DNA from: Sialis fuliginosa
Taxonomy: Eukaryota; Arthropoda; Insecta; Megaloptera; Sialidae
Direction of reading: 5' to 3'
Assembly (NCBI GenBank): GCA_961205875.1
Contig: OY540810.1
Location: 25,110,001 to 25,174,000 of the forward strand
DNA length: 64,000 nt
Below, piece by piece: positions 1-64,000 of the stretch (positions within the stretch are counted from its first letter, which is position 1; every line of letters begins with the position of its first letter). A model generated the notes under the pieces. It saw nothing but the letters and a program-made list of their open reading frames with translations. It did no database searches and was not told the origin of the DNA. Made by a program: the position numbers and the translations under genes.

Positions 1-727
1 TTATCTGCAATCAAATGGCATATTTTGAAACCGATGTTCACTCACTGCATATTATAATAAACAAATCGTATTGAAGTGATAAGCAATCTTCAGATATTCT
101 TCTTGTCATATATCACAAGAGTAATTGTAAATAATTACTTATAACTGTAGTACGTAAAGATTGCAAGAATTATTTCAATTGGATTTAATTAGTACGAATT
201 CAATATATTAGGAATTAAAAATCTAACTTGCTAATTTAATTATTGAACCCTTTAACTACCCTCCGTATCAATTATTGTAGAACAAGATTATAAATTACAA
301 TTTTGAGAATATATATACGTATATATATATCATTAGATAATTAATGATATACTTATTTTATGAAAGGTTTTAGATATTTATTCGTGTATAAAATCGAATA
401 CGATTTCGAGGGTGGTGAATGGGTTAAACCTGTATTTAATGCAGTTTTTCCCAAATTAGATAAATATATACGATCATAAAATAAATTCTTATATTTCTGC
501 AAATGAATAATGCAACAAATATTATGAATTCTTATCTGATGATTAATACAAATTACTTTTGATAGAATAATAGACTATTATTTATCTTGCATGAAATGAA
601 ATCATTCATTTCCAAAAAGTACACACATTTCATACAAAAGATAATATTTATTGAAATTATATATGTATAATATCATATATTATGCATGAATTTAAGCAGC
701 AATAATTTACATTAATTAAATAAATAC
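1..727 (-). other. Intron 1 of misshapen-like kinase gene (partial)
   Basis: This stretch lies directly downstream, on the minus strand, of a GT splice donor at 727-726 and runs off the left edge. It is AT-rich. I see no further kinase exon on the minus strand, so the next coding exon should lie outside the window. No repeat with recognisable ends was found. Confidence 0.6.
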
Positions 728-793
728 CTTCAAAGCATTCAAATCGATATCATCTAAAGAACAATTTACTGAAGGAGTCAATTGATGCGCCAT
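728..793 (-). CDS. msn: misshapen/MAP4K4/TNIK-type Ste20 kinase, first coding exon
   Basis: Read on the minus strand from ATG at 793-791, this exon encodes 22 residues, beginning MAHQLTPSVNCSLDDIDLNA and ending Leu-Lys, followed by a GTATTT donor in phase 0. From family knowledge, Drosophila Misshapen and its MAP4K4/TNIK relatives begin with an MAHQ..APSVNCSLDDIDL..LK stretch just before the kinase domain (DPAGIFELIEVVGNG...). Exon length, phase and the SVNCSLDDIDL core all fit. The protein is a Ste20/GCK-family kinase acting upstream of JNK and the Hippo pathway and on the actin cytoskeleton. The kinase and CNH domains are not in the window. The call rests on a short but distinctive peptide, so the gene identity is likely rather than proven. 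Confidence 0.8.
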
Positions 794-1428
794 CTTGGTA
801 TTGTGTCAATAAAAATGAATGCAAATCAAAACTTAACACACAAATAATTATATTTACAAACAATATTATGATTAAGCACTAACTAAAACATTATTTCAAC
901 ACGTATTTCATATTTATAGTTACTATTAAATTCATTCATATTCGTTTTTGAAGTCTGTAAAGCACAATAAGATTACATTACTACCGCAGCGACACTGCTG
1001 TCACATTTCTGAATCACTAATGGGTGGTCCGCGAACAACGTTCGTGTTCGATTTTGAACGTGTATCTTTCACAATTTTTTCTTTTGAATTGTGAATGTGA
1101 CTCAATTTTCTCACTAGAAATTATTCATTTAGAAAAGGCAACAATGAGTCTGTTCTCACATATTCTATCTTGTACTGACAAATCTTTTAACTGATTACTG
1201 AATTTATCAGATAGATAGGTACTAGGTACCCATGAAATAATATAAAATAAAACTGATAAGCATAATATGGATAATATGGTATACCTACATTATAAATTAT
1301 ATTTATAAAAGAAATCAGAAACACATGAAAAAGATCACAAAATGTATTTACTATCATAAAATAACTATATAGATGATTATATTATAATATATTAAGTTTA
1401 TTACCTACCTGTCTCCACAGCCTACCTC
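794..1428 (-). promoter_or_regulatory. 5' UTR / probable promoter region of the msn-like gene
   Basis: The 635 bases upstream of the start codon contain no other gene. Around 985-1070 the base composition becomes noticeably more GC-rich (the patch holding CCGCAGCGACACTGCTGTC and GGTCCGCGAACAACGTTCG) than the flanking AT-rich DNA, which suits a promoter or a 5' UTR. No TATA box or transcription start could be fixed. A transposon starts at 1429. Confidence 0.4.
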
Positions 1429-1700
1429 TAGGGTGACCAGGTCTCCGGTTTCGACCCGGAGTCTCAGGGTTTGCACACTGAATCTCCGGGTTCCGGGTTT
1501 GGGTACAATTTCTCCGGGTTTTGCAAAAAATGACGACGACTAAAAAAAAGAAGGTCGTCAAAAAATAGAGCAGGGGACATAATAGTGCAGATTATGGTAA
1601 CAAATTTTATGAAAATAAAAATAAAATAGATTAGATAAAATAAAAAAGGGGTCTTCATTTACATCTCAGGGTTTACCAAAACTAAAATCTGGTCACCGTA
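1429..1700. mobile_element. hAT-like MITE, 272 bp
   Basis: The ends are TAGGGTGACCAG on the left and CTGGTCACCGTA on the right, an inverted pair with one mismatch. The flanks are an 8-bp target-site duplication with one mismatch: cctacctc at 1421-1428 and cctaactc at 1701-1708. Eight-base duplications and TAGGGTGACCAG-type ends are typical of non-autonomous hAT elements. The interior has CCGGGTT-rich direct repeats and no coding capacity. A truncated relative begins at 61657. Confidence 0.8.
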
Positions 1701-1708
1701 CCTAACTC

Positions 1709-2060
1709 AGACTCATGGCCCTCACAAAGAGGTGGGGGGCTGAAAGGGGTTTAGCCTGTGGGGCATGGGGGCTCTGCGCGGCAAGTCGAGTTTTTTTTAT
1801 CGTTGTCAAAAAATATGTCTTATGCCGTGCTTATAGACCGAAAAGTGTTTTAAAATATCGTGTTTTGTTTTTTTTATCTAAATACGGCATTAGGTTTCTT
1901 AGCGGGAGGGGCCCGTCAAAAATCCTGACCTAGGGGCCCGCGATAGGATGTGGCAGCCATGACCTGCCATAAATTTTTATTTTATCTAATTTCATAACAA
2001 TCCGATTGCAGGGCATAACTGGGGGGTTTTTATAGTTTCTATGCTCACAATATTTTAAAG
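1709..2060. mobile_element. Transposon remnant, GC-richer than surroundings
   Basis: A stretch with runs such as GAGGTGGGGGGCTGAAAGGG and GCGGGAGGGGCCCG that looks like decayed transposon interior. It is interrupted by the small element at 1823-1889. The open frame across 1715-1933 matches no protein I recognise and is treated as chance. Confidence 0.4.
1823..1889. mobile_element. Harbinger-like MITE, internally deleted (67 bp)
   Basis: Ends TGCCGTGCTTATAGAC and the reverse complement of TCTAAATACGGCA, flanked by TTA at 1820-1822 and 1890-1892. The same ends and the same TTA flanks occur at 61513-61655, which identifies a family. A 3-bp TWA duplication is the hallmark of PIF/Harbinger. Confidence 0.65.
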
Positions 2061-2905
2061 CGCCCGACAATTCAGGATTCATTTCGGATTCATCGAATTA
2101 AACGATGTGAAGCTAAAGCTACTCTTTACTTAAAATAATAATTAATAAAAGTTTCAATAAATAATAAATTCGTTTTTAAATCCGCTCTTATACAAACAAC
2201 TTTATTAAAAATAAATCGCATCATTTCTTTATAAATTAAATTAAATTCCTTTCGACTTTTCAGTAATATTTATTCAGTGAAATTTTTATATTACTGGACT
2301 AAAAATTTAATAATTAAATAAAATAAAATTTAATATATACAAATATTTTATAACAAGCTAATTATGAGCACAAATAAAAATAAAGATAAATTATACATTT
2401 ACAAAAAAGATTATAATTATTTTGTCGTGCGGTCTACCGTTTTCATATAATATGCAGTGTGAATCCAAAAGGGACCCCTACCGCCCACCGGTCGAAATAT
2501 AACAGTGCAATTACGTATTTATTACGATTACGTTTAAATAATCGATAATACAAAACTTCAGTTTTGGCGCCCCAAATTAAATGGTACTCTAACAATCATT
2601 CTAAATTTGTATACCATTATTCCAATACTACGGCTACTATAAATACAATAAAAAAATTATTTTTGTTTTTCATAACAATAAAAAATATTACTAAAAATAC
2701 ATTTTTCAAAAATGTTCACTCCCAAATTTTTTTTCTAGAAAAAATTATGTTTTGATGACAGTGATTCCAACGTTTAATTATAATAATTATAATATTAAAA
2801 AAATGTAAGATAGAAATATAGATTAATGTTTAGTATTACAGACTAGCTAACAAAATTTGCTAGCTTACAAACACTTTCAAATTATTATTCTGCGATACCG
2901 TGATA
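2061..2905. other. AT-rich intergenic DNA
   Basis: No gene, hairpin element or tandem array recognised. One GC-richer patch at 2466-2500 (GACCCCTACCGCCCACCGGT) has no identified partner. Confidence 0.5.
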
Positions 2906-2909
2906 TTAA

Positions 2910-4271
2910 CCCTTTGGACGCGTAACACGAAAAAAAAATATGCTCTAAAGAATGCAGTTTTGCCACCAAAAATAAAATGTTCCAAAAAATTTTTAAAATA
3001 TTTTTTTTATTATGTACCTACTTAATGTAAGACATCAAATAAAATATTTATAAAACATGGGCGTCGCATGGTTTTAATTTTGAAGGGGGTAGAAAGAATA
3101 AAAAAATTAATTAAAGAAAACAAAACAGCAATTATTAAATAAATTAAACTTTATTAGAGTAACAGTATGAACATACATAATATATATATAAATGTATTAC
3201 GAAATTAATTACAACCCTCCATACGCGACAGGGGGTGAAATATATAATTTTTCCTTTACTTGATTTTTATTCGATATACAAAATCGTAAATATCTCGGCT
3301 CCTATGCGAGATATGGGTTTGTTTCCCCCCCCTAAAACTCCCTCCAACGTAGTATTTTTCCCACAGGATCAAATAAAACTAATTCAACCCTCCATACGTA
3401 ACAGGAGATGAAATTAAAAACAAAATTAAACATTATACAAAGTCGTAAATATTTTGGATCTTAGTTCAAATTGCAAAAACCCACCCCCTGTCTACCCTCG
3501 CCATTAGGGGTTGAATGTCGAAATTTTTATTTTTTTAAAACTATTTTGTCCGAATTCATCTTTATGCAGATAAACATATCAAAAACCCACCCTCGACCCC
3601 TTCCTACACTATTAGGCGTTGAATGTAAATTTTTTTTTTATTGAATATTATTTTGTCCGAATTTAAAAATTTAACACCAATCCCTCCCATCCCTCTACTC
3701 CCTAGGGGTCGAATTTTCAAAAATGTTATTTGCCTTGTAGTGTACCTGTACCAAGTTTCATTCGAGTAAATACAAAAAAAATATTTTTCTCATACAAACT
3801 TTTCCACCCCCTTGCAACATCTTAAGGGTTGAATTTTGGAAAATGCTGAAATATCTTTTTCATTATATGTATGTATGGTAGAGTATTTATATTAAATTTC
3901 ACGTAAATCCAACAAAAAAAAGTTTTCCCATACAAAATTTTACTACCCCTTACAACCCCTCAGTGGTTGAATTTTGGTAAATGTTTAAATACGTGTTTCA
4001 TTATTTGTATAGTTTTTTAAGTTTCAAGTAACCACCAAAAAAAATATTTTTTACCATATAAAATTTTACAACCCTTTTTATCCCCGTGGGGGTTGAATTT
4101 TGAAAAATCCTATTTTAGTGGGTGCTTACATCGTAAAAGGAAGACACCCCTGAAATTTCATGTTTCTAGGTCCACGGGTACATTTTTTATAAGCCGTGGA
4201 CTATAGTCGATTTACGCGTTGAAAGGTAATAAAAAAACAAGCGACTTTAGTCGCTTTACGCGTCCAAAGGG
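2910..4271. mobile_element. piggyBac-like element, non-autonomous (1362 bp)
   Basis: Ends CCCTTTGGACGCGTAA and TTACGCGTCCAAAGGG are perfect inverted repeats, flanked by TTAA at 2906-2909 and 4272-4275. TTAA targets and CCC ends define piggyBac. No transposase frame is present. The interior is built of about six diverged copies of a motif with GGGGTTGAATTTT (near 3506, 3614, 3707, 3827, 3964 and 4090) and two copies of an ACCCTCCATACGyrACAGG segment (near 3213 and 3387). Related interior sequence occurs at 63936-64000. Confidence 0.85.
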
Positions 4272-4275
4272 TTAA

Positions 4276-4680
4276 ATATAAAAAAAATTGAACAGTGTAA
4301 ATTAACCTTTAGTATGCAACCTGCAACCGCTGCGCTGCAACGGCTGCAACTATTGAATTATGTATCAACAAAACATTAGCCAACTTATCAAATTTTAAAA
4401 ATATTAATATTGTAATAATTACTAAACTTAATTAATATGAATAAATATACAAAGTAATTATTGGGTAGGCACTAGTTTGTATTGTTTTGTATATTATTAT
4501 GTGATTATTATTAGAAATAATAAAGATATCTATTTTTAGAAATCTTTATGTTGGCTGTTGTTATTGCTTCTTGAAATATTGCTAGCTTCAATTGACTGCT
4601 ATAATTGTCAATTTGTGATCAACTTTAAGGATTTTGTTATTTATCGTCCTTAATTTTTTAAGGATATACAGAACACAATA
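4276..4680 (+). promoter_or_regulatory. NDUFA2 upstream region
   Basis: Intergenic sequence between the piggyBac-like element and the NDUFA2 start codon. It holds a short GC-rich cluster at 4316-4352 made of repeated CTGCAAC/CGGCTGCAAC words. The transcription start is not visible. The core promoter most likely lies within the last 200 bases, but this is inferred from position only. Confidence 0.35.
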
Positions 4681-6901
4681 ATGGCACAAGCAGTTCGATT
4701 TGCTTCTAAATTAAAAGAGCTTAGAATACATTTATGTCAGACAGGATCTGCCAGTAAAGGTGTAAGGTATTATTATTTAAGAATTTTAAATTAATTCATT
4801 TTTAAATATTTTCTTCTATTTTCTTTTCAGGGATTTCATTGAAAAATATTACATACCTATTAAAACGAACAATCCAAATATTCCTATTTTAGTCAGGGAA
4901 TGCGCTGGAATTCAACCACGAATGTGGGCACGATATGGTAATTTTTTAAATTTCATTATATAATTAATTAATCATTAACATTTCAATAACTATCAAGGAT
5001 CTCCTATGAATTTAGAAACTAAAATGTTATAGAGTATGTTACGATATTGCTTCATGAAAAAAAGTTACAAATATCAAAAATTTCCATTTGATATCACTAT
5101 AATAAGAATTATTAACCAATTTTCATGGTTTCACTTAAAGTTGCTATAATCATAAGAGACTAATTTTATACCAACAATAATGGCATTTATAAGATAAGTA
5201 GGTCACTTAGTTGGGGGTAAACTTTAAAATATAATGTGTTCTGAATTAAGCAAAATAAGTCTGAAAAGTGAAACCTGTGTATAAATAAATAGTTTTCAAA
5301 TGCCAAAGATTTTATTTCCAAATACCAGTAGCAGTAAATTATAAAAAAAAATTGTATGTGTACTTATGTACACACGTTAGAAGTTGTACTTCTTTGGCGT
5401 GATTGAAAATCAAAAACCAATAACCTCAAATAAGTATAAAAATATAGCAATACTCTGTTAAATATAATTAAATATCGGTATGGAGAACCATACATGACTT
5501 CCATGTTTTTTCTATCTTTTTAAATAATTTTTAAATATACATTTTTTTAAATATTTTATTTATATAACCTACTACTATGAATATACATATCGTAATACAT
5601 TTAAAAAAACATATATACTTACAACGGTTACAGCTCTTTTTGCCATTTGTATATAAATATTAGTTTTCTAATGTCAAAAATATAATTCACATTCGTAGAA
5701 AAACTAATTTGACAATTTCAATATAGTTGCATTTGTTTCCAAGGTAACATGAATTAATGACATATTAGTATTTAAAATTCAAATTTCAAGTGTGTTTTTC
5801 ATCCCTTTAATGGCTGTTTAGGCACGTACAAATAATAAATGTCCCTTAGATTTAATTGAACTGCAAATGTACCAAATCTTATCAAAATTAGTGAGATAAT
5901 ACTCGCAATATTCACTTTTTAGACGAAAAAAGTTACAAAATTTCGAATATTTCCAAAACCCCTAATCCGATGAGCACCAAAATCAATAGGTCTGGAGTAC
6001 TCACTGAGACAAACATTTTCCCCAAAAATAATTCAGATCGGTGCATTTTTACAGTAGTTATCGTGAACGAAAAAAATCTACATACTGACACACAGACACA
6101 CGCACAGCCGCCATGCGGAAATTAACTTTTCTTTACGTTTTGAAGTTAGTACAATCAGAATTTGTCATTTTCTCGGACACGATTTTTCGATGGTATTACA
6201 ATACTTCCATTTCTTTCAGAACATGGAAGTAAAAATTTAATTTAATTATAAAATTTATATAGAACTATGTATTAGATTATTGGATTTAAGCAAACATAAT
6301 GATAAAGTACTTATCGAAACTTTTATTGATTTAATATAAAAAGACTTTTGTTAATAATGAAAACTTAACTTCAAATATTTAAAAAAATACTTGTCAAACT
6401 TGTCTCGAGTGATTTTAGCTGTATATACCATAGACATGACATAGAGCGTGAATCACGCATCTTATTAAAAAATGACTTGTTACAAAAGAAAGATAGAGCA
6501 TGTGTTATGCATACAGTCTATGGTATAGTAGCATTACTAAAATTTCACCTTGAATGTGCATTTCATTTCCGATGCATTACTAAAATATTACCCTCAACGT
6601 GCCTAAAGAAGTATAATTTCAAAAAGAAAGACGGTTGAAGTTCTAATTATGTTATACAATATAAATTCTTTACAATTTTATCAGATAAAGAATAATTAAC
6701 ACTGAAAATGCAAGTACAAATTATAAATGAGGCTATCATGACTACTGTTTTGATATATGTTTATTATTATTATTACCCAAATAATGTAACACAATATATA
6801 AAAAATCTTATTTTTCAGAATTGGGAAAAGAAACGTCAATTCCTCTCACAAACCTGAACGCAGATGATGTTCTTCAGAAAATGAAAAATTTAAATCAGTA
6901 G
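4681..6901 (+). CDS. NDUFA2: NADH dehydrogenase [ubiquinone] 1 alpha subcomplex subunit 2 (complex I B8 subunit)
   Basis: Three exons, 4681-4766, 4831-4937 and 6819-6901, with GT-AG introns join in frame to a 91-residue protein, the usual length for this family. It starts MAQAVRFASKLKELRIHLCQ and contains the family signature with Cys19, a VR-DFIEKYY helix, the NPNIPILVRECAG strand with Cys53, and the Q-P-R-MWARYE-GKE segment. NDUFA2 is a small thioredoxin-fold accessory subunit of mitochondrial complex I on the matrix arm. The two cysteines correspond to the redox-active pair of the family. Phases are 2 and 1 at the two introns. Intron 2 (4938-6818) is long because it has accumulated transposon sequence. 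There are no signs of decay. A polyadenylation signal lies about 120 bases past the stop. Confidence 0.95.
5340..6240. mobile_element. Decayed transposon in NDUFA2 intron 2
   Basis: Contains a phrase at 5352-5400 (ATGTGTACTTATGTACACAC followed by GTTAGAAGTTGTACTT) that recurs, slightly diverged, at 21778-21827 inside the large element. It also contains a GATCGGTGCATTTTTACAG ... ACAGACACACGC block at 6036-6104, typical of degenerate insect transposon ends. Boundaries are not resolved and no coding frame survives. Confidence 0.5.
6424..6527. repeat. Short inverted-repeat element (104 bp) in NDUFA2 intron 2
   Basis: TATACCATAGAC at the left end is the exact inverse of GTCTATGGTATA at the right end, and part of the interior also pairs (GAATCACGC and GCATGTGTTATGC are near-inverse). 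TA-rich flanks would suit a Tc1/mariner- or TTA-type MITE, but no duplication can be fixed. Confidence 0.55.
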
Positions 6902-7018
6902 TAATGTTTGAATATACTTACATAGTAAAAAATGTTATCAAATGCTTATTTTGTATTATTTTTAACTAGAATGTGATAGTTCTTTTATTTATATGTATGT
7001 TGTAAAGTATAAAAACAA

Positions 7019-7024
7019 AATAAA
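7019..7024 (+). terminator. NDUFA2 polyadenylation signal
   Basis: An AATAAA hexamer 118 bases after the NDUFA2 stop codon, at a normal distance for a short 3' UTR, followed by an ATTTCATTATGTC tract. Confidence 0.6.
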
Positions 7025-7030
7025 AATATT

Positions 7031-9384
7031 ATTTCATTATGTCAATATTTTTTAATCATAAGCAACATAATGGCAATGCTGAGTTTAAAATGTGAAGCTC
7101 TTTTGACAGCGTATCACATGAAAGCATTCAATTTACCATTATTCAGAAACATAAATTTAAACAAAAATTAATCTGTTATATATTCCGGGCATTGTGTCTT
7201 GACTTCATTTTTCCAAAAACAATATGGAAAATACAGTTATACAATGTGTACTTTTTATTACTTTACACGAATTAAAATAATCTGCCCTGGTCGGCACAAG
7301 ACTTGTTTATACATACAGAAGAAATTACATAACTTTAAAAAAATGTTGTTTTGTTGATGGCTTCTTATTTGCTTGATATTTCAACAGTTTAACACGTTTT
7401 TATTATTTTTATACATCTATTTAATTCACAATTCTAATAATAAATGCTCTTATATTATTAAAATTATTTTGAAATTCATAAAAGATACAGAAAAAAATTG
7501 GACATAATTTATAGAAAATAACGTTCTCTACAACTTTTATTATAAACAATTTTTTCTATTATGAACCATTTGAATTTAAAAAAAATGATTACAATAAAAA
7601 TTATAGACAATAATATTCTCTATAACTTGTATCTTAAATAGGGGTGTACCGGAATTCACGATTTTATTCCGGTTCCGGTTCCGGAATTTTTAAATTTTAT
7701 TACTGCTTTCTTACTAAGAAATTCATAAATAATACCTATACGTTATTTTTGTTTAAAAAATCAAACATAAATATAATAATTATGATATATAAAACATTTT
7801 ATTAGTAAAAATTTTAATGGAAATAAACATTTTATAACACAAATGCAGTGTTTTAACATTTTGTGAAGCAAAAGTATGATTGTAATTATAACATAAATTG
7901 ACTACAAAAAATAAGTAAATTTTTTTATAATAATATATTAACAAAATGTCATTATGTTACGGACATTGAACTGTTCATTTCAATTATACAGGGTCATATC
8001 AGGTGGTATAAAACTTGAACAGCTGATCGAAAAAAAAACGATTATAAAAAGAAAGATTGAGTGAAAATTTTGAAATCAGAGAACAATTTTTCTTTAAAAA
8101 AGATTGCAAAGCTTTTCGTATTTTCGATAACAACTCATAACAAAGATACAACGCTTTTTATTCATTATTGAATAAAAATCACAATTGCCATGGAAAACTA
8201 AAATATTTTTGTTAGTCGAGGCGTCGCGTCGGCCAAAACTACAACAATCACTCGAGTGCAATATTAAAAAGTCAAGTAAGCTTTGGAAAAAAGAATGGTT
8301 GATGTTTAAAATTTATTTAATATTTATTAAAATTCGTTGCTTATTTTGTTAATATACAGGGTGTTTGGTTCGGCGATACGAATATTTTGAAGGAAGTTAG
8401 AATGAGTCATTTGGAAGTGATTTAAGCAAATGTACCAATATACAAAGCGCAACAGTTTTTTTATATCAGTTATTTTAGTAAATTTTTGAAAAAACCTAGA
8501 TTTATACTTGTTAATCGCAAAAGTTCAAAAGTTAAAGAGCCTATATTTTTTAAACATGATTTATATATTACTTACTTAAATATTTATGCTACACTATCAG
8601 ATCAAAATAAAATTTATGAATAGCAAATATGGCTGGCTGCAGTTTAACATTTAAAAACTTTAAAACTTTGATAAAATTATTTCTTTAAAAAAATTATAAA
8701 ATCTAGTACAGATGTTCAGATGGTTTTAAAAACTGCTTTATTTTATACTCTTTCGAAAAACCTACCATAATACCTACATGAATTGGCTATTTTTGTTAAA
8801 AAAAACTTACATTTATTTCAGAAAGAGTAACATTTTTACATTTTTCCAAAGAGTCGATCGTAGTATAACTAGTATACTATTCTAAATAAGTCAGTAAGAA
8901 CGTGATGCGATACTTTTCAAACATTTTTTATACATATTGGACAGTATAACATCTCCTGTGCAAAGGATGAATCTTTCTTTTAAAAAATTTGGGGGGAGGG
9001 GATGAACAGAACATAAATTATAGATAAGAGCATTTTCTACAACTTTAATCTAAAACATTTTTTTCTACTGCGCAACGTTTCAAAAATAATTCTAAAAATT
9101 CAACATCAGTAAACATCCGTTTCCGGTTTAGTGATGGTTTTCAAAAATAGGTGGTGTGTATGCCATAAGGGTTCCGAAGTACGTACTACGTGGACTGTTT
9201 GAAGCCACTTACAGGTGCATTTTTGAGTTAGAAAAAAATATAAAAATAATGTCATATTCTACTAATTGAGATCTACATTTCGACACCCCACATGCCTAGA
9301 TATGAAAATAAAAATAAAAAATTCTATGACACCTCTACTTATTATTTCAAAATTTAAAATAATATTGTTGACTTTGCTACGAAA
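7031..9384. mobile_element. Transposon-derived intergenic stretch
   Basis: No gene. Several decayed repeats are visible: GGGGTGTACCGGAATTC and repeated CCGGTTCCGG words at 7642-7688; two ATACAGGG-type element starts near 7985 and 8355; and copies of a phrase running (G)AACATAAATTATAGA-AATAA-GTTCTCTACAACTTTTAT near 7500, 7600 and 9010. That phrase also occurs three times inside 13400-13750, as does the CAGTAAACATCCGTTTCCGG segment at 9108. The spread suggests scattered pieces of one family. Confidence 0.45.
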
Positions 9385-9392
9385 CGCCCAGT

Positions 9393-9735
9393 CAGTGGCG
9401 TAGTAAGAAAATTTTTCGGGGGGGGGGGTATGTTTGGTATGTGAAATTATTATTAGAGTTTCTAATCGAATGATCTAAAATTTTATTTTTATTTAATTTT
9501 ATGAGTAAAAAAAAAGGGTCACACAATTGAATGTTAAAGTTATTGTTGAAGACCTTTTTTTTTTTTTTAGTCATAATGAAGTACAATTAACTATAACATT
9601 TCATATTTCGGGGGGTGGGGGGGTTATTATCACAATAAAGGTAACTTAATTCAAAATTGTAATACTAATTTCATATATTTTAAAATTTTGGGGGGGGGTT
9701 TCAACCCCAAAACCTCCCCCGTTTCTACGCCACTG
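9393..9735. mobile_element. hAT-like MITE, 343 bp
   Basis: Ends CAGTGGCGTAG and CTACGCCACTG are perfect inverted repeats. They are flanked by an exact 8-bp direct repeat CGCCCAGT (9385-9392 and 9736-9743). The interior has long G runs near both ends and no gene. Confidence 0.9.
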
Positions 9736-9839
9736 CGCCCAGTGCTATAAAACAGCACTGCCATAAGTCCTATTCTCACGTCCACGTCGTAGACTCTGGG
9801 TACTGATGTAGCAGACGAGAAAGGGCGAGAGCGAGCCTC

Positions 9840-10141
9840 CAGCGCCTTAAAAATGAATATTTTCGGCTAAAGGAGTACACCCCTTCAGAAAACCGTGGTC
9901 CTCCAACGATCTGGGGGTTAAGCGCAAGGCTAACTAACTACCTTGCCTTGTAAAAAAAAACTTTGTTGAGAAATCTGAAGAAAAGCCTCGGAATGGACTG
10001 TCTAAACGGGAAAAGACGCGGCTACGTAAAAAGGATTATGCAAAACAGCTCCTGGGAAAACATAATTGGCAGCGAGATTCCCAAAACAGGACTGACTGGA
10101 GGCGACTAATTCAGAAGGCCAAGGCTCTACTCGGGCTGTAG
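9840..10141 (+). pseudogene. Fragment of a non-LTR retrotransposon (reverse transcriptase C-terminus)
   Basis: In one frame, about 40 codons ending with the TAG at 10139-10141 read as a basic stretch finishing with NRTDWRRLIQKAKALLGL. This resembles the end of the pol protein in RTE-like or similar insect LINEs, which often close with D-(R)-W-(R)-x-L-(V)-x-x-AK-x-x-x-GL. The upstream part (9840-9960) also looks transposon-derived but is out of frame. No 5' part is present, so this is a short dead fragment. The clade is a guess. Confidence 0.5.
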
Positions 10142-12417
10142 CGCCATTGGATATATATTGTTGACTTTAGTATTTATCGTTGGAAGTCCCACTAAAGCCT
10201 CTTTACCAATTTTTTCCAGATTTTTTGAGCCAGTAGTTACCGAGTTAAAGGGAAGGAGGGACAAAATAAAATACTGTTTGGAGCCCCCTGCTGACGCCAT
10301 ATTTGAGTTAATAGGGTCATATTCTACTAATTGAGATCTATATTTCGACACCTCACACGCCTCGGAATACACTTTTCTTGTGTTTTTTTTTAGATTTGCT
10401 TTAAAGCCCCCGCAGGCGCCATTTCACTGGTTTGGTTATACATTTTGACGTGCCACATGCCTTGGTATAAAAAAAATATTTTTTTTACCTGACTTTAGCT
10501 TCTTAGCGCTCCCCCCCCCCCCCCTGAAAATTTTTTTTTTTTCAATAAATTTGTACATATTTTACTAGAAAGCATCATTTTATATGTTCAGTAAAAATTT
10601 CAAATTTCTAGCTTATATAGTTTACGAGATATTTTGCTTCGACTGAAAAGGACGGACGGACGACAAAGTGAGTTAATATGGTTTCATCGGAACCTTAAAA
10701 ACATGCTCAAATTTCAAATTATAGACGGCATCACAATAAATGTTTCAATTTCTTCAACACTTGTTTGCATACACATATGTATGTGCATTGTGTATAAACA
10801 TTCTATAGGTAACAGGTGAATAACAAAACAATTTTGTTCGTAACAGCCAATCACAATGGAACTACTATAATCGGGGATTCAATGAAAAAACAGTATACAT
10901 AACTGGACATACAGGTGAAAATAAATGTTACGCTCATTTCAGTCTGACTGCGTCCGCGATAGAACAACTTCATTTTAAATGACTTCTACTTCTAACTTTA
11001 CTATAATCAAACTTTTTAAAGTTGTCACATGTCACAACAATGAAACTATTTGCATATAGTGTTGCGTTAATTGTTAATTACTTTATATGTTAATGACTTC
11101 AAGTTAAATTGTGTTAGTGTTTTTTTACTGTAATAATTAGTTTAGTTGTATTAATTCTGTCATGAAGTGCTAAAAAAACTGTTCTATATTTTCTAATGAT
11201 TGAAATAGGGATGTCACTCTTCAAAGATAATTTACTGGTAAGGTTATTTTAAGTTATTATACTCTCCAGATGTATTTTGTATGTTATAATTTATTAATTA
11301 TATGGAAAGAAAAAACATCTTACCTTCTATGTAGGTATATCGTGTCAGTTTCTATTGCTTACTTTTTTATCTATTAGGGATGTCCAATTTTGTCTTTTTT
11401 ATATTTATTATTATTTGTGATGTACCTTATTCATTATAACTGACAGTATTTTAAATTTATTTGTATAAATATTGATTGCTCAACATATTTTTTTTAGCAT
11501 TTACTGTAGTATTTAATAAAATATGTGTAATGTGTATGTAATTTTCTTTTTAGAAAATGCATAGGTAGACTGCATTTGCGTGATGGCATGTAAGAACAAA
11601 TTTAAATTCTATGCAGAAAAATGGGACAGTGTTTAAGCAAAATTAATTAACTTTTATAGCTTACTATACACTATTCACATTTAATATTTAAATTTATATT
11701 AGAAATTATTTTATTCATTTAAAAAAATATCTATTTTCTATCTACCTTTTGATTAATAGGAGTTACAGAAACTAGTTTTAAGAATAATTAAGGAAAATTA
11801 AATGCCTTATTTAGAATCACAACTATTGGCTTTCCTCTATATACATATTTGAAAACAACCGATTAGGTATATTAATATTATTATTTTAAATAAATATTTT
11901 ACACTTCTGTAAACAAAATATCGTAAACGTTGAAAATGTTTGATTTTTATAATAAAAAATATCATGATTTAGTTTTAAATGATATAATGTCACGTCAAAT
12001 TAACTTTAATAATTGTATTAAAATTATTAAAGTTAATGTTAAGAACAGCTACTATGATGACAATATTACTACTAAAAAAAAACTATTGTTCTAAAATACC
12101 GTATTTGAAAAATATAGGTAAAAAAATATTGGGAACCACTGGATTGAAAGGTAATAAAATAGTTGTCCTAATGTGGTCTAATGAACAAAATTAACTCGAT
12201 TAATTAAAAGCATAATATTCTAAATGAAATACCGCCAAATTAAATAAAACACGTTTTTGAATTTTTGTATATAATAGGGCAATATATGGGGGGGGGGGGG
12301 GAGGGAGTCCGTGTCGAGTGCCAAGGCAGTTGATTTATGGGTGTCTGAAGAGATGAAACAAAATATTATAATATATACTTAAGATGGTAATATAATATGA
12401 TAATATCCTTTTTTTAG
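10142..12417. other. Intergenic, no gene recognised
   Basis: Contains a segment near 10300-10360 (TCATATTCTACTAATTGAGA and on) that duplicates 9251-9300, homopolymer C/T runs at 10511-10542, and a G run near 12290. From 10900 the sequence is plain AT-rich with no supported feature. Confidence 0.4.
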
Positions 12418-14865
12418 GGTTCCGTAGAAAACTAGGAACCCTTATAGTTTCGCTCTGTCCGTCCGCCCGTCTGTCTGTCTTTGTCTGTATAAATTTTATA
12501 CCTATTAAGATGAAATTAGTATACGGACGTAGATTGACAACCCAAAAACAGAAATAATAAGATTTTTGAAAAAAAAAATTGTTTGGCCTCTCCCCATAGC
12601 CTGAAAGGTATACTCAAAAAAAAAATTTCAGTTATCCCATTGAGTCTTTAGATAGGTTTCATAAAATGTAACAAAAAATGTTTCAGGACCGTTTGATTTT
12701 AACCCTTCAGTCATAGTACGTCTGGTACGTAAAAAAACCCTGCACTTTTTGATTGGGGTATGACACTTTCTGTGCCCATAGATAAGGTTAAAAGAATAAT
12801 TTTCAGATAGGGAGCCACTTTAAAATCCGTGTAGAACACCATTATATCGGCTATTAAAAATGGCCCCCACCGTTTTTATTAAATTGACTGTATCTCAGCT
12901 CCTAGTCATCTGATTTCAATTTTCTTTTGTTTATTTTAAAGTTCTTATTGATAAGATTATTTTTTGTCATTATACATTTTTCTCTAAATCTTAAGGGTTC
13001 CCCACAATTTTTGAAAATCTGAAAATTTTACTTTTCTTACGAACTTAATTTATATATAACTTTTTTATTGTGCCCAATATCATTTTTTTACTTCATATAA
13101 AAAAGAAAGACATTTTATTCTGCTTTCCATTGATAACAAGATAATACTGTTTTAATTAACAACTTCTTTAGAAAAAGCGTGTTAAACTAAGAAAAATAGA
13201 CTATTTTTGGATCATACCATGTCAAGTTTACCTTTTATCATATGAAATTTTATGTTGGGATCAATTTTCTCATATGGCATAGTTAAAAAATTGAAAAATC
13301 TGTCATGGATGTCACTGAACTTTCTTATACAATAAAAAAATGTACGTGTATCTACTATTTTAAAACAAATAATTTTGGCTTACTGATGACAGATATAAAA
13401 AAATTAATAGAACATAAACTATAGATAATAACGTTCTCTACATTTTTTGTTATGAATATTTCATTCTGTCATGAACTTGTTCAAATAAAATGGAAAAAAA
13501 TTAAAAATATAATTAAAAAGATTTTTTTTTTTAATTGGTAAGAGATACAAAAAAATTAATGGAACATAAACTATAGAAAATAACATACTCTACAACTTTT
13601 ATTTCAATGATTTATTTCTGCTTTGAACCATTTCAAATATAATTGAAAAAAACGATTATAACCTCAAAAACTTTTTTTGGGAGAAATAACATAACATAAA
13701 TTATAAATAATAATATTCTAAACAAATTTTTCTTTAAACATTTTCTTCCAACACGTACCATTTCAGAAATAATTCGAATAATTATAAAAATTACAGTAAA
13801 CATCCGTTTCCGGTTTTAAAAAAATCATGTTTTCTTTCTTAAAACAAATTAATCCTAAATATAAAATTTTACCCCTCTATGTACTGTCATTTTTGAGTTA
13901 CAACGTTTACAGACAAACAGATACACACACAGACAGACAGACAGACATGGTGATAAAAATAGTCAGAATTGATTCAGGGAAGGTATAAATGGACATTTCC
14001 ATCAAAATCTTGAATCCGAGAAACCAATACAGGTAAACTTGACAGGGAATGATCCAAAAATAATCGATTTTTCTTAGTTTAACACGCTATTTCCCAAGAA
14101 GTTGTTAATTAAAACAGTATTATCTTGTTATCAATGGAACGCAGACAAAAATGTCTTTCTTTTTTATATGAGGTAAAGAAATGATATTGGGCACAATAAA
14201 AAAGTTATATAACAATTAAGTTTGTAAGAAAAGTGAAATCTTAAGATTTCGGAAAATTGTGGGGAACCCTTAAGATTTAGAGAAAAATGAATAATGATAA
14301 AAACTATTTTTTTTAATTAGAACTTTAAAATAAACAAAAGAAAATTGAAATCAGATGATTAGGAGCTGAGATACAGCCAATTTAATAAAAACCGTGAGGG
14401 CCAACTTTAATAGCCGATATAATGGTGTTCTACACGGATTTTAAAGTGGCTCCCTATCTGAAAATGTTTCATTTGACCTTATATATGACCACCGAAAGTG
14501 GTATACCCCAATCAAAAAGTGCAGCGTTTTGGCTTTATTTGCCACGAACCAGACGTACTATCACGATATATTTGCTTTTAAATGTGGTTATCAGAGCCCC
14601 CTCCCATCTAATTTCTAAACTATCGATTAAAAAATTCTGAAAAAAATTCCAGAATGTAACTTTTAATTAGTACTTTTAATGAAAATTATAACGAATACTG
14701 TACCAAAAATAGTTTATGAAAAATTTTGAAATAACTTTTTCCTTTTTAAATCTTCATACAAACACACCTTTCGTCAACATGAAAAAGCTCTTGATACGTA
14801 TTATCAAGTAAATAATGTTAGATGAAGACAATGCTAGTGAGAATGGCTACGGAACTCTGTCATGT
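12418..14865. mobile_element. Large foldback repeat element (about 2.4 kb)
   Basis: Two long arms are inverted copies of each other: roughly 12700-13240 and 14030-14560. Examples are GGAGCCACTTTAAAATCCGT near 12820 against ACGGATTTTAAAGTGGCTCC near 14433, and GTTAATTAAAACAGTATTAT near 14104 against its inverse near 13140. The outer edges carry AGGGTTCCGTAG (12418) and an inverse CTACGGAACTCT near 14848. The loop (13241-14030) holds three direct copies of the GAACATAAACTATAGA phrase. The left arm begins with TTAACCCTTCAGTC at 12700, a piggyBac-like start. No transposase is present and the family is not resolved. Confidence 0.7.
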
Positions 14866-16545
14866 GCGTGCCCAATACGCACTTGGCTGTTTTATTGTTC
14901 ATTATAATGGGGGATTAAAATATTTGTAAAGAAATTGAAAATAGACAAATATGTACCTATTAATAAAACATATATTTTTTAATTAAAACAACATAACATT
15001 TCGCCTAGGATGCCAACCTTTCACTGTGCCTACTAGATGTATGTTCATAAGTTAACATTTAAATATAAATATGTTAAGAAAATATATGCAAAATATGATA
15101 CAATTTGATAATTATATCAGCAAAATAAATGCATAAAGTGTATAAAAATGCACATAAAATTGCATAATTTACTGTTTTCAAGCATGTCTTAAGTATTTAA
15201 AAAATGGATTTAAAAATGAAAGTTTCTGCAGGAAAAATAATTTTATCTTCGAAAGTTAGTAGGTGGGAAATTTACTGTATTTTAAACGGCCCTCGGGAAC
15301 AGATTATATAGTTAACTTATGTTAGAAATCAATGCTCTTTCTACCAGAAAATACATTTCGTAATTTCGCAGTTTAAATATTTATTTATGTAATATAATTC
15401 GTAGGCGAACAGGTTAATAATTACAAATACAAGTTCCTGAATAATTTGCCTTATTCGTTTTTCATCAAAACAATTTAATAGTTATCAAAAATTTTCATAT
15501 TAACTAACATTAACTATCTAGTTGACAATGGTATTATAATACGTACTCGTAAATGAAATTCTTATATATTATTTATATACATAATACCATTATATAAATT
15601 CGTTTATAAAATACAATAGCCAACAATGTCCGAAAATGGCCAACATTACGTATTCTAGTCGTTGAAATATTTAACTGCATCGTCATAAAAAATGAACATG
15701 AAATATAACAGTGGTTCTGAACGTTAGGTACACTTACTACAAAAATGTACATACTTAATAAAATATCGAAAAGGCAGTTGCGTTATACAGACTTCAGGAC
15801 TTTAGGTAACTGCCTAGGGCCTCGAAACGAAAGGATGCTCCAAGCTGATATACATTTTTTGTTCTTCAATAATTTTCGTGTGTGCCTTTTTTTGCAAAAA
15901 ATGTCTTCAGAAATTGTAAGATGATATTTTTAGGGTGGTATGGGGGGGGGGGGTATTTTCCCTGGGACCTATAGAGAGGTGGGTAACACTATAGAATTTT
16001 GCATTATTGTCTCACAAGATTATTACGTTGACAGGTAGCTTTGCAATTATTTTATTAATTATGGTATCTGTATTAAAATTGTGAATTAGATATACATATG
16101 TTATATGTATGTACATACATTATACATATTATACCCAATATTTGAATTTCCTGTAGCAGATAAATGTTTTTATTTGCAATATTAATTCAGACCTTTTTAT
16201 GTTTTGTTTAATCAACAGTATATGAGTGAGGGTAGAGAGGAGTGAAGGGTATAATGAAACCTTGTAGTGTTCTTTCATTTTTTATTTAATAACTACTACT
16301 TTATTGTTTTACACCTGATCATATATATTTATGATACTGATACTTTTGTCGGTATCATATAAATCATATTACTTTTATTTACTGCTTGTGCGCGCCGATG
16401 TCGTTTCTGTTACATATCCGTAATAAGTACACTTCGTTGGTGATAACCAACATGAAATTGATAAAAATTCAAGGTTAAAATACACAGGTTGCTTATTGTC
16501 GCGTCGAGTTACAAGCCTATATATTTGTTATGATTGGGCACATAA
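14866..16545. other. Intergenic, no gene recognised
   Basis: AT-rich. A small transposon scrap lies near 15775-15960 (ACTGCCTAGGGCCTCGAAAC, ending in an 11-base G run at 15940). Nothing else is supported. Confidence 0.4.
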
Positions 16546-16803
16546 AGCCTCGATTACATTAGGATAGTAAGTATATAGTAGAGTACGGAGGTAGAGTGAG
16601 TACTGCGTACTCTACCGTTACTAGCCTAATGTAAATACTAATGTAGTCAAGCAGGAAAGGGAATCTGAGCTCTTTTCGTTATTGCAGCTATAGTAAGTAG
16701 CCTAATTAAAGTGTTTACATTAGACTAATTTCGGTACAGTACGCACTACGCACTCTACCTCTGTACTCTACTATATACTTACTATCCTAATGTAATCGAG
16801 GCT
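16546..16803. mobile_element. Harbinger-like MITE with long terminal inverted repeats (258 bp)
   Basis: The first 60 or so bases (starting AGCCTCGATTACATTAGGAT) are repeated inverted at the right end with only a few mismatches. TAA occurs on both sides (16543-16545 and 16804-16806), consistent with a 3-bp TWA duplication. Confidence 0.8.
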
Positions 16804-16806
16804 TAA

Positions 16807-16940
16807 AGCCTCGATTACATTAGGATAGTAAGAGTACGGAAGTAGAGTGCAAACTTTACCGTTACTAAACTCATTTAAACACTTTGGGATAGTGGAAGTA
16901 GAGTATTAAAGATAGTAGTCGTTTACGAGGTCCCAAGGAA
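16807..16940. mobile_element. Second, truncated copy of the adjacent MITE
   Basis: Starting immediately after the shared TAA, the sequence repeats AGCCTCGATTACATTAGGAT and then follows the same family with gaps (AGAGTACGGAAGTAGAGTGC). Its right end is lost. The two copies therefore lie head to tail and share one target trinucleotide. Confidence 0.65.
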
Positions 16941-17593
16941 TACTCTAGTGAAAGTTTCATCAAAGTCGGTCCAGTGGTTTTTGAGATCATTGAGAAGATA
17001 AACAATCTTTATAATATCTTCTTCTTTGTAATATATATTGTAGTATAGAGTAAATAGCATAATTCTGAATATAATCAACATTTAAAAAATAATACACGTA
17101 TATTATATTGTATTTTGTTTAATATTAAAAAAAAAAAACATTGTTTTAAATACCTACATATGTATGTGCTGTACTTTTATTTGATGCAAAATTTGAAAAA
17201 TATTATTAGGTGGTATAACAATTTCATCGTGACTGAAATCACAAGTAAACAAAAAATAAGTAAATAAAATAAAATTAAGATGCGAAAAAATGCTCTTCTT
17301 TTTTTAAATCTAACAAATAAATAAGGTCATAGTCGAACTAGTAATCAGAGGCGGACTAAATTGGTACAAAAAATACTAGTGTTAGTATGAAACCAATCAA
17401 AGTATATAAATTCTTTCTTACAAATACACATCTGTTAATAGAGAACGTGCGATCATCGAAGGATAATTTTAATTTTATTTTTTAGTTTATTTGAAAGATC
17501 AATAATCTCCAAAAGGTTAAAGTCCTGTAATTAGATCAGTGGTGTCTTTAAGAAATTAAACATAATAATTATCTAATGTTATTGTAGCCTCTG

Positions 17594-17758
17594 ATACCTT
17601 GGTTTCACAAACAATAGTTTTGTACCGTTTACCTTTAACTATTTGATAAATATGGATTTCACCAAATTTGACCAGAGTTCTTAACTGACAATTCAAATTA
17701 TAATTGTTAATTAATTAAAGATGACCTATAGACAAATATTGTTTGTGAAACCGGGCAT
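17594..17758. mobile_element. Short MITE with GGTTTCACAAACAATA ends
   Basis: GGTTTCACAAACAATA at 17601 is matched by the inverse TATTGTTTGTGAAACC near 17737-17752. The right end finishes CCGGGCATAA, the same terminal word seen at 17861-17870 and at the right end of 49078-49420, suggesting related families. The duplication is not certain. Confidence 0.55.
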
Positions 17759-18044
17759 AAATGTTCTGTTATAAATGTAATTGTTAGTTAAGGATTCTCA
17801 TTGAATCAATAATTATTAAAAGGTTAGGAATAAATTGATTATAGATAACTATTGCTATTGTAACCGGGCATAAATCGTGAAAATCAATATTTTAGGAATA
17901 TACTCACATGCAGTTAAATTTAATTTAATTAAATTGTAGGCAATAATAAAAAAAAAGATTCGAAAAAATAAATATAAATATAAAAATAAAATATGTCAAA
18001 ATATCCCGGTTTTTATCTTTTTATCTATTGTCGTCTTAAAAAAC

Positions 18045-18475
18045 TTAGGCCCGGTATTATAAAGGCGCTAACAAAATATGTTAGCTAATAAGCACTTTCA
18101 AATGGGGTATTGGGGATAGGGGTTAGACTCCCCCTCCCCCGAATTTGTCAATATATATTATTTAATTTAACAATTATGGTATTGATAGAAAAAATTATAT
18201 AAATTACAAAAAAATTCACCCCCTCTTCCCAATTTTTTTTGTTCGCTTGAAGTATCAGGAAGTGTTTGTTTCTCGCACACGCGGTAAGTAAACAACCAAA
18301 TCGGTGGTGATATTATGAAAATTAATTCGTACAGCTAGTCACTAACTGTGTTAAAATAAGTTGAAGTATCAATGCACCGGTCTAAATTCTAAAACAAATC
18401 CATAGATAACAACAAAGAATTTATACCCCGTTGAAAGTGCTTTTTTAACAAATCTTAGCTCCTTTATAATATCAT
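18045..18475. mobile_element. MITE of the GGTATTATAAAG-end family
   Basis: GGTATTATAAAGGCGCTAAC and a following AAGCACTTTCAAATGGGGTAT segment (18054-18110) are matched, inverted, by ATACCCCGTTGAAAGTGCTT and CTCCTTTATAATAT at 18422-18472. TATTATAAAG near the end also occurs in 49078-49420. There is no gene inside. Confidence 0.6.
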
Positions 18476-18629
18476 ATACTATCAGAATTAGGTGAGATTT
18501 ATGGTGTCCTATTTTTACAAAATCGACAGAAAATATTGTCAGTTTAATTTTATAACGTCTTAAAGGAAAAAAATTGAAAACGCTAAAGTTGAAAATAATT
18601 GAATACCGCACTGGCGATGGTAACAAATA

Positions 18630-18780
18630 TTAATGTCAAAGTCATCCGACGTTTTTATCACGGTTGAGTGGCAGCGCACGAATCGGGTTTTTGCCGGTCG
18701 GTCGAGTTCACTTTCTGTATACGCGATGGAAAGCGGGCGGATCCTCCGTGCCCCGCACAACGTAACTTCCACGGGAAGTA
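18630..18780. promoter_or_regulatory. Isolated GC-rich island, possible first exon or promoter
   Basis: About 150 bases stand out as much more GC-rich than the surrounding kilobases (for example GGGTTTTTGCCGGTCGGTCG and CGGGCGGATCCTCCGTGCCC) and are not bounded by inverted repeats. On the plus strand an ATG at 18726 opens a short frame (MESGRILRAPHNVTSTG) that reaches a plausible donor, GGGAA|GTAAGC, near 18777. This could be an untranslated or short coding first exon, or a promoter for either strand. No downstream exon could be tied to it. Confidence 0.3.
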
Positions 18781-19107
18781 AGCGGAAATATGTGTATACA
18801 TATTCAGAAAGAATTCTTCTTCATCTAACATTTCCTTGATCGCCGCACGAAAGGTCGAAATTATAGATTTGGAAATGTTTCGTTTTTTTCAGTTGAATTT
18901 ATAAATTAATTAAATGTGTTTGTTTTAATTGATATCATTATGCAGAAATGTGGCTTTCGGCAGTTTTAATTCTGAATTATTAATTTAAATGTCAGAAGTT
19001 ATTTATTATTAACAATATATTAAGTCGTATTCTATTAAGAATATAGGTATTTAAGCCTTTATATGAATTTATACAATATCTAATTGTACACTGTCAAAAA
19101 TTTTTTT

Positions 19108-19783
19108 AGTAATTTTACAAAAATGTGTAGGAAGTTTTTACGCACCACAATTTTCGGAATTATGGAACACAGTTTTGTAAATTTACTATACAATTTATCA
19201 CAACTCAATTTTAAACTATTACAAATCATCTGTCGCAAAATTACTAATCATTTACTAGACTTATGTTTAGTAATATTACTGTACATTATTCGTAATTTTA
19301 CTAAGCCAAATGTTTCTAATAATTTTAGTAATTTTACAAAAATGTGTAGGAAGTTTTTACGCACCACAATTTTCGGAATTATGGAACACAGTTTTGTAAA
19401 TTTACTATACAATTTATCACAACTCAATTTTAAACTATTACAAATCATCTGTCGCAAAATTACTAATCATTTACTAGACTTATGTTTAGTAATATTACTG
19501 TACATTATTCGTAATTTTACTAAGCCAAATGTTTCTAATAATTTTAGTAATTTTACAAAAATGTGTAGGAAGTTTTTACGCACCACAATTTTCGGAATTA
19601 TGGAACACAGTTTTGTAAATTTACTATACAATTTATCACAACTCAATTTTAAACTATTACAAATCATCTGTCGCAAAATTACTAATCATTTACTAGACTT
19701 ATGTTTAGTAATATTACTGTACATTATTCGTAATTTTACTAAGCCAAATGTTTCTAATAATTTTAGTAATTTTACAAAAATTT
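19108..19783. repeat. 219-bp tandem repeat, three near-identical units plus a partial fourth
   Basis: Units start at 19108, 19327, 19546 and 19765, an exact 219-base spacing. The first three look identical to the eye. Because 219 is divisible by three, one frame stays open for 244 codons and repeats a 73-residue block; this is a by-product of the array and not a gene. Diverged continuations of the same motifs run to about 20100. Confidence 0.9.
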
Positions 19784-20349
19784 ATTGTAATTATACTAGA
19801 CAATTTATACCAATTTAGTTTAGAAAAATTACAAACTATTTGTTGCAATATTACTAACCTTTATTAAAAAATTGTTTAGTAATATTACAATACAATAGTC
19901 GGAATTTTACTAAACAAATTAGATTAAATACATTTAGTAATTTTACAACCATATATCGTAATTTTTCAACCCAACTAATACCAATTTAGTTTCGAAAAAT
20001 TACAAACTATTTGTTGCAGTATTGAATTTTTACTACCCAACTTACATCAAGTCAATTTGAAAAAAATACAAACCGCTCGTTGCAATATTACTATGCATCG
20101 GGATATAACTTGCATAGCTTTATTTCAATATCAGACTGTAATTTTACTGAAAAAAATTGTTAAATCAATGAATGCTACAACAGCGTATTTTAGTGTTAAA
20201 TATAAAATATTTATTAAATATTAATTTATTAATTATTTAATTAACAATTAAACATATGTCATTAATTATAACAGTGTTATCAATAATTTATATTATGAAA
20301 ATAATAACATAATTTAATGCTAACACAAATTTTAAATTTTTTTTGAAGA

Positions 20350-21752
20350 TTATTCTGACGTTTTGATTGCCACATAATTAATTGCCAAATCACGAGTAAT
20401 GTAGGCACGGAGTATCTTTCCAATATTCTTGGTTATATCTACTGTCTTGTTTATTTAGCATAACAATTTGTAAATCTAAAAAAAGAAAATTATTATTCAT
20501 GTCTTATAAACGAATTATATAAAATAGGGCTTATATAAAAAAATAATAATTTTATTTGTGATTACTTACCAATTTTTTTTTAAAATCAACATCATTTTTA
20601 ATTTTATCATTAAATTTAATAAAACTTTCTTCATTTTGTAGTGGAAGAATCATGTCAAATTCACTCTCAGAGTTACTGATTTCGTCACTCAAAATGCTTG
20701 TTGAATTATGAAGTTTTTCAATGACATTTTCAAGGCTTTGTAATCTGGTTGAATAATTGGTTAATTGACTTCCTAAATTTGACAAACGTTTGCCGATGCT
20801 TACAAAACAGCTCGATATGAATTGATGCAGATCTTCTGTAACAAAAAAAATCACGTTTCCAATACACATTAAAGAAAAAAAAAACGATGTATGTTTTTAC
20901 CTATTGTCATTGGTTGATTTGCACTGGTCTCGAGTTTTTCTTCAGCTTTTTTTTTTACAATCCTTTTTGGATTTAATATATTGTTTGGATCTAATCCGTT
21001 AGTGTTGTCTTCATCACTGGAAAATTCCGTTGAAGTTGACTTAATGTCAGTGTCATCAGATGGGTGACAACTTGGGATTGAAATCGATTTAGAATTCAAT
21101 TTTTTTCTTTTTGTGTGTTGACTTTTAGGATTAGATGAATCTAACATTAAAAAAAATATATTTGTTGCATATTTATAACAAAAAATTTTACCAAAAAAAA
21201 TTAAAACTACTTACGAATTTTTATACCAAGATCGTCTGTCCATTTCAATGCTACTTGACTAAATTGTTTGTTAATGAGCTCTTTATTCTTTGCAACAAAT
21301 TTGCGCTTCAGAGCCTTCTTATCAGTATCTGCTTTTTTTTTGCAGATTCTTCATTTGCTGTCGAGTATACATATGGTTTTGTTTCTAACTCAACGATTTT
21401 ATTTTCAGCTTCTTTATAAGTATCTAAAAAATTGATTAATAATATGTCAAAATATTTTTTTTGCTCATCAAAAATTAATAAAATGTAAAAAAATTAATAT
21501 TGTGGTAAAGAATTTATTTTAAAATAACATATCATTACTTACGAGCACTTCCGCGAATATCCACTAGAAATGTTGGCTATGTAGATTTGGGTGGTTCTAA
21601 ATTTTTCACCATTTCTTGCAATTCTTCGCATACATTTGGATCATCAAGCAGGCCTGGCATATATTTGCAATATACCTTATCAGAATCTTTTTCAAAATGA
21701 AGCCATGTATATATAATATAATATAATATAAGACGATATTTATGATCCATGT
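20350..21752 (-). pseudogene. Broken five-exon gene resembling DUF4806-domain proteins, carried by the transposon
   Basis: Minus-strand exons at 21543-21752, 21215-21423, 20901-21140, 20570-20835 and 20350-20475 have GT-AG introns and compatible phases. The fourth exon ends with an ILPLQNEESFIKFNDKIKND block and FKKKL. The fifth contains a KNIGKILRAYITRDLAINY block. This order resembles DUF4806 proteins of insects (a P-L-K-x-x-E-x-L helix pair, then a Gly and an R/K-x-I-L-x-x-L-x-x-x-x-LA helix). The middle part is Ser/Asp/Lys-rich. Three lesions are visible: a TAG in exon 1 (21577-21579), a one-base frameshift at a nine-T run near 21333-21341, and a TAA in exon 5 (20455-20457). Upstream exons may be missing. 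The family match is by eye. Confidence 0.55.
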
Positions 21753-22242
21753 CTATAAAAAACAAAACAAAAAGTGGGTATGTGTACTTATGTACACGCG
21801 TTAGAAGTTATACTTATTTGTCGTGAAATTTTAAAACACTTATCAAAATTTGATTACACATTTCAAATATTAAAATCTTAGTTTTGGAAAAAAATTATTT
21901 GAAACAAGAAAATATTTCTTTTGCCTTAAAATTTTAACTCCAAAAATAAAAATCATTTGTTTAGACAAATGGCTACAGCTTAAAGATGTAAGTAGGTGAA
22001 AAAGTTACCTGAATTATAACAGATATATATTCAATAAACGTTAAAAACAATTATTGGATTAAACAACAGAATTATAAAAAATCACTTGTAGCAGCATCAA
22101 TCTTTACACAACAAATTTTTAATAACGACAGTTCAAAAATCGTATTATTGCTCATACGCAGTAGCTTAGCATCGTGAGAAAATAAAATGTAACAAAATTT
22201 ACCCCTTCCGCCAGCGCGTTCACATGAAACTATGTTCTATAC

Positions 22243-23983
22243 CAGTATTTCTCAAACTTTTTGAATTGAATCACTCATAATTGTGATTAATAGCGAAATT
22301 TAATATCAATAATAATTAATAACAAGTTAATAACTTATCTCGAGTACATCTTTGAACAAAATATTATTTGTATATTTTTCGACATTAACTTAACTAACTA
22401 ATTGAGTTTACTTAAAATATTTTAAATTAAATTTAATGTGATGAGTGAGCGCGGCTTTGTTTTGATGTTGGTCAGTACTGAAAATACCATTTCGTATAAT
22501 AGGGCGAGCGGATTACAGCTATTTCGAGTACACTAACCAACCAATCGACGTTCTAGTGGCTAAAAATGATTTTATTAAATTCTTTATATTTTTCTGAGAA
22601 AAAACATCTATATACATGATATTTTTTTATGCGGTCCTTCAATAGGTACACACATTTTTTTGTTTAATAAATCTAAATCTGCATTAAAAAATCTGAAAAA
22701 ATTATGTAAGCTTCATTGGATTAAAATAAACATTTTTTGTCTCATAAACTTTTTTTTTAAAGCTATAGTTTTGAAGATAAAAAATATTTTAACTTTAAAA
22801 ATAGCGAAAAATTCGTATATTTGTGAATTTTTTTCTCGGTAACTAATTGTTCAATCAGAATAAAACATAAACAAAAAGAATCAGCCAACTTTAAACTATA
22901 ATTAGATTTTTTTTCATTTTGATTATTACTGTAATTAAATGTAAAAACTTCATTAGAGCCGAACTCACTCCTTGCGCCGTAAATCGATACCATGGCTGGC
23001 TACAATTTTCGTTTAATAGTTGAAATATTTAAATACTGGGATGAAAGTTTCAATAAAAACACTTTAGAATATTTTTATTGCACATTTATTTGTTACAATT
23101 ATTTTCTTTATTGTTACACTTATCAAAACATCTACAAACTGAACAACATTTTAAATCTAAATCCAAACAAGAGCATGTTTTAGCTGTACAAGGAAATTTT
23201 CCGCAACAAGAACAGAAATATTTTTTGTAGATGTTCTGATAAGTATAATATTATAATAAAGAAAATAATCGTGACAAATAAATGTGCAATAAAAATATTC
23301 TAAAGTGTTTTTATTGATGCATTCATCCCAGTATTTAAATATTTCAATTATTATTAAATGAATGTTGTAGCCAGCCATGGTATCGATTTACGGCGCAAAG
23401 AGTGAGTTCGGCTCTAATGAAGTTTTTACATTTAATTACAGTAATGATCAAAATGAAAAAAAATATAGTTATAGTTCAAAGTTGGCTGATTCTTTTTGTT
23501 TTTGATTTATTTTGATTGAACAATTAGTTTCCGAGAAAAAAAATCACAAATATACGAATTTTTCGCTATTTTTAAAGTATAAATATTTTTTATCTTCAAA
23601 ACAATTGATTTTAAAAAAAAGTTTATGAGACAAAAAATGTTCATTTTAATCCAATGAAGCTTACATAATTTTTTCAGATTTTTTAATGTATATAGATGTT
23701 TTTTCTCAGAAAAATATAAAGAATTTAATAAAATCATTTTTAGCCACTAGAACGTCGATTGGTCGGTTATTGTCATTTCTAAGCGAGCTAGACTCGATAA
23801 TCCGCTCGCCTATAAATAAGTTGGTTGCAAATGGCAAGAGAACTGTCATTGTTAATTCAGCGAATAGTGGACACTGTTTTCACACCAAGTAAAAAAGAAT
23901 TGTTTGCTTACTAAACTCGGTTTATGTCATCAATTTTTCTGCGACCTTCCTAGGAGTCGCGACCCACACTTTGAGAATCACTG
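22243..23983. mobile_element. Foldback hAT element (1741 bp) nested in the larger transposon
   Basis: The ends CAGTATTTCTCAAACTTT and the inverse AAAGTGTGGG...TTGAGAATCACTG match the common hAT form CAGTGnTTCTCAAA. An exact 8-bp duplication, ttctatac, flanks it (22235-22242 and 23984-23991). Most of the interior is a long palindrome, with arms about 22530-23135 and 23225-23772 (for example CCATGGCTGGCTACAA near 22991 and its inverse TTGTAGCCAGCCATGG near 23366). The short open frames in each arm mirror one another and are not genes. Confidence 0.9.
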
Positions 23984-24689
23984 TTCTATACTTGTGTCGG
24001 CATGTCAAAAGAAACGCAACAATGATTTTTTCTATGCTGGTCGGGACTTGCAAATTCGAATAAAATTAAAGGTTGTTTTACACCGGCATATGGAGCATTT
24101 ATAAAGGTTGTTTTAGGCATTTTGACCAGTTTATATATAATTCATAAATAATAATTAGCAAAGATTTACTTACTTTCAAATATAAAAAATGTTGATATGC
24201 AGATTTGAACATACCCTATTACACTTACAATTAAATTTTATCACTATTTTTTACCACAGTGAATAATTCGGTTCTTTCACAATTTTTTTTATACACTTGA
24301 TCGATTCTATGAGGTTTTTTTTATAAAACTAACATATTTCATATTCAGAAACAACATGTATATTAAAACATTTTAATAAAAAAAAAATATTTTTTTATAA
24401 TCTATACTTCATACTTGCAATTCAAGTATAAATGTTTGCTACTAATTTTACTTAGAACTGCATTCAAATTAAATTTTAAATCTGCATAAGTCACAATTTT
24501 ATAAAAATGCAAAATAAATATACCAAGTTTTATACTTGAAACTACACAGCAGAATTAGAAGATTACATAAAACTATATGATTGTAAGAGACACTAGTAAA
24601 AATATAAACAAATCTAAAGTAATTAAAGTTTTACAATTTTTCAATCACTTTTTGCAATTTGGATTACGTATTTCAGTTAGTCATTTTTT

Positions 24690-25400
24690 TGATAACTGTA
24701 GTAAGATTAGACTACAAATAGGTATAGAAATTTTACAAAATTTTAGACTTGAAATTACAAACAAGAATTGTAAAAATACATAGCGCTCATGACTTGAAAG
24801 AAATTTTGTAAAAATACAAACAGAATTTTCAAAAAAAAAGTAATGATTTGTAAATTTCCTGTAATTGTAACTGCAAGTTTCGGTTAGTAATTTTACTATT
24901 AATCTTGGTAAAATCAAAATCCGAATATGTGTAGAAATTTTACAAAGTTTTAGACTTGAAATTACAAATAAGAATTGTAAAAATACATAGCGCTCATGAC
25001 TTGAATGAATTTTTGTAAAAATGCAAACAGAATTTGAAAAAATAAATAATGATTTGTAAATTTCCAATCACTTCTTGAGATTGTAATTGCAAATTTTGGT
25101 TAGTAATTTTACAGATAAATGTGGTAAAATTAAATTCCGAATATGTGTAGAAATTTTACAAAGTTTTAGACTTAAAATTACAAACAAGAAATGTAAAAAT
25201 ACATAGCGCTCATGACTTGAATAAATTTTTGTAAAAATGCAAACTGAATTTGAAAAAATAAATAATGATTTGTAAATTTCCAATCACTTCTTGAGATTGT
25301 AATTGCAAATTTTGGTTAGTAATTTTACAGATAATTGTGGTAAAATTAAATTCCGAATATGTATGGAAATTTTACAAAACTTTAGATTTAATTCTACAAC
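24690..25400. repeat. Right subterminal tandem array, units of about 207-216 bp
   Basis: The marker ACATAGCGCTCATGACTTGA occurs at 24778, 24985 and 25201. The intervening units share GTAGAAATTTTACAAAGTTTTAGACTT and similar words, with a further partial unit after 25283. The units are less uniform than the 219-bp array on the left and carry several GTAAAATTAC-type motifs each. Confidence 0.8.
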
Positions 25401-25605
25401 TTTGAATGGTAAAATTACAACAAGTTTCTGACGAATACAAAAAATTTGTAAAATTGCAACCTGCTTAGTACTCTTGTTATTACAAATTGCAATATTACTA
25501 CGAATGCGTTTGAAAATTCCAATACAATACGAGAGTTTGTAATTTTACAAAGCAACTGCTTAGTAAAAATGTAGTAAATTTACAAAAATTTTTAACAGTG
25601 TACAA

Positions 25606-27457
25606 ATGATTTTATTTTGTTTGAAACAAATAATAATAATATTCCAAAAGTGTGTTTGTTAATTTTGAAATGGTAAGTTACCATTAACTTATATTTTTTG
25701 GCCAATAAACTTATAATGATAATTAAGGCGTTCAGAAAGCAAAACGACTATTTAACAAGCAGGTACACAATGTTTTTTTTTCATATAAATGAAATATTCT
25801 TTTATAAAATAATAATTGATTACTTGGTAACAAAATTAAACAAAATTACCAACTACTCAATTTAACATTATCAATAGCGGTGGAATGGGGTGAAGCGTAG
25901 GCAATAGTGCTTAAATAGGAGGGGGGGGGGGTAGGTATCAGATCCCCTCTTTAATTTGTCAATTTATGTTATTAAACTTAATTATCAATCAAGATATATA
26001 AAAGTTATATATCTGTAATCTCAAAAAAATAATTGACCTTATTCCTAGCTCCCCGAAAAAAATTCTGGGTGTGCCATTATTGAGTAAAGCAGGTAGTTAA
26101 TTTGTAAAGAAAATATTGAATAGGTAATACTTTTAAATAAAATAATTAAAATATCGATAAATTTTCAGTTTGTGGATTTTTTCAGTTGCTGTTTTTATAT
26201 ACTACCTAGGCATATACATATTTAATTCCATTTAAATTCTGTATCACTAACAAAAGAAGCACATATATACAAGATTGGTAAATAACAGTACGTATGCAAT
26301 TACAGTTGCGTAACTAATGTGCGGCGTAGGCGGGCAAAAGTCACGGGTTCACCGAATATTGACTGGCGAGCAAAAAAGGTCACTAGTCTTAGATTTTTGC
26401 CGGGAGCTTCACAGTATTTACCAGAATCGGACTGGCATAGTTAACTACATGCATGCTGTTATGTAAAACTAATTGAACCCTATATATGCATAACTTCCAT
26501 ACATAGGTGCCGACTTTTCATATTATCCAGGGAGCGAGAATTTCATAATCAGTGTTGAATCCAGAAAAGTTGTTTAGGGAGGGAGTAAGATACCCCTGAC
26601 TGAAATAGAATAGTTGAACCCTATAAATGCATAACTCCCATACATAGGCGCCGACTTTTCATTTTACCCAGGGGGCGAGAATTTATTGATGTAAAATATA
26701 AATATTTTTTAGTCTCCTGAATCCCAGTTGTTGTGACTCGTTTTGGTTAGGTAATTTAGGTGTTGATTAGTTATTATTACTTTAATAACTAAACGTGTTT
26801 GTACTTAATTCAACTATATTTTTCAAAAATCCTAAACAATAATTCCGTAGTCCGTGCGAGCGAAGCCGCGCAGGCACAGCTAGTCCTCATATAAATATAG
26901 ATATGTAAATACTATAGACATACGACGTATTCTCGCCCTACTGTTTGGCACGACTGTAGAATAATTTACACTATTATTACAATCACTTTACAACTAATCT
27001 TACTGGCTATTAACAATATGTTACAATACTTACAAGTTCTTACGTATAGTTATAGTTATATAACACATAGAATATATTACGGTTTATTTAAGCTCAATAG
27101 AATATTTTGTTGAGTCGTTTTCTCTCATGAACGTATCTACATATAGCTTGCAGCAAGTAACAGGGGTGGCAGATGATCAGAATATTCATATTTGATCAAT
27201 TTTAAATCCAAGACAAGGGGTAAATTCGTTTTTGGAATCTAGGCCAGATGAACTGTGGGGGTATTCGAACAACTGCGGGGTCAATACTTTTTGAATAATG
27301 CCTAATATGTTAATAAGGAAGCATCTATTAATTACGTAAGGACGATTTTCGAAAAATTTTACCCCACTTCTCTCCTTTATAAGTAAGATTTTTTACGTAT
27401 AGTAGCAAAGTATGTATTTATAATACATTAATTAAAATTTTTAAACAGCCCAAACAG
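25606..27457. other. Intergenic with decayed repeats
   Basis: No gene. Two direct copies of an approximately 80-base segment (TTGAACCCTATAtATGCATAACT... GGTGCCGACTTTTCAT) lie at 26472-26550 and 26613-26690. A GCGAGCGAAGCCGCGCAGGC... GCTAGT tail at 26857-26882 resembles widespread insect transposon 3' ends. An 11-base G run is at 25919-25930. Confidence 0.4.
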
Positions 27458-27465
27458 GTATCAAT

Positions 27466-27873
27466 CATGGGAGTATTTACTATGGGGGCCATGGTCTAAG
27501 GCGGCAAGCTGAGAGGGGCGGCAGATTTTTGTTAGTTTAAGATAGTATAAAATAGGGAGTCAAAAAATTAGTAATGCGACTAAAAAAAAAAAAAAAGGTC
27601 TTCAAGTTTTTATTTTCCTATCTTCCAAATTTTTTAGTAATGACCAAATAAAACAAAAAAGGTCATCAGTTTTTAATTCATATTATAATTTACACTATTT
27701 GTAAAAAATACTCACTTTTTAGTTCATATAGGAATTCTGACTGTAAAAAATAAATTATATTTTCCCTTGATAAAGGGGCGGCAATTTTTGTTTGCCCAGG
27801 GCGGCAATTATTTTTTACCCAGGGCGGCATTTTTTTTTGGCCCAGGGCGGCACTTAACGTAAATACGCCACTG
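27466..27873. mobile_element. hAT-like MITE, 408 bp
   Basis: An exact 8-bp duplication, GTATCAAT, flanks the element (27458-27465 and 27874-27881). Inverted ends share GTATTTAC next to CATGGGA on the left and CAGTGGC (inverse) on the right. The right half has three GCCCAGGGCGGCA-type direct repeats. The open frame at 27690-27905 runs through the repeats and out across the boundary, so it is not a gene. Confidence 0.85.
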
Positions 27874-27881
27874 GTATCAAT

Positions 27882-30800
27882 TAACGTTAGATAAGGTACT
27901 GACACCAGTCTTGGATACGACCCCAGTAATGGCTATTTTTAAATTAAATGTACTGAATTAGAAATATTTGTTGATATTTGATTACTACCATTTCTGAATA
28001 TTAAAATCGGCCAATAGGTGTCAAAATGGTGAACATTTAAACTAATTATATTAATATAATTTATTTATTAATTATTATATTATCATAGCAACTGCTTTAA
28101 TTTGTAATCATTGCAAGTATCCATCACTGCGTACTCATTACTGGTTTTACTATATCCATTACTGGAGAAAAACTTAAACAAAATAAAAGGTTACAATTTA
28201 AAAAACAAACATATTTGCGGACTTTGGTAGTTAAATTGATTAAATAAATAGTTACTAGTTAGTAATATGAGTTCATGAGAATTATTGCGGCCATAACTGG
28301 TGCCAGTACCTTATTACTTTTGCTGATTCGGACTGTTTTTAACTCTTATATAAAAGCGAAAGGTTTTATTAATTTTATTAATTAAAAAATATATATTGAT
28401 ATTCTGTATTTCTTGGCACTTGGCATGGATTTTGTAAATAAAGAGAATGTAGTACATGCTGTTGAAATGTCACATTCGCTTTCTGTGTAGGGCCGGCGAA
28501 AATTACTATTAATTGGGGCGTCATGTAAAAAGGGCGCCGTGTTACAAATGCTCTTATTTGCAATTTTGCACGTTTACAGTATTATAACTTATATCTGGCA
28601 AAATTAATTTCAAACCTTGATATTGTGATATTTTTGTCATATGATAATTGAATGTTAATAAAGGTTTATATATATACCTAACATAAAAATGTATAAGTAG
28701 TCTTTTTTATTGTATTGAAAAAGAGTTTATAATATATGAAGGTTGCAGAATTGAACATTATAATATGTATAAATAAAATAAATATAAAAACAATTATAGA
28801 TATATCAGTTTATGTTGCGTTTAATAACTCATAATATATGTATGTAGTATGTATCATTCTATAACATATAGCTTAAAATATATAGTAAAATGAATATATT
28901 CATATAAAATAACTTTCTTTTACTTCTGATTATATTAAACTTAATTTTTATTTTCTCAAATTTTATGGTATATGGTTTTATTGTAATTTTTCAATATAAA
29001 TTAATTTAATTTAATTTTATGATGTAGAGACAGGTCGTTAATAATTATTTGTATGAGATAATAGTTGTTAATATTTTTATATCGATACAATTTATTTCTC
29101 AAAAAAGGTTAATTTTTTTCTCTACAAAAAATATAGCAACGCGTTTTTATGACTATTTTTTACACAAAGCAAATTGACAAAATGTAAAGATGGTGTTATT
29201 AAAACTATTAACATTAACACAGTGTTTCTTTTTTGTCAGTTTGATATAGAACAGGTTCTAAATTTTGGGAAACTTTGCATTATGCATTTTGTTTATTTTG
29301 TGTTAAATAATGAAAGTTTGGTAATTTTATTTCTATCAAATACGTACGACGAAAACATATTTTTCTAATGTAGAGTTAAATTATATATGTATAATATACA
29401 TATTTAGTTACCTGTTATTATGATTACATCAACCAAGATAATATAGGTATATGTATTTTTTAAATTGCATCAAATTTAAATTACTACTTGTATTAAGGAT
29501 ACTTACCTATAAACATTATATATAAAGCAATAGTTTAAATTTAAATATATACTATGAAAAGGTTTTTCATCTTATTTTTTTTAAATATCATAAAACGACT
29601 TTCGACATAATAATATATTTATAAATAATCATTACCACTAAAAGTAATAGCATTCGATATTGTTTCAAACGTCTCACAATAATTAAATTTGTTAATAGAG
29701 GAATACCAGAATTACTAATCAGAATAGAGCATCTTACCTTCAAATTATGCTACAAAGAAGGCTAAAAGTGAAATTGGCATGATTTACAAAAATGGTCTAA
29801 GTATTGTTTTTACAACTTATAACACGAAGAAAATAACAAAGGTACAAAGGAAATGGGTTAAATTAGGAGTTGATATGTAATTATAAATAAACAGTGGCGT
29901 ACACGCATAGAAACGAAATGAATCAACGGTAAATAAAACGATACCTATCCAGTTTTTTAAATCTTCTAATAAGGTATTTATTTTAAATAAATTCTGCTAT
30001 TTATTCAGGTAGGTATTGATATTTCTTAAATGTCTTTTACATTTTAGTTACCTACTACTATATTTACATAAACTCTTAAAAATTTAACACTGTATCATAA
30101 GCGCCGACTCCGGAAAGAGGACGGGGTAAAATTAAGACTTATACAGTAATAAAAAAAATGTAATATAAAATATATTTGAAAAATAAAAGTTGACGTTACT
30201 TCCGGTTATACCGGAAATTACACAAAATAAAATTTACTTACAATATTTTAAAAAGTCGGAAAAATACCTACTGAATATAGAAGTAGGTATGTACTATATT
30301 TATTTATTATTTTTTAACGACAAATACATTTAAATGTTCTACATATTTATATATTAATTATTCTATTTTTATAAAACATAATATTCAGTAGATAACAATT
30401 TCATCGTTGTCTCTGCTGTCCTGATAACCACGGAAGACTAAAAACTTATATAAGGATCAAATATGTCCAAATTATTTTTCTATAAACGATATTCTTTTTG
30501 CTGCTATTTTGTGAATTATTTTTAACTTGCAATGCCATTTATGATTATGTCGATGATTCATAAAACTCACTAGACAGTAGACTTAAGGAAATCTAGAGAA
30601 TTAAATTGAACAAATTGGTAGGGTGTATATATGCTGTATTGAACGAGTTATTAAGTAATTTATCATTTAAGATGAAAAATCAAGTGGAAGTTGGGTTCTA
30701 GAAATTCATGATTAAATCGAAAAAAATTGAAGTTGAAATTATAAATGAATATACAGTGCATTCCGGCGCCACAGAGTACTCTAATAATATTATTGTAGGT

Positions 30801-31350
30801 ACTAGGTAATGTACGTATAAAAAGGTAAAAAATAAGAAATTTTTCTAAAAATATTTTGACCTACATTATGTATGAATATTGATATATAAAATATAAATAC
30901 ATCAATTTCTCTTGATACTACTAATTAATATGTCAGTATATAGTCAATACAAGGTTGTAAAATGAAAAAAATGTATGTTATTCGAACGTTATCTCCAATC
31001 TAATTATATATTTATCCTAATTAATTAGTATTAAAGTTTCCAAAGTATTCTTGCAAAAAATAACACTTAATTTTTAAAGAATGAAAGCCACTTGTAATAT
31101 GATACTTATAAATACTAAATTCTAATTTCTCAAGTAAATATCAATTAAATTAAAGATCAATGAACTTTTTTTGCTTCCAGGCATTCAGTTAGTTGTCAAT
31201 ATATTAATATAGATTATAATTTATAATGTGTAGGTATATCAAATTAAAATTTTATTTTAAGGATTAATTTTTCAAATATGTTTCCTTTTTATACATAGGC
31301 ATATCCTCACCCTTAAGTATAAGAGTGTTTCCAGTAGCACTTACGTAAAC
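27882..31350. other. AT-rich intergenic DNA
   Basis: No gene is supported in 3.4 kb. A small GC-richer scrap at 28485-28545 (GTAGGGCCGGCGAAAATTAC) looks like a transposon fragment. Short open frames (28378-28563, 29174-29368) have no recognisable content. Confidence 0.4.
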
Positions 31351-31679
31351 TTCCGGGAAAAAATTTTAAATCTGAAGTGATCAAATCAGATCTGGGATAG
31401 ATATGCATTTTGAAACAAAATCATATTTTTTCACTGGTTTTTGATCTGTGGAGACCTGCAAAGATCTACAAAGATCTCTAAAGATCGTTGTAGATCGTAA
31501 TAGAAATTCAAACGTTGAAAATTAATTAATTTTCAACGTTACAACGATTTTCAGAGATATTTGTAGATCTCTGCAGGTCTCCACAGATTTAAAACCAGTG
31601 AACAAATATGATCTTGTCTCAAAATGCAGATCTATCAAGATCTGATTTGATCACTTCAGATCAAAATTTTTTTCCTGGG
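31351..31679. mobile_element. Near-perfect palindromic MITE (about 330 bp)
   Basis: Left and right halves are inverted copies around a centre near 31512 (GAAAATTAATTAATTTTC). Matching blocks include ATCTGAAGTGATCAAATCAG and GATCTGTGGAGACCTGCA. The outer ends read CCGGGAAAAAATTTT and AAAATTTTTTTCCTGG. Internally, AAAGATCT/TAGATCT words repeat five times per arm. The target duplication is not clear. Transcribed RNA would fold into one long hairpin. Confidence 0.8.
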
Positions 31680-32180
31680 TTATAATTTGATTTATTTCTT
31701 GTAATTTTTTGACGAGACGAAACGAGACCAAGACGATATGAACTTTATTTATAAAATAATTAAAATAAAATTATATTAATTATCTATAAAATAGTTATAT
31801 TAATAATTATAAGTCTTGTTGAGAGTCTCGATTTTAAAGCATTATCAATAATAAAGAAAACACGATATTTACTTTTCTCTGTTTCGGCTACATATACGAG
31901 ACGAGATCGAGACTGTCAATTATAAAATTTGAGATCGAGATGAGATTTCAGTTACAATAACTAACACTCCACCTCGGGTTACAATCTTACTTATTGTTAG
32001 TATATGTATCTAATAATTATCGATTATTAAATCTACATATTAATTGTCATGCATTACAAATTTATTGAGTACTCTCATTATCAACTGTAAAAACTTTCAA
32101 CAAATACGAGAATTCTGAATATTATATTTACATAAGTAGAGTATTATATAAGTGATGGAGTACTTAATTAAACAATTGAG

Positions 32181-33450
32181 ACACCAAAACGACTAACCAA
32201 ATCGATATTTACAGGAAGTTAATTCAATTACTGTGAAATTAAAAAAAAAAAAAAAAATTATAAAAATTGCGAGTCCCATGGACTCCAAAACCTATAACCA
32301 AATCGATATTTATAGGAAGTTAATTAAATTACTGTGAAATTTAAAAATCAAAATTATAAAAATTGCGAGTCCCATGGACCCCAAAACCCATAACCAAATC
32401 GATATTTATAGGAAGTTAATTAAATTACTGTGAAATTTAAAAATCAAAATTATAAAAATTGCGAGTCCCATGGACCCCAAAACCCATAACCAAATCGATA
32501 TTTATGGGAAGTTAATTAAATTACTGTGAAATTTAAAAATCAAAATTATAAAAATTGCGAGTCCCATGGACCCCAAAACCCATAACCAAATCGATATTTA
32601 TAGGAAGTTAATTAAATTACTGTGAAATTTAAAAATCAAAATTATAAAAATTGCGAGTCCCATGGACCCCAAAACCCATAACCAAATCGATATTTATAGG
32701 AAGTTAATTAAATTACTGTGAAATTTAAAAATCAAAATTATAAAAATTGCGAGTCCCATGGACCCCAAAACCCATAACCAAATCGATATTTATAGGAAGT
32801 TAATTAAATTACTGTGAAATTTAAAAATCAAAATTATAAAAATTGCGAGTCCCATGGACCCCAAAACCCATAACCAAATCGATATTTATAGGAAGTTAAT
32901 TAAATTACTGTGAAATTTAAAAATCAAAATTATAAAAATTGCGAGTCCCATGGACCCCAAAACCCATAACCAAATCGATATTTATAGGAAGTTAATTAAA
33001 TTACTGTGAAATTTAAAAATCAAAATTATAAAAATTGCGAGTCCCATGGACCCCAAAACCCATAACCAAATCGATATTTATAGGAAGTTAATTAAATTAC
33101 TGTGAAATTTAAAAATCAAAATTATAAAAATTGCGAGTCCCATGGACCCCAAAACCCATAACCAAATCGATATTTATAGGAAGTTAATTAAATTACTGTG
33201 AAATTTAAAAATCAAAATTATAAAAATTGCGAGTCCCATGGACCCCAAAACCCATAACCAAATCGATATTTATAGGAAGTTAATTAAATTACTGTGAAAT
33301 TTAAAAATCAAAATTATAAAAATTGCGAGTCCCATGGACCCCAAAACCCATAACCAAATCGATATTTATAGGAAGTTAATTAAATTACTGTGAAATTTAA
33401 AAATCAAAATTATAAAAATTGCGAGTCACATGGACTTCAAAACCCATAAC
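32181..33450. repeat. Satellite array, 13 copies of a 96-bp unit
   Basis: The marker GCGAGTCCCATGGAC starts at 32269 and recurs at every 96 bases up to 33421 (13 positions). Internal units are nearly identical. The first (with an A17 run) and the last (CACATGGACTTC) are the most diverged, as is usual at array edges. Each unit holds ATCGATATTTATAGGAAG and a CCATGG palindrome. No open frame is kept, since the unit contains stops in all frames that I checked. Confidence 0.95.
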
Positions 33451-33963
33451 CCGGTACTGTACATGTATGTACATATGTACGTTCGCAGACATGTAGTATG
33501 ATTAGTTGATTATCTGTTTGTTAGAAGACGGATGTTTGAGGGTAAACGAACCGTCGTAAACATATGAATTACTTCGAGAGAATCTGTCTCACGCGTTTTT
33601 ATGAAACTATAGCAGTATCATCCGTATCACATGGCAATCGCATACATACTACAGATATTCGAGAACCCGGAACTTGTAAAGATATTGCTTACCACAACTG
33701 TTCATTTAATATGTATATAGGTACATTATAATATTATTAAAATGAATAATAAACAGGTAGATCTATTATACAATATAAAGTTTTTGAATGCTTCAAATGG
33801 GGTGGATAAGAAAAACGTCTCTATGTTAATATTTTTTTAAATAAAGCGTTATTATTATTATTATTATTATTATTGTAGTTGTTGTAGAACATTTAATTAT
33901 GATTTGATAGTTTCAGAGTAGGTACTGTGCCACTTAACCGTGTACAAATATTTTAGTTGATTA
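33451..33963. repeat. Spacer with an ATT microsatellite
   Basis: An (ATT)n tract of about nine units lies at 33849-33876, following a TTTTTTTAAATAAAGCG stretch. No gene was seen. Confidence 0.6.
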
Positions 33964-34521
33964 CACAGTTACACAAAAAAATAAAAAAGTGCAGAACCAA
34001 AAATGCGACCTATATAGCATTGTAGTATTGGTCGAGTATAGTTGAAATCCAATTTTTTGGAATTTTTTGCTTACCAGTTATTTTTTTATTTGAGCTTGAA
34101 TTTTGGGCTTAGGTTGAATATTTCCAAAGTGGGGGGATACCAAAAAACGACCTATATGGCATTGTAGTATTGGTCGAGAATAGTCATAATCCAAATTTTT
34201 GGAATTTTTTGCTTACCAGTTTTTTTTTATTTGATCTTAAATTTTGGGTTCAGCCAACTTGGAAAAATTCAACCTAAACCCAAAATTCAAGCTCGAATAA
34301 AAAAAACTACTAAGCAAAAAAATCCAAAAAATTGGAATTCGACTATGCTAGACCATTACTACAATTACAATGCTATATAGGTCGCTTCAAGCTCAAATAA
34401 AAAAAAAACTGGTGAACAGAAAATTCCAAAATTTTGGATTTCGACTATACTTGACCGATACTACAATGCTATATAGGTTGCTTTTTTGGCTCCGCACTTT
34501 TTTATTTTTTGTATAGCTGTG
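33964..34521. mobile_element. MITE with TTA duplication and internal repeats (558 bp)
   Basis: The ends CACAGTTACACAAAAAA and the inverse of TTTTTTGTATAGCTGTG match, followed by TAAAAAAGTGC on both sides. TTA flanks the element (33961-33963 and 34522-34524). Inside are two direct and two inverted copies of a unit with CGACCTATATAGCATTGTAG and GGAATTTTTTGCTTACCAG. The family is Harbinger-like by its target. Confidence 0.8.
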
Positions 34522-34524
34522 TTA

Positions 34525-35775
34525 TATATTTTAATGTAAAAAACAGATAATATACTTTATACATTATACATACTCAAGGAGGAATTTTATTTTAAGGATT
34601 AAAAATAAGAATTTTTATTTACGTAATCATTTTTCTAATTTATCTCAAACTAAGAAATATGTTTTTATTTATCATTCCACAAATTGTAGCTTTATTATTT
34701 TAATGTTATATTTGATAATAAATATGGCTTTCATGCTCGTTCTCGACGAAGTCCCTCGTTCGCCATGTCATCTCAACCAAAAAAATCAAATATGTATATT
34801 ATAAAATTATTGTTGAAGGAGCCAGAATTTAAAATAATAAAATTAGTCAATTTTTTGCAGTAAAAAATGTACATAACTTATCGCTATTCTGATTCATCAA
34901 ACAATAAAGAAATATTTGCTCAACATGCAGTCCAAAATTGAAGTCAATCGGTTCAGTAGTTTCATATTTATCATACTAACCACCCGCAAAAAAGCTATTT
35001 CGAGAAAACAGCGCACGAAGTTCCAACGCCCTTGCTCCAAGCCGGTTCAGAGCTCATAACTCCGGCAGTTGTACGAATTTCAGCATGAAATTTTGTACGC
35101 ATATTTTTAAGACCCTTAACTATAGAAGATTACGTACAAAAAGATATAAAAGAGATTCCCTCCTTAAGTATCGTAGTGTAAAAGTACAAATAATTTACTT
35201 AAAGAAATACCCTGTCTGAAATTCTTAACTTTTTTACTACATACACATTTAGTATAAGCTATTATTACTTTTCTTATTTACATATGTATACAAAACCCAC
35301 AGATATTGAACTTTAAAAACATATTTCTTTTATTATTAGCATTTAAAGGAGATATTTGAGTCATCTCAAATGGCAGGGGTTATATCAAGATATATGTGAT
35401 TTGTACATAAATGCAGGGGGAGGGAGGACATTATTAGCTTCCGCTTTAGACCCCCAACGCGTTGATCTGTCGTTTTCTCTGTGTTATAGTTGAACATAAA
35501 TACATTATACATAGTACATTTATAATCCAGATGCATGTAAATGTACATCATAAATATAATACATAGGTAATAATTATATACATGTTATAATAATAAACGT
35601 ACATTATTAAATAAACATATATCTAATTACTAATTGTAACAACATTATAATCAATATTTACTATGCTTTTTAGATTAAAACAAGCTCGATAAGTGTTTTT
35701 AGGTATTATGTATAAAAAAATTAGTTCAGACTATTGTTATCATAAGTTTGCTTTTTATGGCTAACCATATATGTA
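34525..35775. other. Intergenic, no gene recognised
   Basis: One segment at 34920-35165 (TCAATCGGTTCAGTAGTTTC, then CGCACGAAGTTCCAACGCCC) has the look of transposon sequence. The rest is AT-rich. Confidence 0.4.
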
Positions 35776-35777
35776 TA

Positions 35778-37944
35778 CACAACCATCCAAAAGTTTGGAA
35801 GCAGGTATATTTTTATGTGTATCAAAACTTCCCAGTGAGCAAAATTTGGTATCATTCAAGGAACAAATAAGTAATTGTGTGAGATCTCTGTGTCTAGTTG
35901 TACACACATGTGTCGAATCTATAACCTCTGTGTGTCAATAATATGTGGGAAGTGAAGCACCGTGACACAACACATTTAGGGATAAATTTGGGAATTGCTT
36001 CAGTACTGGTGCCTTCACCTGTCAATTCTTATTAACGATTTGCCGACACAATTGCACAATTGTGTCTGCCTCAGATCCGGAATTATATCTGTCACAAATC
36101 CCACTTAATAATTTTAAAAATATCTGGTGGACTACTGCACACAATTTAGGAATTATATTCCTTTTTAAATATATAATGTTTCTTTCAGATTATTAGCCTT
36201 GTAAAATTATTCTTAACATACATCAGCATTTTGTAATGAAATAATATGCCATTTATATTGACTTTTTCCCGCTAACGAAGTCAATTTTCTCTTGCCACGA
36301 CATGTTTTCCGTTCAATTTTCCTAGATATTAACTTTAGTAACGAGGGCCTCAAAAATAAATATGTGTAATATTTTTTTTCTTCAAAAATATGATTTTCAA
36401 AAAAAAAAATATCAAATCAAATTTTTACTGGTTAAAATTGTTTAATAAGTAAGGTTTGCAATTAATTCGGTCAAGATTAATAAAATTTCTATTTAGTTTG
36501 TGCAAAATAGGTGTTTTTATTTTAAGATAAAAAACTGAACAGGAAAAATAATGGAAAATATGGCCGAAACACACCAAATTCCCTATTTTTGCCTTAAATG
36601 TGGAAAAAGACGTAAAGTGGGTAATGTGTAACACAATTCCTTCACGGCGACACACAATTCCCATTTGTCGTCGTTATTAACACAAATAAGGAATCTTGTG
36701 ACGCAATTCCGTATGTGTGTAATCAGTCTAAATCACACACACACTTCAGGAAATGCGTCTACTTTACTGAGACTCCCTTCTTTAGGAAACTCTGAGATCA
36801 TAAAAAGAATAAGCTGAAATTATGTTTTATTACTTTTCTGTAACGGTAAGAATGAGATTTTGTCGGTTCCTTAAAATTTATAAACAAATTCATGGAACAA
36901 TTATTTAATCCATTATGCCAATAATGTCCAACACCCATGGGTACAATATTGACCGATTTAGGAGTCTTAAGAATAGTTCTAGAATCGTCGTTCCAAGAAT
37001 CCAATTTCTCAACTCTTCCAGGAACGATACATATTAAAATTTATACCACATGATATCCGTTGTTTTCGTGTGTTAATAAATTATTTTCTATTTTAGTTGG
37101 TGGTGTAATGCTGAACAAAAATTATTATCGATTTGTTTAATTTTTCGGTAGTATGATGAGGCTGTTTTGTAATTGCGAACCCGTTTAGACGACATCTTTG
37201 TTTTTTTTATCACACGTGCTAGTACACAAACTGAAAATCGCACCGAACACAATTTCTACTATGTGTTACAATCCAAGTGCAGTGTGTTAATGTAGGAAAA
37301 TAGTAGCAAACATTTCTTAATTGTGCCACACGGAGCTGACTTGTGTGTCTTTACACAAATCACGGGTAAAATTTCTACTTTGCGTTACACACAAAATCAC
37401 CGAGTAACTTCAAGAACACAATGCCTACAGTGTGTCGCACTACGCATTCTAAAACTACTTATTTGTGTCTGGGTAGGCACAGACACAGTGCCGATATTTT
37501 TTTCCACACATTTCCTACTCCGTGTTACTCTGAAAATCTGTTTATGTAACAATGCCTTGTGTGTGAATGCAATTCCTAGACTGTGTAAAAGAGCACACAA
37601 TTCCCTTTTGGTGTCAAATTGCACACGAGTTATGACGTCACTCAATATTTTGTGTGTTATTTGACGCAAATTAAAGGAAGTGTGACTTAACAACGACATC
37701 GCAAACGACACATTTCCTTTATAGGAATAAAATGTTCACTGGGTTATAGGGTTACTTTCCGTTAACGTAGAATCTTGAAATTTATTATTTAAACAGACAG
37801 ACGGACAACAAAGGGATTCTATAAAGGTTCCGTTTTTTTCATTTTGAGGTATGAAACCCTCAAAGCAGTCTCTTCGAACGCATTGATAATACATTTTTGA
37901 TACACATAAAAATATATCTGCTTCCAAACTTTTGAACGGTAGTG
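35778..37944. mobile_element. Tc1-like element, split by another transposon
   Basis: The ends CACAACCATCCAAAAGTTTG and the inverse of CAAACTTTTGAACGGTAGTG match Tc1-type termini (CACTACCGTTCAAAAGTTTG). TA lies at 35776-35777 and 37945-37946. The match continues inward through GGAAGCAG-TATATTTTTATGTG. Only the outer 53 bases on the left and about 200 on the right belong to it; the middle is the insertion at 35831-37743. The transposase is lost. Confidence 0.85.
35831..37743. mobile_element. 1.9-kb element with CCCAGTGA ends and many ACACAATTCC motifs
   Basis: The ends CCCAGTGAGCAAAATTT and the inverse of AAAATGTTCACTGGG are inverted repeats. The outer 800 bases on each side are filled with degenerate copies of GGAATTGTGT/ACACAATTCC in both orientations (for example near 36053, 36143, 36630, 36648, 36694, 37310, 37570 and 37593), a subterminal pattern resembling transposase-binding sites. 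Open frames at 37323-37664 and 37397-37711 overlap on opposite strands and follow the motif repetition, so neither is taken as a gene. The target duplication is uncertain (TT at most). The superfamily is not assigned. Confidence 0.75.
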
Positions 37945-38209
37945 TATTTTCGTATACTTTTATGTATTAAAGCGGTGGAAAACGATATTAAAACTTTTAT
38001 TTAAAATCTACCTATTTTTTCCCTTACGTATAAGATCAATTATGTATAATACTTAGATCGTAATGGAAGCTCTACAACGTGCATATTATTTATAATTACT
38101 TTCTGTATAAAATGATTAGTTAAGAAAATTATTTGGAGAAAAAAAGTACAATATTATATAAATATTCACGTATTGTTAGTCATTTTGTCTCCTGAAATAT
38201 ATTTTAATA

Positions 38210-38412
38210 CTCCCTCTGTTCCGATTTGCATTCAACGTAAAGAATTATTGAAAATAAATTACGTTGTTAATTAAACACATTTTTTATATAATTTATATGT
38301 ATTTCTCTTAAATTATTATTTTCTAAAAAAGTCATTTTATTAAAGATATTTGATTTTTTTCTAGTCAAAAAGTATTTTGGACCAAAAAAACGTGAAATCG
38401 GAACAGAGGGAG
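38210..38412. mobile_element. Stowaway-type MITE (203 bp)
   Basis: The ends CTCCCTCTGTTCCGATTT and AAATCGGAACAGAGGGAG are perfect inverted repeats, flanked by TA on each side (38208-38209 and 38413-38414). CTCCCTCYGTTCC with a TA target is the hallmark of Stowaway MITEs, mobilised by mariner-like transposases and known best from plant genomes. There is no coding capacity. Its copy number in this genome cannot be judged from the window; only one copy is here. Confidence 0.85.
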
Positions 38413-38414
38413 TA

Positions 38415-41400
38415 GTAAATAAATATTGTCAAATTATTTTTGTTTTATAAAAAGTATGGAGTTAGTCGTGTTAAGTTTCCAAACGGTTTTGTTGTTGAAC
38501 CAAGAACATTAATGAAAATCGCGATTAAGGAAACGGGGAGGGGTTATTTCCCGTTACATCAGTGGTTATATTTGTGTATTAAGGTGTTCCCTGTTAAAGA
38601 AATTCTTACACGTATTGTACAGTAAACTGTTCCAATTGTAACGACAGAATTTGTTAATAGCCACATGAACTAATTTCAAATCAAATCAGAGTCGCATCCA
38701 GTAGGAAGGTTATAAATGTTATAATGTGAGACTCCAATTTCAGTTTTTTATTTTAGGAATTCGGAGTAAACAAATCAATTCGAATCACAATTTTACACAG
38801 ATATAATAAATTTATAAAACCAGAAAATTTAATTTATTTTTATTTGCCAGCATATTTTTATTTTTTTAAATATAATTTTATTAGGGACATTTTATCATTA
38901 GTACCTAAAAATATAATTATGCAATATTGTGTACATGCAGTATTTTGATATGCAGATAGTTATAGTATTTTATCTTTAAAAAATTGAATGGCGGTGGAAC
39001 GGGTGGAGGCACAAGGGGCAGTACCTCCCTTTGGTAAACTAACAAATTGCAAAGTTTACATTTGACATTCAAAAATACAAAAATATTATCAAGTTGCCCC
39101 TTTCGGATAAAAATTTGCCATTAATTTATATGAATTGTAAGAAAATAATAAATATGGACGTGCTAAAGGAATAAATATACCAAATAAGGGACCAGACGGT
39201 TACACCATATAATATAATAATTGTATGTTATGTCATTGGCTACCAGAATCCCCTTAAAAATCCTGGTTACGCCAATGTACTTACTTTATGAATAAAAGTA
39301 TTTCTATACCAAAATTAGCAAATCAACAGAAAGTAGACTTATTGTTAGTCACATTGTCAACTGAGTAACTTATATTAGATATATGTATGTCCTAGATATG
39401 TCAGCTATGTAATTGCTGATTGTAATTTATAATTATATATTAAATATTGATGATACTAAATTAATATATTAATATCCATTTGAAAATATTTTTTTTTGTT
39501 TGAATGTTTTGCATAATATTTTACATAACATCGACTAGATTAAAGTAAAATCGATATTATTTGAAAGTAGACTTGTGACAAGTTTTTATATGAAACAGGT
39601 ATTCTTATTTAATGACATTGAAGAATATTTTAAAATATATGTAATATAAGTGCCTTTTAGTTGCAGCTTAAGGCCAATTGGCTGCCAGTCATTTTTAACA
39701 GTGACAAAAATTTATTCCTGTTTTGAATATGACATTTACTTTCATTATAAAACCAATCATTAGCGTTTAAAATATACAGACAATACTTATAATAATATAA
39801 ACTAATTAGAAACCAAAAGCAGGCGCGTATCTTAGGGTAAGGGTTGTTTCTTCAGTGCTCCCCATTTTAACAATTTTTTATGATGTTTCGAAAAAAAGTT
39901 GGAAGAATGATAAAAACATATTTCCTAATGTGAACTTTAATTAAAATAACAAATTTTTCTGCCTACAACAATATAAAAGAGTTTTTTAAAATGATTGATT
40001 GGTAGATCTTTGTAGTGAAAAAGTGAACATACATTAAATACATTTTTTTATAGATTATTATTATATTATAGACAAACTTCAGAAAGGCGCTAAAATCCTT
40101 TTAGAACTCCGGAACACAAAAATAAGAATCTTTAAAAGTTATAAAAATGAAGCTTCTTACGATTTATGAATGCAAATCAATTTTGAAATATAAAATAATA
40201 ATAATAATCTTCAGTTTCTATATTATCATATTGTACTACTTTCTCGGAGAATTGACAATTGCGCTAGAGCCAAAGCCCAACCATATTAATTATCGATTTT
40301 ATAATTTTGAGACTGATTTGAAATGATACTTTTTAGAAAACAAACAAAATCGTTTGATCTATTCCATTTACTTACCTGCTAATTGCGAAGACGCTGTTTT
40401 TGAGTAAGTCGCTTTAGTCTTTATCCAGCTTATTATTTTATTTTTAGAAAATCACTATTTCATGAATCCTCCAAAATATTTGTAATAATATTATCTACAA
40501 CTTTTATTCTAATTACAAATATTGTATAAGTATCACTTCTTTATTTCATTAACAAATTTTATTATCTCAAAATTAAAAACATTTGAGAATCTGATTTTTT
40601 TTACAAAATTGCAACATAATCATAATATTTTTTTGTTTATTTCTTTAACATGACAAAAAAATCAAAAAGCTGCATTAAAACATACATGCATTACCTAAGT
40701 TTCATATAACGAACTAATAATAGAAATTTACATATATTGTTGGCACGAATTCTACGACAAGGACGATTATACCAATTTACATACACTAATTGTATCCTGT
40801 CTCATTTGTACACACGTACACGAAAGTTTAGGATTTATCAACGGCTTAAAAATAGAACAGTATATTCTTCGAGGTGGTGGATTGGGTTCCACTAATGGCG
40901 GAACAACGATAGTTAGAGTTCAGTGTATGCTGTCAGAAAGTAACGAAAAATATAGTGTTTCATTACAGTTTGTTATCTTGTCTAATGTTTATACTGATTA
41001 TTTAATTATTCGGTCAAAAGTGATTGGTGATTTACACTTTAAATAAATAAATCTAATATCGTACTATAAGTTAATTGTTGCGTTGTGCAGTGGTTCTATG
41101 ATTGTTGTTTTTAATTGTTAATATGTACTGAATTATTACAAACTAATTTCATTATTATATGAATTGTATTTAGTTTTTTTAAATTGAGGGAAACTAACGA
41201 AAGAATATGATTTTCGTATTTTAAATTTACATTAATTTTTAAGTGATAATTTTCCAACCATATAATCATAATTATTTTATTAACAATAGTAATAATAATT
41301 AACATTATTATATTTATATATAGTATTACAACTTTCAAATAATGCTTTAATAAGTATATCGTGAAATACTTAAATAATTTATAAAATGTGCAATATTGCA

Positions 41401-43311
41401 TTTAACTTTAATTAGGGTCAATACATATTTTCATTTCATTTTCTAAACAATTAAAAATATTAGTTAGTAACTAAATATCTATCTATATTAATTTAAATAT
41501 TTTTAACTTAAAAATTAAATTACATATCTTCAAAATAATAAACAGGGGCATTAACTCGAAATTATTTTTTAATAATAAAATTTCAAACATACAAACTGGA
41601 GGTAATTTTTAATATTACTTAGTACTTACCTAATAAGTACTAAAATTAATAATGATTGAAAACAGTTTTACTGTATTTTATTAAAAGAATGTACAAAGAA
41701 ATTTTGTTTATAGCATTCATTTAATTAATTTTTATTGGATCAAACTAACCATCTACCAAATGTTGTCTATAAACATGTTATTGACTTGAGAACTAACAAA
41801 AAATTCAGTAGTGTTACTACAGGAGTGACACGTAATAATAATTGTTATATGTGAGTTGATAATTATTAGGTAATAATTACAAAGAAATTGCAACGTTTAA
41901 TATTGACCGCAAACTGACGTTTAAAGTGTTTTAATTAATCAAATTAAATTAGGAAACATAACATCGCAACCGTAAGAGGTTTTAATCCCACCCACCATGT
42001 GTACAATCGTGTTAAAAAATACTTTATGGATATTATTCAATGAAATTCTAATAAAAAATAAAATCTTTGCATAATAACAAAATTATTTGGTTATATGCGT
42101 GGAAGTACTTTAACGTCTTTAGCGCCTCTAAAAAACTTTCAAATATTGTACCCAAAGTAATTTTTTAATTATCATTTTCTTTTCGTTATAAAATAAAAAA
42201 TAGTCTATTTGTAAGGCTGATGCCATTTTTTGCTCCCTCCCTCTCTTAACGTCCTAAATACGTTTTGTTTATTTAATACTTTTATTTTTTTTTGCATTTT
42301 GGCACTTTTTCAATTACGACAGATAAGCGGTCGCTTTGTACGCTTTGTGTGCCCTAATATTCATTATTTTTAAATTGGAAACAACAATTTCAATTATATT
42401 AACGTTTTCTTATTATAATCGTGAAATGCGTAATATAAAAGGGCAAAAAATTATTCAAGTTTAAAATGTAATAATTAATTTAAGCAGGTTATAGTTTAAA
42501 GTTCTGTAATAAATTTAAGTTACTTTAGTGTCTTGACTCAGGTCGAGAGATCAAGTACCTCATTACACTCATTAAAACTAAACTACATCAATGAAGGCGT
42601 TCTTAAATCGTTTCTTGTTACTTACTTTACTGTCTTATAAGAAATTACAGAAGCGGATTTGTCATTTTTCTTGCTTTAAAACATTTTGAAGATCATATGT
42701 TCAACACATAATGTAATCAATGACAATTACGTGAAATTTTATACGGTTATTTTATAATAATTTGACATCTGTTAATCGTAACCTTGAGTTATTGCAACAA
42801 TCAAATGGCTTATCGCTACATTCATACTGTTAACTTTTGAATATTTTTCAACAATTGATAACTGTTGCTACATTCAATGAACACAATAAGGCGCGCTATT
42901 TTAAAATAACTAATGTAGTATCACTGGCGCAATACCATATTCAACAAAATTTTAATGGAATTTATACTTTAAAACAACAGAATGCATACTATAAATTATT
43001 TTATCACTAATAATATTTACAAAAGAATTATATAATTTATTTAATTAGCAAAGTAATATCTGTACCTACTAATGACATTGACAAAGATAACTGTTCAAAT
43101 ATAATTCTAACACTATATTTTTCTCAGAAATATTCTTCAAGTGAATTTTAAAACATTCTAATTATTTTAATGAAAAATAATAAAAATATAATATAAAACA
43201 AGAGTTTGTTTATAAAATTTATTTATTAAAAAGATTTTTCTTCAGTGACTATCGTGTTTAATAAGTACATTATATATTTTTATTCTATTATTATACATTG
43301 AAAAATAACTC
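38415..43311. other. Region upstream of nost
   Basis: No coding exon recognised in 4.9 kb. A scrap with GGCGGTGGAACGGGTGGAGG at 38990-39040 and GGTTACGCCAATG near 39265-39280 looks like a decayed element with inverted ends. A GC-richer patch at 40860-40950 (GAGGTGGTGGATTGGGTTCC, then ATGGCGGAACAACG) could be an untranslated leader or promoter of nost, but this is only a position argument. Confidence 0.35.
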
Positions 43312-46300
43312 ATGAAGAAACTTTATGATAGAGTTACAAATTTTCAACAAGCTATACGGCAAAACATATCAAACGTGTTATTTTCACAAACTCCTGATGA
43401 TCAACAAAATCAAGAAGTTTCAAATGTCGAACCAAACCCAACAGAAGTTATTAGAGCAACAAGTACCCCTGAAAGAAATGTTGATATTAACGATAGTGAT
43501 CAAAACAAATGCAAAAATGAAAGCAGACCGTGTTCTCAGTTGAGTGACGCTTCTGAAACTTATAATATTTTAGACACATCAGCACATCTTAACCCTGATG
43601 ATGAACAACTATATCAGAATATTGTTGATATGGACGTAATCCAAGAAAAAGTTAAATCTAAAAAATGTTGTCATGTTGATAAAAACGATAGTAAAGAAAA
43701 TGACACAGGTGTGCATGATGTTGATAGCTTTGATGAAGAGTACGTTGATAACTTTGATGAAAAATATTCTAGAAGACAGAACGGAAAAGATGAAGTTAAA
43801 GAAAGATCACCATCATTAAAAATTTATACTGAAAAAGTTGAAGAAGTAATTTATGATATACCAAAAATTCAGTTTTCATTTTTAGAAAATCCAAACCGAA
43901 ACGATCGCCAAAGTATAAGTCCTGAAAGTAACAGAACTTCAATATGTAAATCTGAAATAAAAATTACATTATCACCACCAAAATCATTGATTGATTCTTG
44001 TAGTGATATTGAAAATGAAAGTAAAGAACAGGATAATGTAGTTATCATTAGAAATAACGAACAAAAAAATAATTTAATTTATTACCCAATTTTACAAACA
44101 AATGATGATAAAAGAGAATCTGATGAACCTCAGAAAAAAATCAAAAAAAGTAAATTTTCAAAAATCGATAAAAAATTTAATAAAAGCATAAACGACATAG
44201 CAAAAATATTTTCTAAACATAAAGTAAGTCTAAAAAAACATGAAAGTGATAAACAACCAGCTACTAAAATTCTTCCGTTACAAAACAAACGAAAGTCCAA
44301 ATCACTGGGTGACATAATGTCTTTAATAAAATCTGATAAAAATGAAAGTATAAAAGAGGAAGATATTACAGATTCTCAAAATACATCAAATGAGTCAAAT
44401 TGTAGTACACAAGAAGAAAAAGTTAAATATATATATAGTTCGGAACACATAGAAGAAGAAAAATGGAAATCTACATTGAAACTAACAAAAAGTCAATCTA
44501 CCAACGAAGTAGTAACAAATGAACAAGTAGTAAATGAGGAGAGTTGTCTTAAGAAAAGTAAAGAAAATACACCAGTTCATGAAAATGTATTATTAAGAGA
44601 AAATAAACTTGAAAGTAGCGATTTTCGTAAAACAAGATCACGATCTCTTATCAGTTTCGATTCAAATATCGTAATAGATGAAAACTTATCAACCAAAAAG
44701 AGTAATGTAAGAAAATCAGTATCTTCACATACAATAAACACAGTAAATACAGAAGAAAAGAAACCTATTAAAAAACATGTATCCTTAGATGCAATAGAAA
44801 TTTGTAAATCAGATGACCAAAAAAATACATCAATCGAATCAAATTCCGAACTTGAATATTGTGCAGTTCGTAAAAAAATGCCACCTCATTTAGGAAGAAT
44901 TACATTAATACGTAATCGATTATTAGGAGTCCGAGAACGTTTAACAAACACTTTGATTCATCAAGCAGCTAACCAAAGAGTTGGAGCTCAAATGGAGACT
45001 GCTACTAGTTTTGCAGAAGAATATCCACGAGCTACAGCAGCTGTAGATAAAGCAATAAAATCTACTAAATCAAAACTAGGAAAACTTAATAGTAAACTGA
45101 AAAGAAAGAAACACAAAAAGATATACGAAAGTGAATTTGATGTAACGGAAATAATTGATGACGACAGCTCTTCAATTCCATCCAAATTCCTAGATTCAAA
45201 TAGCATTATTACTTGTAGTAGTGTAAATATAAAATCTAATGAATCGAGCAGATTAAAGTCTAGTGATGATGATAACGATTTTGATTTTAAATCTTTAAAG
45301 TTAGCATTTAGGAAAAGCCGATTTATTGCAACACCTGTGCCAGAGGTAAAAATATTGGCTTTAACTGAAACAAATAATGACTAGTTTATTATTTACAATC
45401 TATAAAACAAGTTATTACAATTTATTTTATTTGTTTCAGGGACAAAATGGTTTTGATGATTTACGAAGATACGTCAAACAAGGTGGTGATTTCTGTAAAG
45501 AACTCTCAGCAATTTTAATGGAAAGGTATGATATAAATAAATAGTCAATACAAAAATGTATGAGCAATCTTCCTTAAGAGTTAAAGATTATAAATATATA
45601 CTAACAATATTTTATATATCATAATTTGTGATAGACATAAAAAATGCTAGATGCAGAATTTTGATTTCATTCCAAAAAAATTACTTTTTATTATAAAATA
45701 CAAATTTAAAATCTATTTCTATATAAATTTGTATTTATCATAATCAAGATATCACGATCTCATTTTCACAGTGTTAAATTTTGATTTCAGAGCTGAAGCC
45801 GAACAACAATATTCGAAAACATTAGCAAAACTAAGTCTACGATTAACAAGAGCAGCTCGTGCTTGCTCAGCAGAAGCTTGGCTAGCCGTCGCCCATGAGC
45901 TAGAAGCAAGAGCAAATGCTCACGCACGATGCAGCCTCGCTTTGTCGACGCGAGTAGCTCGTCCGTTACGTCGTATGACAGATACTCACCATACTAGACG
46001 TAAAACGACTGAAGCAAGCACAACCCGAGCTGCTAGAGTGCTCAATGATTGGCGAGTGGCTGAAGCAAAAGCAAAAAAACATTCCCATACATGCGCGCGT
46101 GACAATGAAAAACTACAGGATGACATCAGGTTATTATTTGTGATACTATCTAATGTTATACTGTAATATTTACTGAATATGTTTGTTGCAGATTGACTCG
46201 TAGTAATAGCTTAATTCATTTAACTCATACACATAATCAAAAAACAGTTTCTGATAAAGAAAACAATAAGGTAATTACTTTTCAATTTTATAAAAAAATT

Positions 46301-48809
46301 ACTTTTTTTTGATTTTCTTCCTTTAACCCTTTCTCTGCGGGAACCGGATTAATACGCAAGCAAAATTTCAGTACTAACTGCGGATAACGAATGCATACAC
46401 TGCATTATAATTATGATACAGACTAATAAAAATACTGTAGGCATGTCAAAACTTGATTTCCATGTAGTTGATTTTGTCTCAGACTGCGGAAAATGTCAAA
46501 CGTACGAATCTGCACACCTGAAAAATGTCGCACAGGGAGTCTAGTATGCCTAAATATATGCCACAGCGAAAGGGTTAAATAATAAATGGTAACACACTTT
46601 TATTTTTCCATTTGTCATAAAAAAACAATGTTCCCATAGTATTCAAGTAAGAGTGTTGGAATTTTATATGTAAACTTAGGACCCCCTTTTATCCTGTTGA
46701 AGGCTTTTTTTTTTAAATCCGATCTTGTCACTTTTTTTATAAATTGATCAAAGAAAATATAATCAAAAAAAACTTTCTAGTACTAGTGGAAGTGGGAATA
46801 TTTTTAACAGGTGAGTCAATGAGGACTTTTCCTTTTACAGATAGAGATATAAAATTTATTTCATTGGCAAATTTGTGGTGCACAATTTGAGAAAAATGTA
46901 TTATCTTTTAATTACTTTTCTAGCATGAAGTTAAGAAACGAAAAGCTGAAGAAGCAGTCAAAAGAGCAGATATTGAATATTACAATCTTTGCGTAAGGGC
47001 TGAGCGAGCAAGGTAAATATTTGCAACACACGTACCGGAATAAATAATTAATGATTTCATCAAATTAAATTGCAGGTTAGACTGGGAATCGGCAATCCTA
47101 CGAGGCGCTGATACTTTCCAGTCACTTGAAGAAGAACGATTAAATAGTCTTAAAGCATATTTAACATCTTATCTTGAAATAAATACTGAACTAGCCCCAG
47201 AACTAACAGAAGTATGAATTTTTATATAAAGTTATAACGTTCGTATTTATATTTTCTTATTATTTTATATTTCACAGTGTACAGAAGTTTTGAGAGGTCC
47301 AATAGATCAATACTCACCAATTTGTGATCTTCAAACGTATACTAGTTTACGACAGTCATCATTGCATGCACCAGAACAACTCTTACCTGATTTTTATTGT
47401 GAACATATTACCTTAGCAATGAATCGTGAAAGAAGAAAACAGGTATTTTACTGAATTTATTATAATAGAAAAACATTAACAGTTATCGGTTTTAGTTTTA
47501 AATTTTTAAAACATAATTGTCATTGTCAATTTATATTTTTATTAATTCTGAATTTATTTTATAATAAAATTTACAATGTAAATGATAGCGAAAGTTCTTT
47601 TCAGGCTTTAGTAAAATTACTCCATCTAATACGACAAGATTTAGAACGTGAAAGAAAATCAAAACATGGACTCGAGAATTTATCAAGAGCTATCAAACAA
47701 ACACCAAACTTTGGAAGTGATGATTCTCAACAAAATGTTAGTGAAAAACTGTATCATGTGAGTAATAATGCAATACAGAGTAAAATCTGATACATATTGT
47801 TTTAATAATTAATTCTTTACAGATGTGTTCAATGTTAACATACTTAGAAGCAGCGCGATACAAAGTACAGAGTGCTTTAGTAGAAATAGACAATAAACAA
47901 CAACGAATTAGTCACCCTTTAGCTCCTCATATCACTGTAGTTAGAGACAAATCTGGTTTACAACAAAGTATACTAAAGGTATTTATATCTTATGTGTTTA
48001 TCGAAACCTTTAGAATTTCTTCAATTATATTAAACTTGAATCGAGCAAAAAATATATTAATATCACATATTTTAGGTACCTCCTTGGTTAAGGGATGAAG
48101 CAAATAAAGCTACAACACCTTTAGAATTACCAGGACCTTGTGAAGACTGGCCTGACAGAGGAGTAGGTGACGGTAATTCAAACCAACCAGACTCAGATTT
48201 TGGTACGTATAATCATATATACTAGTAGATTAATATATGGTATAAACACTGTCATATATATATAATCATTACATTCAAAAGTAAATGACAAGTTTGCAAA
48301 AATTTTTGCATAACATAATTAGACTCATATTTGTTTATTATAATGTTTTTTACAGACAGTCATTCCATACATATTTGATGCTTTAATTGTACATATGAAA
48401 ATTGCAATAAGCAAATATTAAAAAAATAACTGAATTTTAATAAAATTAACCGAAAGATGCAATGTTACTTTTGCATGTGATAGTATGTAAATAATACAGA
48501 TTCTATTTGTTGAAATTTTTAGATGAATTTTCATCACAAAGCAGTTGTGATCGATTAGATTCAAATGAAACTGACAACCCAACGGATGCGGCAACAAATA
48601 AAATAGATGATACTAAAGAATTATCAACGGACCCGATATGTAAATGTCGTGCACTGTATGCTTATTCTGCTCGACTACCAGATGAACTAAATCTGTCTGT
48701 TGGTGATGAATTAACAGTTTACCGTCAACAAGCAGACGGATGGTGGTTAGGGGAATGTAGTGGGAAAATAGGTATTTTTCCAGCAACTTATGTAGAGGTG
48801 CAACAATGA
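43312..48809 (+). CDS. nost: Nostrin-like F-BAR and SH3 adaptor protein
   Basis: Eleven exons (43312-45345, 45440-45525, 45791-46129, 46192-46270, 46924-47012, 47076-47211, 47278-47442, 47605-47757, 47823-47978, 48076-48202, 48523-48809) join in frame to 1216 residues. From about residue 679 comes an F-BAR domain (GQNGFDDLRRYVKQGGDFCK, then ERAEAEQQYSKTLAKLS). Around 960-1080 lies an HR1-like coiled coil containing LAMNRERRKQALVKLL and YLEAARYKVQSALVE. Residues 1161-1216 form an SH3 domain with ALYAY, GWWLGE and IFPATYVE. This matches the Nostrin domain order and motifs; Nostrin binds membranes and dynamin/WASP-type partners in endocytic trafficking. Exon 1 alone encodes 678 Ser/Lys/Asn/Asp-rich residues with no recognised domain. 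The start ATG is preceded by an in-frame TAA at 43306-43308. Confidence in the family is high; the N-terminus needs transcript support. Confidence 0.92.
46327..46574. mobile_element. piggyBac-like MITE in nost intron 4 (248 bp)
   Basis: TTAA flanks (46323-46326 and 46575-46578) enclose the ends CCCTTTCTCTGCGG and the inverse of CCACAGCGAAAGGG, which pair with two differences. It has no coding capacity. It sits wholly within the 46271-46923 intron and leaves the splice sites untouched. Confidence 0.75.
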
Positions 48810-48990
48810 AAAACATTAAAAAAATTCAGGGATAAAATAATGTTTCAAAATATTTAATTATATTGCTATTATAATGTTATTGGATATTAGTAAGTTTTTC
48901 ATCCAAGAAAAAATATTTTATATTGGAAAAATACAAAACAATAGTCAACAATTATTTAATATTTTAAGCATTTCACTGCATTTTATTGTA

Positions 48991-48996
48991 AATAAA
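48991..48996 (+). terminator. Candidate nost polyadenylation signal
   Basis: An AATAAA hexamer 182 bases after the stop. Another occurs at 49683-49688, beyond the MITE at 49078-49420. Which is used cannot be told from sequence. Confidence 0.4.
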
Positions 48997-49077
48997 AAAA
49001 ATGTGTAAAAATGTAATTAAATATAATAGTAAAATTTAAATGAATATCTCAGAATAAGAGTTGTTTAAAAATATTAA

Positions 49078-49420
49078 TGCCAAGTATTATAAAGAATTTG
49101 CTCCAGAGCAAAAGCAAATTAGCTTTTGGCTAATGCTATCTGCTAGGAATTAAATATAAATGACAACTGTCTCACAGATGTAGCAAATGAAATAGTATAG
49201 TTGAATGACCTTGATGCACGTGCATTAAGTAGAAATCAGCGATTTAAAATAAGTGCTGACAAGTGTACCTCATAAAATGCATAGCATTTATATTATTATT
49301 CATTTATTACCACTGCTCTAGAACCCCAAGCAAATTCATAATGATTTGATATCTCGCAGATAGTTTAGCCAAAAGCTAATTAGCTTTTGCTCTCAAACAA
49401 ATTCTTTATAATACCGGGCA
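49078..49420. mobile_element. Harbinger-like MITE downstream of nost (343 bp)
   Basis: The ends TGCCAAGTATTATAAAGAA and the inverse of TTCTTTATAATACCGGGCA pair, followed inward by GAGCAAAAGC and TAGCTTTTGGCTAA on both arms. TAA flanks it (49075-49077 and 49421-49423). There is no gene inside. Confidence 0.8.
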
Positions 49421-49423
49421 TAA

Positions 49424-50215
49424 GTTGTTCAATACAATCATTTAGAAATTGATTTTGTTACAAAACTTCACATTATTGGTTATGTTATAATTGAATTAGA
49501 ATTGATGATAATCATAATTAATTTTTTAATAACAGAAACAATTATAAACATTGCTTTTAAATAATTTATTAACTTTTGCTATAAACTAAAAACAAAACTA
49601 GTCAACTTTATTAAATCTTACTAAAAATAAATACAATGATTTACCAAAAGTTAACAAACATACATATCTATCTGTATTGTACAATAAAATATAATATTTG
49701 TTGCTTTGAATATTGTACATAAATTAAAAATGTAAGACCTCATATAACATTTATACTAATTGTAAGTGAAAATTAATAATTGACCATTTTTAATATTATT
49801 ATAATTTTTAAGATATTATTATAACTGCAGCATAAAATATTTATATTAGAAGTAATAATTTTTTAAATCATTTTAAAAATACTGGAAAATTATTAGTTTA
49901 GTAAAAAAAATGTTTAGAAAATTCTTATAAAAGAATGATTGTAATTATTATTTTATAACATATGTAAATATATTTTTTAAATATATATTTTTCCTGAAAA
50001 TTGATCTGTTTTATAATTCCTTATTTTAAATATTAAACTAAGTACATTGCTAGGGTCACTAACTGCACAAATATTTATATAAAAATCAAAGAACTTATTT
50101 ATACACATCGCTATATTTATTTATATAATACAATTGTATTTAAATTAAAATTATATTATAAAATCATCTTATTAGAAAACAGAGTCACAAAAGAGATAGA
50201 GCATGCGTTCAATAG
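49424..50215. other. AT-rich DNA between nost and a repeat-rich block
   Basis: Contains the second candidate AATAAA for nost (49683) and could include the distal 3' UTR. No other feature was seen. Confidence 0.35.
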
Positions 50216-50219
50216 CATC

Positions 50220-51360
50220 ACAAGGGAGTGGACACCTGGGATGAAAATTGAGTGTCATCACCACCCTCCCCCCCCATGCCAAAAAAGTCAATAGGTTTTA
50301 TTTTTTACACATTAGGCGGATGTCACTCTTGTGATTTTTTAACGACAGAAAAAATATCTATTTTTGCTTCCTCGCAATATCGAAGATACGAGAAGCTATG
50401 TGATCGTTTCAGATTGAGACAAAAAAAAAGTTCTCCAATTTCAAAATTTTAAATTTATTTATCCGTTTCACGTCAAGACAAACACTTTTCGTTCCGTGTC
50501 TGTCTGTCTGTCCGTGTGTCCGTCCGTCTGTCCCCTGAATCCTTGTCACACGCATAACTCATGAACCACTGAACCGATATTATTGAAACTTGGTCGGATG
50601 GTTGGGTTTGGTTTGAGGACGGTCCCATTTCAAAATCATCAAAATCGTGTGTAAGCGGGAGGGGTGACACCCCAAAATATTTATTTTTTCAAGATATCTC
50701 AAGAACGACACGTTACGAGAAAATTTTATAGAATATTTTTTGTAGAGAATTAAATTTCCTATAATATGGGTCTACTACGTTTGTTGTAAAATATTCCCTT
50801 ACAAAGATTTATCTAAATTAATTTTAAAAATTCGTGTTTTGTTTTTCTAAATTGATATTTGATTGGATATATTAAGTGTCATTTTGACGTTTTAAATGTC
50901 ACTTTAGCGTTTTAAATGTCACTTTGACGTTTTAAATGTCATTTTGACATTTGCATAAATTTAGATTTAGATTGAAATTGTCAAAAAATTAAAAATATAT
51001 GAAAAAATATTCAGGTGCGTGTTAAGAAAAAATTCGAACTAAGATTTTTTAGTAAAATTTGTATAAAAATTAAATGGTTAACCAATGCCAGGCAATTTAT
51101 CTGAACACTATCGGTTTTAGTGAATTTAGCACGAGGAAGCACTGTGCATTTACTTGGCAGATGTTTTTTTAATAAATGGATAGTTATCACACCCCTTATA
51201 TATTTTCAATTACCAAACAATTTTATGCATATTTTAACCCCTAAAGCATAAAATAACCAAAATAATAAGGTAAATAGACTTTATTTTTTAACATATTACA
51301 CAGGTGTCACCCCATTGAGAATGTCACCCGAGGTGAACCACCCCCCACTCCCCCTTAATG
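50220..51360. mobile_element. Transposon-derived block between nost and ARL14EP
   Basis: Contains CTGTCTGTCTGTCCGTGTGT-type pyrimidine repeats (50500-50535) and a GAACCACTGAACCGATATTATTGAAACTTGG segment, wording frequent in insect transposons. GTGTCAYC-rich sequence lies at both edges (50253 and 51304), each next to a C run. Exact ends are not resolved. Open frames here are not convincing. Confidence 0.5.
50876..50952. repeat. Minisatellite, 20-bp unit, about 3.5 copies
   Basis: GTCATTTTGACGTTTTAAAT is followed by near copies GTCACTTTAGCGTTTTAAAT and GTCACTTTGACGTTTTAAAT and a partial fourth. It lies inside the transposon-derived block. Confidence 0.8.
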
Positions 51361-51528
51361 ATACCACTTGAATAATTAGTTAAACGCGAGTGAAAAAAGA
51401 TATTCACTTATGTGACCAAATTTGACACATTACGGTAATACTGAATGCGCAGTCTATGTCTCTATGGCTATGTATAAAATAATATTTTGATTATATTAAC
51501 CTAATTTCTGTTTCTAATATACACAATT

Positions 51529-52199
51529 TCACTTAGATTCATTGTATGGGTTTTTTACTTTTAATTCAGATCCATCAAATTCTATATAATCGTACATGAA
51601 CTTTCGCCGAACTCTGTAGATGCAAAATTTTAATATTAACTAAAAATTCCTTATGATTTAAGATAAAAAATAAATACCTGCATTCAGCTCCGCATTTTGT
51701 ACTTCTACATTTAGGGCAGGGAAAGAAACAGCCTGGACAATGCTCATTTAAACAATCACAAATATCCTTCCTTGACTTTATATAAATACCATGATCATCA
51801 TAAAGAACATTTTGGTATTTTTTACGAGAAATATTATAATTGTGGTTTAATTTTCTCTGTTCTCTCGCACTTGTTTCTGGATTGAAATTTTCCATAAATT
51901 TCGTAGCTAATTTTCGGGTAGACATTATGCTTCTCTAAAACATATTTTCGTTCTTCAAAATTTAAATCATTACGACATATTTTAAAATTTAAATATTTCA
52001 TATAAAACAATTTTATTATAAAATTATAAAGTACCTACATAATTCAAAATTTAGATATAAATAACATAACCAATTTCAAATAAATATAAAAATTATATAT
52101 ACTAACTGTTAAAGTTCTCATATCATATGGTGATTCATTAGTATCTTTAGATTTAGATTTATCACCATCAGAACCGTTTGAATCACTATTTTTCGACAT
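51529..52199 (-). CDS. ARL14EP: ARL14 effector protein (ARL14EP)-like Cys-rich protein
   Basis: Minus-strand exons 52107-52199, 51678-51934 and 51529-51613 join in frame to 144 residues. After a Ser/Asp/Lys-rich N-terminus comes the family's conserved block: YDDHGIYIKSRKDICDCLNE, then CPGCFFPCPKCRS, KCGAECR, and RKFMYD. Eight cysteines (90, 92, 97, 100, 104, 107, 112 and 116) fit the metal-binding-like pattern of the ARF7EP/ARL14EP C-terminal domain. In vertebrates the block continues ECRCNR; here it reads ECRVRR, so the ninth cysteine is replaced by Val118, exactly at the exon 2/3 junction. Human ARL14EP links the small GTPase ARL14 to myosin 1E, and related proteins are also found with chromatin complexes; the role here is unknown. 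A second in-frame ATG (Met35, in exon 2) could give a shorter form. The gene is convergent with nost. Confidence 0.87.
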
Positions 52200-52471
52200 T
52201 ATTTATTTATTTTTGAACTGTCAAAAGTTTGAAGGGACACATAGATAAGAAGATATGTAAAGCAAATGCAAGAAAGTAGTAGCACCAACCTAAAGTAAAA
52301 AAAATTAATTAAACGCATTGAGTAAAAATTAAACGTAAACGAGATATAACATATAAGCACTTTTAATTAGCATCATTAAATAATTAAGCAAATCTTGCTA
52401 AATTCATAACAGATTTCAACGGTTTAACATCTTTGTCAACTGTAAATTCACGGAAAATCGTCGGCAAATTC

Positions 52472-52692
52472 CTTCGAGCATATACCTACTAGAGGCAGCC
52501 TTTCCGGCCGCCGTGCGAACAAGCGTGTGAGAGAAAAAGCGCGAATAAGTCTACAACCTTTCTCTTTCGCTCGCTGAATTCAGCACGCGGAGCGAGAGAG
52601 AAAGGTTGTAGACTTATTCGCGCTTTCTCTCTCGCACGCTTGTTTTGCACGGCCGAGTGGCAAGGCTGCCTCTAGTAGGTATATGCTCGAAG
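52472..52692. mobile_element. Palindromic element with an exact 8-bp duplication (221 bp)
   Basis: Nearly the whole element is an inverted repeat. CTTCGAGCATATACCTACTA at the left is the exact inverse of the right end, and the inner GAGAGAAA-GCGCGAATAAGTC blocks pair too. GCAAATTC flanks it at 52464-52471 and 52693-52700. It is clearly GC-richer than its surroundings. It lies 273 bases upstream of the ARL14EP start codon, so it may sit in that promoter. The 8-bp duplication suggests hAT, but the ends are not the usual hAT form. Confidence 0.85.
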
Positions 52693-52700
52693 GCAAATTC

Positions 52701-55700
52701 AGATGAAAATAACATATGTAATGTTTCAATGTCGTACTTTGGTAACTCTGCTTGGTTTTTAAATTTAAATCTTCCAATTGTTCCAGTAATTTTATAAAAT
52801 AAAATATGTACATACATAATTTTTATATACAAATGGAATTAAAGAACTGCAGAATTTTACTTAATACGAATGCTTCAAATTCACATTCACTTTTGGAGTT
52901 ATATGTTTATAGGTATAAGAAAATAAAAACCTCAGTTAAAAAATCATTTTTATTTTTCTATAAAGCAAAAGTTCTTTTACAAAAAATATAAATTAAAATA
53001 TACAAGTGACTGTAATAATTAAGCTAAGACTAGCGACTCTAATTTTAATATTTCAATGAATACAGTATTTATGTAATGCGAAAACATGATTTTATTGAAA
53101 ATTATTGCTGTATAATTGAGTTCATTTATAAATAATGTTTTTATGTCACAATATATTTATTATATGAGAATGAATTTACAACAAAATTAAACATTGATTT
53201 TATTTTTTTGATAAATGTACAAATTTTAACAGGGCTGAACTGGTCCACCAGATTATTGGGAATTTCCAGTGGACAGTATGAATTTTAATGTGTAATGTAA
53301 TGGTTGAGCCGTTTTTCTATTATTATCCCAGGCCGTTTAAATAACCAGTTCCGTCCTGTTTTATTAATTTAAAATAAGTTTCATTTATAACTTATTTGAA
53401 AAAAAATCTATTGTAAAATTAGTGAAACTAACATATTTAAAAAAAATGTCATATCAGCTTACAAATACATAAAGAATTATATTCTAACCAATTCTTACTA
53501 TTAGACTTCTGACTAATATGGTTACAAGTGTTTCTAATTTAAATTGGTTAAAATTTATTTATATGTATATAGTAGATAATATATTGTTTAGCAGTAAAAA
53601 GATAATAAATTTTCAGTATAATATATAAGTATAAAATATACAAATGATTAAATAATGTAAAATAAGTGCTTTTATATAATTCAAACGTCGCTCGATAGAA
53701 GCAATATTTGATCTTAAACATATATTATATCTATTGTTTGTGATAAAATTAAAATATGAAGAAAAAGTAGTATATGGTATTTGAAAATGTATTGTGCACT
53801 GTTAATCTTAATAATTTAGTTTTTATATTGACGATTGTAATTAATTAAACTGATTAATTTTACAACAACTTGCTACAAAAACTAACCTTATAAGTAGTTG
53901 TTCTAAAAAATAATCTAGGCTATGTTTTATTTAAAATCATTAAGTTTAATGATCATAAATGTACTTTATTAATCATAGATCAAAGTTAGAGCACCCGTAG
54001 GCAACTTTCCACTTATGTATTATTTTTTATGCGTTGACGTTAACTGTTTCTCCACCTGATTATATTAAAAAAATGAGTAAATACTTATTCTGCGTTTATT
54101 TATATATAATATGAAATTTGATGATATTTCATTATATAAGTAGATTATCTTTAGTAAACTGCTGATCTATTTATTATTTATTTATTTCAATCGTCAATAT
54201 GTATATGTATTACATCCAAACATAAATGGATATATACATATAATAATTACTTATTTTTCCACTATTAATATATTTTTACAACTATAACCTAATTTATTTT
54301 ATTACTTATAGCAAACATGGCAAAATTAAAACATTATTATATATTTACAATTATAATTTACTACAATTAAACAATATGTTTTGTTTCTAAAATAATTTAG
54401 TACCATCCGATACAAAATTTTGTAAAAAAAAATAATTGTTCAAATCACAGATAGGTTTAAATATATATTTTTTATAAATTTGTGACTAATTATTAATCAA
54501 AATATAAATATAATGTCACATACTCTTTATCCCTCTTCCTCAATTTTATTTTTAAAATACATAGATTTATTTTTCACAAAGTAATGTTCGTATTTCATAT
54601 AATATATTCACTTACATTAGTTTTAGTATTTTTTAACAAAATATTTTGATAAAAAAAGTCAAACCAGTACGTAAATAAATGTTTTAAAAATATATATTTA
54701 TTAATATATTAAATAGTTTAAGAAAACTAAGGTAAGTGAGATTCAAGCTACGAGAATTCAATATGTGAAACCGAAAAATAAATACTAAGTAGTATATACA
54801 GCACCGTCAAATACATATTATTGTCAGTAGAATTTTTTAAAATATTTTAAAATTTATAATAAAAATCAGGAAGACGAATCATTCTTGATTAAAAAAAATC
54901 AATTTCATAAATAAAATTTGTTATATAACTAACTAACAAAGACCAATGGTTTTTTACATTTAAATTCTGGTGATGGTCTTTCTATAAATTTTTTTGTTGG
55001 TAACACTGAAATTTCGGTATTCGATTTATTTTTAAAAAGCAACAGATTTACGTATAAATATAAATTTGAATTATTTCTAGAATTCATTACTGTAGTTTAT
55101 AGCCAATTTTTTTATAATGTGCAATGAAATTCAGAAGATGGTTTTTATTTGGTCGCCTTAGGCATGTATATAATAAAAACTGAACATGCTCTACTTAAAC
55201 CAGAAGACTCAACAACTTTTCATTAATTTAATAAAAATTGAATTATACATAAAACTTTACTTCATTATTTAAAATACTTTTTATGTATTCTTCTTTCGAT
55301 GAAGAGATTCGATATTATAAAATTAAATATCTTTCATTTGTAAAATAAATTGAAAACAACAATGAACTAATTTACTTACACACATTTTTGTAAATGTCAA
55401 AGGAACTAAATAAGTAAATACAAGCTTTAGCTCAATTTCATTAAAGCCTGATCTGCAAATAGCTCAAAGTTTGAACTAGTATATTACATACATTTATATC
55501 TAATTGGGTTATTTATAATATACATTTCAATATATTAAAAACAATCGAGCCCAGCCACCGAATTATCATAAGTGTTTTACAGAAAAACATTCTTGTACAC
55601 AAGTATTATTTATGCATGATTTAATTATAAATCTTCGGGTTACAAGGATTTGTTTGATAATTCGAAACGTATGCATTTGAGATACAAAACTCAAATTTGG

Positions 55701-56640
55701 CAAAATTGTCACTTATGACAACTCGGCAGTTATAGATCGATATTATAAATATAAAATAACATAAATAAATGGACGAACTCCATTAATTATTTTAATTTAA
55801 AAAAATAATTTTTATTTTATAGATTTATATAAAATAAAAATAAACTTTTATTATTTATGGGTTAATAAAAATAATTGTATATTTTAGATTTTAGAAGAAC
55901 TACATATACTGTTTTACTATGTAATAAAGTAAGTAACTTTTCTAAAAATTAACATTACAATTTTGGACAATTTTTAGATATAACCATCAAATTTACGATT
56001 AATACTATATTAAAAAAATAAATAATACAACAATTCATAGTTGCTTAGTATACACATTTAAATATCTCATTGTTGGTAAAATTAATTTGTGAAAATAATT
56101 TCTAAAGAGTGATGAATGAGTACCTATAATTATATATTTTTCTGTGTATAAACGTGGTATAAAAACAACTTGATAATCACAAAACACTCCAAAAACAAAA
56201 AAGTATCACTAAAAAATTTAAACTCTTCATAGTTATTACTGAAACTTATCCACAATTATTCTTCGGTTTAAGGATGATATTTTCTGTTATTTACGTTAAC
56301 CACAATGAGTTGTTGTACATTTATCAGTTAATATATTATATTTAAATAGACATTATTATATATAAATCAATAAATCTTCATGTAAGTAAACAAGAACACT
56401 GAATCATTTTAAAACACTCAATTATTTGTAAATTTCTGATAACTATACACATAATAATTATAATACACTATTATATATAATAATAACTGCAATATTCTTT
56501 TCATTCAGTAACGTTTACATATTTTATTTTCTTGGCACTTTAAAAATAACTTATAGAATAAGTATACAGATGTTTCTAAATATGGTGATTACAAGAGGTG
56601 ACCAGAACATCTAATACAAATTATTATATTTGTGAATTTC
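52701..56640. other. Gene-poor AT-rich stretch
   Basis: Almost 4 kb of very AT-rich DNA with no supported gene on either strand. The only clear item is a small element at 53230-53358. Confidence 0.5.
53230..53358. mobile_element. Small MITE with CAGG...GAACTGG ends (129 bp)
   Basis: The left end CAGGGCTGAACTGG pairs with the inverse of the right end CCAGTTCCGTCCTG. TTTTA-like flanks on both sides do not form a clean 8-bp duplication. Probably a short hAT derivative. Confidence 0.55.
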
Positions 56641-56659
56641 TGTTTTTTAATTATAATTT

Positions 56660-56940
56660 CTCTATATATATCACGGGGGTGTCACTCTAGTGGTAAAATT
56701 GGAAACACAGTTTGACATTAACGGGTGTTGGGATCTCAGGGGCATGGGCGGTAAGGGGATGCCGGGTGTGGGGATCTCAGACGTTTGAGAGGTAAGAGGA
56801 AGTGTCTTGCACAACAGTACAACGTTGATAAAATTTTGCAACGATGTAAAAAGTTTAGACATGAAGGAAGATGCGAAGTATTCTAAAATGGCGTATAGAA
56901 CTTCGGGAAGTGTATCGTTTGCAAAACGTTGACGTTATTT
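56660..56940. other. GC-rich patch with an internal repeat, function unknown
   Basis: Stands out from the AT-rich surroundings. A motif with GGGATCTCAG occurs twice (56729 and 56771), each followed by a GAGGTAAG- or GCGGTAAG-like word. Short frames on both strands match nothing known. It may be a promoter, a decayed repeat or a lost exon. Confidence 0.3.
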
Positions 56941-57130
56941 TTTAATATTAATGTAAGTATTTAATTATTATTAGTTTTTCTATTACATATGACTGATTTG
57001 CTTCTTTATTTTAATTTATGTGTTGAGATACAACTTTGAATTGAACTTCTTTTTATTAAAAACAAGTATAAATATTTTTATGCTAATAATTAAACTTATA
57101 ATTTAATGAAATTTATTCTTCACTTTACAG

Positions 57131-57186
57131 ACACTACATACATCATATTTCCTGATCTTGAAGATAAAGAAACATTAAGAATATCG
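57131..57186 (+). other. Possible small exon
   Basis: A 56-base segment lies between a good acceptor (CACTTTACAG) and a good donor (GTATGT) and is open in one frame, reading roughly TTYIIFPDLEDKETLRIS. No neighbouring exon was identified, so this may be chance. It is listed because both splice signals and the composition look exon-like. Confidence 0.25.
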
Positions 57187-57223
57187 GTATGTACTCAAGT
57201 TTGATGTGTTTTTATAATTAAGG

Positions 57224-57382
57224 CTCAAGTCCGACTAGCCACTTCCAGCAACTAAAATATGGCTCAATGTTACCAAGTAACAGCCACTGCCAGTGACAGT
57301 ATGCCTTCAAAACTCGACTTCAGTTTGTATTCAACTTCGAGGCATTTTTTAGTGACTTGAAGTGTCTGAGTTGAGCCTAACT
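57224..57382. repeat. Imperfect inverted-repeat element
   Basis: AGGCTCAAGTCCGACT at the left pairs loosely with the inverse of AGTGTCTGAGTTGAGCCT at the right. Related words (TAGACACTGGCTGAAGTGCC) recur near 58118. The boundaries are approximate and no duplication was found. Confidence 0.4.
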
Positions 57383-57749
57383 TACGAGAACTAGCACCTT
57401 TGAAATATCAGGAAAACTAACATGTTTAACATATTTTAAAGAAAATTAACATGTTTAAAATATGCAGTGAGTTATCAAAAATGTTAGGTAACGTGGTGAG
57501 AAATAAAATGTGCTAATTTTTATGGCAAAATATCATACATGCTAGTTTTCGTAAGGAATAAAACGTGCTAGTCTTAATAACGCAATTGATATAATGTAAT
57601 ATTGTACTTGAAATATATAAATTTTATGAATTAAGTGTAAAAAAATGTAAATCAAGTAATTTGTCATAGTTAATAAACATTAATTAAAACAATTTTGTAT
57701 TTTTATTTCATTAATCTTAACGTAAGAATATTTTATTTATTCCTTAATA

Positions 57750-57843
57750 ATCCGTGATGTTTTATTGTGTCTGACATAATTTGTGCATTTAATTTTTTGT
57801 ACAATAAAAAATATTGTTTGACATAATAAAACATCATGGGTTG
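57750..57843. repeat. Short hairpin
   Basis: GATGTTTTATTGTGTCTGAC is inversely repeated as GTTTGACATAATAAAACATC, with an AT-rich loop of about 40 bases. It is probably a small MITE remnant. Confidence 0.55.
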
Positions 57844-58855
57844 TATAGGTTAGATTTAATTCCAATAAACAGAAAACATGTGGATTTCAAATATTCGTAT
57901 ACTGGTACATGATTGGTGCAGAGTATATACATACCCAACCAATCAGAACCGTCGCACCTCTTAATGTCAAACGATGTTTCCAGTAAAATAACGTTGAGTG
58001 TCGCTTCTGTATATTTATTATTCTGTGATATATATTAGGAATGCATATTTAACAAATGAAGTATTGAAGTACCATCTTTAGTAGTTATTGGTCACTAAAG
58101 TTTTAGTAACTTTAGCTAGACACTGGCTGAAGTGCCAGGCTCATTCATTTACTCATTGTCAGTTTAAATTCTCAAGGTCGACGTGGCGACGTTTCAACGC
58201 TGTGTTATTTGCTAAGGCTTAATTGTGACATAATTTAAGTCTTAGTCACATCACCATTCACCATAGGCTAACTGTTATCCATAAATCATAATTTTAGTAT
58301 TTAATTGTTAGTATATTATTTTCTTCAACGATTCAAATGTTATATGTTTTAAAAATTGAAAGAAAAACTAATAAAGTGCTCTCAATGATTTGAATATAAA
58401 TTCATATATTCAGATTTAGAAAATCTTAGCGAATATTGTACATATACGTTTAAATAACGTAAAATACTCGAGAAATTTATATAAATAGTACAGTGAACCT
58501 GCCTTATAAATCATGAAAATGGAAAAAAAAATTGGAACGATTGCATTCCAACTCGGCAGGTTTTATTGTAAAACTTTTACACATATGAAAGTGTACTGTA
58601 TTAATAATTAACATGTATTTTTATTTGTTCTTTGTCACCACTTAAGATACCATTATATACTTTATTGGACATCGTTAAATATTTTTTTAGCTAACAATAT
58701 CAGCGAATAATATTTTTTTCATGTTGCTTCAAAACTTTTTGTTATTTTTTTTTTACTTCTATATAGCTTTTAATTATTTAAATTACAATAATGATTTAAA
58801 GGTTAGGTATCACATTCTTAATATACATCACTTTAGTAACAAATATCTAAGTATT
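57844..58855. other. Intergenic / glypican 3' region
   Basis: No coding sequence. The minus-strand glypican transcript should end here. TTTATT (AATAAA on the minus strand) occurs near 58660, about 200 bases past the stop, and is a reasonable polyadenylation signal. Confidence 0.35.
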
Positions 58856-60247
58856 TCACACAATCACGCAGAGTATTGTAAGAAGTGTTACGATAGGTGA
58901 AACGATAATTACCATAGAACTGCTAGATTGGATCTCATTTAAGGAAACATCGGAAACTGATTTGTTTGGTTTTTTATTTTGATGTGTATTATCACGTTCA
59001 TTACCATGACCAGTTATGTCATCGCCTGAAAAAAAAAATTGAAGATGATACACACTTCTAAACATGTAATCATATTAATCATTCTCTTATATATGTATTC
59101 TCCAGTAGGGTTGTTGGAGATATGATATCGGTTTCAGATATGGAAAGGGAAATTTTTTTCTTTGGATTCGGGTATGGTTTTGGATACAGATATTTATTAC
59201 TTAATATTTTTTCTTGCGGTTTTTGTATTGGGATTCGGGCAATGAGTAGAAAAGTATCTGAAAGAATTATTATGAATACGGTTCTGGTTTCGAAGATCAG
59301 AATTTAATTATTTCAGATATGGGTTCGGTTTTGGAGAATTATCTCCATTTATATTGACATTAAAGCTACAAAAAATTTAAAAGTAAAACAAATAAAAACA
59401 AAGTTTTTACCACGATGTCCATCACCAGATCCTGAGCCTTGTGTAATGTCGTCATCATCAGGGTACGTCTCATATTCTCCTTGCCGGTATCCAGAACCTT
59501 CAACAGAATCTCCTTGCATGTAACTGTCGGACTGAGGAGCTCCCGTACTCCCCAACACGGATATTACTAATTGTCTGAGATGTCGTAACTGATCAGCGAG
59601 ATGACTGACTGGGAAATTCTCTGCTTCTACGCTTGCACTCGTGAATACTTCCGGATTGTATTTCTGCATATTAAGACTTGCGTCTACCACTGTTTTTGTG
59701 TACCTGAATATATAATAATTTAATCAGAATTACTCAAACAATTATTCAATTTTTTTCATTAATAAAACATACGGTTGCGTAAAAAAAATTGACATAAAGA
59801 AAAATGTTTTTATTAATGGATTATATGAGATATTTAACTTTGACTGTCGTTAGTTTAATGAAAATTACCATTTTGGTATTCGACATGCCAAGAACATTAT
59901 GACACCAATAGCTACAACCAAAATACACCACAAAAAATCGCTGCAATAATTTGAAATAAAATCAACACTTACTCTCCGATTCTTTCTCCATTCCAGCATT
60001 CCACAGAATCTCTAGTTTCAGCGAAAGAGTCATCTTTACACAGGTTATCAGCTAAGTTAGCGTAGAAGCCCCGACTCTTTGTCAGTGCAGACACAAAGTA
60101 CAAAAGGTGTGCATCAGGAGTTGAAGATCTTCCGTTTGTATATCTGTTGTGTGGTTTTGGTCCACCAGTTGGAATTTCTTCTTCCATATCGACGATCAAT
60201 GGATTTTCTTTATCAGACAATTGAGGATGTCCACAGGCTTGTTTTAT
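58856..60247 (-). CDS. dally: Glypican, C-terminal part (dally/GPC3-GPC5-like)
   Basis: Three minus-strand exons, 59973-60247, 59411-59703 and 58856-59025, join in frame (phases 2 and 1) into about 246 residues ending at the TGA at 58858-58856. The first begins with a KQACGHP motif and contains LCKDDSF and ECWNGERIGEYTKTVV, the conserved cysteine sites at the end of the glypican core. Next comes HLADQLRHLRQLV, most like the IIDKLKHINQLL segment of GPC3/GPC5. An acidic linker follows with SG dipeptides (EGSGY and QGSGSGDG), the usual heparan sulfate attachment form, and finally a C-terminal hydrophobic tail (MVIIVSPIVTLLTILCVIV) behind SSSS, as in GPI signals. Glypicans are cell-surface co-receptors for Wnt, Hedgehog and BMP. 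The signal peptide and the N-terminal two thirds are not in the window. Glypican is secure; dally versus dally-like is probable only. Confidence 0.85.
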
Positions 60248-61509
60248 CTAAAAAACAAATAAATAAAATAATATTATAGCAATGTCTGATACAAACATTT
60301 ATTGTTGCATGAATTATTCAAAATAATTTAACTCCAGAAACAGAAAGAATATCAGTGTTTGTATTTTTGACATTAAGTTAATTATACAACCAGTAAATGA
60401 GTATAAACCTGCACCTGGTGTGGATTACTGGTAAGACAGAAGATTGCCCTGGGACAATCAAGGTAGGATACAATCACACTCGTTTTGCCAAAAAATATAT
60501 TAATCACTTTGGGTTCTGAATGAATCAATACAAAAAAATAATATATTTTACAATAACGATATATTCTAGCGTGGGGAGGGGTATTTCTCCCAATTAACAA
60601 ATAGTTTTTAAAGTTATTATAAAGTAGGGGAAAACAATTGCTACCTGGGGACGTAATACTACTTTTTGGCTCCATATGGTTCTAAATACTCTGGATATAA
60701 ACCTAGAACTAAATATAAATAATGTTATCTTTCAATCTTACAGTATTATACTGTATGTTATTTATTTATTACCTATGTAAATTAAAAAGAACGGAAAATA
60801 GAATTCCGCATATTGTAACTGCCACTAACTGCAAACAAAAATAAGGCAATCTGATACACATGTCTGCATTCATAACACTTATACATATATTATGTTGGCT
60901 ATATAGGTGTAAACGTGCTATTTATAACAGGTTCTTCTGCATGCTAATAATATAAACGTATGTCTGTCATATTATCTGTGCAAATAATGATACTCCTCCA
61001 TTAGACATTATAAAGAAAATAAACCCCCTAATTAAATATGTATGGAATTATCATTTACAATTTTCAAACTGACGCGATGCAAAAATAATATTTGCTATTC
61101 AGTTAGGTTGGTGACCTTTTTGCTTATGCATAACTAATATATTATTATTATTGATGGCAATTTCTGGGAGGTCCCTTAAAATATGCGGATACAAGAATAC
61201 TAGTCTACTAGCTGTTGTACTCTCGGGTGGATGCTGGAAAATCACCAGTCACCAAATCGGTTTAACATTTCTTCCATACATAGTTCTTATATGTATATCT
61301 CTGGTTACTTTTCTCAGCATATCAAGTGGCGCGTTAAGAAATCTTCACTTAAATTATTTAAAAAATAAAAATAAAGATCCTCGTACTTCGCCTAAACTGC
61401 CTACTGGATAACGCGCCAATGAGAATATCTACGTATAATTTTTCTCCGACTTGCGTCATATTTTTCTTTACCGTTTACTCGTATCTCCCTAACACGATTA
61501 CGCATCCTA
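60248..61509. other. Intron or upstream region of the glypican gene
   Basis: An acceptor (TTTTTTAG on the minus strand) at 60250-60248 shows that the gene continues to the right. No further glypican exon was recognised to the window end. Open frames at 60382-60675 and 61151-61411 have no family features. Confidence 0.45.
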
Positions 61510-61512
61510 TTA

Positions 61513-61655
61513 TGCCGTCTTTAGACTGAAAAAACAAAACAGCAACATCATGTATTTTTGAAAAAAGTGCAATAAACCATTTACATACATTTTTAAATAC
61601 GAAGTATTTTAAAATACCGTGTTGCTGGTTGTTTTTTTTTGGTCTAAACACGGCA
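61513..61655. mobile_element. Harbinger-like MITE (143 bp)
   Basis: The ends TGCCGTCTTTAGAC and the inverse of GTCTAAACACGGCA pair, and so do the inner ACAAAACAGCAAC / GTTGCTGGTTGT blocks. TTA flanks it at 61510-61512 and 61656-61658. It is the fuller copy of the family also present at 1823-1889. Confidence 0.8.
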
Positions 61656-61656
61656 T

Positions 61657-61790
61657 TAGGGTGACCAGGTCTCAGGTTTTCATCCGGAGTCTTGGGGTTT
61701 CTAAACTGTTTGTCCGGGCTCCGGGTTTCGTTATAATTTCTCCCGGTTTTGTAATAATGTTGATGACCAAAAAAAGTAAGTAGTAGCGTA
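61657..61790. mobile_element. Truncated copy of the TAGGGTGACCAG hAT-like MITE
   Basis: Begins TAGGGTGACCAGGTCTC and follows the element at 1429-1700 (GGTTTTCATCCGGAGTC, then CCGGGCTCCGGGTTTCG), but the right end is missing. Its first two bases overlap the TTA of the preceding MITE, so one element inserted at the edge of the other. Confidence 0.65.
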
Positions 61791-61799
61791 GCTAGAGGT

Positions 61800-62435
61800 C
61801 GCTGTGCCCCCAGGAAAAACTGAAAATAGCGCCTCCCTGGTTGATTGTCATGCCGATTTTTTTAATCTTACTTTTGCGCATTCCTAAAGTTTCTGAAGAC
61901 CTTTTTTTCAGTACATACTCATTGTCTCATTTTGGCGCTCCCCCAGGCCTTGCACTAACCCTAGCTACGTCACTGATCCTATGTTACTTGGTAGATCATA
62001 AGCAGCATGTTAGTAAAAGTTTCATCCAAATCAGTTCAGTACTTTCTGAGATTAACGTTAACACACAAACTTAAAAATGTTGTCTTTTTATATTATACTA
62101 TATAGTTGTTACTCGCGACTAGTCGATAAAACAGGTTTTTAGTTTTGCATTTGCACGTTAGATGTCTGGATCAAAAAAATATAACCTATAAATCGTACAA
62201 GTGTCACACATCCATTTTTTATATAATACTTTTTCGGCATACAAAGTAGTCTATGTCCTTCTCCAGGATGCAAGCTATCTCCCAGCCAAATTTTATCAAG
62301 ATCGGTTCAGCGGTTTAGCTGTGAAAAGATAAATTTAGCCTCAAGCATAAGAGTGTTATCTTTTGTGACGCCTATGAAACAAACAGACAGACAGAGAGAC
62401 AGAGATACTTTCGTATTTATAATATCAGTAAGGAT
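61800..62435. mobile_element. Decayed transposon sequence
   Basis: Holds the phrases TCTATGTCCTTCTCCAGGAT, CAAGCTATCTCCCAGCCAAA and GATCGGTTCAGCGGTTTAGC, followed by repeated ACAGACAGA and a TTTCGTATTTATAATATCAG tail. These are widespread in insect genomes at ends of transposable elements. Exact element and boundaries are not resolved. Confidence 0.55.
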
Positions 62436-64000
62436 TAGTTTACTTTAGACCCTCGTAAAAACATGGAGCCCTTATTTATATCATTAAATTATAAATATTA
62501 TATTCATATCAGCTTCTTTTTGTAATTCAAAATAATTGTAACTTATACTAATAATGTTTAACACGTAAACGTAGTAATAATTTAAGGTTAGTGCTAATAA
62601 TTATAGTTCATTTAATTTAATTGGGCAAAATTAATGTACGAGTATTTACAACGTATCATATCAAAAACGATTGTTATATAATATAAAGGACAAAATATAG
62701 CTAAAATTCAAACTAATATAAATAAAAATGAAATGTACGTTATGGGTCACTATATTTTATTATTTTGAAATTTCGTGAGCTATATTAAATGCTAATGACC
62801 CCCAAATAACACATTGTGAATATGCGTAACTATTTTTAGATCGTATAAATACACTGCATAATAAAAATCACCAGAAAAGAATAAATACGTATTCCTTCTT
62901 TTCATGCATACCTCAATTGCAGTCAACTGATGTTTTTAGAACTGGTTTATCATTTTTTATGCATTTTTATATTTATAAACTTACAGTAGCGTATGGGTGG
63001 GTGGGACTACATATCAGAATCGACATACAATTGTAAGTGCATGTTGATCTGTGTGTCTGTCGGTCTGTGATCGTTGTAAAACGAAAACGGTGATGTTTAT
63101 TATTATAACTTTTCAATTTTCGAATTTATTTAAAAAATGTTGTAAATACAAGTTTATAGAGTATAATTAAAAAATATATAAAAGTATCAATGATTAACGT
63201 TCTATCTATTTTTCGGGTACAATAGTTCTGCTATAATCTCCTCTTGTGTCCCAATTTCCAAAATTAAAATAATTTGCTATTTTGACCAAACATATTATTT
63301 TCGAAGTATTTTAACGCGTTTTATACGATATATAGTCTTCTGCATAGTGAATTATACCTTTGACATTATTTACCCAGGATGCACCCCCCACTAAACTGTC
63401 AGCTGTTAAGTGGGTTCGAGAAGGTTGTCAATAGGATTTAACATCCCTTTTTTTTCCTATTTTTTTGTATTTTTTTACATATTTTTTTAGTTTTTTTCTG
63501 ATGTACCTATTTAGATCCGGCATATGTATGTTATTTTTTCTAGTTAAACAAATTTGAAAGTTGATAGTGGGATCGTGTTCAGCATACCAAAAAACGTAAA
63601 GATATATATTTTTGGGTCTCGGATTACTTTTTTAAGCTCTAGAATGTTAGAATAAATCATGGCAAAGATTTGCAAAAAATCGCAATATTTTAATACATAT
63701 TTTTTTAGTGAAACAAACTTCAAAACAGACAGCAGCATCGTGTTCAGCATACTAATAAAGATAATAAAGATATAACTTAATATTTGTTGTTTTTATTCGA
63801 CACTTTACTACATATATTGAAAAAACGATATTAACCTAAAATTAGCTTAACTTTTTTATGTTACTGCAAGGTTAGTAAATGTTACTTTAAGGGTTGCTGG
63901 ATTGAGGGTTCAATATGAGACTATATAAGGTTTATAATATACAAATCGTAAATATTTTGGGTCTTATGCGAAATAGGGGGTAGATTTTCCCCCTAGAATC
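62436..64000. other. Intergenic/intronic, with transposon pieces at the right edge
   Basis: No gene. A pair of similar segments with TCGTGTTCAGCATAC lies at 63571-63586 and 63739-63754. The last 65 bases (ATACAAATCGTAAATATTTT and GGGTCTTATGCGAAATAGGG) match the interior of the piggyBac-like element near 3276-3330 and 3432-3462, so another copy of that family probably starts here and leaves the window. Confidence 0.45.

Follow-up and report, generated by a model that had tools for sequence, protein, structure and literature searches.

The window, by which we mean the whole stretch of 64,000 nucleotides of Sialis fuliginosa DNA that was analysed, contains one whole mobile element of 6512 bp at positions 19089..25600. 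The element is bounded by terminal inverted repeats, CACTGTCAAAAATTTTT at 19089..19105 on the forward strand and its partner at 25584..25600 on the reverse strand (reverse complement CACTGTTAAAAATTTTT), and by a duplicated TA target (19087..19088 and 25601..25602). Its structure is that of a complete, non-autonomous copy of a CACTA-like transposon, and both ends are common to all 20 genomic copies fetched. The flanks of the window copy also show a TTG/CAA symmetry beyond the TA, which is absent from the other copies.

Tandem arrays of about 210-219 bp had been described inside each end. They are found as a left array with a 219-bp unit (19104..19781; 3.1 copies, units 100% identical), which runs on in degenerate form, with repeats of 57-66 bp, as far as about 20090, and a right array with a 216-bp unit (24676..25391; 3.4 copies, 88% alike). 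A marker string of the left-array unit was counted twice in each of 19 copies and three times in the remaining two of the 21 compared. The arrays are indeed dense in short words: the palindromic word GTAANNTTAC is present 22 times in the element, versus a mean of 0.27 and a maximum of 3 in 500 first-order Markov resamples, with 16 occurrences in 19089-20180, none in 20181-24600 and 6 in 24601-25600. Of the 23 occurrences in the window, 22 lie inside the element, and there only in its outer 1 kb or so on each side. Among the copies compared, the left array varies at 7 of 1092 sites, a low value that we do not read as selection because these copies had been selected for an identical left end.

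Cargo gene and nested insert

Splice-like borders and stop counts suggest that the reverse strand at 20342..21751 carries a decayed multi-exon gene, with putative exons at about 21751-21543, 21423-21215, 21140-20901, 20835-20570 and 20475-20342. This cargo is tentatively related to DUF4806, the similarity being located in the last two putative exons; the PF16064 profile gave E = 5.9e-4 and 20.5 bits, under its cut-off of 25 and with one stop read as X, and no such match was obtained when the segments on either side of the stop were taken separately. The first-pass annotation had recognised a host-like multi-exon gene here, of which the multi-exon structure stands, but it is not an intact host gene: the cargo is present in all 21 copies and broken in each, none being open through all putative exons (a count for which some of the exon borders used are misplaced by 1-2 bases). 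Its homopolymer-length differences could in part be assembly error. Variable sites number 19 of 923 in the exons and 19 of 1012 in the adjacent sequence of the 21 copies. On the question of a Pack-CACTA origin, we note as a side observation that the decayed cargo recurs in 21/21 copies, while the PF16064 profile gave 0 matches over the whole genome in a scan whose positive control was equally silent. A search of viral contigs with the exon-4 protein returned 12 pattern matches with no relative among them, and the terminal pattern of the element had no match in viral contigs.

Downstream in window coordinates lies a nested hAT-like insert with CAG...CTG ends (22243..23983), flanked by the 8-bp duplication TTCTATAC at 22235-22242 and 23984-23991 and containing a long inverted, fold-back repeat (22530..23773) whose arms (88, 353 and 99 nt) match at 92-98%. 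The junctions of this insert are found in 21/21 copies, and its arrival predates the spread of those copies.

A family of copies in the host genome

When the assembly was searched for the same ends, a check that had been proposed for this locus, 164 family left ends were found at up to two mismatches (control, 0), together with full-length copies. All 20 copies fetched have both ends, with CACTGT at each and 6144-6574 bp between them. Because the same two ends recur at this spacing, positions 19089 and 25600 are taken as one pair; the description of a single 6.5-kb unit with matched CACTGT ends is borne out, and the ends do not stem from different insertions. The target duplication is 2 bp long in 19 of the 20 copies (TA in 14, TG in 2, CA in 2 and CG in 1), the exception being L011 with flanks TA/AT, and the flanks are equal over 3 bp in none. 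The duplicated targets are YR dinucleotides, mostly TA; copies L029 and L060 are flanked by TA/TA as well.

A separate end-pattern search returned 669 matches, versus 106 and 91 in the controls. This figure was rejected as a copy count in favour of the 164 left ends, because some end pieces lie outside the family: 17 of the 20 fetched match it and three (L041, L047 and L059) do not, L041 and L047 being alike on both sides of CACTGT and belonging to another repeat. Pairing could be tested for 42 left ends on C1-C3, of which 40 have a right end, 39 at 6082-6532 bp and one at 8573 bp; the other two have no partner among the right ends listed. The 8573-bp copy, L029, was considered as an autonomous form and rejected, its extra length being a 2.2-kb foreign insert in the right array of an otherwise full copy. 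A suspicion that many right ends lack left ends proved mostly wrong, as L060 is a full copy in which one left-end base differs, and more left ends differing from that of the window turned up in the search at up to two mismatches; on C1, beyond 19 Mb, five right ends have no partner among the left ends listed.

The family is very young and high-copy. At least 40 places, the window copy included, are identical over the 312-bp left end (40 of 167 candidates scored), and the mean pairwise difference over 210 pairs is 0.27%, an age estimate that covers only the fetched copies chosen for an identical left end. Copies L016 and L019, at different places, are separated by a single one-base gap and no substitution.

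An empty site had also been suggested as a check, and a screen confined to the fetched DNA, with 21 joined flank pairs, gave a clear one for copy L010, in paralogous repeats of the same genome. Its joined flanks cross the junction without a gap in L023 (93%) and L024 (89%), and cross it also in L016 and L017. The flanks of L027 run through the junction at 27 of 31 places, an empty site less clear than that of L010. The joined flanks of L020 also matched across the junction, to repeat copies nearby in the same locus; these alignments contain 16-44 gap positions, and L020 was not counted.

Search for transposase genes in the element and elsewhere

The cargo had been reported to lack a recognisable transposase, and a six-frame Pfam scan of the element (stops read as X, up to E = 0.1) agrees, no Pfam transposase being found, with the qualification that open-frame and six-frame scans could miss an intron-split one. 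The sole six-frame match, P53_TAD at E = 0.02, is below its cut-off and was taken as chance. Longer copies with a shared transposase, which had been suggested as something to look for, did not appear among the 42 left ends tested for pairing.

Elsewhere in the genome, a first-look filter with PF02992 (Tnp2/Transposase_21) gave at least two places, a lower bound, and tblastn with the open reading frame of locus L030 gave eight. Long open Tnp2 frames are present on C10, C11, C14 and C13 (748, 933, 826 and 716 aa, respectively), the other four places being broken or short. Among the Tnp2 loci read, matched ends were seen only around L030, whose frame lies between 31-nt inverted arms (ACTGTTTTTAAATAATTT.../CACTGTTTTTAATTATTTT...) with CACTGT-type ends. 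This locus shares only CACTGT with the family; it lacks the first C at its left end, and its flanks, CG and TG, differ from each other. At L031 there is an 86-bp tandem array and a CACTGT at 7086, with no matching left end; L033, extended by 2.5 kb (L061), has a CACTGT at 510 without partner, which is probably there by chance; and no family end was found in the 4 kb read around L035. No transposase with the family's own ends was found among the Tnp2 loci read.

Classification, rival explanations and relatives

Elements of the CACTA/EnSpm superfamily have inverted CAC- ends (CACTA/CACTG-like), and their target-site duplication may be 2 or 3 bp. The family has such ends in the form of CACTGT in 20/20 copies, CACTA itself being absent; a duplication within the 2-3 bp range, with an empty site; and a repeat-rich subterminal region, owing to GTAANNTTAC. 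Many short direct and inverted repeats are described for CACTA/EnSpm subterminal regions in the available part of one source (PMC8978399). The superfamily assignment rests on structure because no same-ended transposase was found; to that extent the earlier suggestion of a CACTA-like element is sustained, and the genome does hold a Tnp2 element with CACTGT-type ends.

The reading that we consider probable is that of a young, high-copy, non-autonomous CACTA/EnSpm-like (Pack-CACTA-like) transposon, whose passengers were captured before the burst and which is moved in trans. A transposase from elsewhere, for which the Tnp2 (Transposase_21) class is the likeliest, would bind the palindromic words in both subterminal arrays, cut at CACTGT and, with a stagger of 2 bp, insert the element at a YR dinucleotide, and copy number would grow through repair from the sister copy. 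The multi-exon gene and the hAT-like insert may both be passengers acquired before the burst, in a Pack-CACTA-like manner.

A two-component transposon, in which the DUF4806-like gene would be the element's own accessory, TNPA-like DNA-binding protein and the copies read defective members, is in our judgement rather improbable. The constant multi-exon cargo would suit it, as would maize Spm, which requires TNPA and TNPD (PMC1636069, in the part available). DUF4806 counts of 69 and 54 in two Hydra genomes versus 6, 0, 1, 0 and 0 in five other species also speak for it, standing in a table rich in transposase domains (PMC7642931, available portion), as does the enrichment of DUF4806 in a beetle (PMC13270666, likewise partial). 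However, no copy is open through the putative exons, exon variation equals that of the adjacent sequence, the DUF4806 similarity is under cut-off, and the accessible portions of the literature on DUF4806 contain no link to CACTA elements.

A Tc1/mariner-type element, a type with a strict TA target, is suggested by the TA in 14 of 20 duplications. It is very unlikely, as the TG, CA and CG duplications depart from strict TA, CACTGT ends with about 1 kb of word-dense subterminal arrays speak against it, and no transposase match was found in six frames. Segmental duplication or satellite spread, despite the tandem arrays at both ends, can practically be dismissed in view of the fixed ends, differing flanks and 2-bp duplications, and is refuted by the L010 empty site.

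The element is real mobile DNA of a broadly known kind; the first-pass annotation had seen in it a candidate for an undescribed mobile system, yet it belongs to a family that has 164 left ends, and nothing marks a new type. As far as the available text of PMC1636069 goes, the animal TRC branch (SmTRC1 of Schistosoma and insect TRCs) shares with it inverted ends, 2-bp direct repeats, a tandem-repeat region in SmTRC1 and a Transposase_21-class enzyme, here encoded elsewhere in the genome. Unlike our element, TRCs end in CCC, and the element differs further in being without a transposase and in having paired 216-219-bp arrays of palindromic words. With plant Pack-CACTA and Pack-TYPE elements it shares non-autonomous CACTA ends around gene-derived sequence (PMC8903248, PMC13317346, as excerpted), differing in its animal host, its near-uniform length of 6.1-6.5 kb in the copies tested and a parent gene that was not located. 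Spongebob, a CACTA element of insects and Hydra, likewise has non-autonomous insect copies and, in Hydra, a 2-bp duplication, but it ends in CCC, is about 0.4-0.5 kb long in insects and is described in the accessible text without mention of gene cargo (PMC4298943). Animal Pack-TIRs also enclose non-transposon sequence between the ends of terminal-inverted-repeat DNA transposons; the available part of their survey counts 370, with hAT or TcMariner accounting for 323, and marks four multicopy ones in a figure legend. It has none in the insect reference genomes that it covers, plus a single family, Ssk-FB4, from populations of flies (PMC8277862).

Beyond the preferred Pack-CACTA-like reading, a bolder version, to which we assign a low probability, would see a still-moving animal family in which CACTGT-ended elements recurrently partner with a DUF4806-type gene, either as accessory protein or through repeated capture, and the satellite-like arrays of the palindromic word serve as a loading platform for the transposase. 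Set beside that survey, the family is a candidate multi-copy, gene-carrying element in an insect. Its sharply defined ends, its preference for YR targets and its arrays of one palindromic word make it amenable to study, and with two copies at different places that show no substitution between them, it is young enough for current movement to be tested.

Ends, arrays and genomic copies

The element occupies 19089-25600 and opens with CACTGTCAAAAATTTTT, of which the right end is a near-perfect inverted partner, each side being flanked by TA. A 219-bp tandem unit in 3.1 identical copies stands just inside the left end, with degenerate repeats after it, and a 216-bp unit in 3.4 copies (88%) just inside the right end. 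The two arrays do not form long inverted repeats with each other; what they share is the palindromic word GTAANNTTAC. Of its 22 occurrences in the element, 16 fall in the left outer part and 6 in the right, the intervening 4.4 kb being free of it; 500 Markov resamples gave a mean of 0.27 for the whole element. A separate 96-bp tandem array (13.2 copies, 98% alike) lies outside the element at 32180-33451.

Across the assembly (392,097,322 bases, 20 contigs), the left 312 bp recur identically at no fewer than 40 places including the window's own (40 of 167 candidates scored), and a 34-base pattern from the left end, allowing up to two mismatches, occurs at 164 (83 + 81), the reversed control giving 0. 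Twenty copies were fetched from the other 39 identical places, and each of them has the two ends, spaced 6144-6574 bp. The paired ends and two arrays described in the first-pass annotation, which also suggested collecting full-length copies by the element's end, are borne out. A pairing test on contigs C1-C3 took in the 42 of the 164 left ends that were among the matches listed; 40 pair with a listed right end, 39 of them at 6082-6532 bp and the remaining one at 8573 bp, this copy holding a 2.2-kb foreign insert. The insert of this copy (L029, C1:609232-618204) sits in the right array and has inverted ends TAGTGGAGAG...CTCTCCACTA with an apparent 3-bp TTA duplication; we take it to be PIF/Harbinger-like. 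Two further loci on C1 (L041 and L047) represent a different repeat, in which CACTGTCAAAAATTTTT is internal, the two loci resembling each other on both sides of it.

Insertion and age of the family

The family spreads by insertion and duplicates 2 bp of the target. The flanks of the 20 copies read TA/TA in 14, TG/TG in 2, CA/CA in 2 and CG/CG in 1, with TA/AT at L011 as the sole mismatched pair; each of the 19 matched targets is a pyrimidine-purine step, and 3-bp flank equality was seen in 0 of 20. The L010 insertion sits in a repeat, and sibling copies of that repeat read across the joined flanks of L010 with one TG, either without a gap (93% at L023, 89% at L024) or with gaps (85% with two gap positions at L017, 86% with one at L016). 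The joined flanks of the L027 copy have 31 genomic matches, two being its own flanks and two ending at or just beyond the junction; the other 27 cross it at 69-85% identity, some of them, to judge by their lengths, with gaps. For the window copy, the empty site is predicted to read TTGTACAA, as the first-pass annotation had also proposed.

Excluding gaps, the 21 copies (window plus 20) differ pairwise by 0.27% on average and 0.53% at most, and L016 and L019, which lie at separate places, show no substitutions between them and one gap, a single base long. Since the fetched copies were chosen by an identical left end, the family overall may be somewhat older than those compared; L060, a full copy chosen by another route, matches the window copy at 99.6-99.8% identity in the long aligned stretches. 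A subfamily without 67 bp near 23685 comprises 9 of the 21 copies, the window's included. This is a real, well-delimited transposon family, young and very recently active.

Nested insert and passenger gene

A hAT-like insert at 22243-23983 is present in all 21 copies and is therefore older than their spread. It is flanked by the 8-bp duplication TTCTATAC, has TGGGTCGCG close to its right end and contains a long fold-back (22530-23773) that encloses a short cysteine-rich frame at 23086-23250 (minus strand).

The cargo gene runs from about 21751 to 20342 on the minus strand, in five exon-like pieces with GT-AG-type borders; these borders are our reading, and were 1-2 bases off at some ends in the counts of stops and variation. 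Seven open pieces, searched separately, gave no confident Pfam family match. When the last two exons are joined over a presumed splice, one stop being written as X, they match DUF4806 (PF16064) at E = 5.9e-4 and 20.5 bits, under the 25-bit cut-off; the parts before and after that stop, searched singly, gave no DUF4806 match. Throughout the 21 copies, no frame of exon 1 is free of stops, and every frame of exon 5 contains two or more, one of them perhaps the natural end; exon 2 is open in two copies (L023 and L026), exon 3 in nine and exon 4 in all. Variable sites number 19/923 in exons 1-4 versus 19/1012 in adjacent sequence. With stops in its exons and exon variation like that of its surroundings, the cargo gene is thus carried by these copies as a decayed passenger: the multi-exon structure described at first pass stands, though the gene is not intact.

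Elsewhere in the window, host-gene exons at 43309-48806 and 59352-60247 encode an SH3 protein and a glypican (both matches above cut-offs), the former also with a weak FCH (F-BAR) match below cut-off, while a 691-aa frame at 43309-45381 has no Pfam family match. A reading frame at 51578-51934 (minus strand) carries an ARF7EP_C domain above cut-off (E = 1e-27). The glypican, SH3 and ARF7EP_C matches place the host among animals; it is probably an insect.

Transposase and class

A six-frame Pfam scan of the whole element, with stops as X, recognised no transposase and returned a single chance-like match, in agreement with the first-pass annotation. Over the genome, the Transposase_21 profile (PF02992) finds at least two places, on C10 and C14, and the C10 ORF as query finds two further long open frames, on C11, whose product matches PF02992, and on C13, whose aligned stretch is without any Pfam match. 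The C10 Tnp2 element (L030) spans 3605 bp between 31-nt inverted arms (87%), (A)ACTGTTTTTAAATAATTT and CACTGTTTTTAATTATTTT; a CACTGT-type end therefore does accompany a Tnp2 gene in this genome. Its left end is without the first C, its flanks are mismatched (CG/TG), its ends differ from those of the family past CACTGT, and GTAANNTTAC is absent from the 10 kb read there. The other loci have no matched ends within the stretches read, and at L031, on C14, no matching pair of ends was found for the Tnp2 frame. A large 99% inverted repeat with 670-nt arms adjoins the L030 Tnp2 element externally (C10:1739801-1749800, 7974-10000), and an 86-bp tandem array of 7.7 copies lies beside the 826-aa open Tnp2 frame of L031 (C14:1726301-1736300, 2113-2767).

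In maize Spm, TNPA binds the subterminal repeats. By analogy, TNPA-type array binding may carry over to this family, in which a Tnp2-class transposase, presumably supplied in trans, would bind the GTAANNTTAC words of both arrays; transposition would be cut-and-paste, with copies gained through repair. Spm requires both TNPA and TNPD, and TNPA is a DNA-binding protein (PMC1636069). Animal CACTA elements (TRC) have Transposase_21, inverted ends, 2-bp direct repeats and CCC ends (PMC1636069, PMC4298943); the 2-bp duplication is shared with the present family, whereas the latter has CACTGT ends. Plant Pack-CACTA elements carry gene fragments (PMC13317346, PMC8903248), and a survey of 100 animal genomes reported 370 Pack-TIRs, of which 323 belong to hAT or TcMariner; the insect reference genomes surveyed had none, and fly populations had one family (PMC8277862). 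No open-licence paper among the matches listed describes this family or connects CACTA elements with DUF4806.

The best reading is a non-autonomous, CACTA-like element whose passenger is a decayed gene; its place in CACTA is structural, the defining enzyme not being tied to the family. The first-pass annotation had seen a candidate for an undescribed mobile system; we judge the family to be no new kind of system, and its interest is that it is young and testable.
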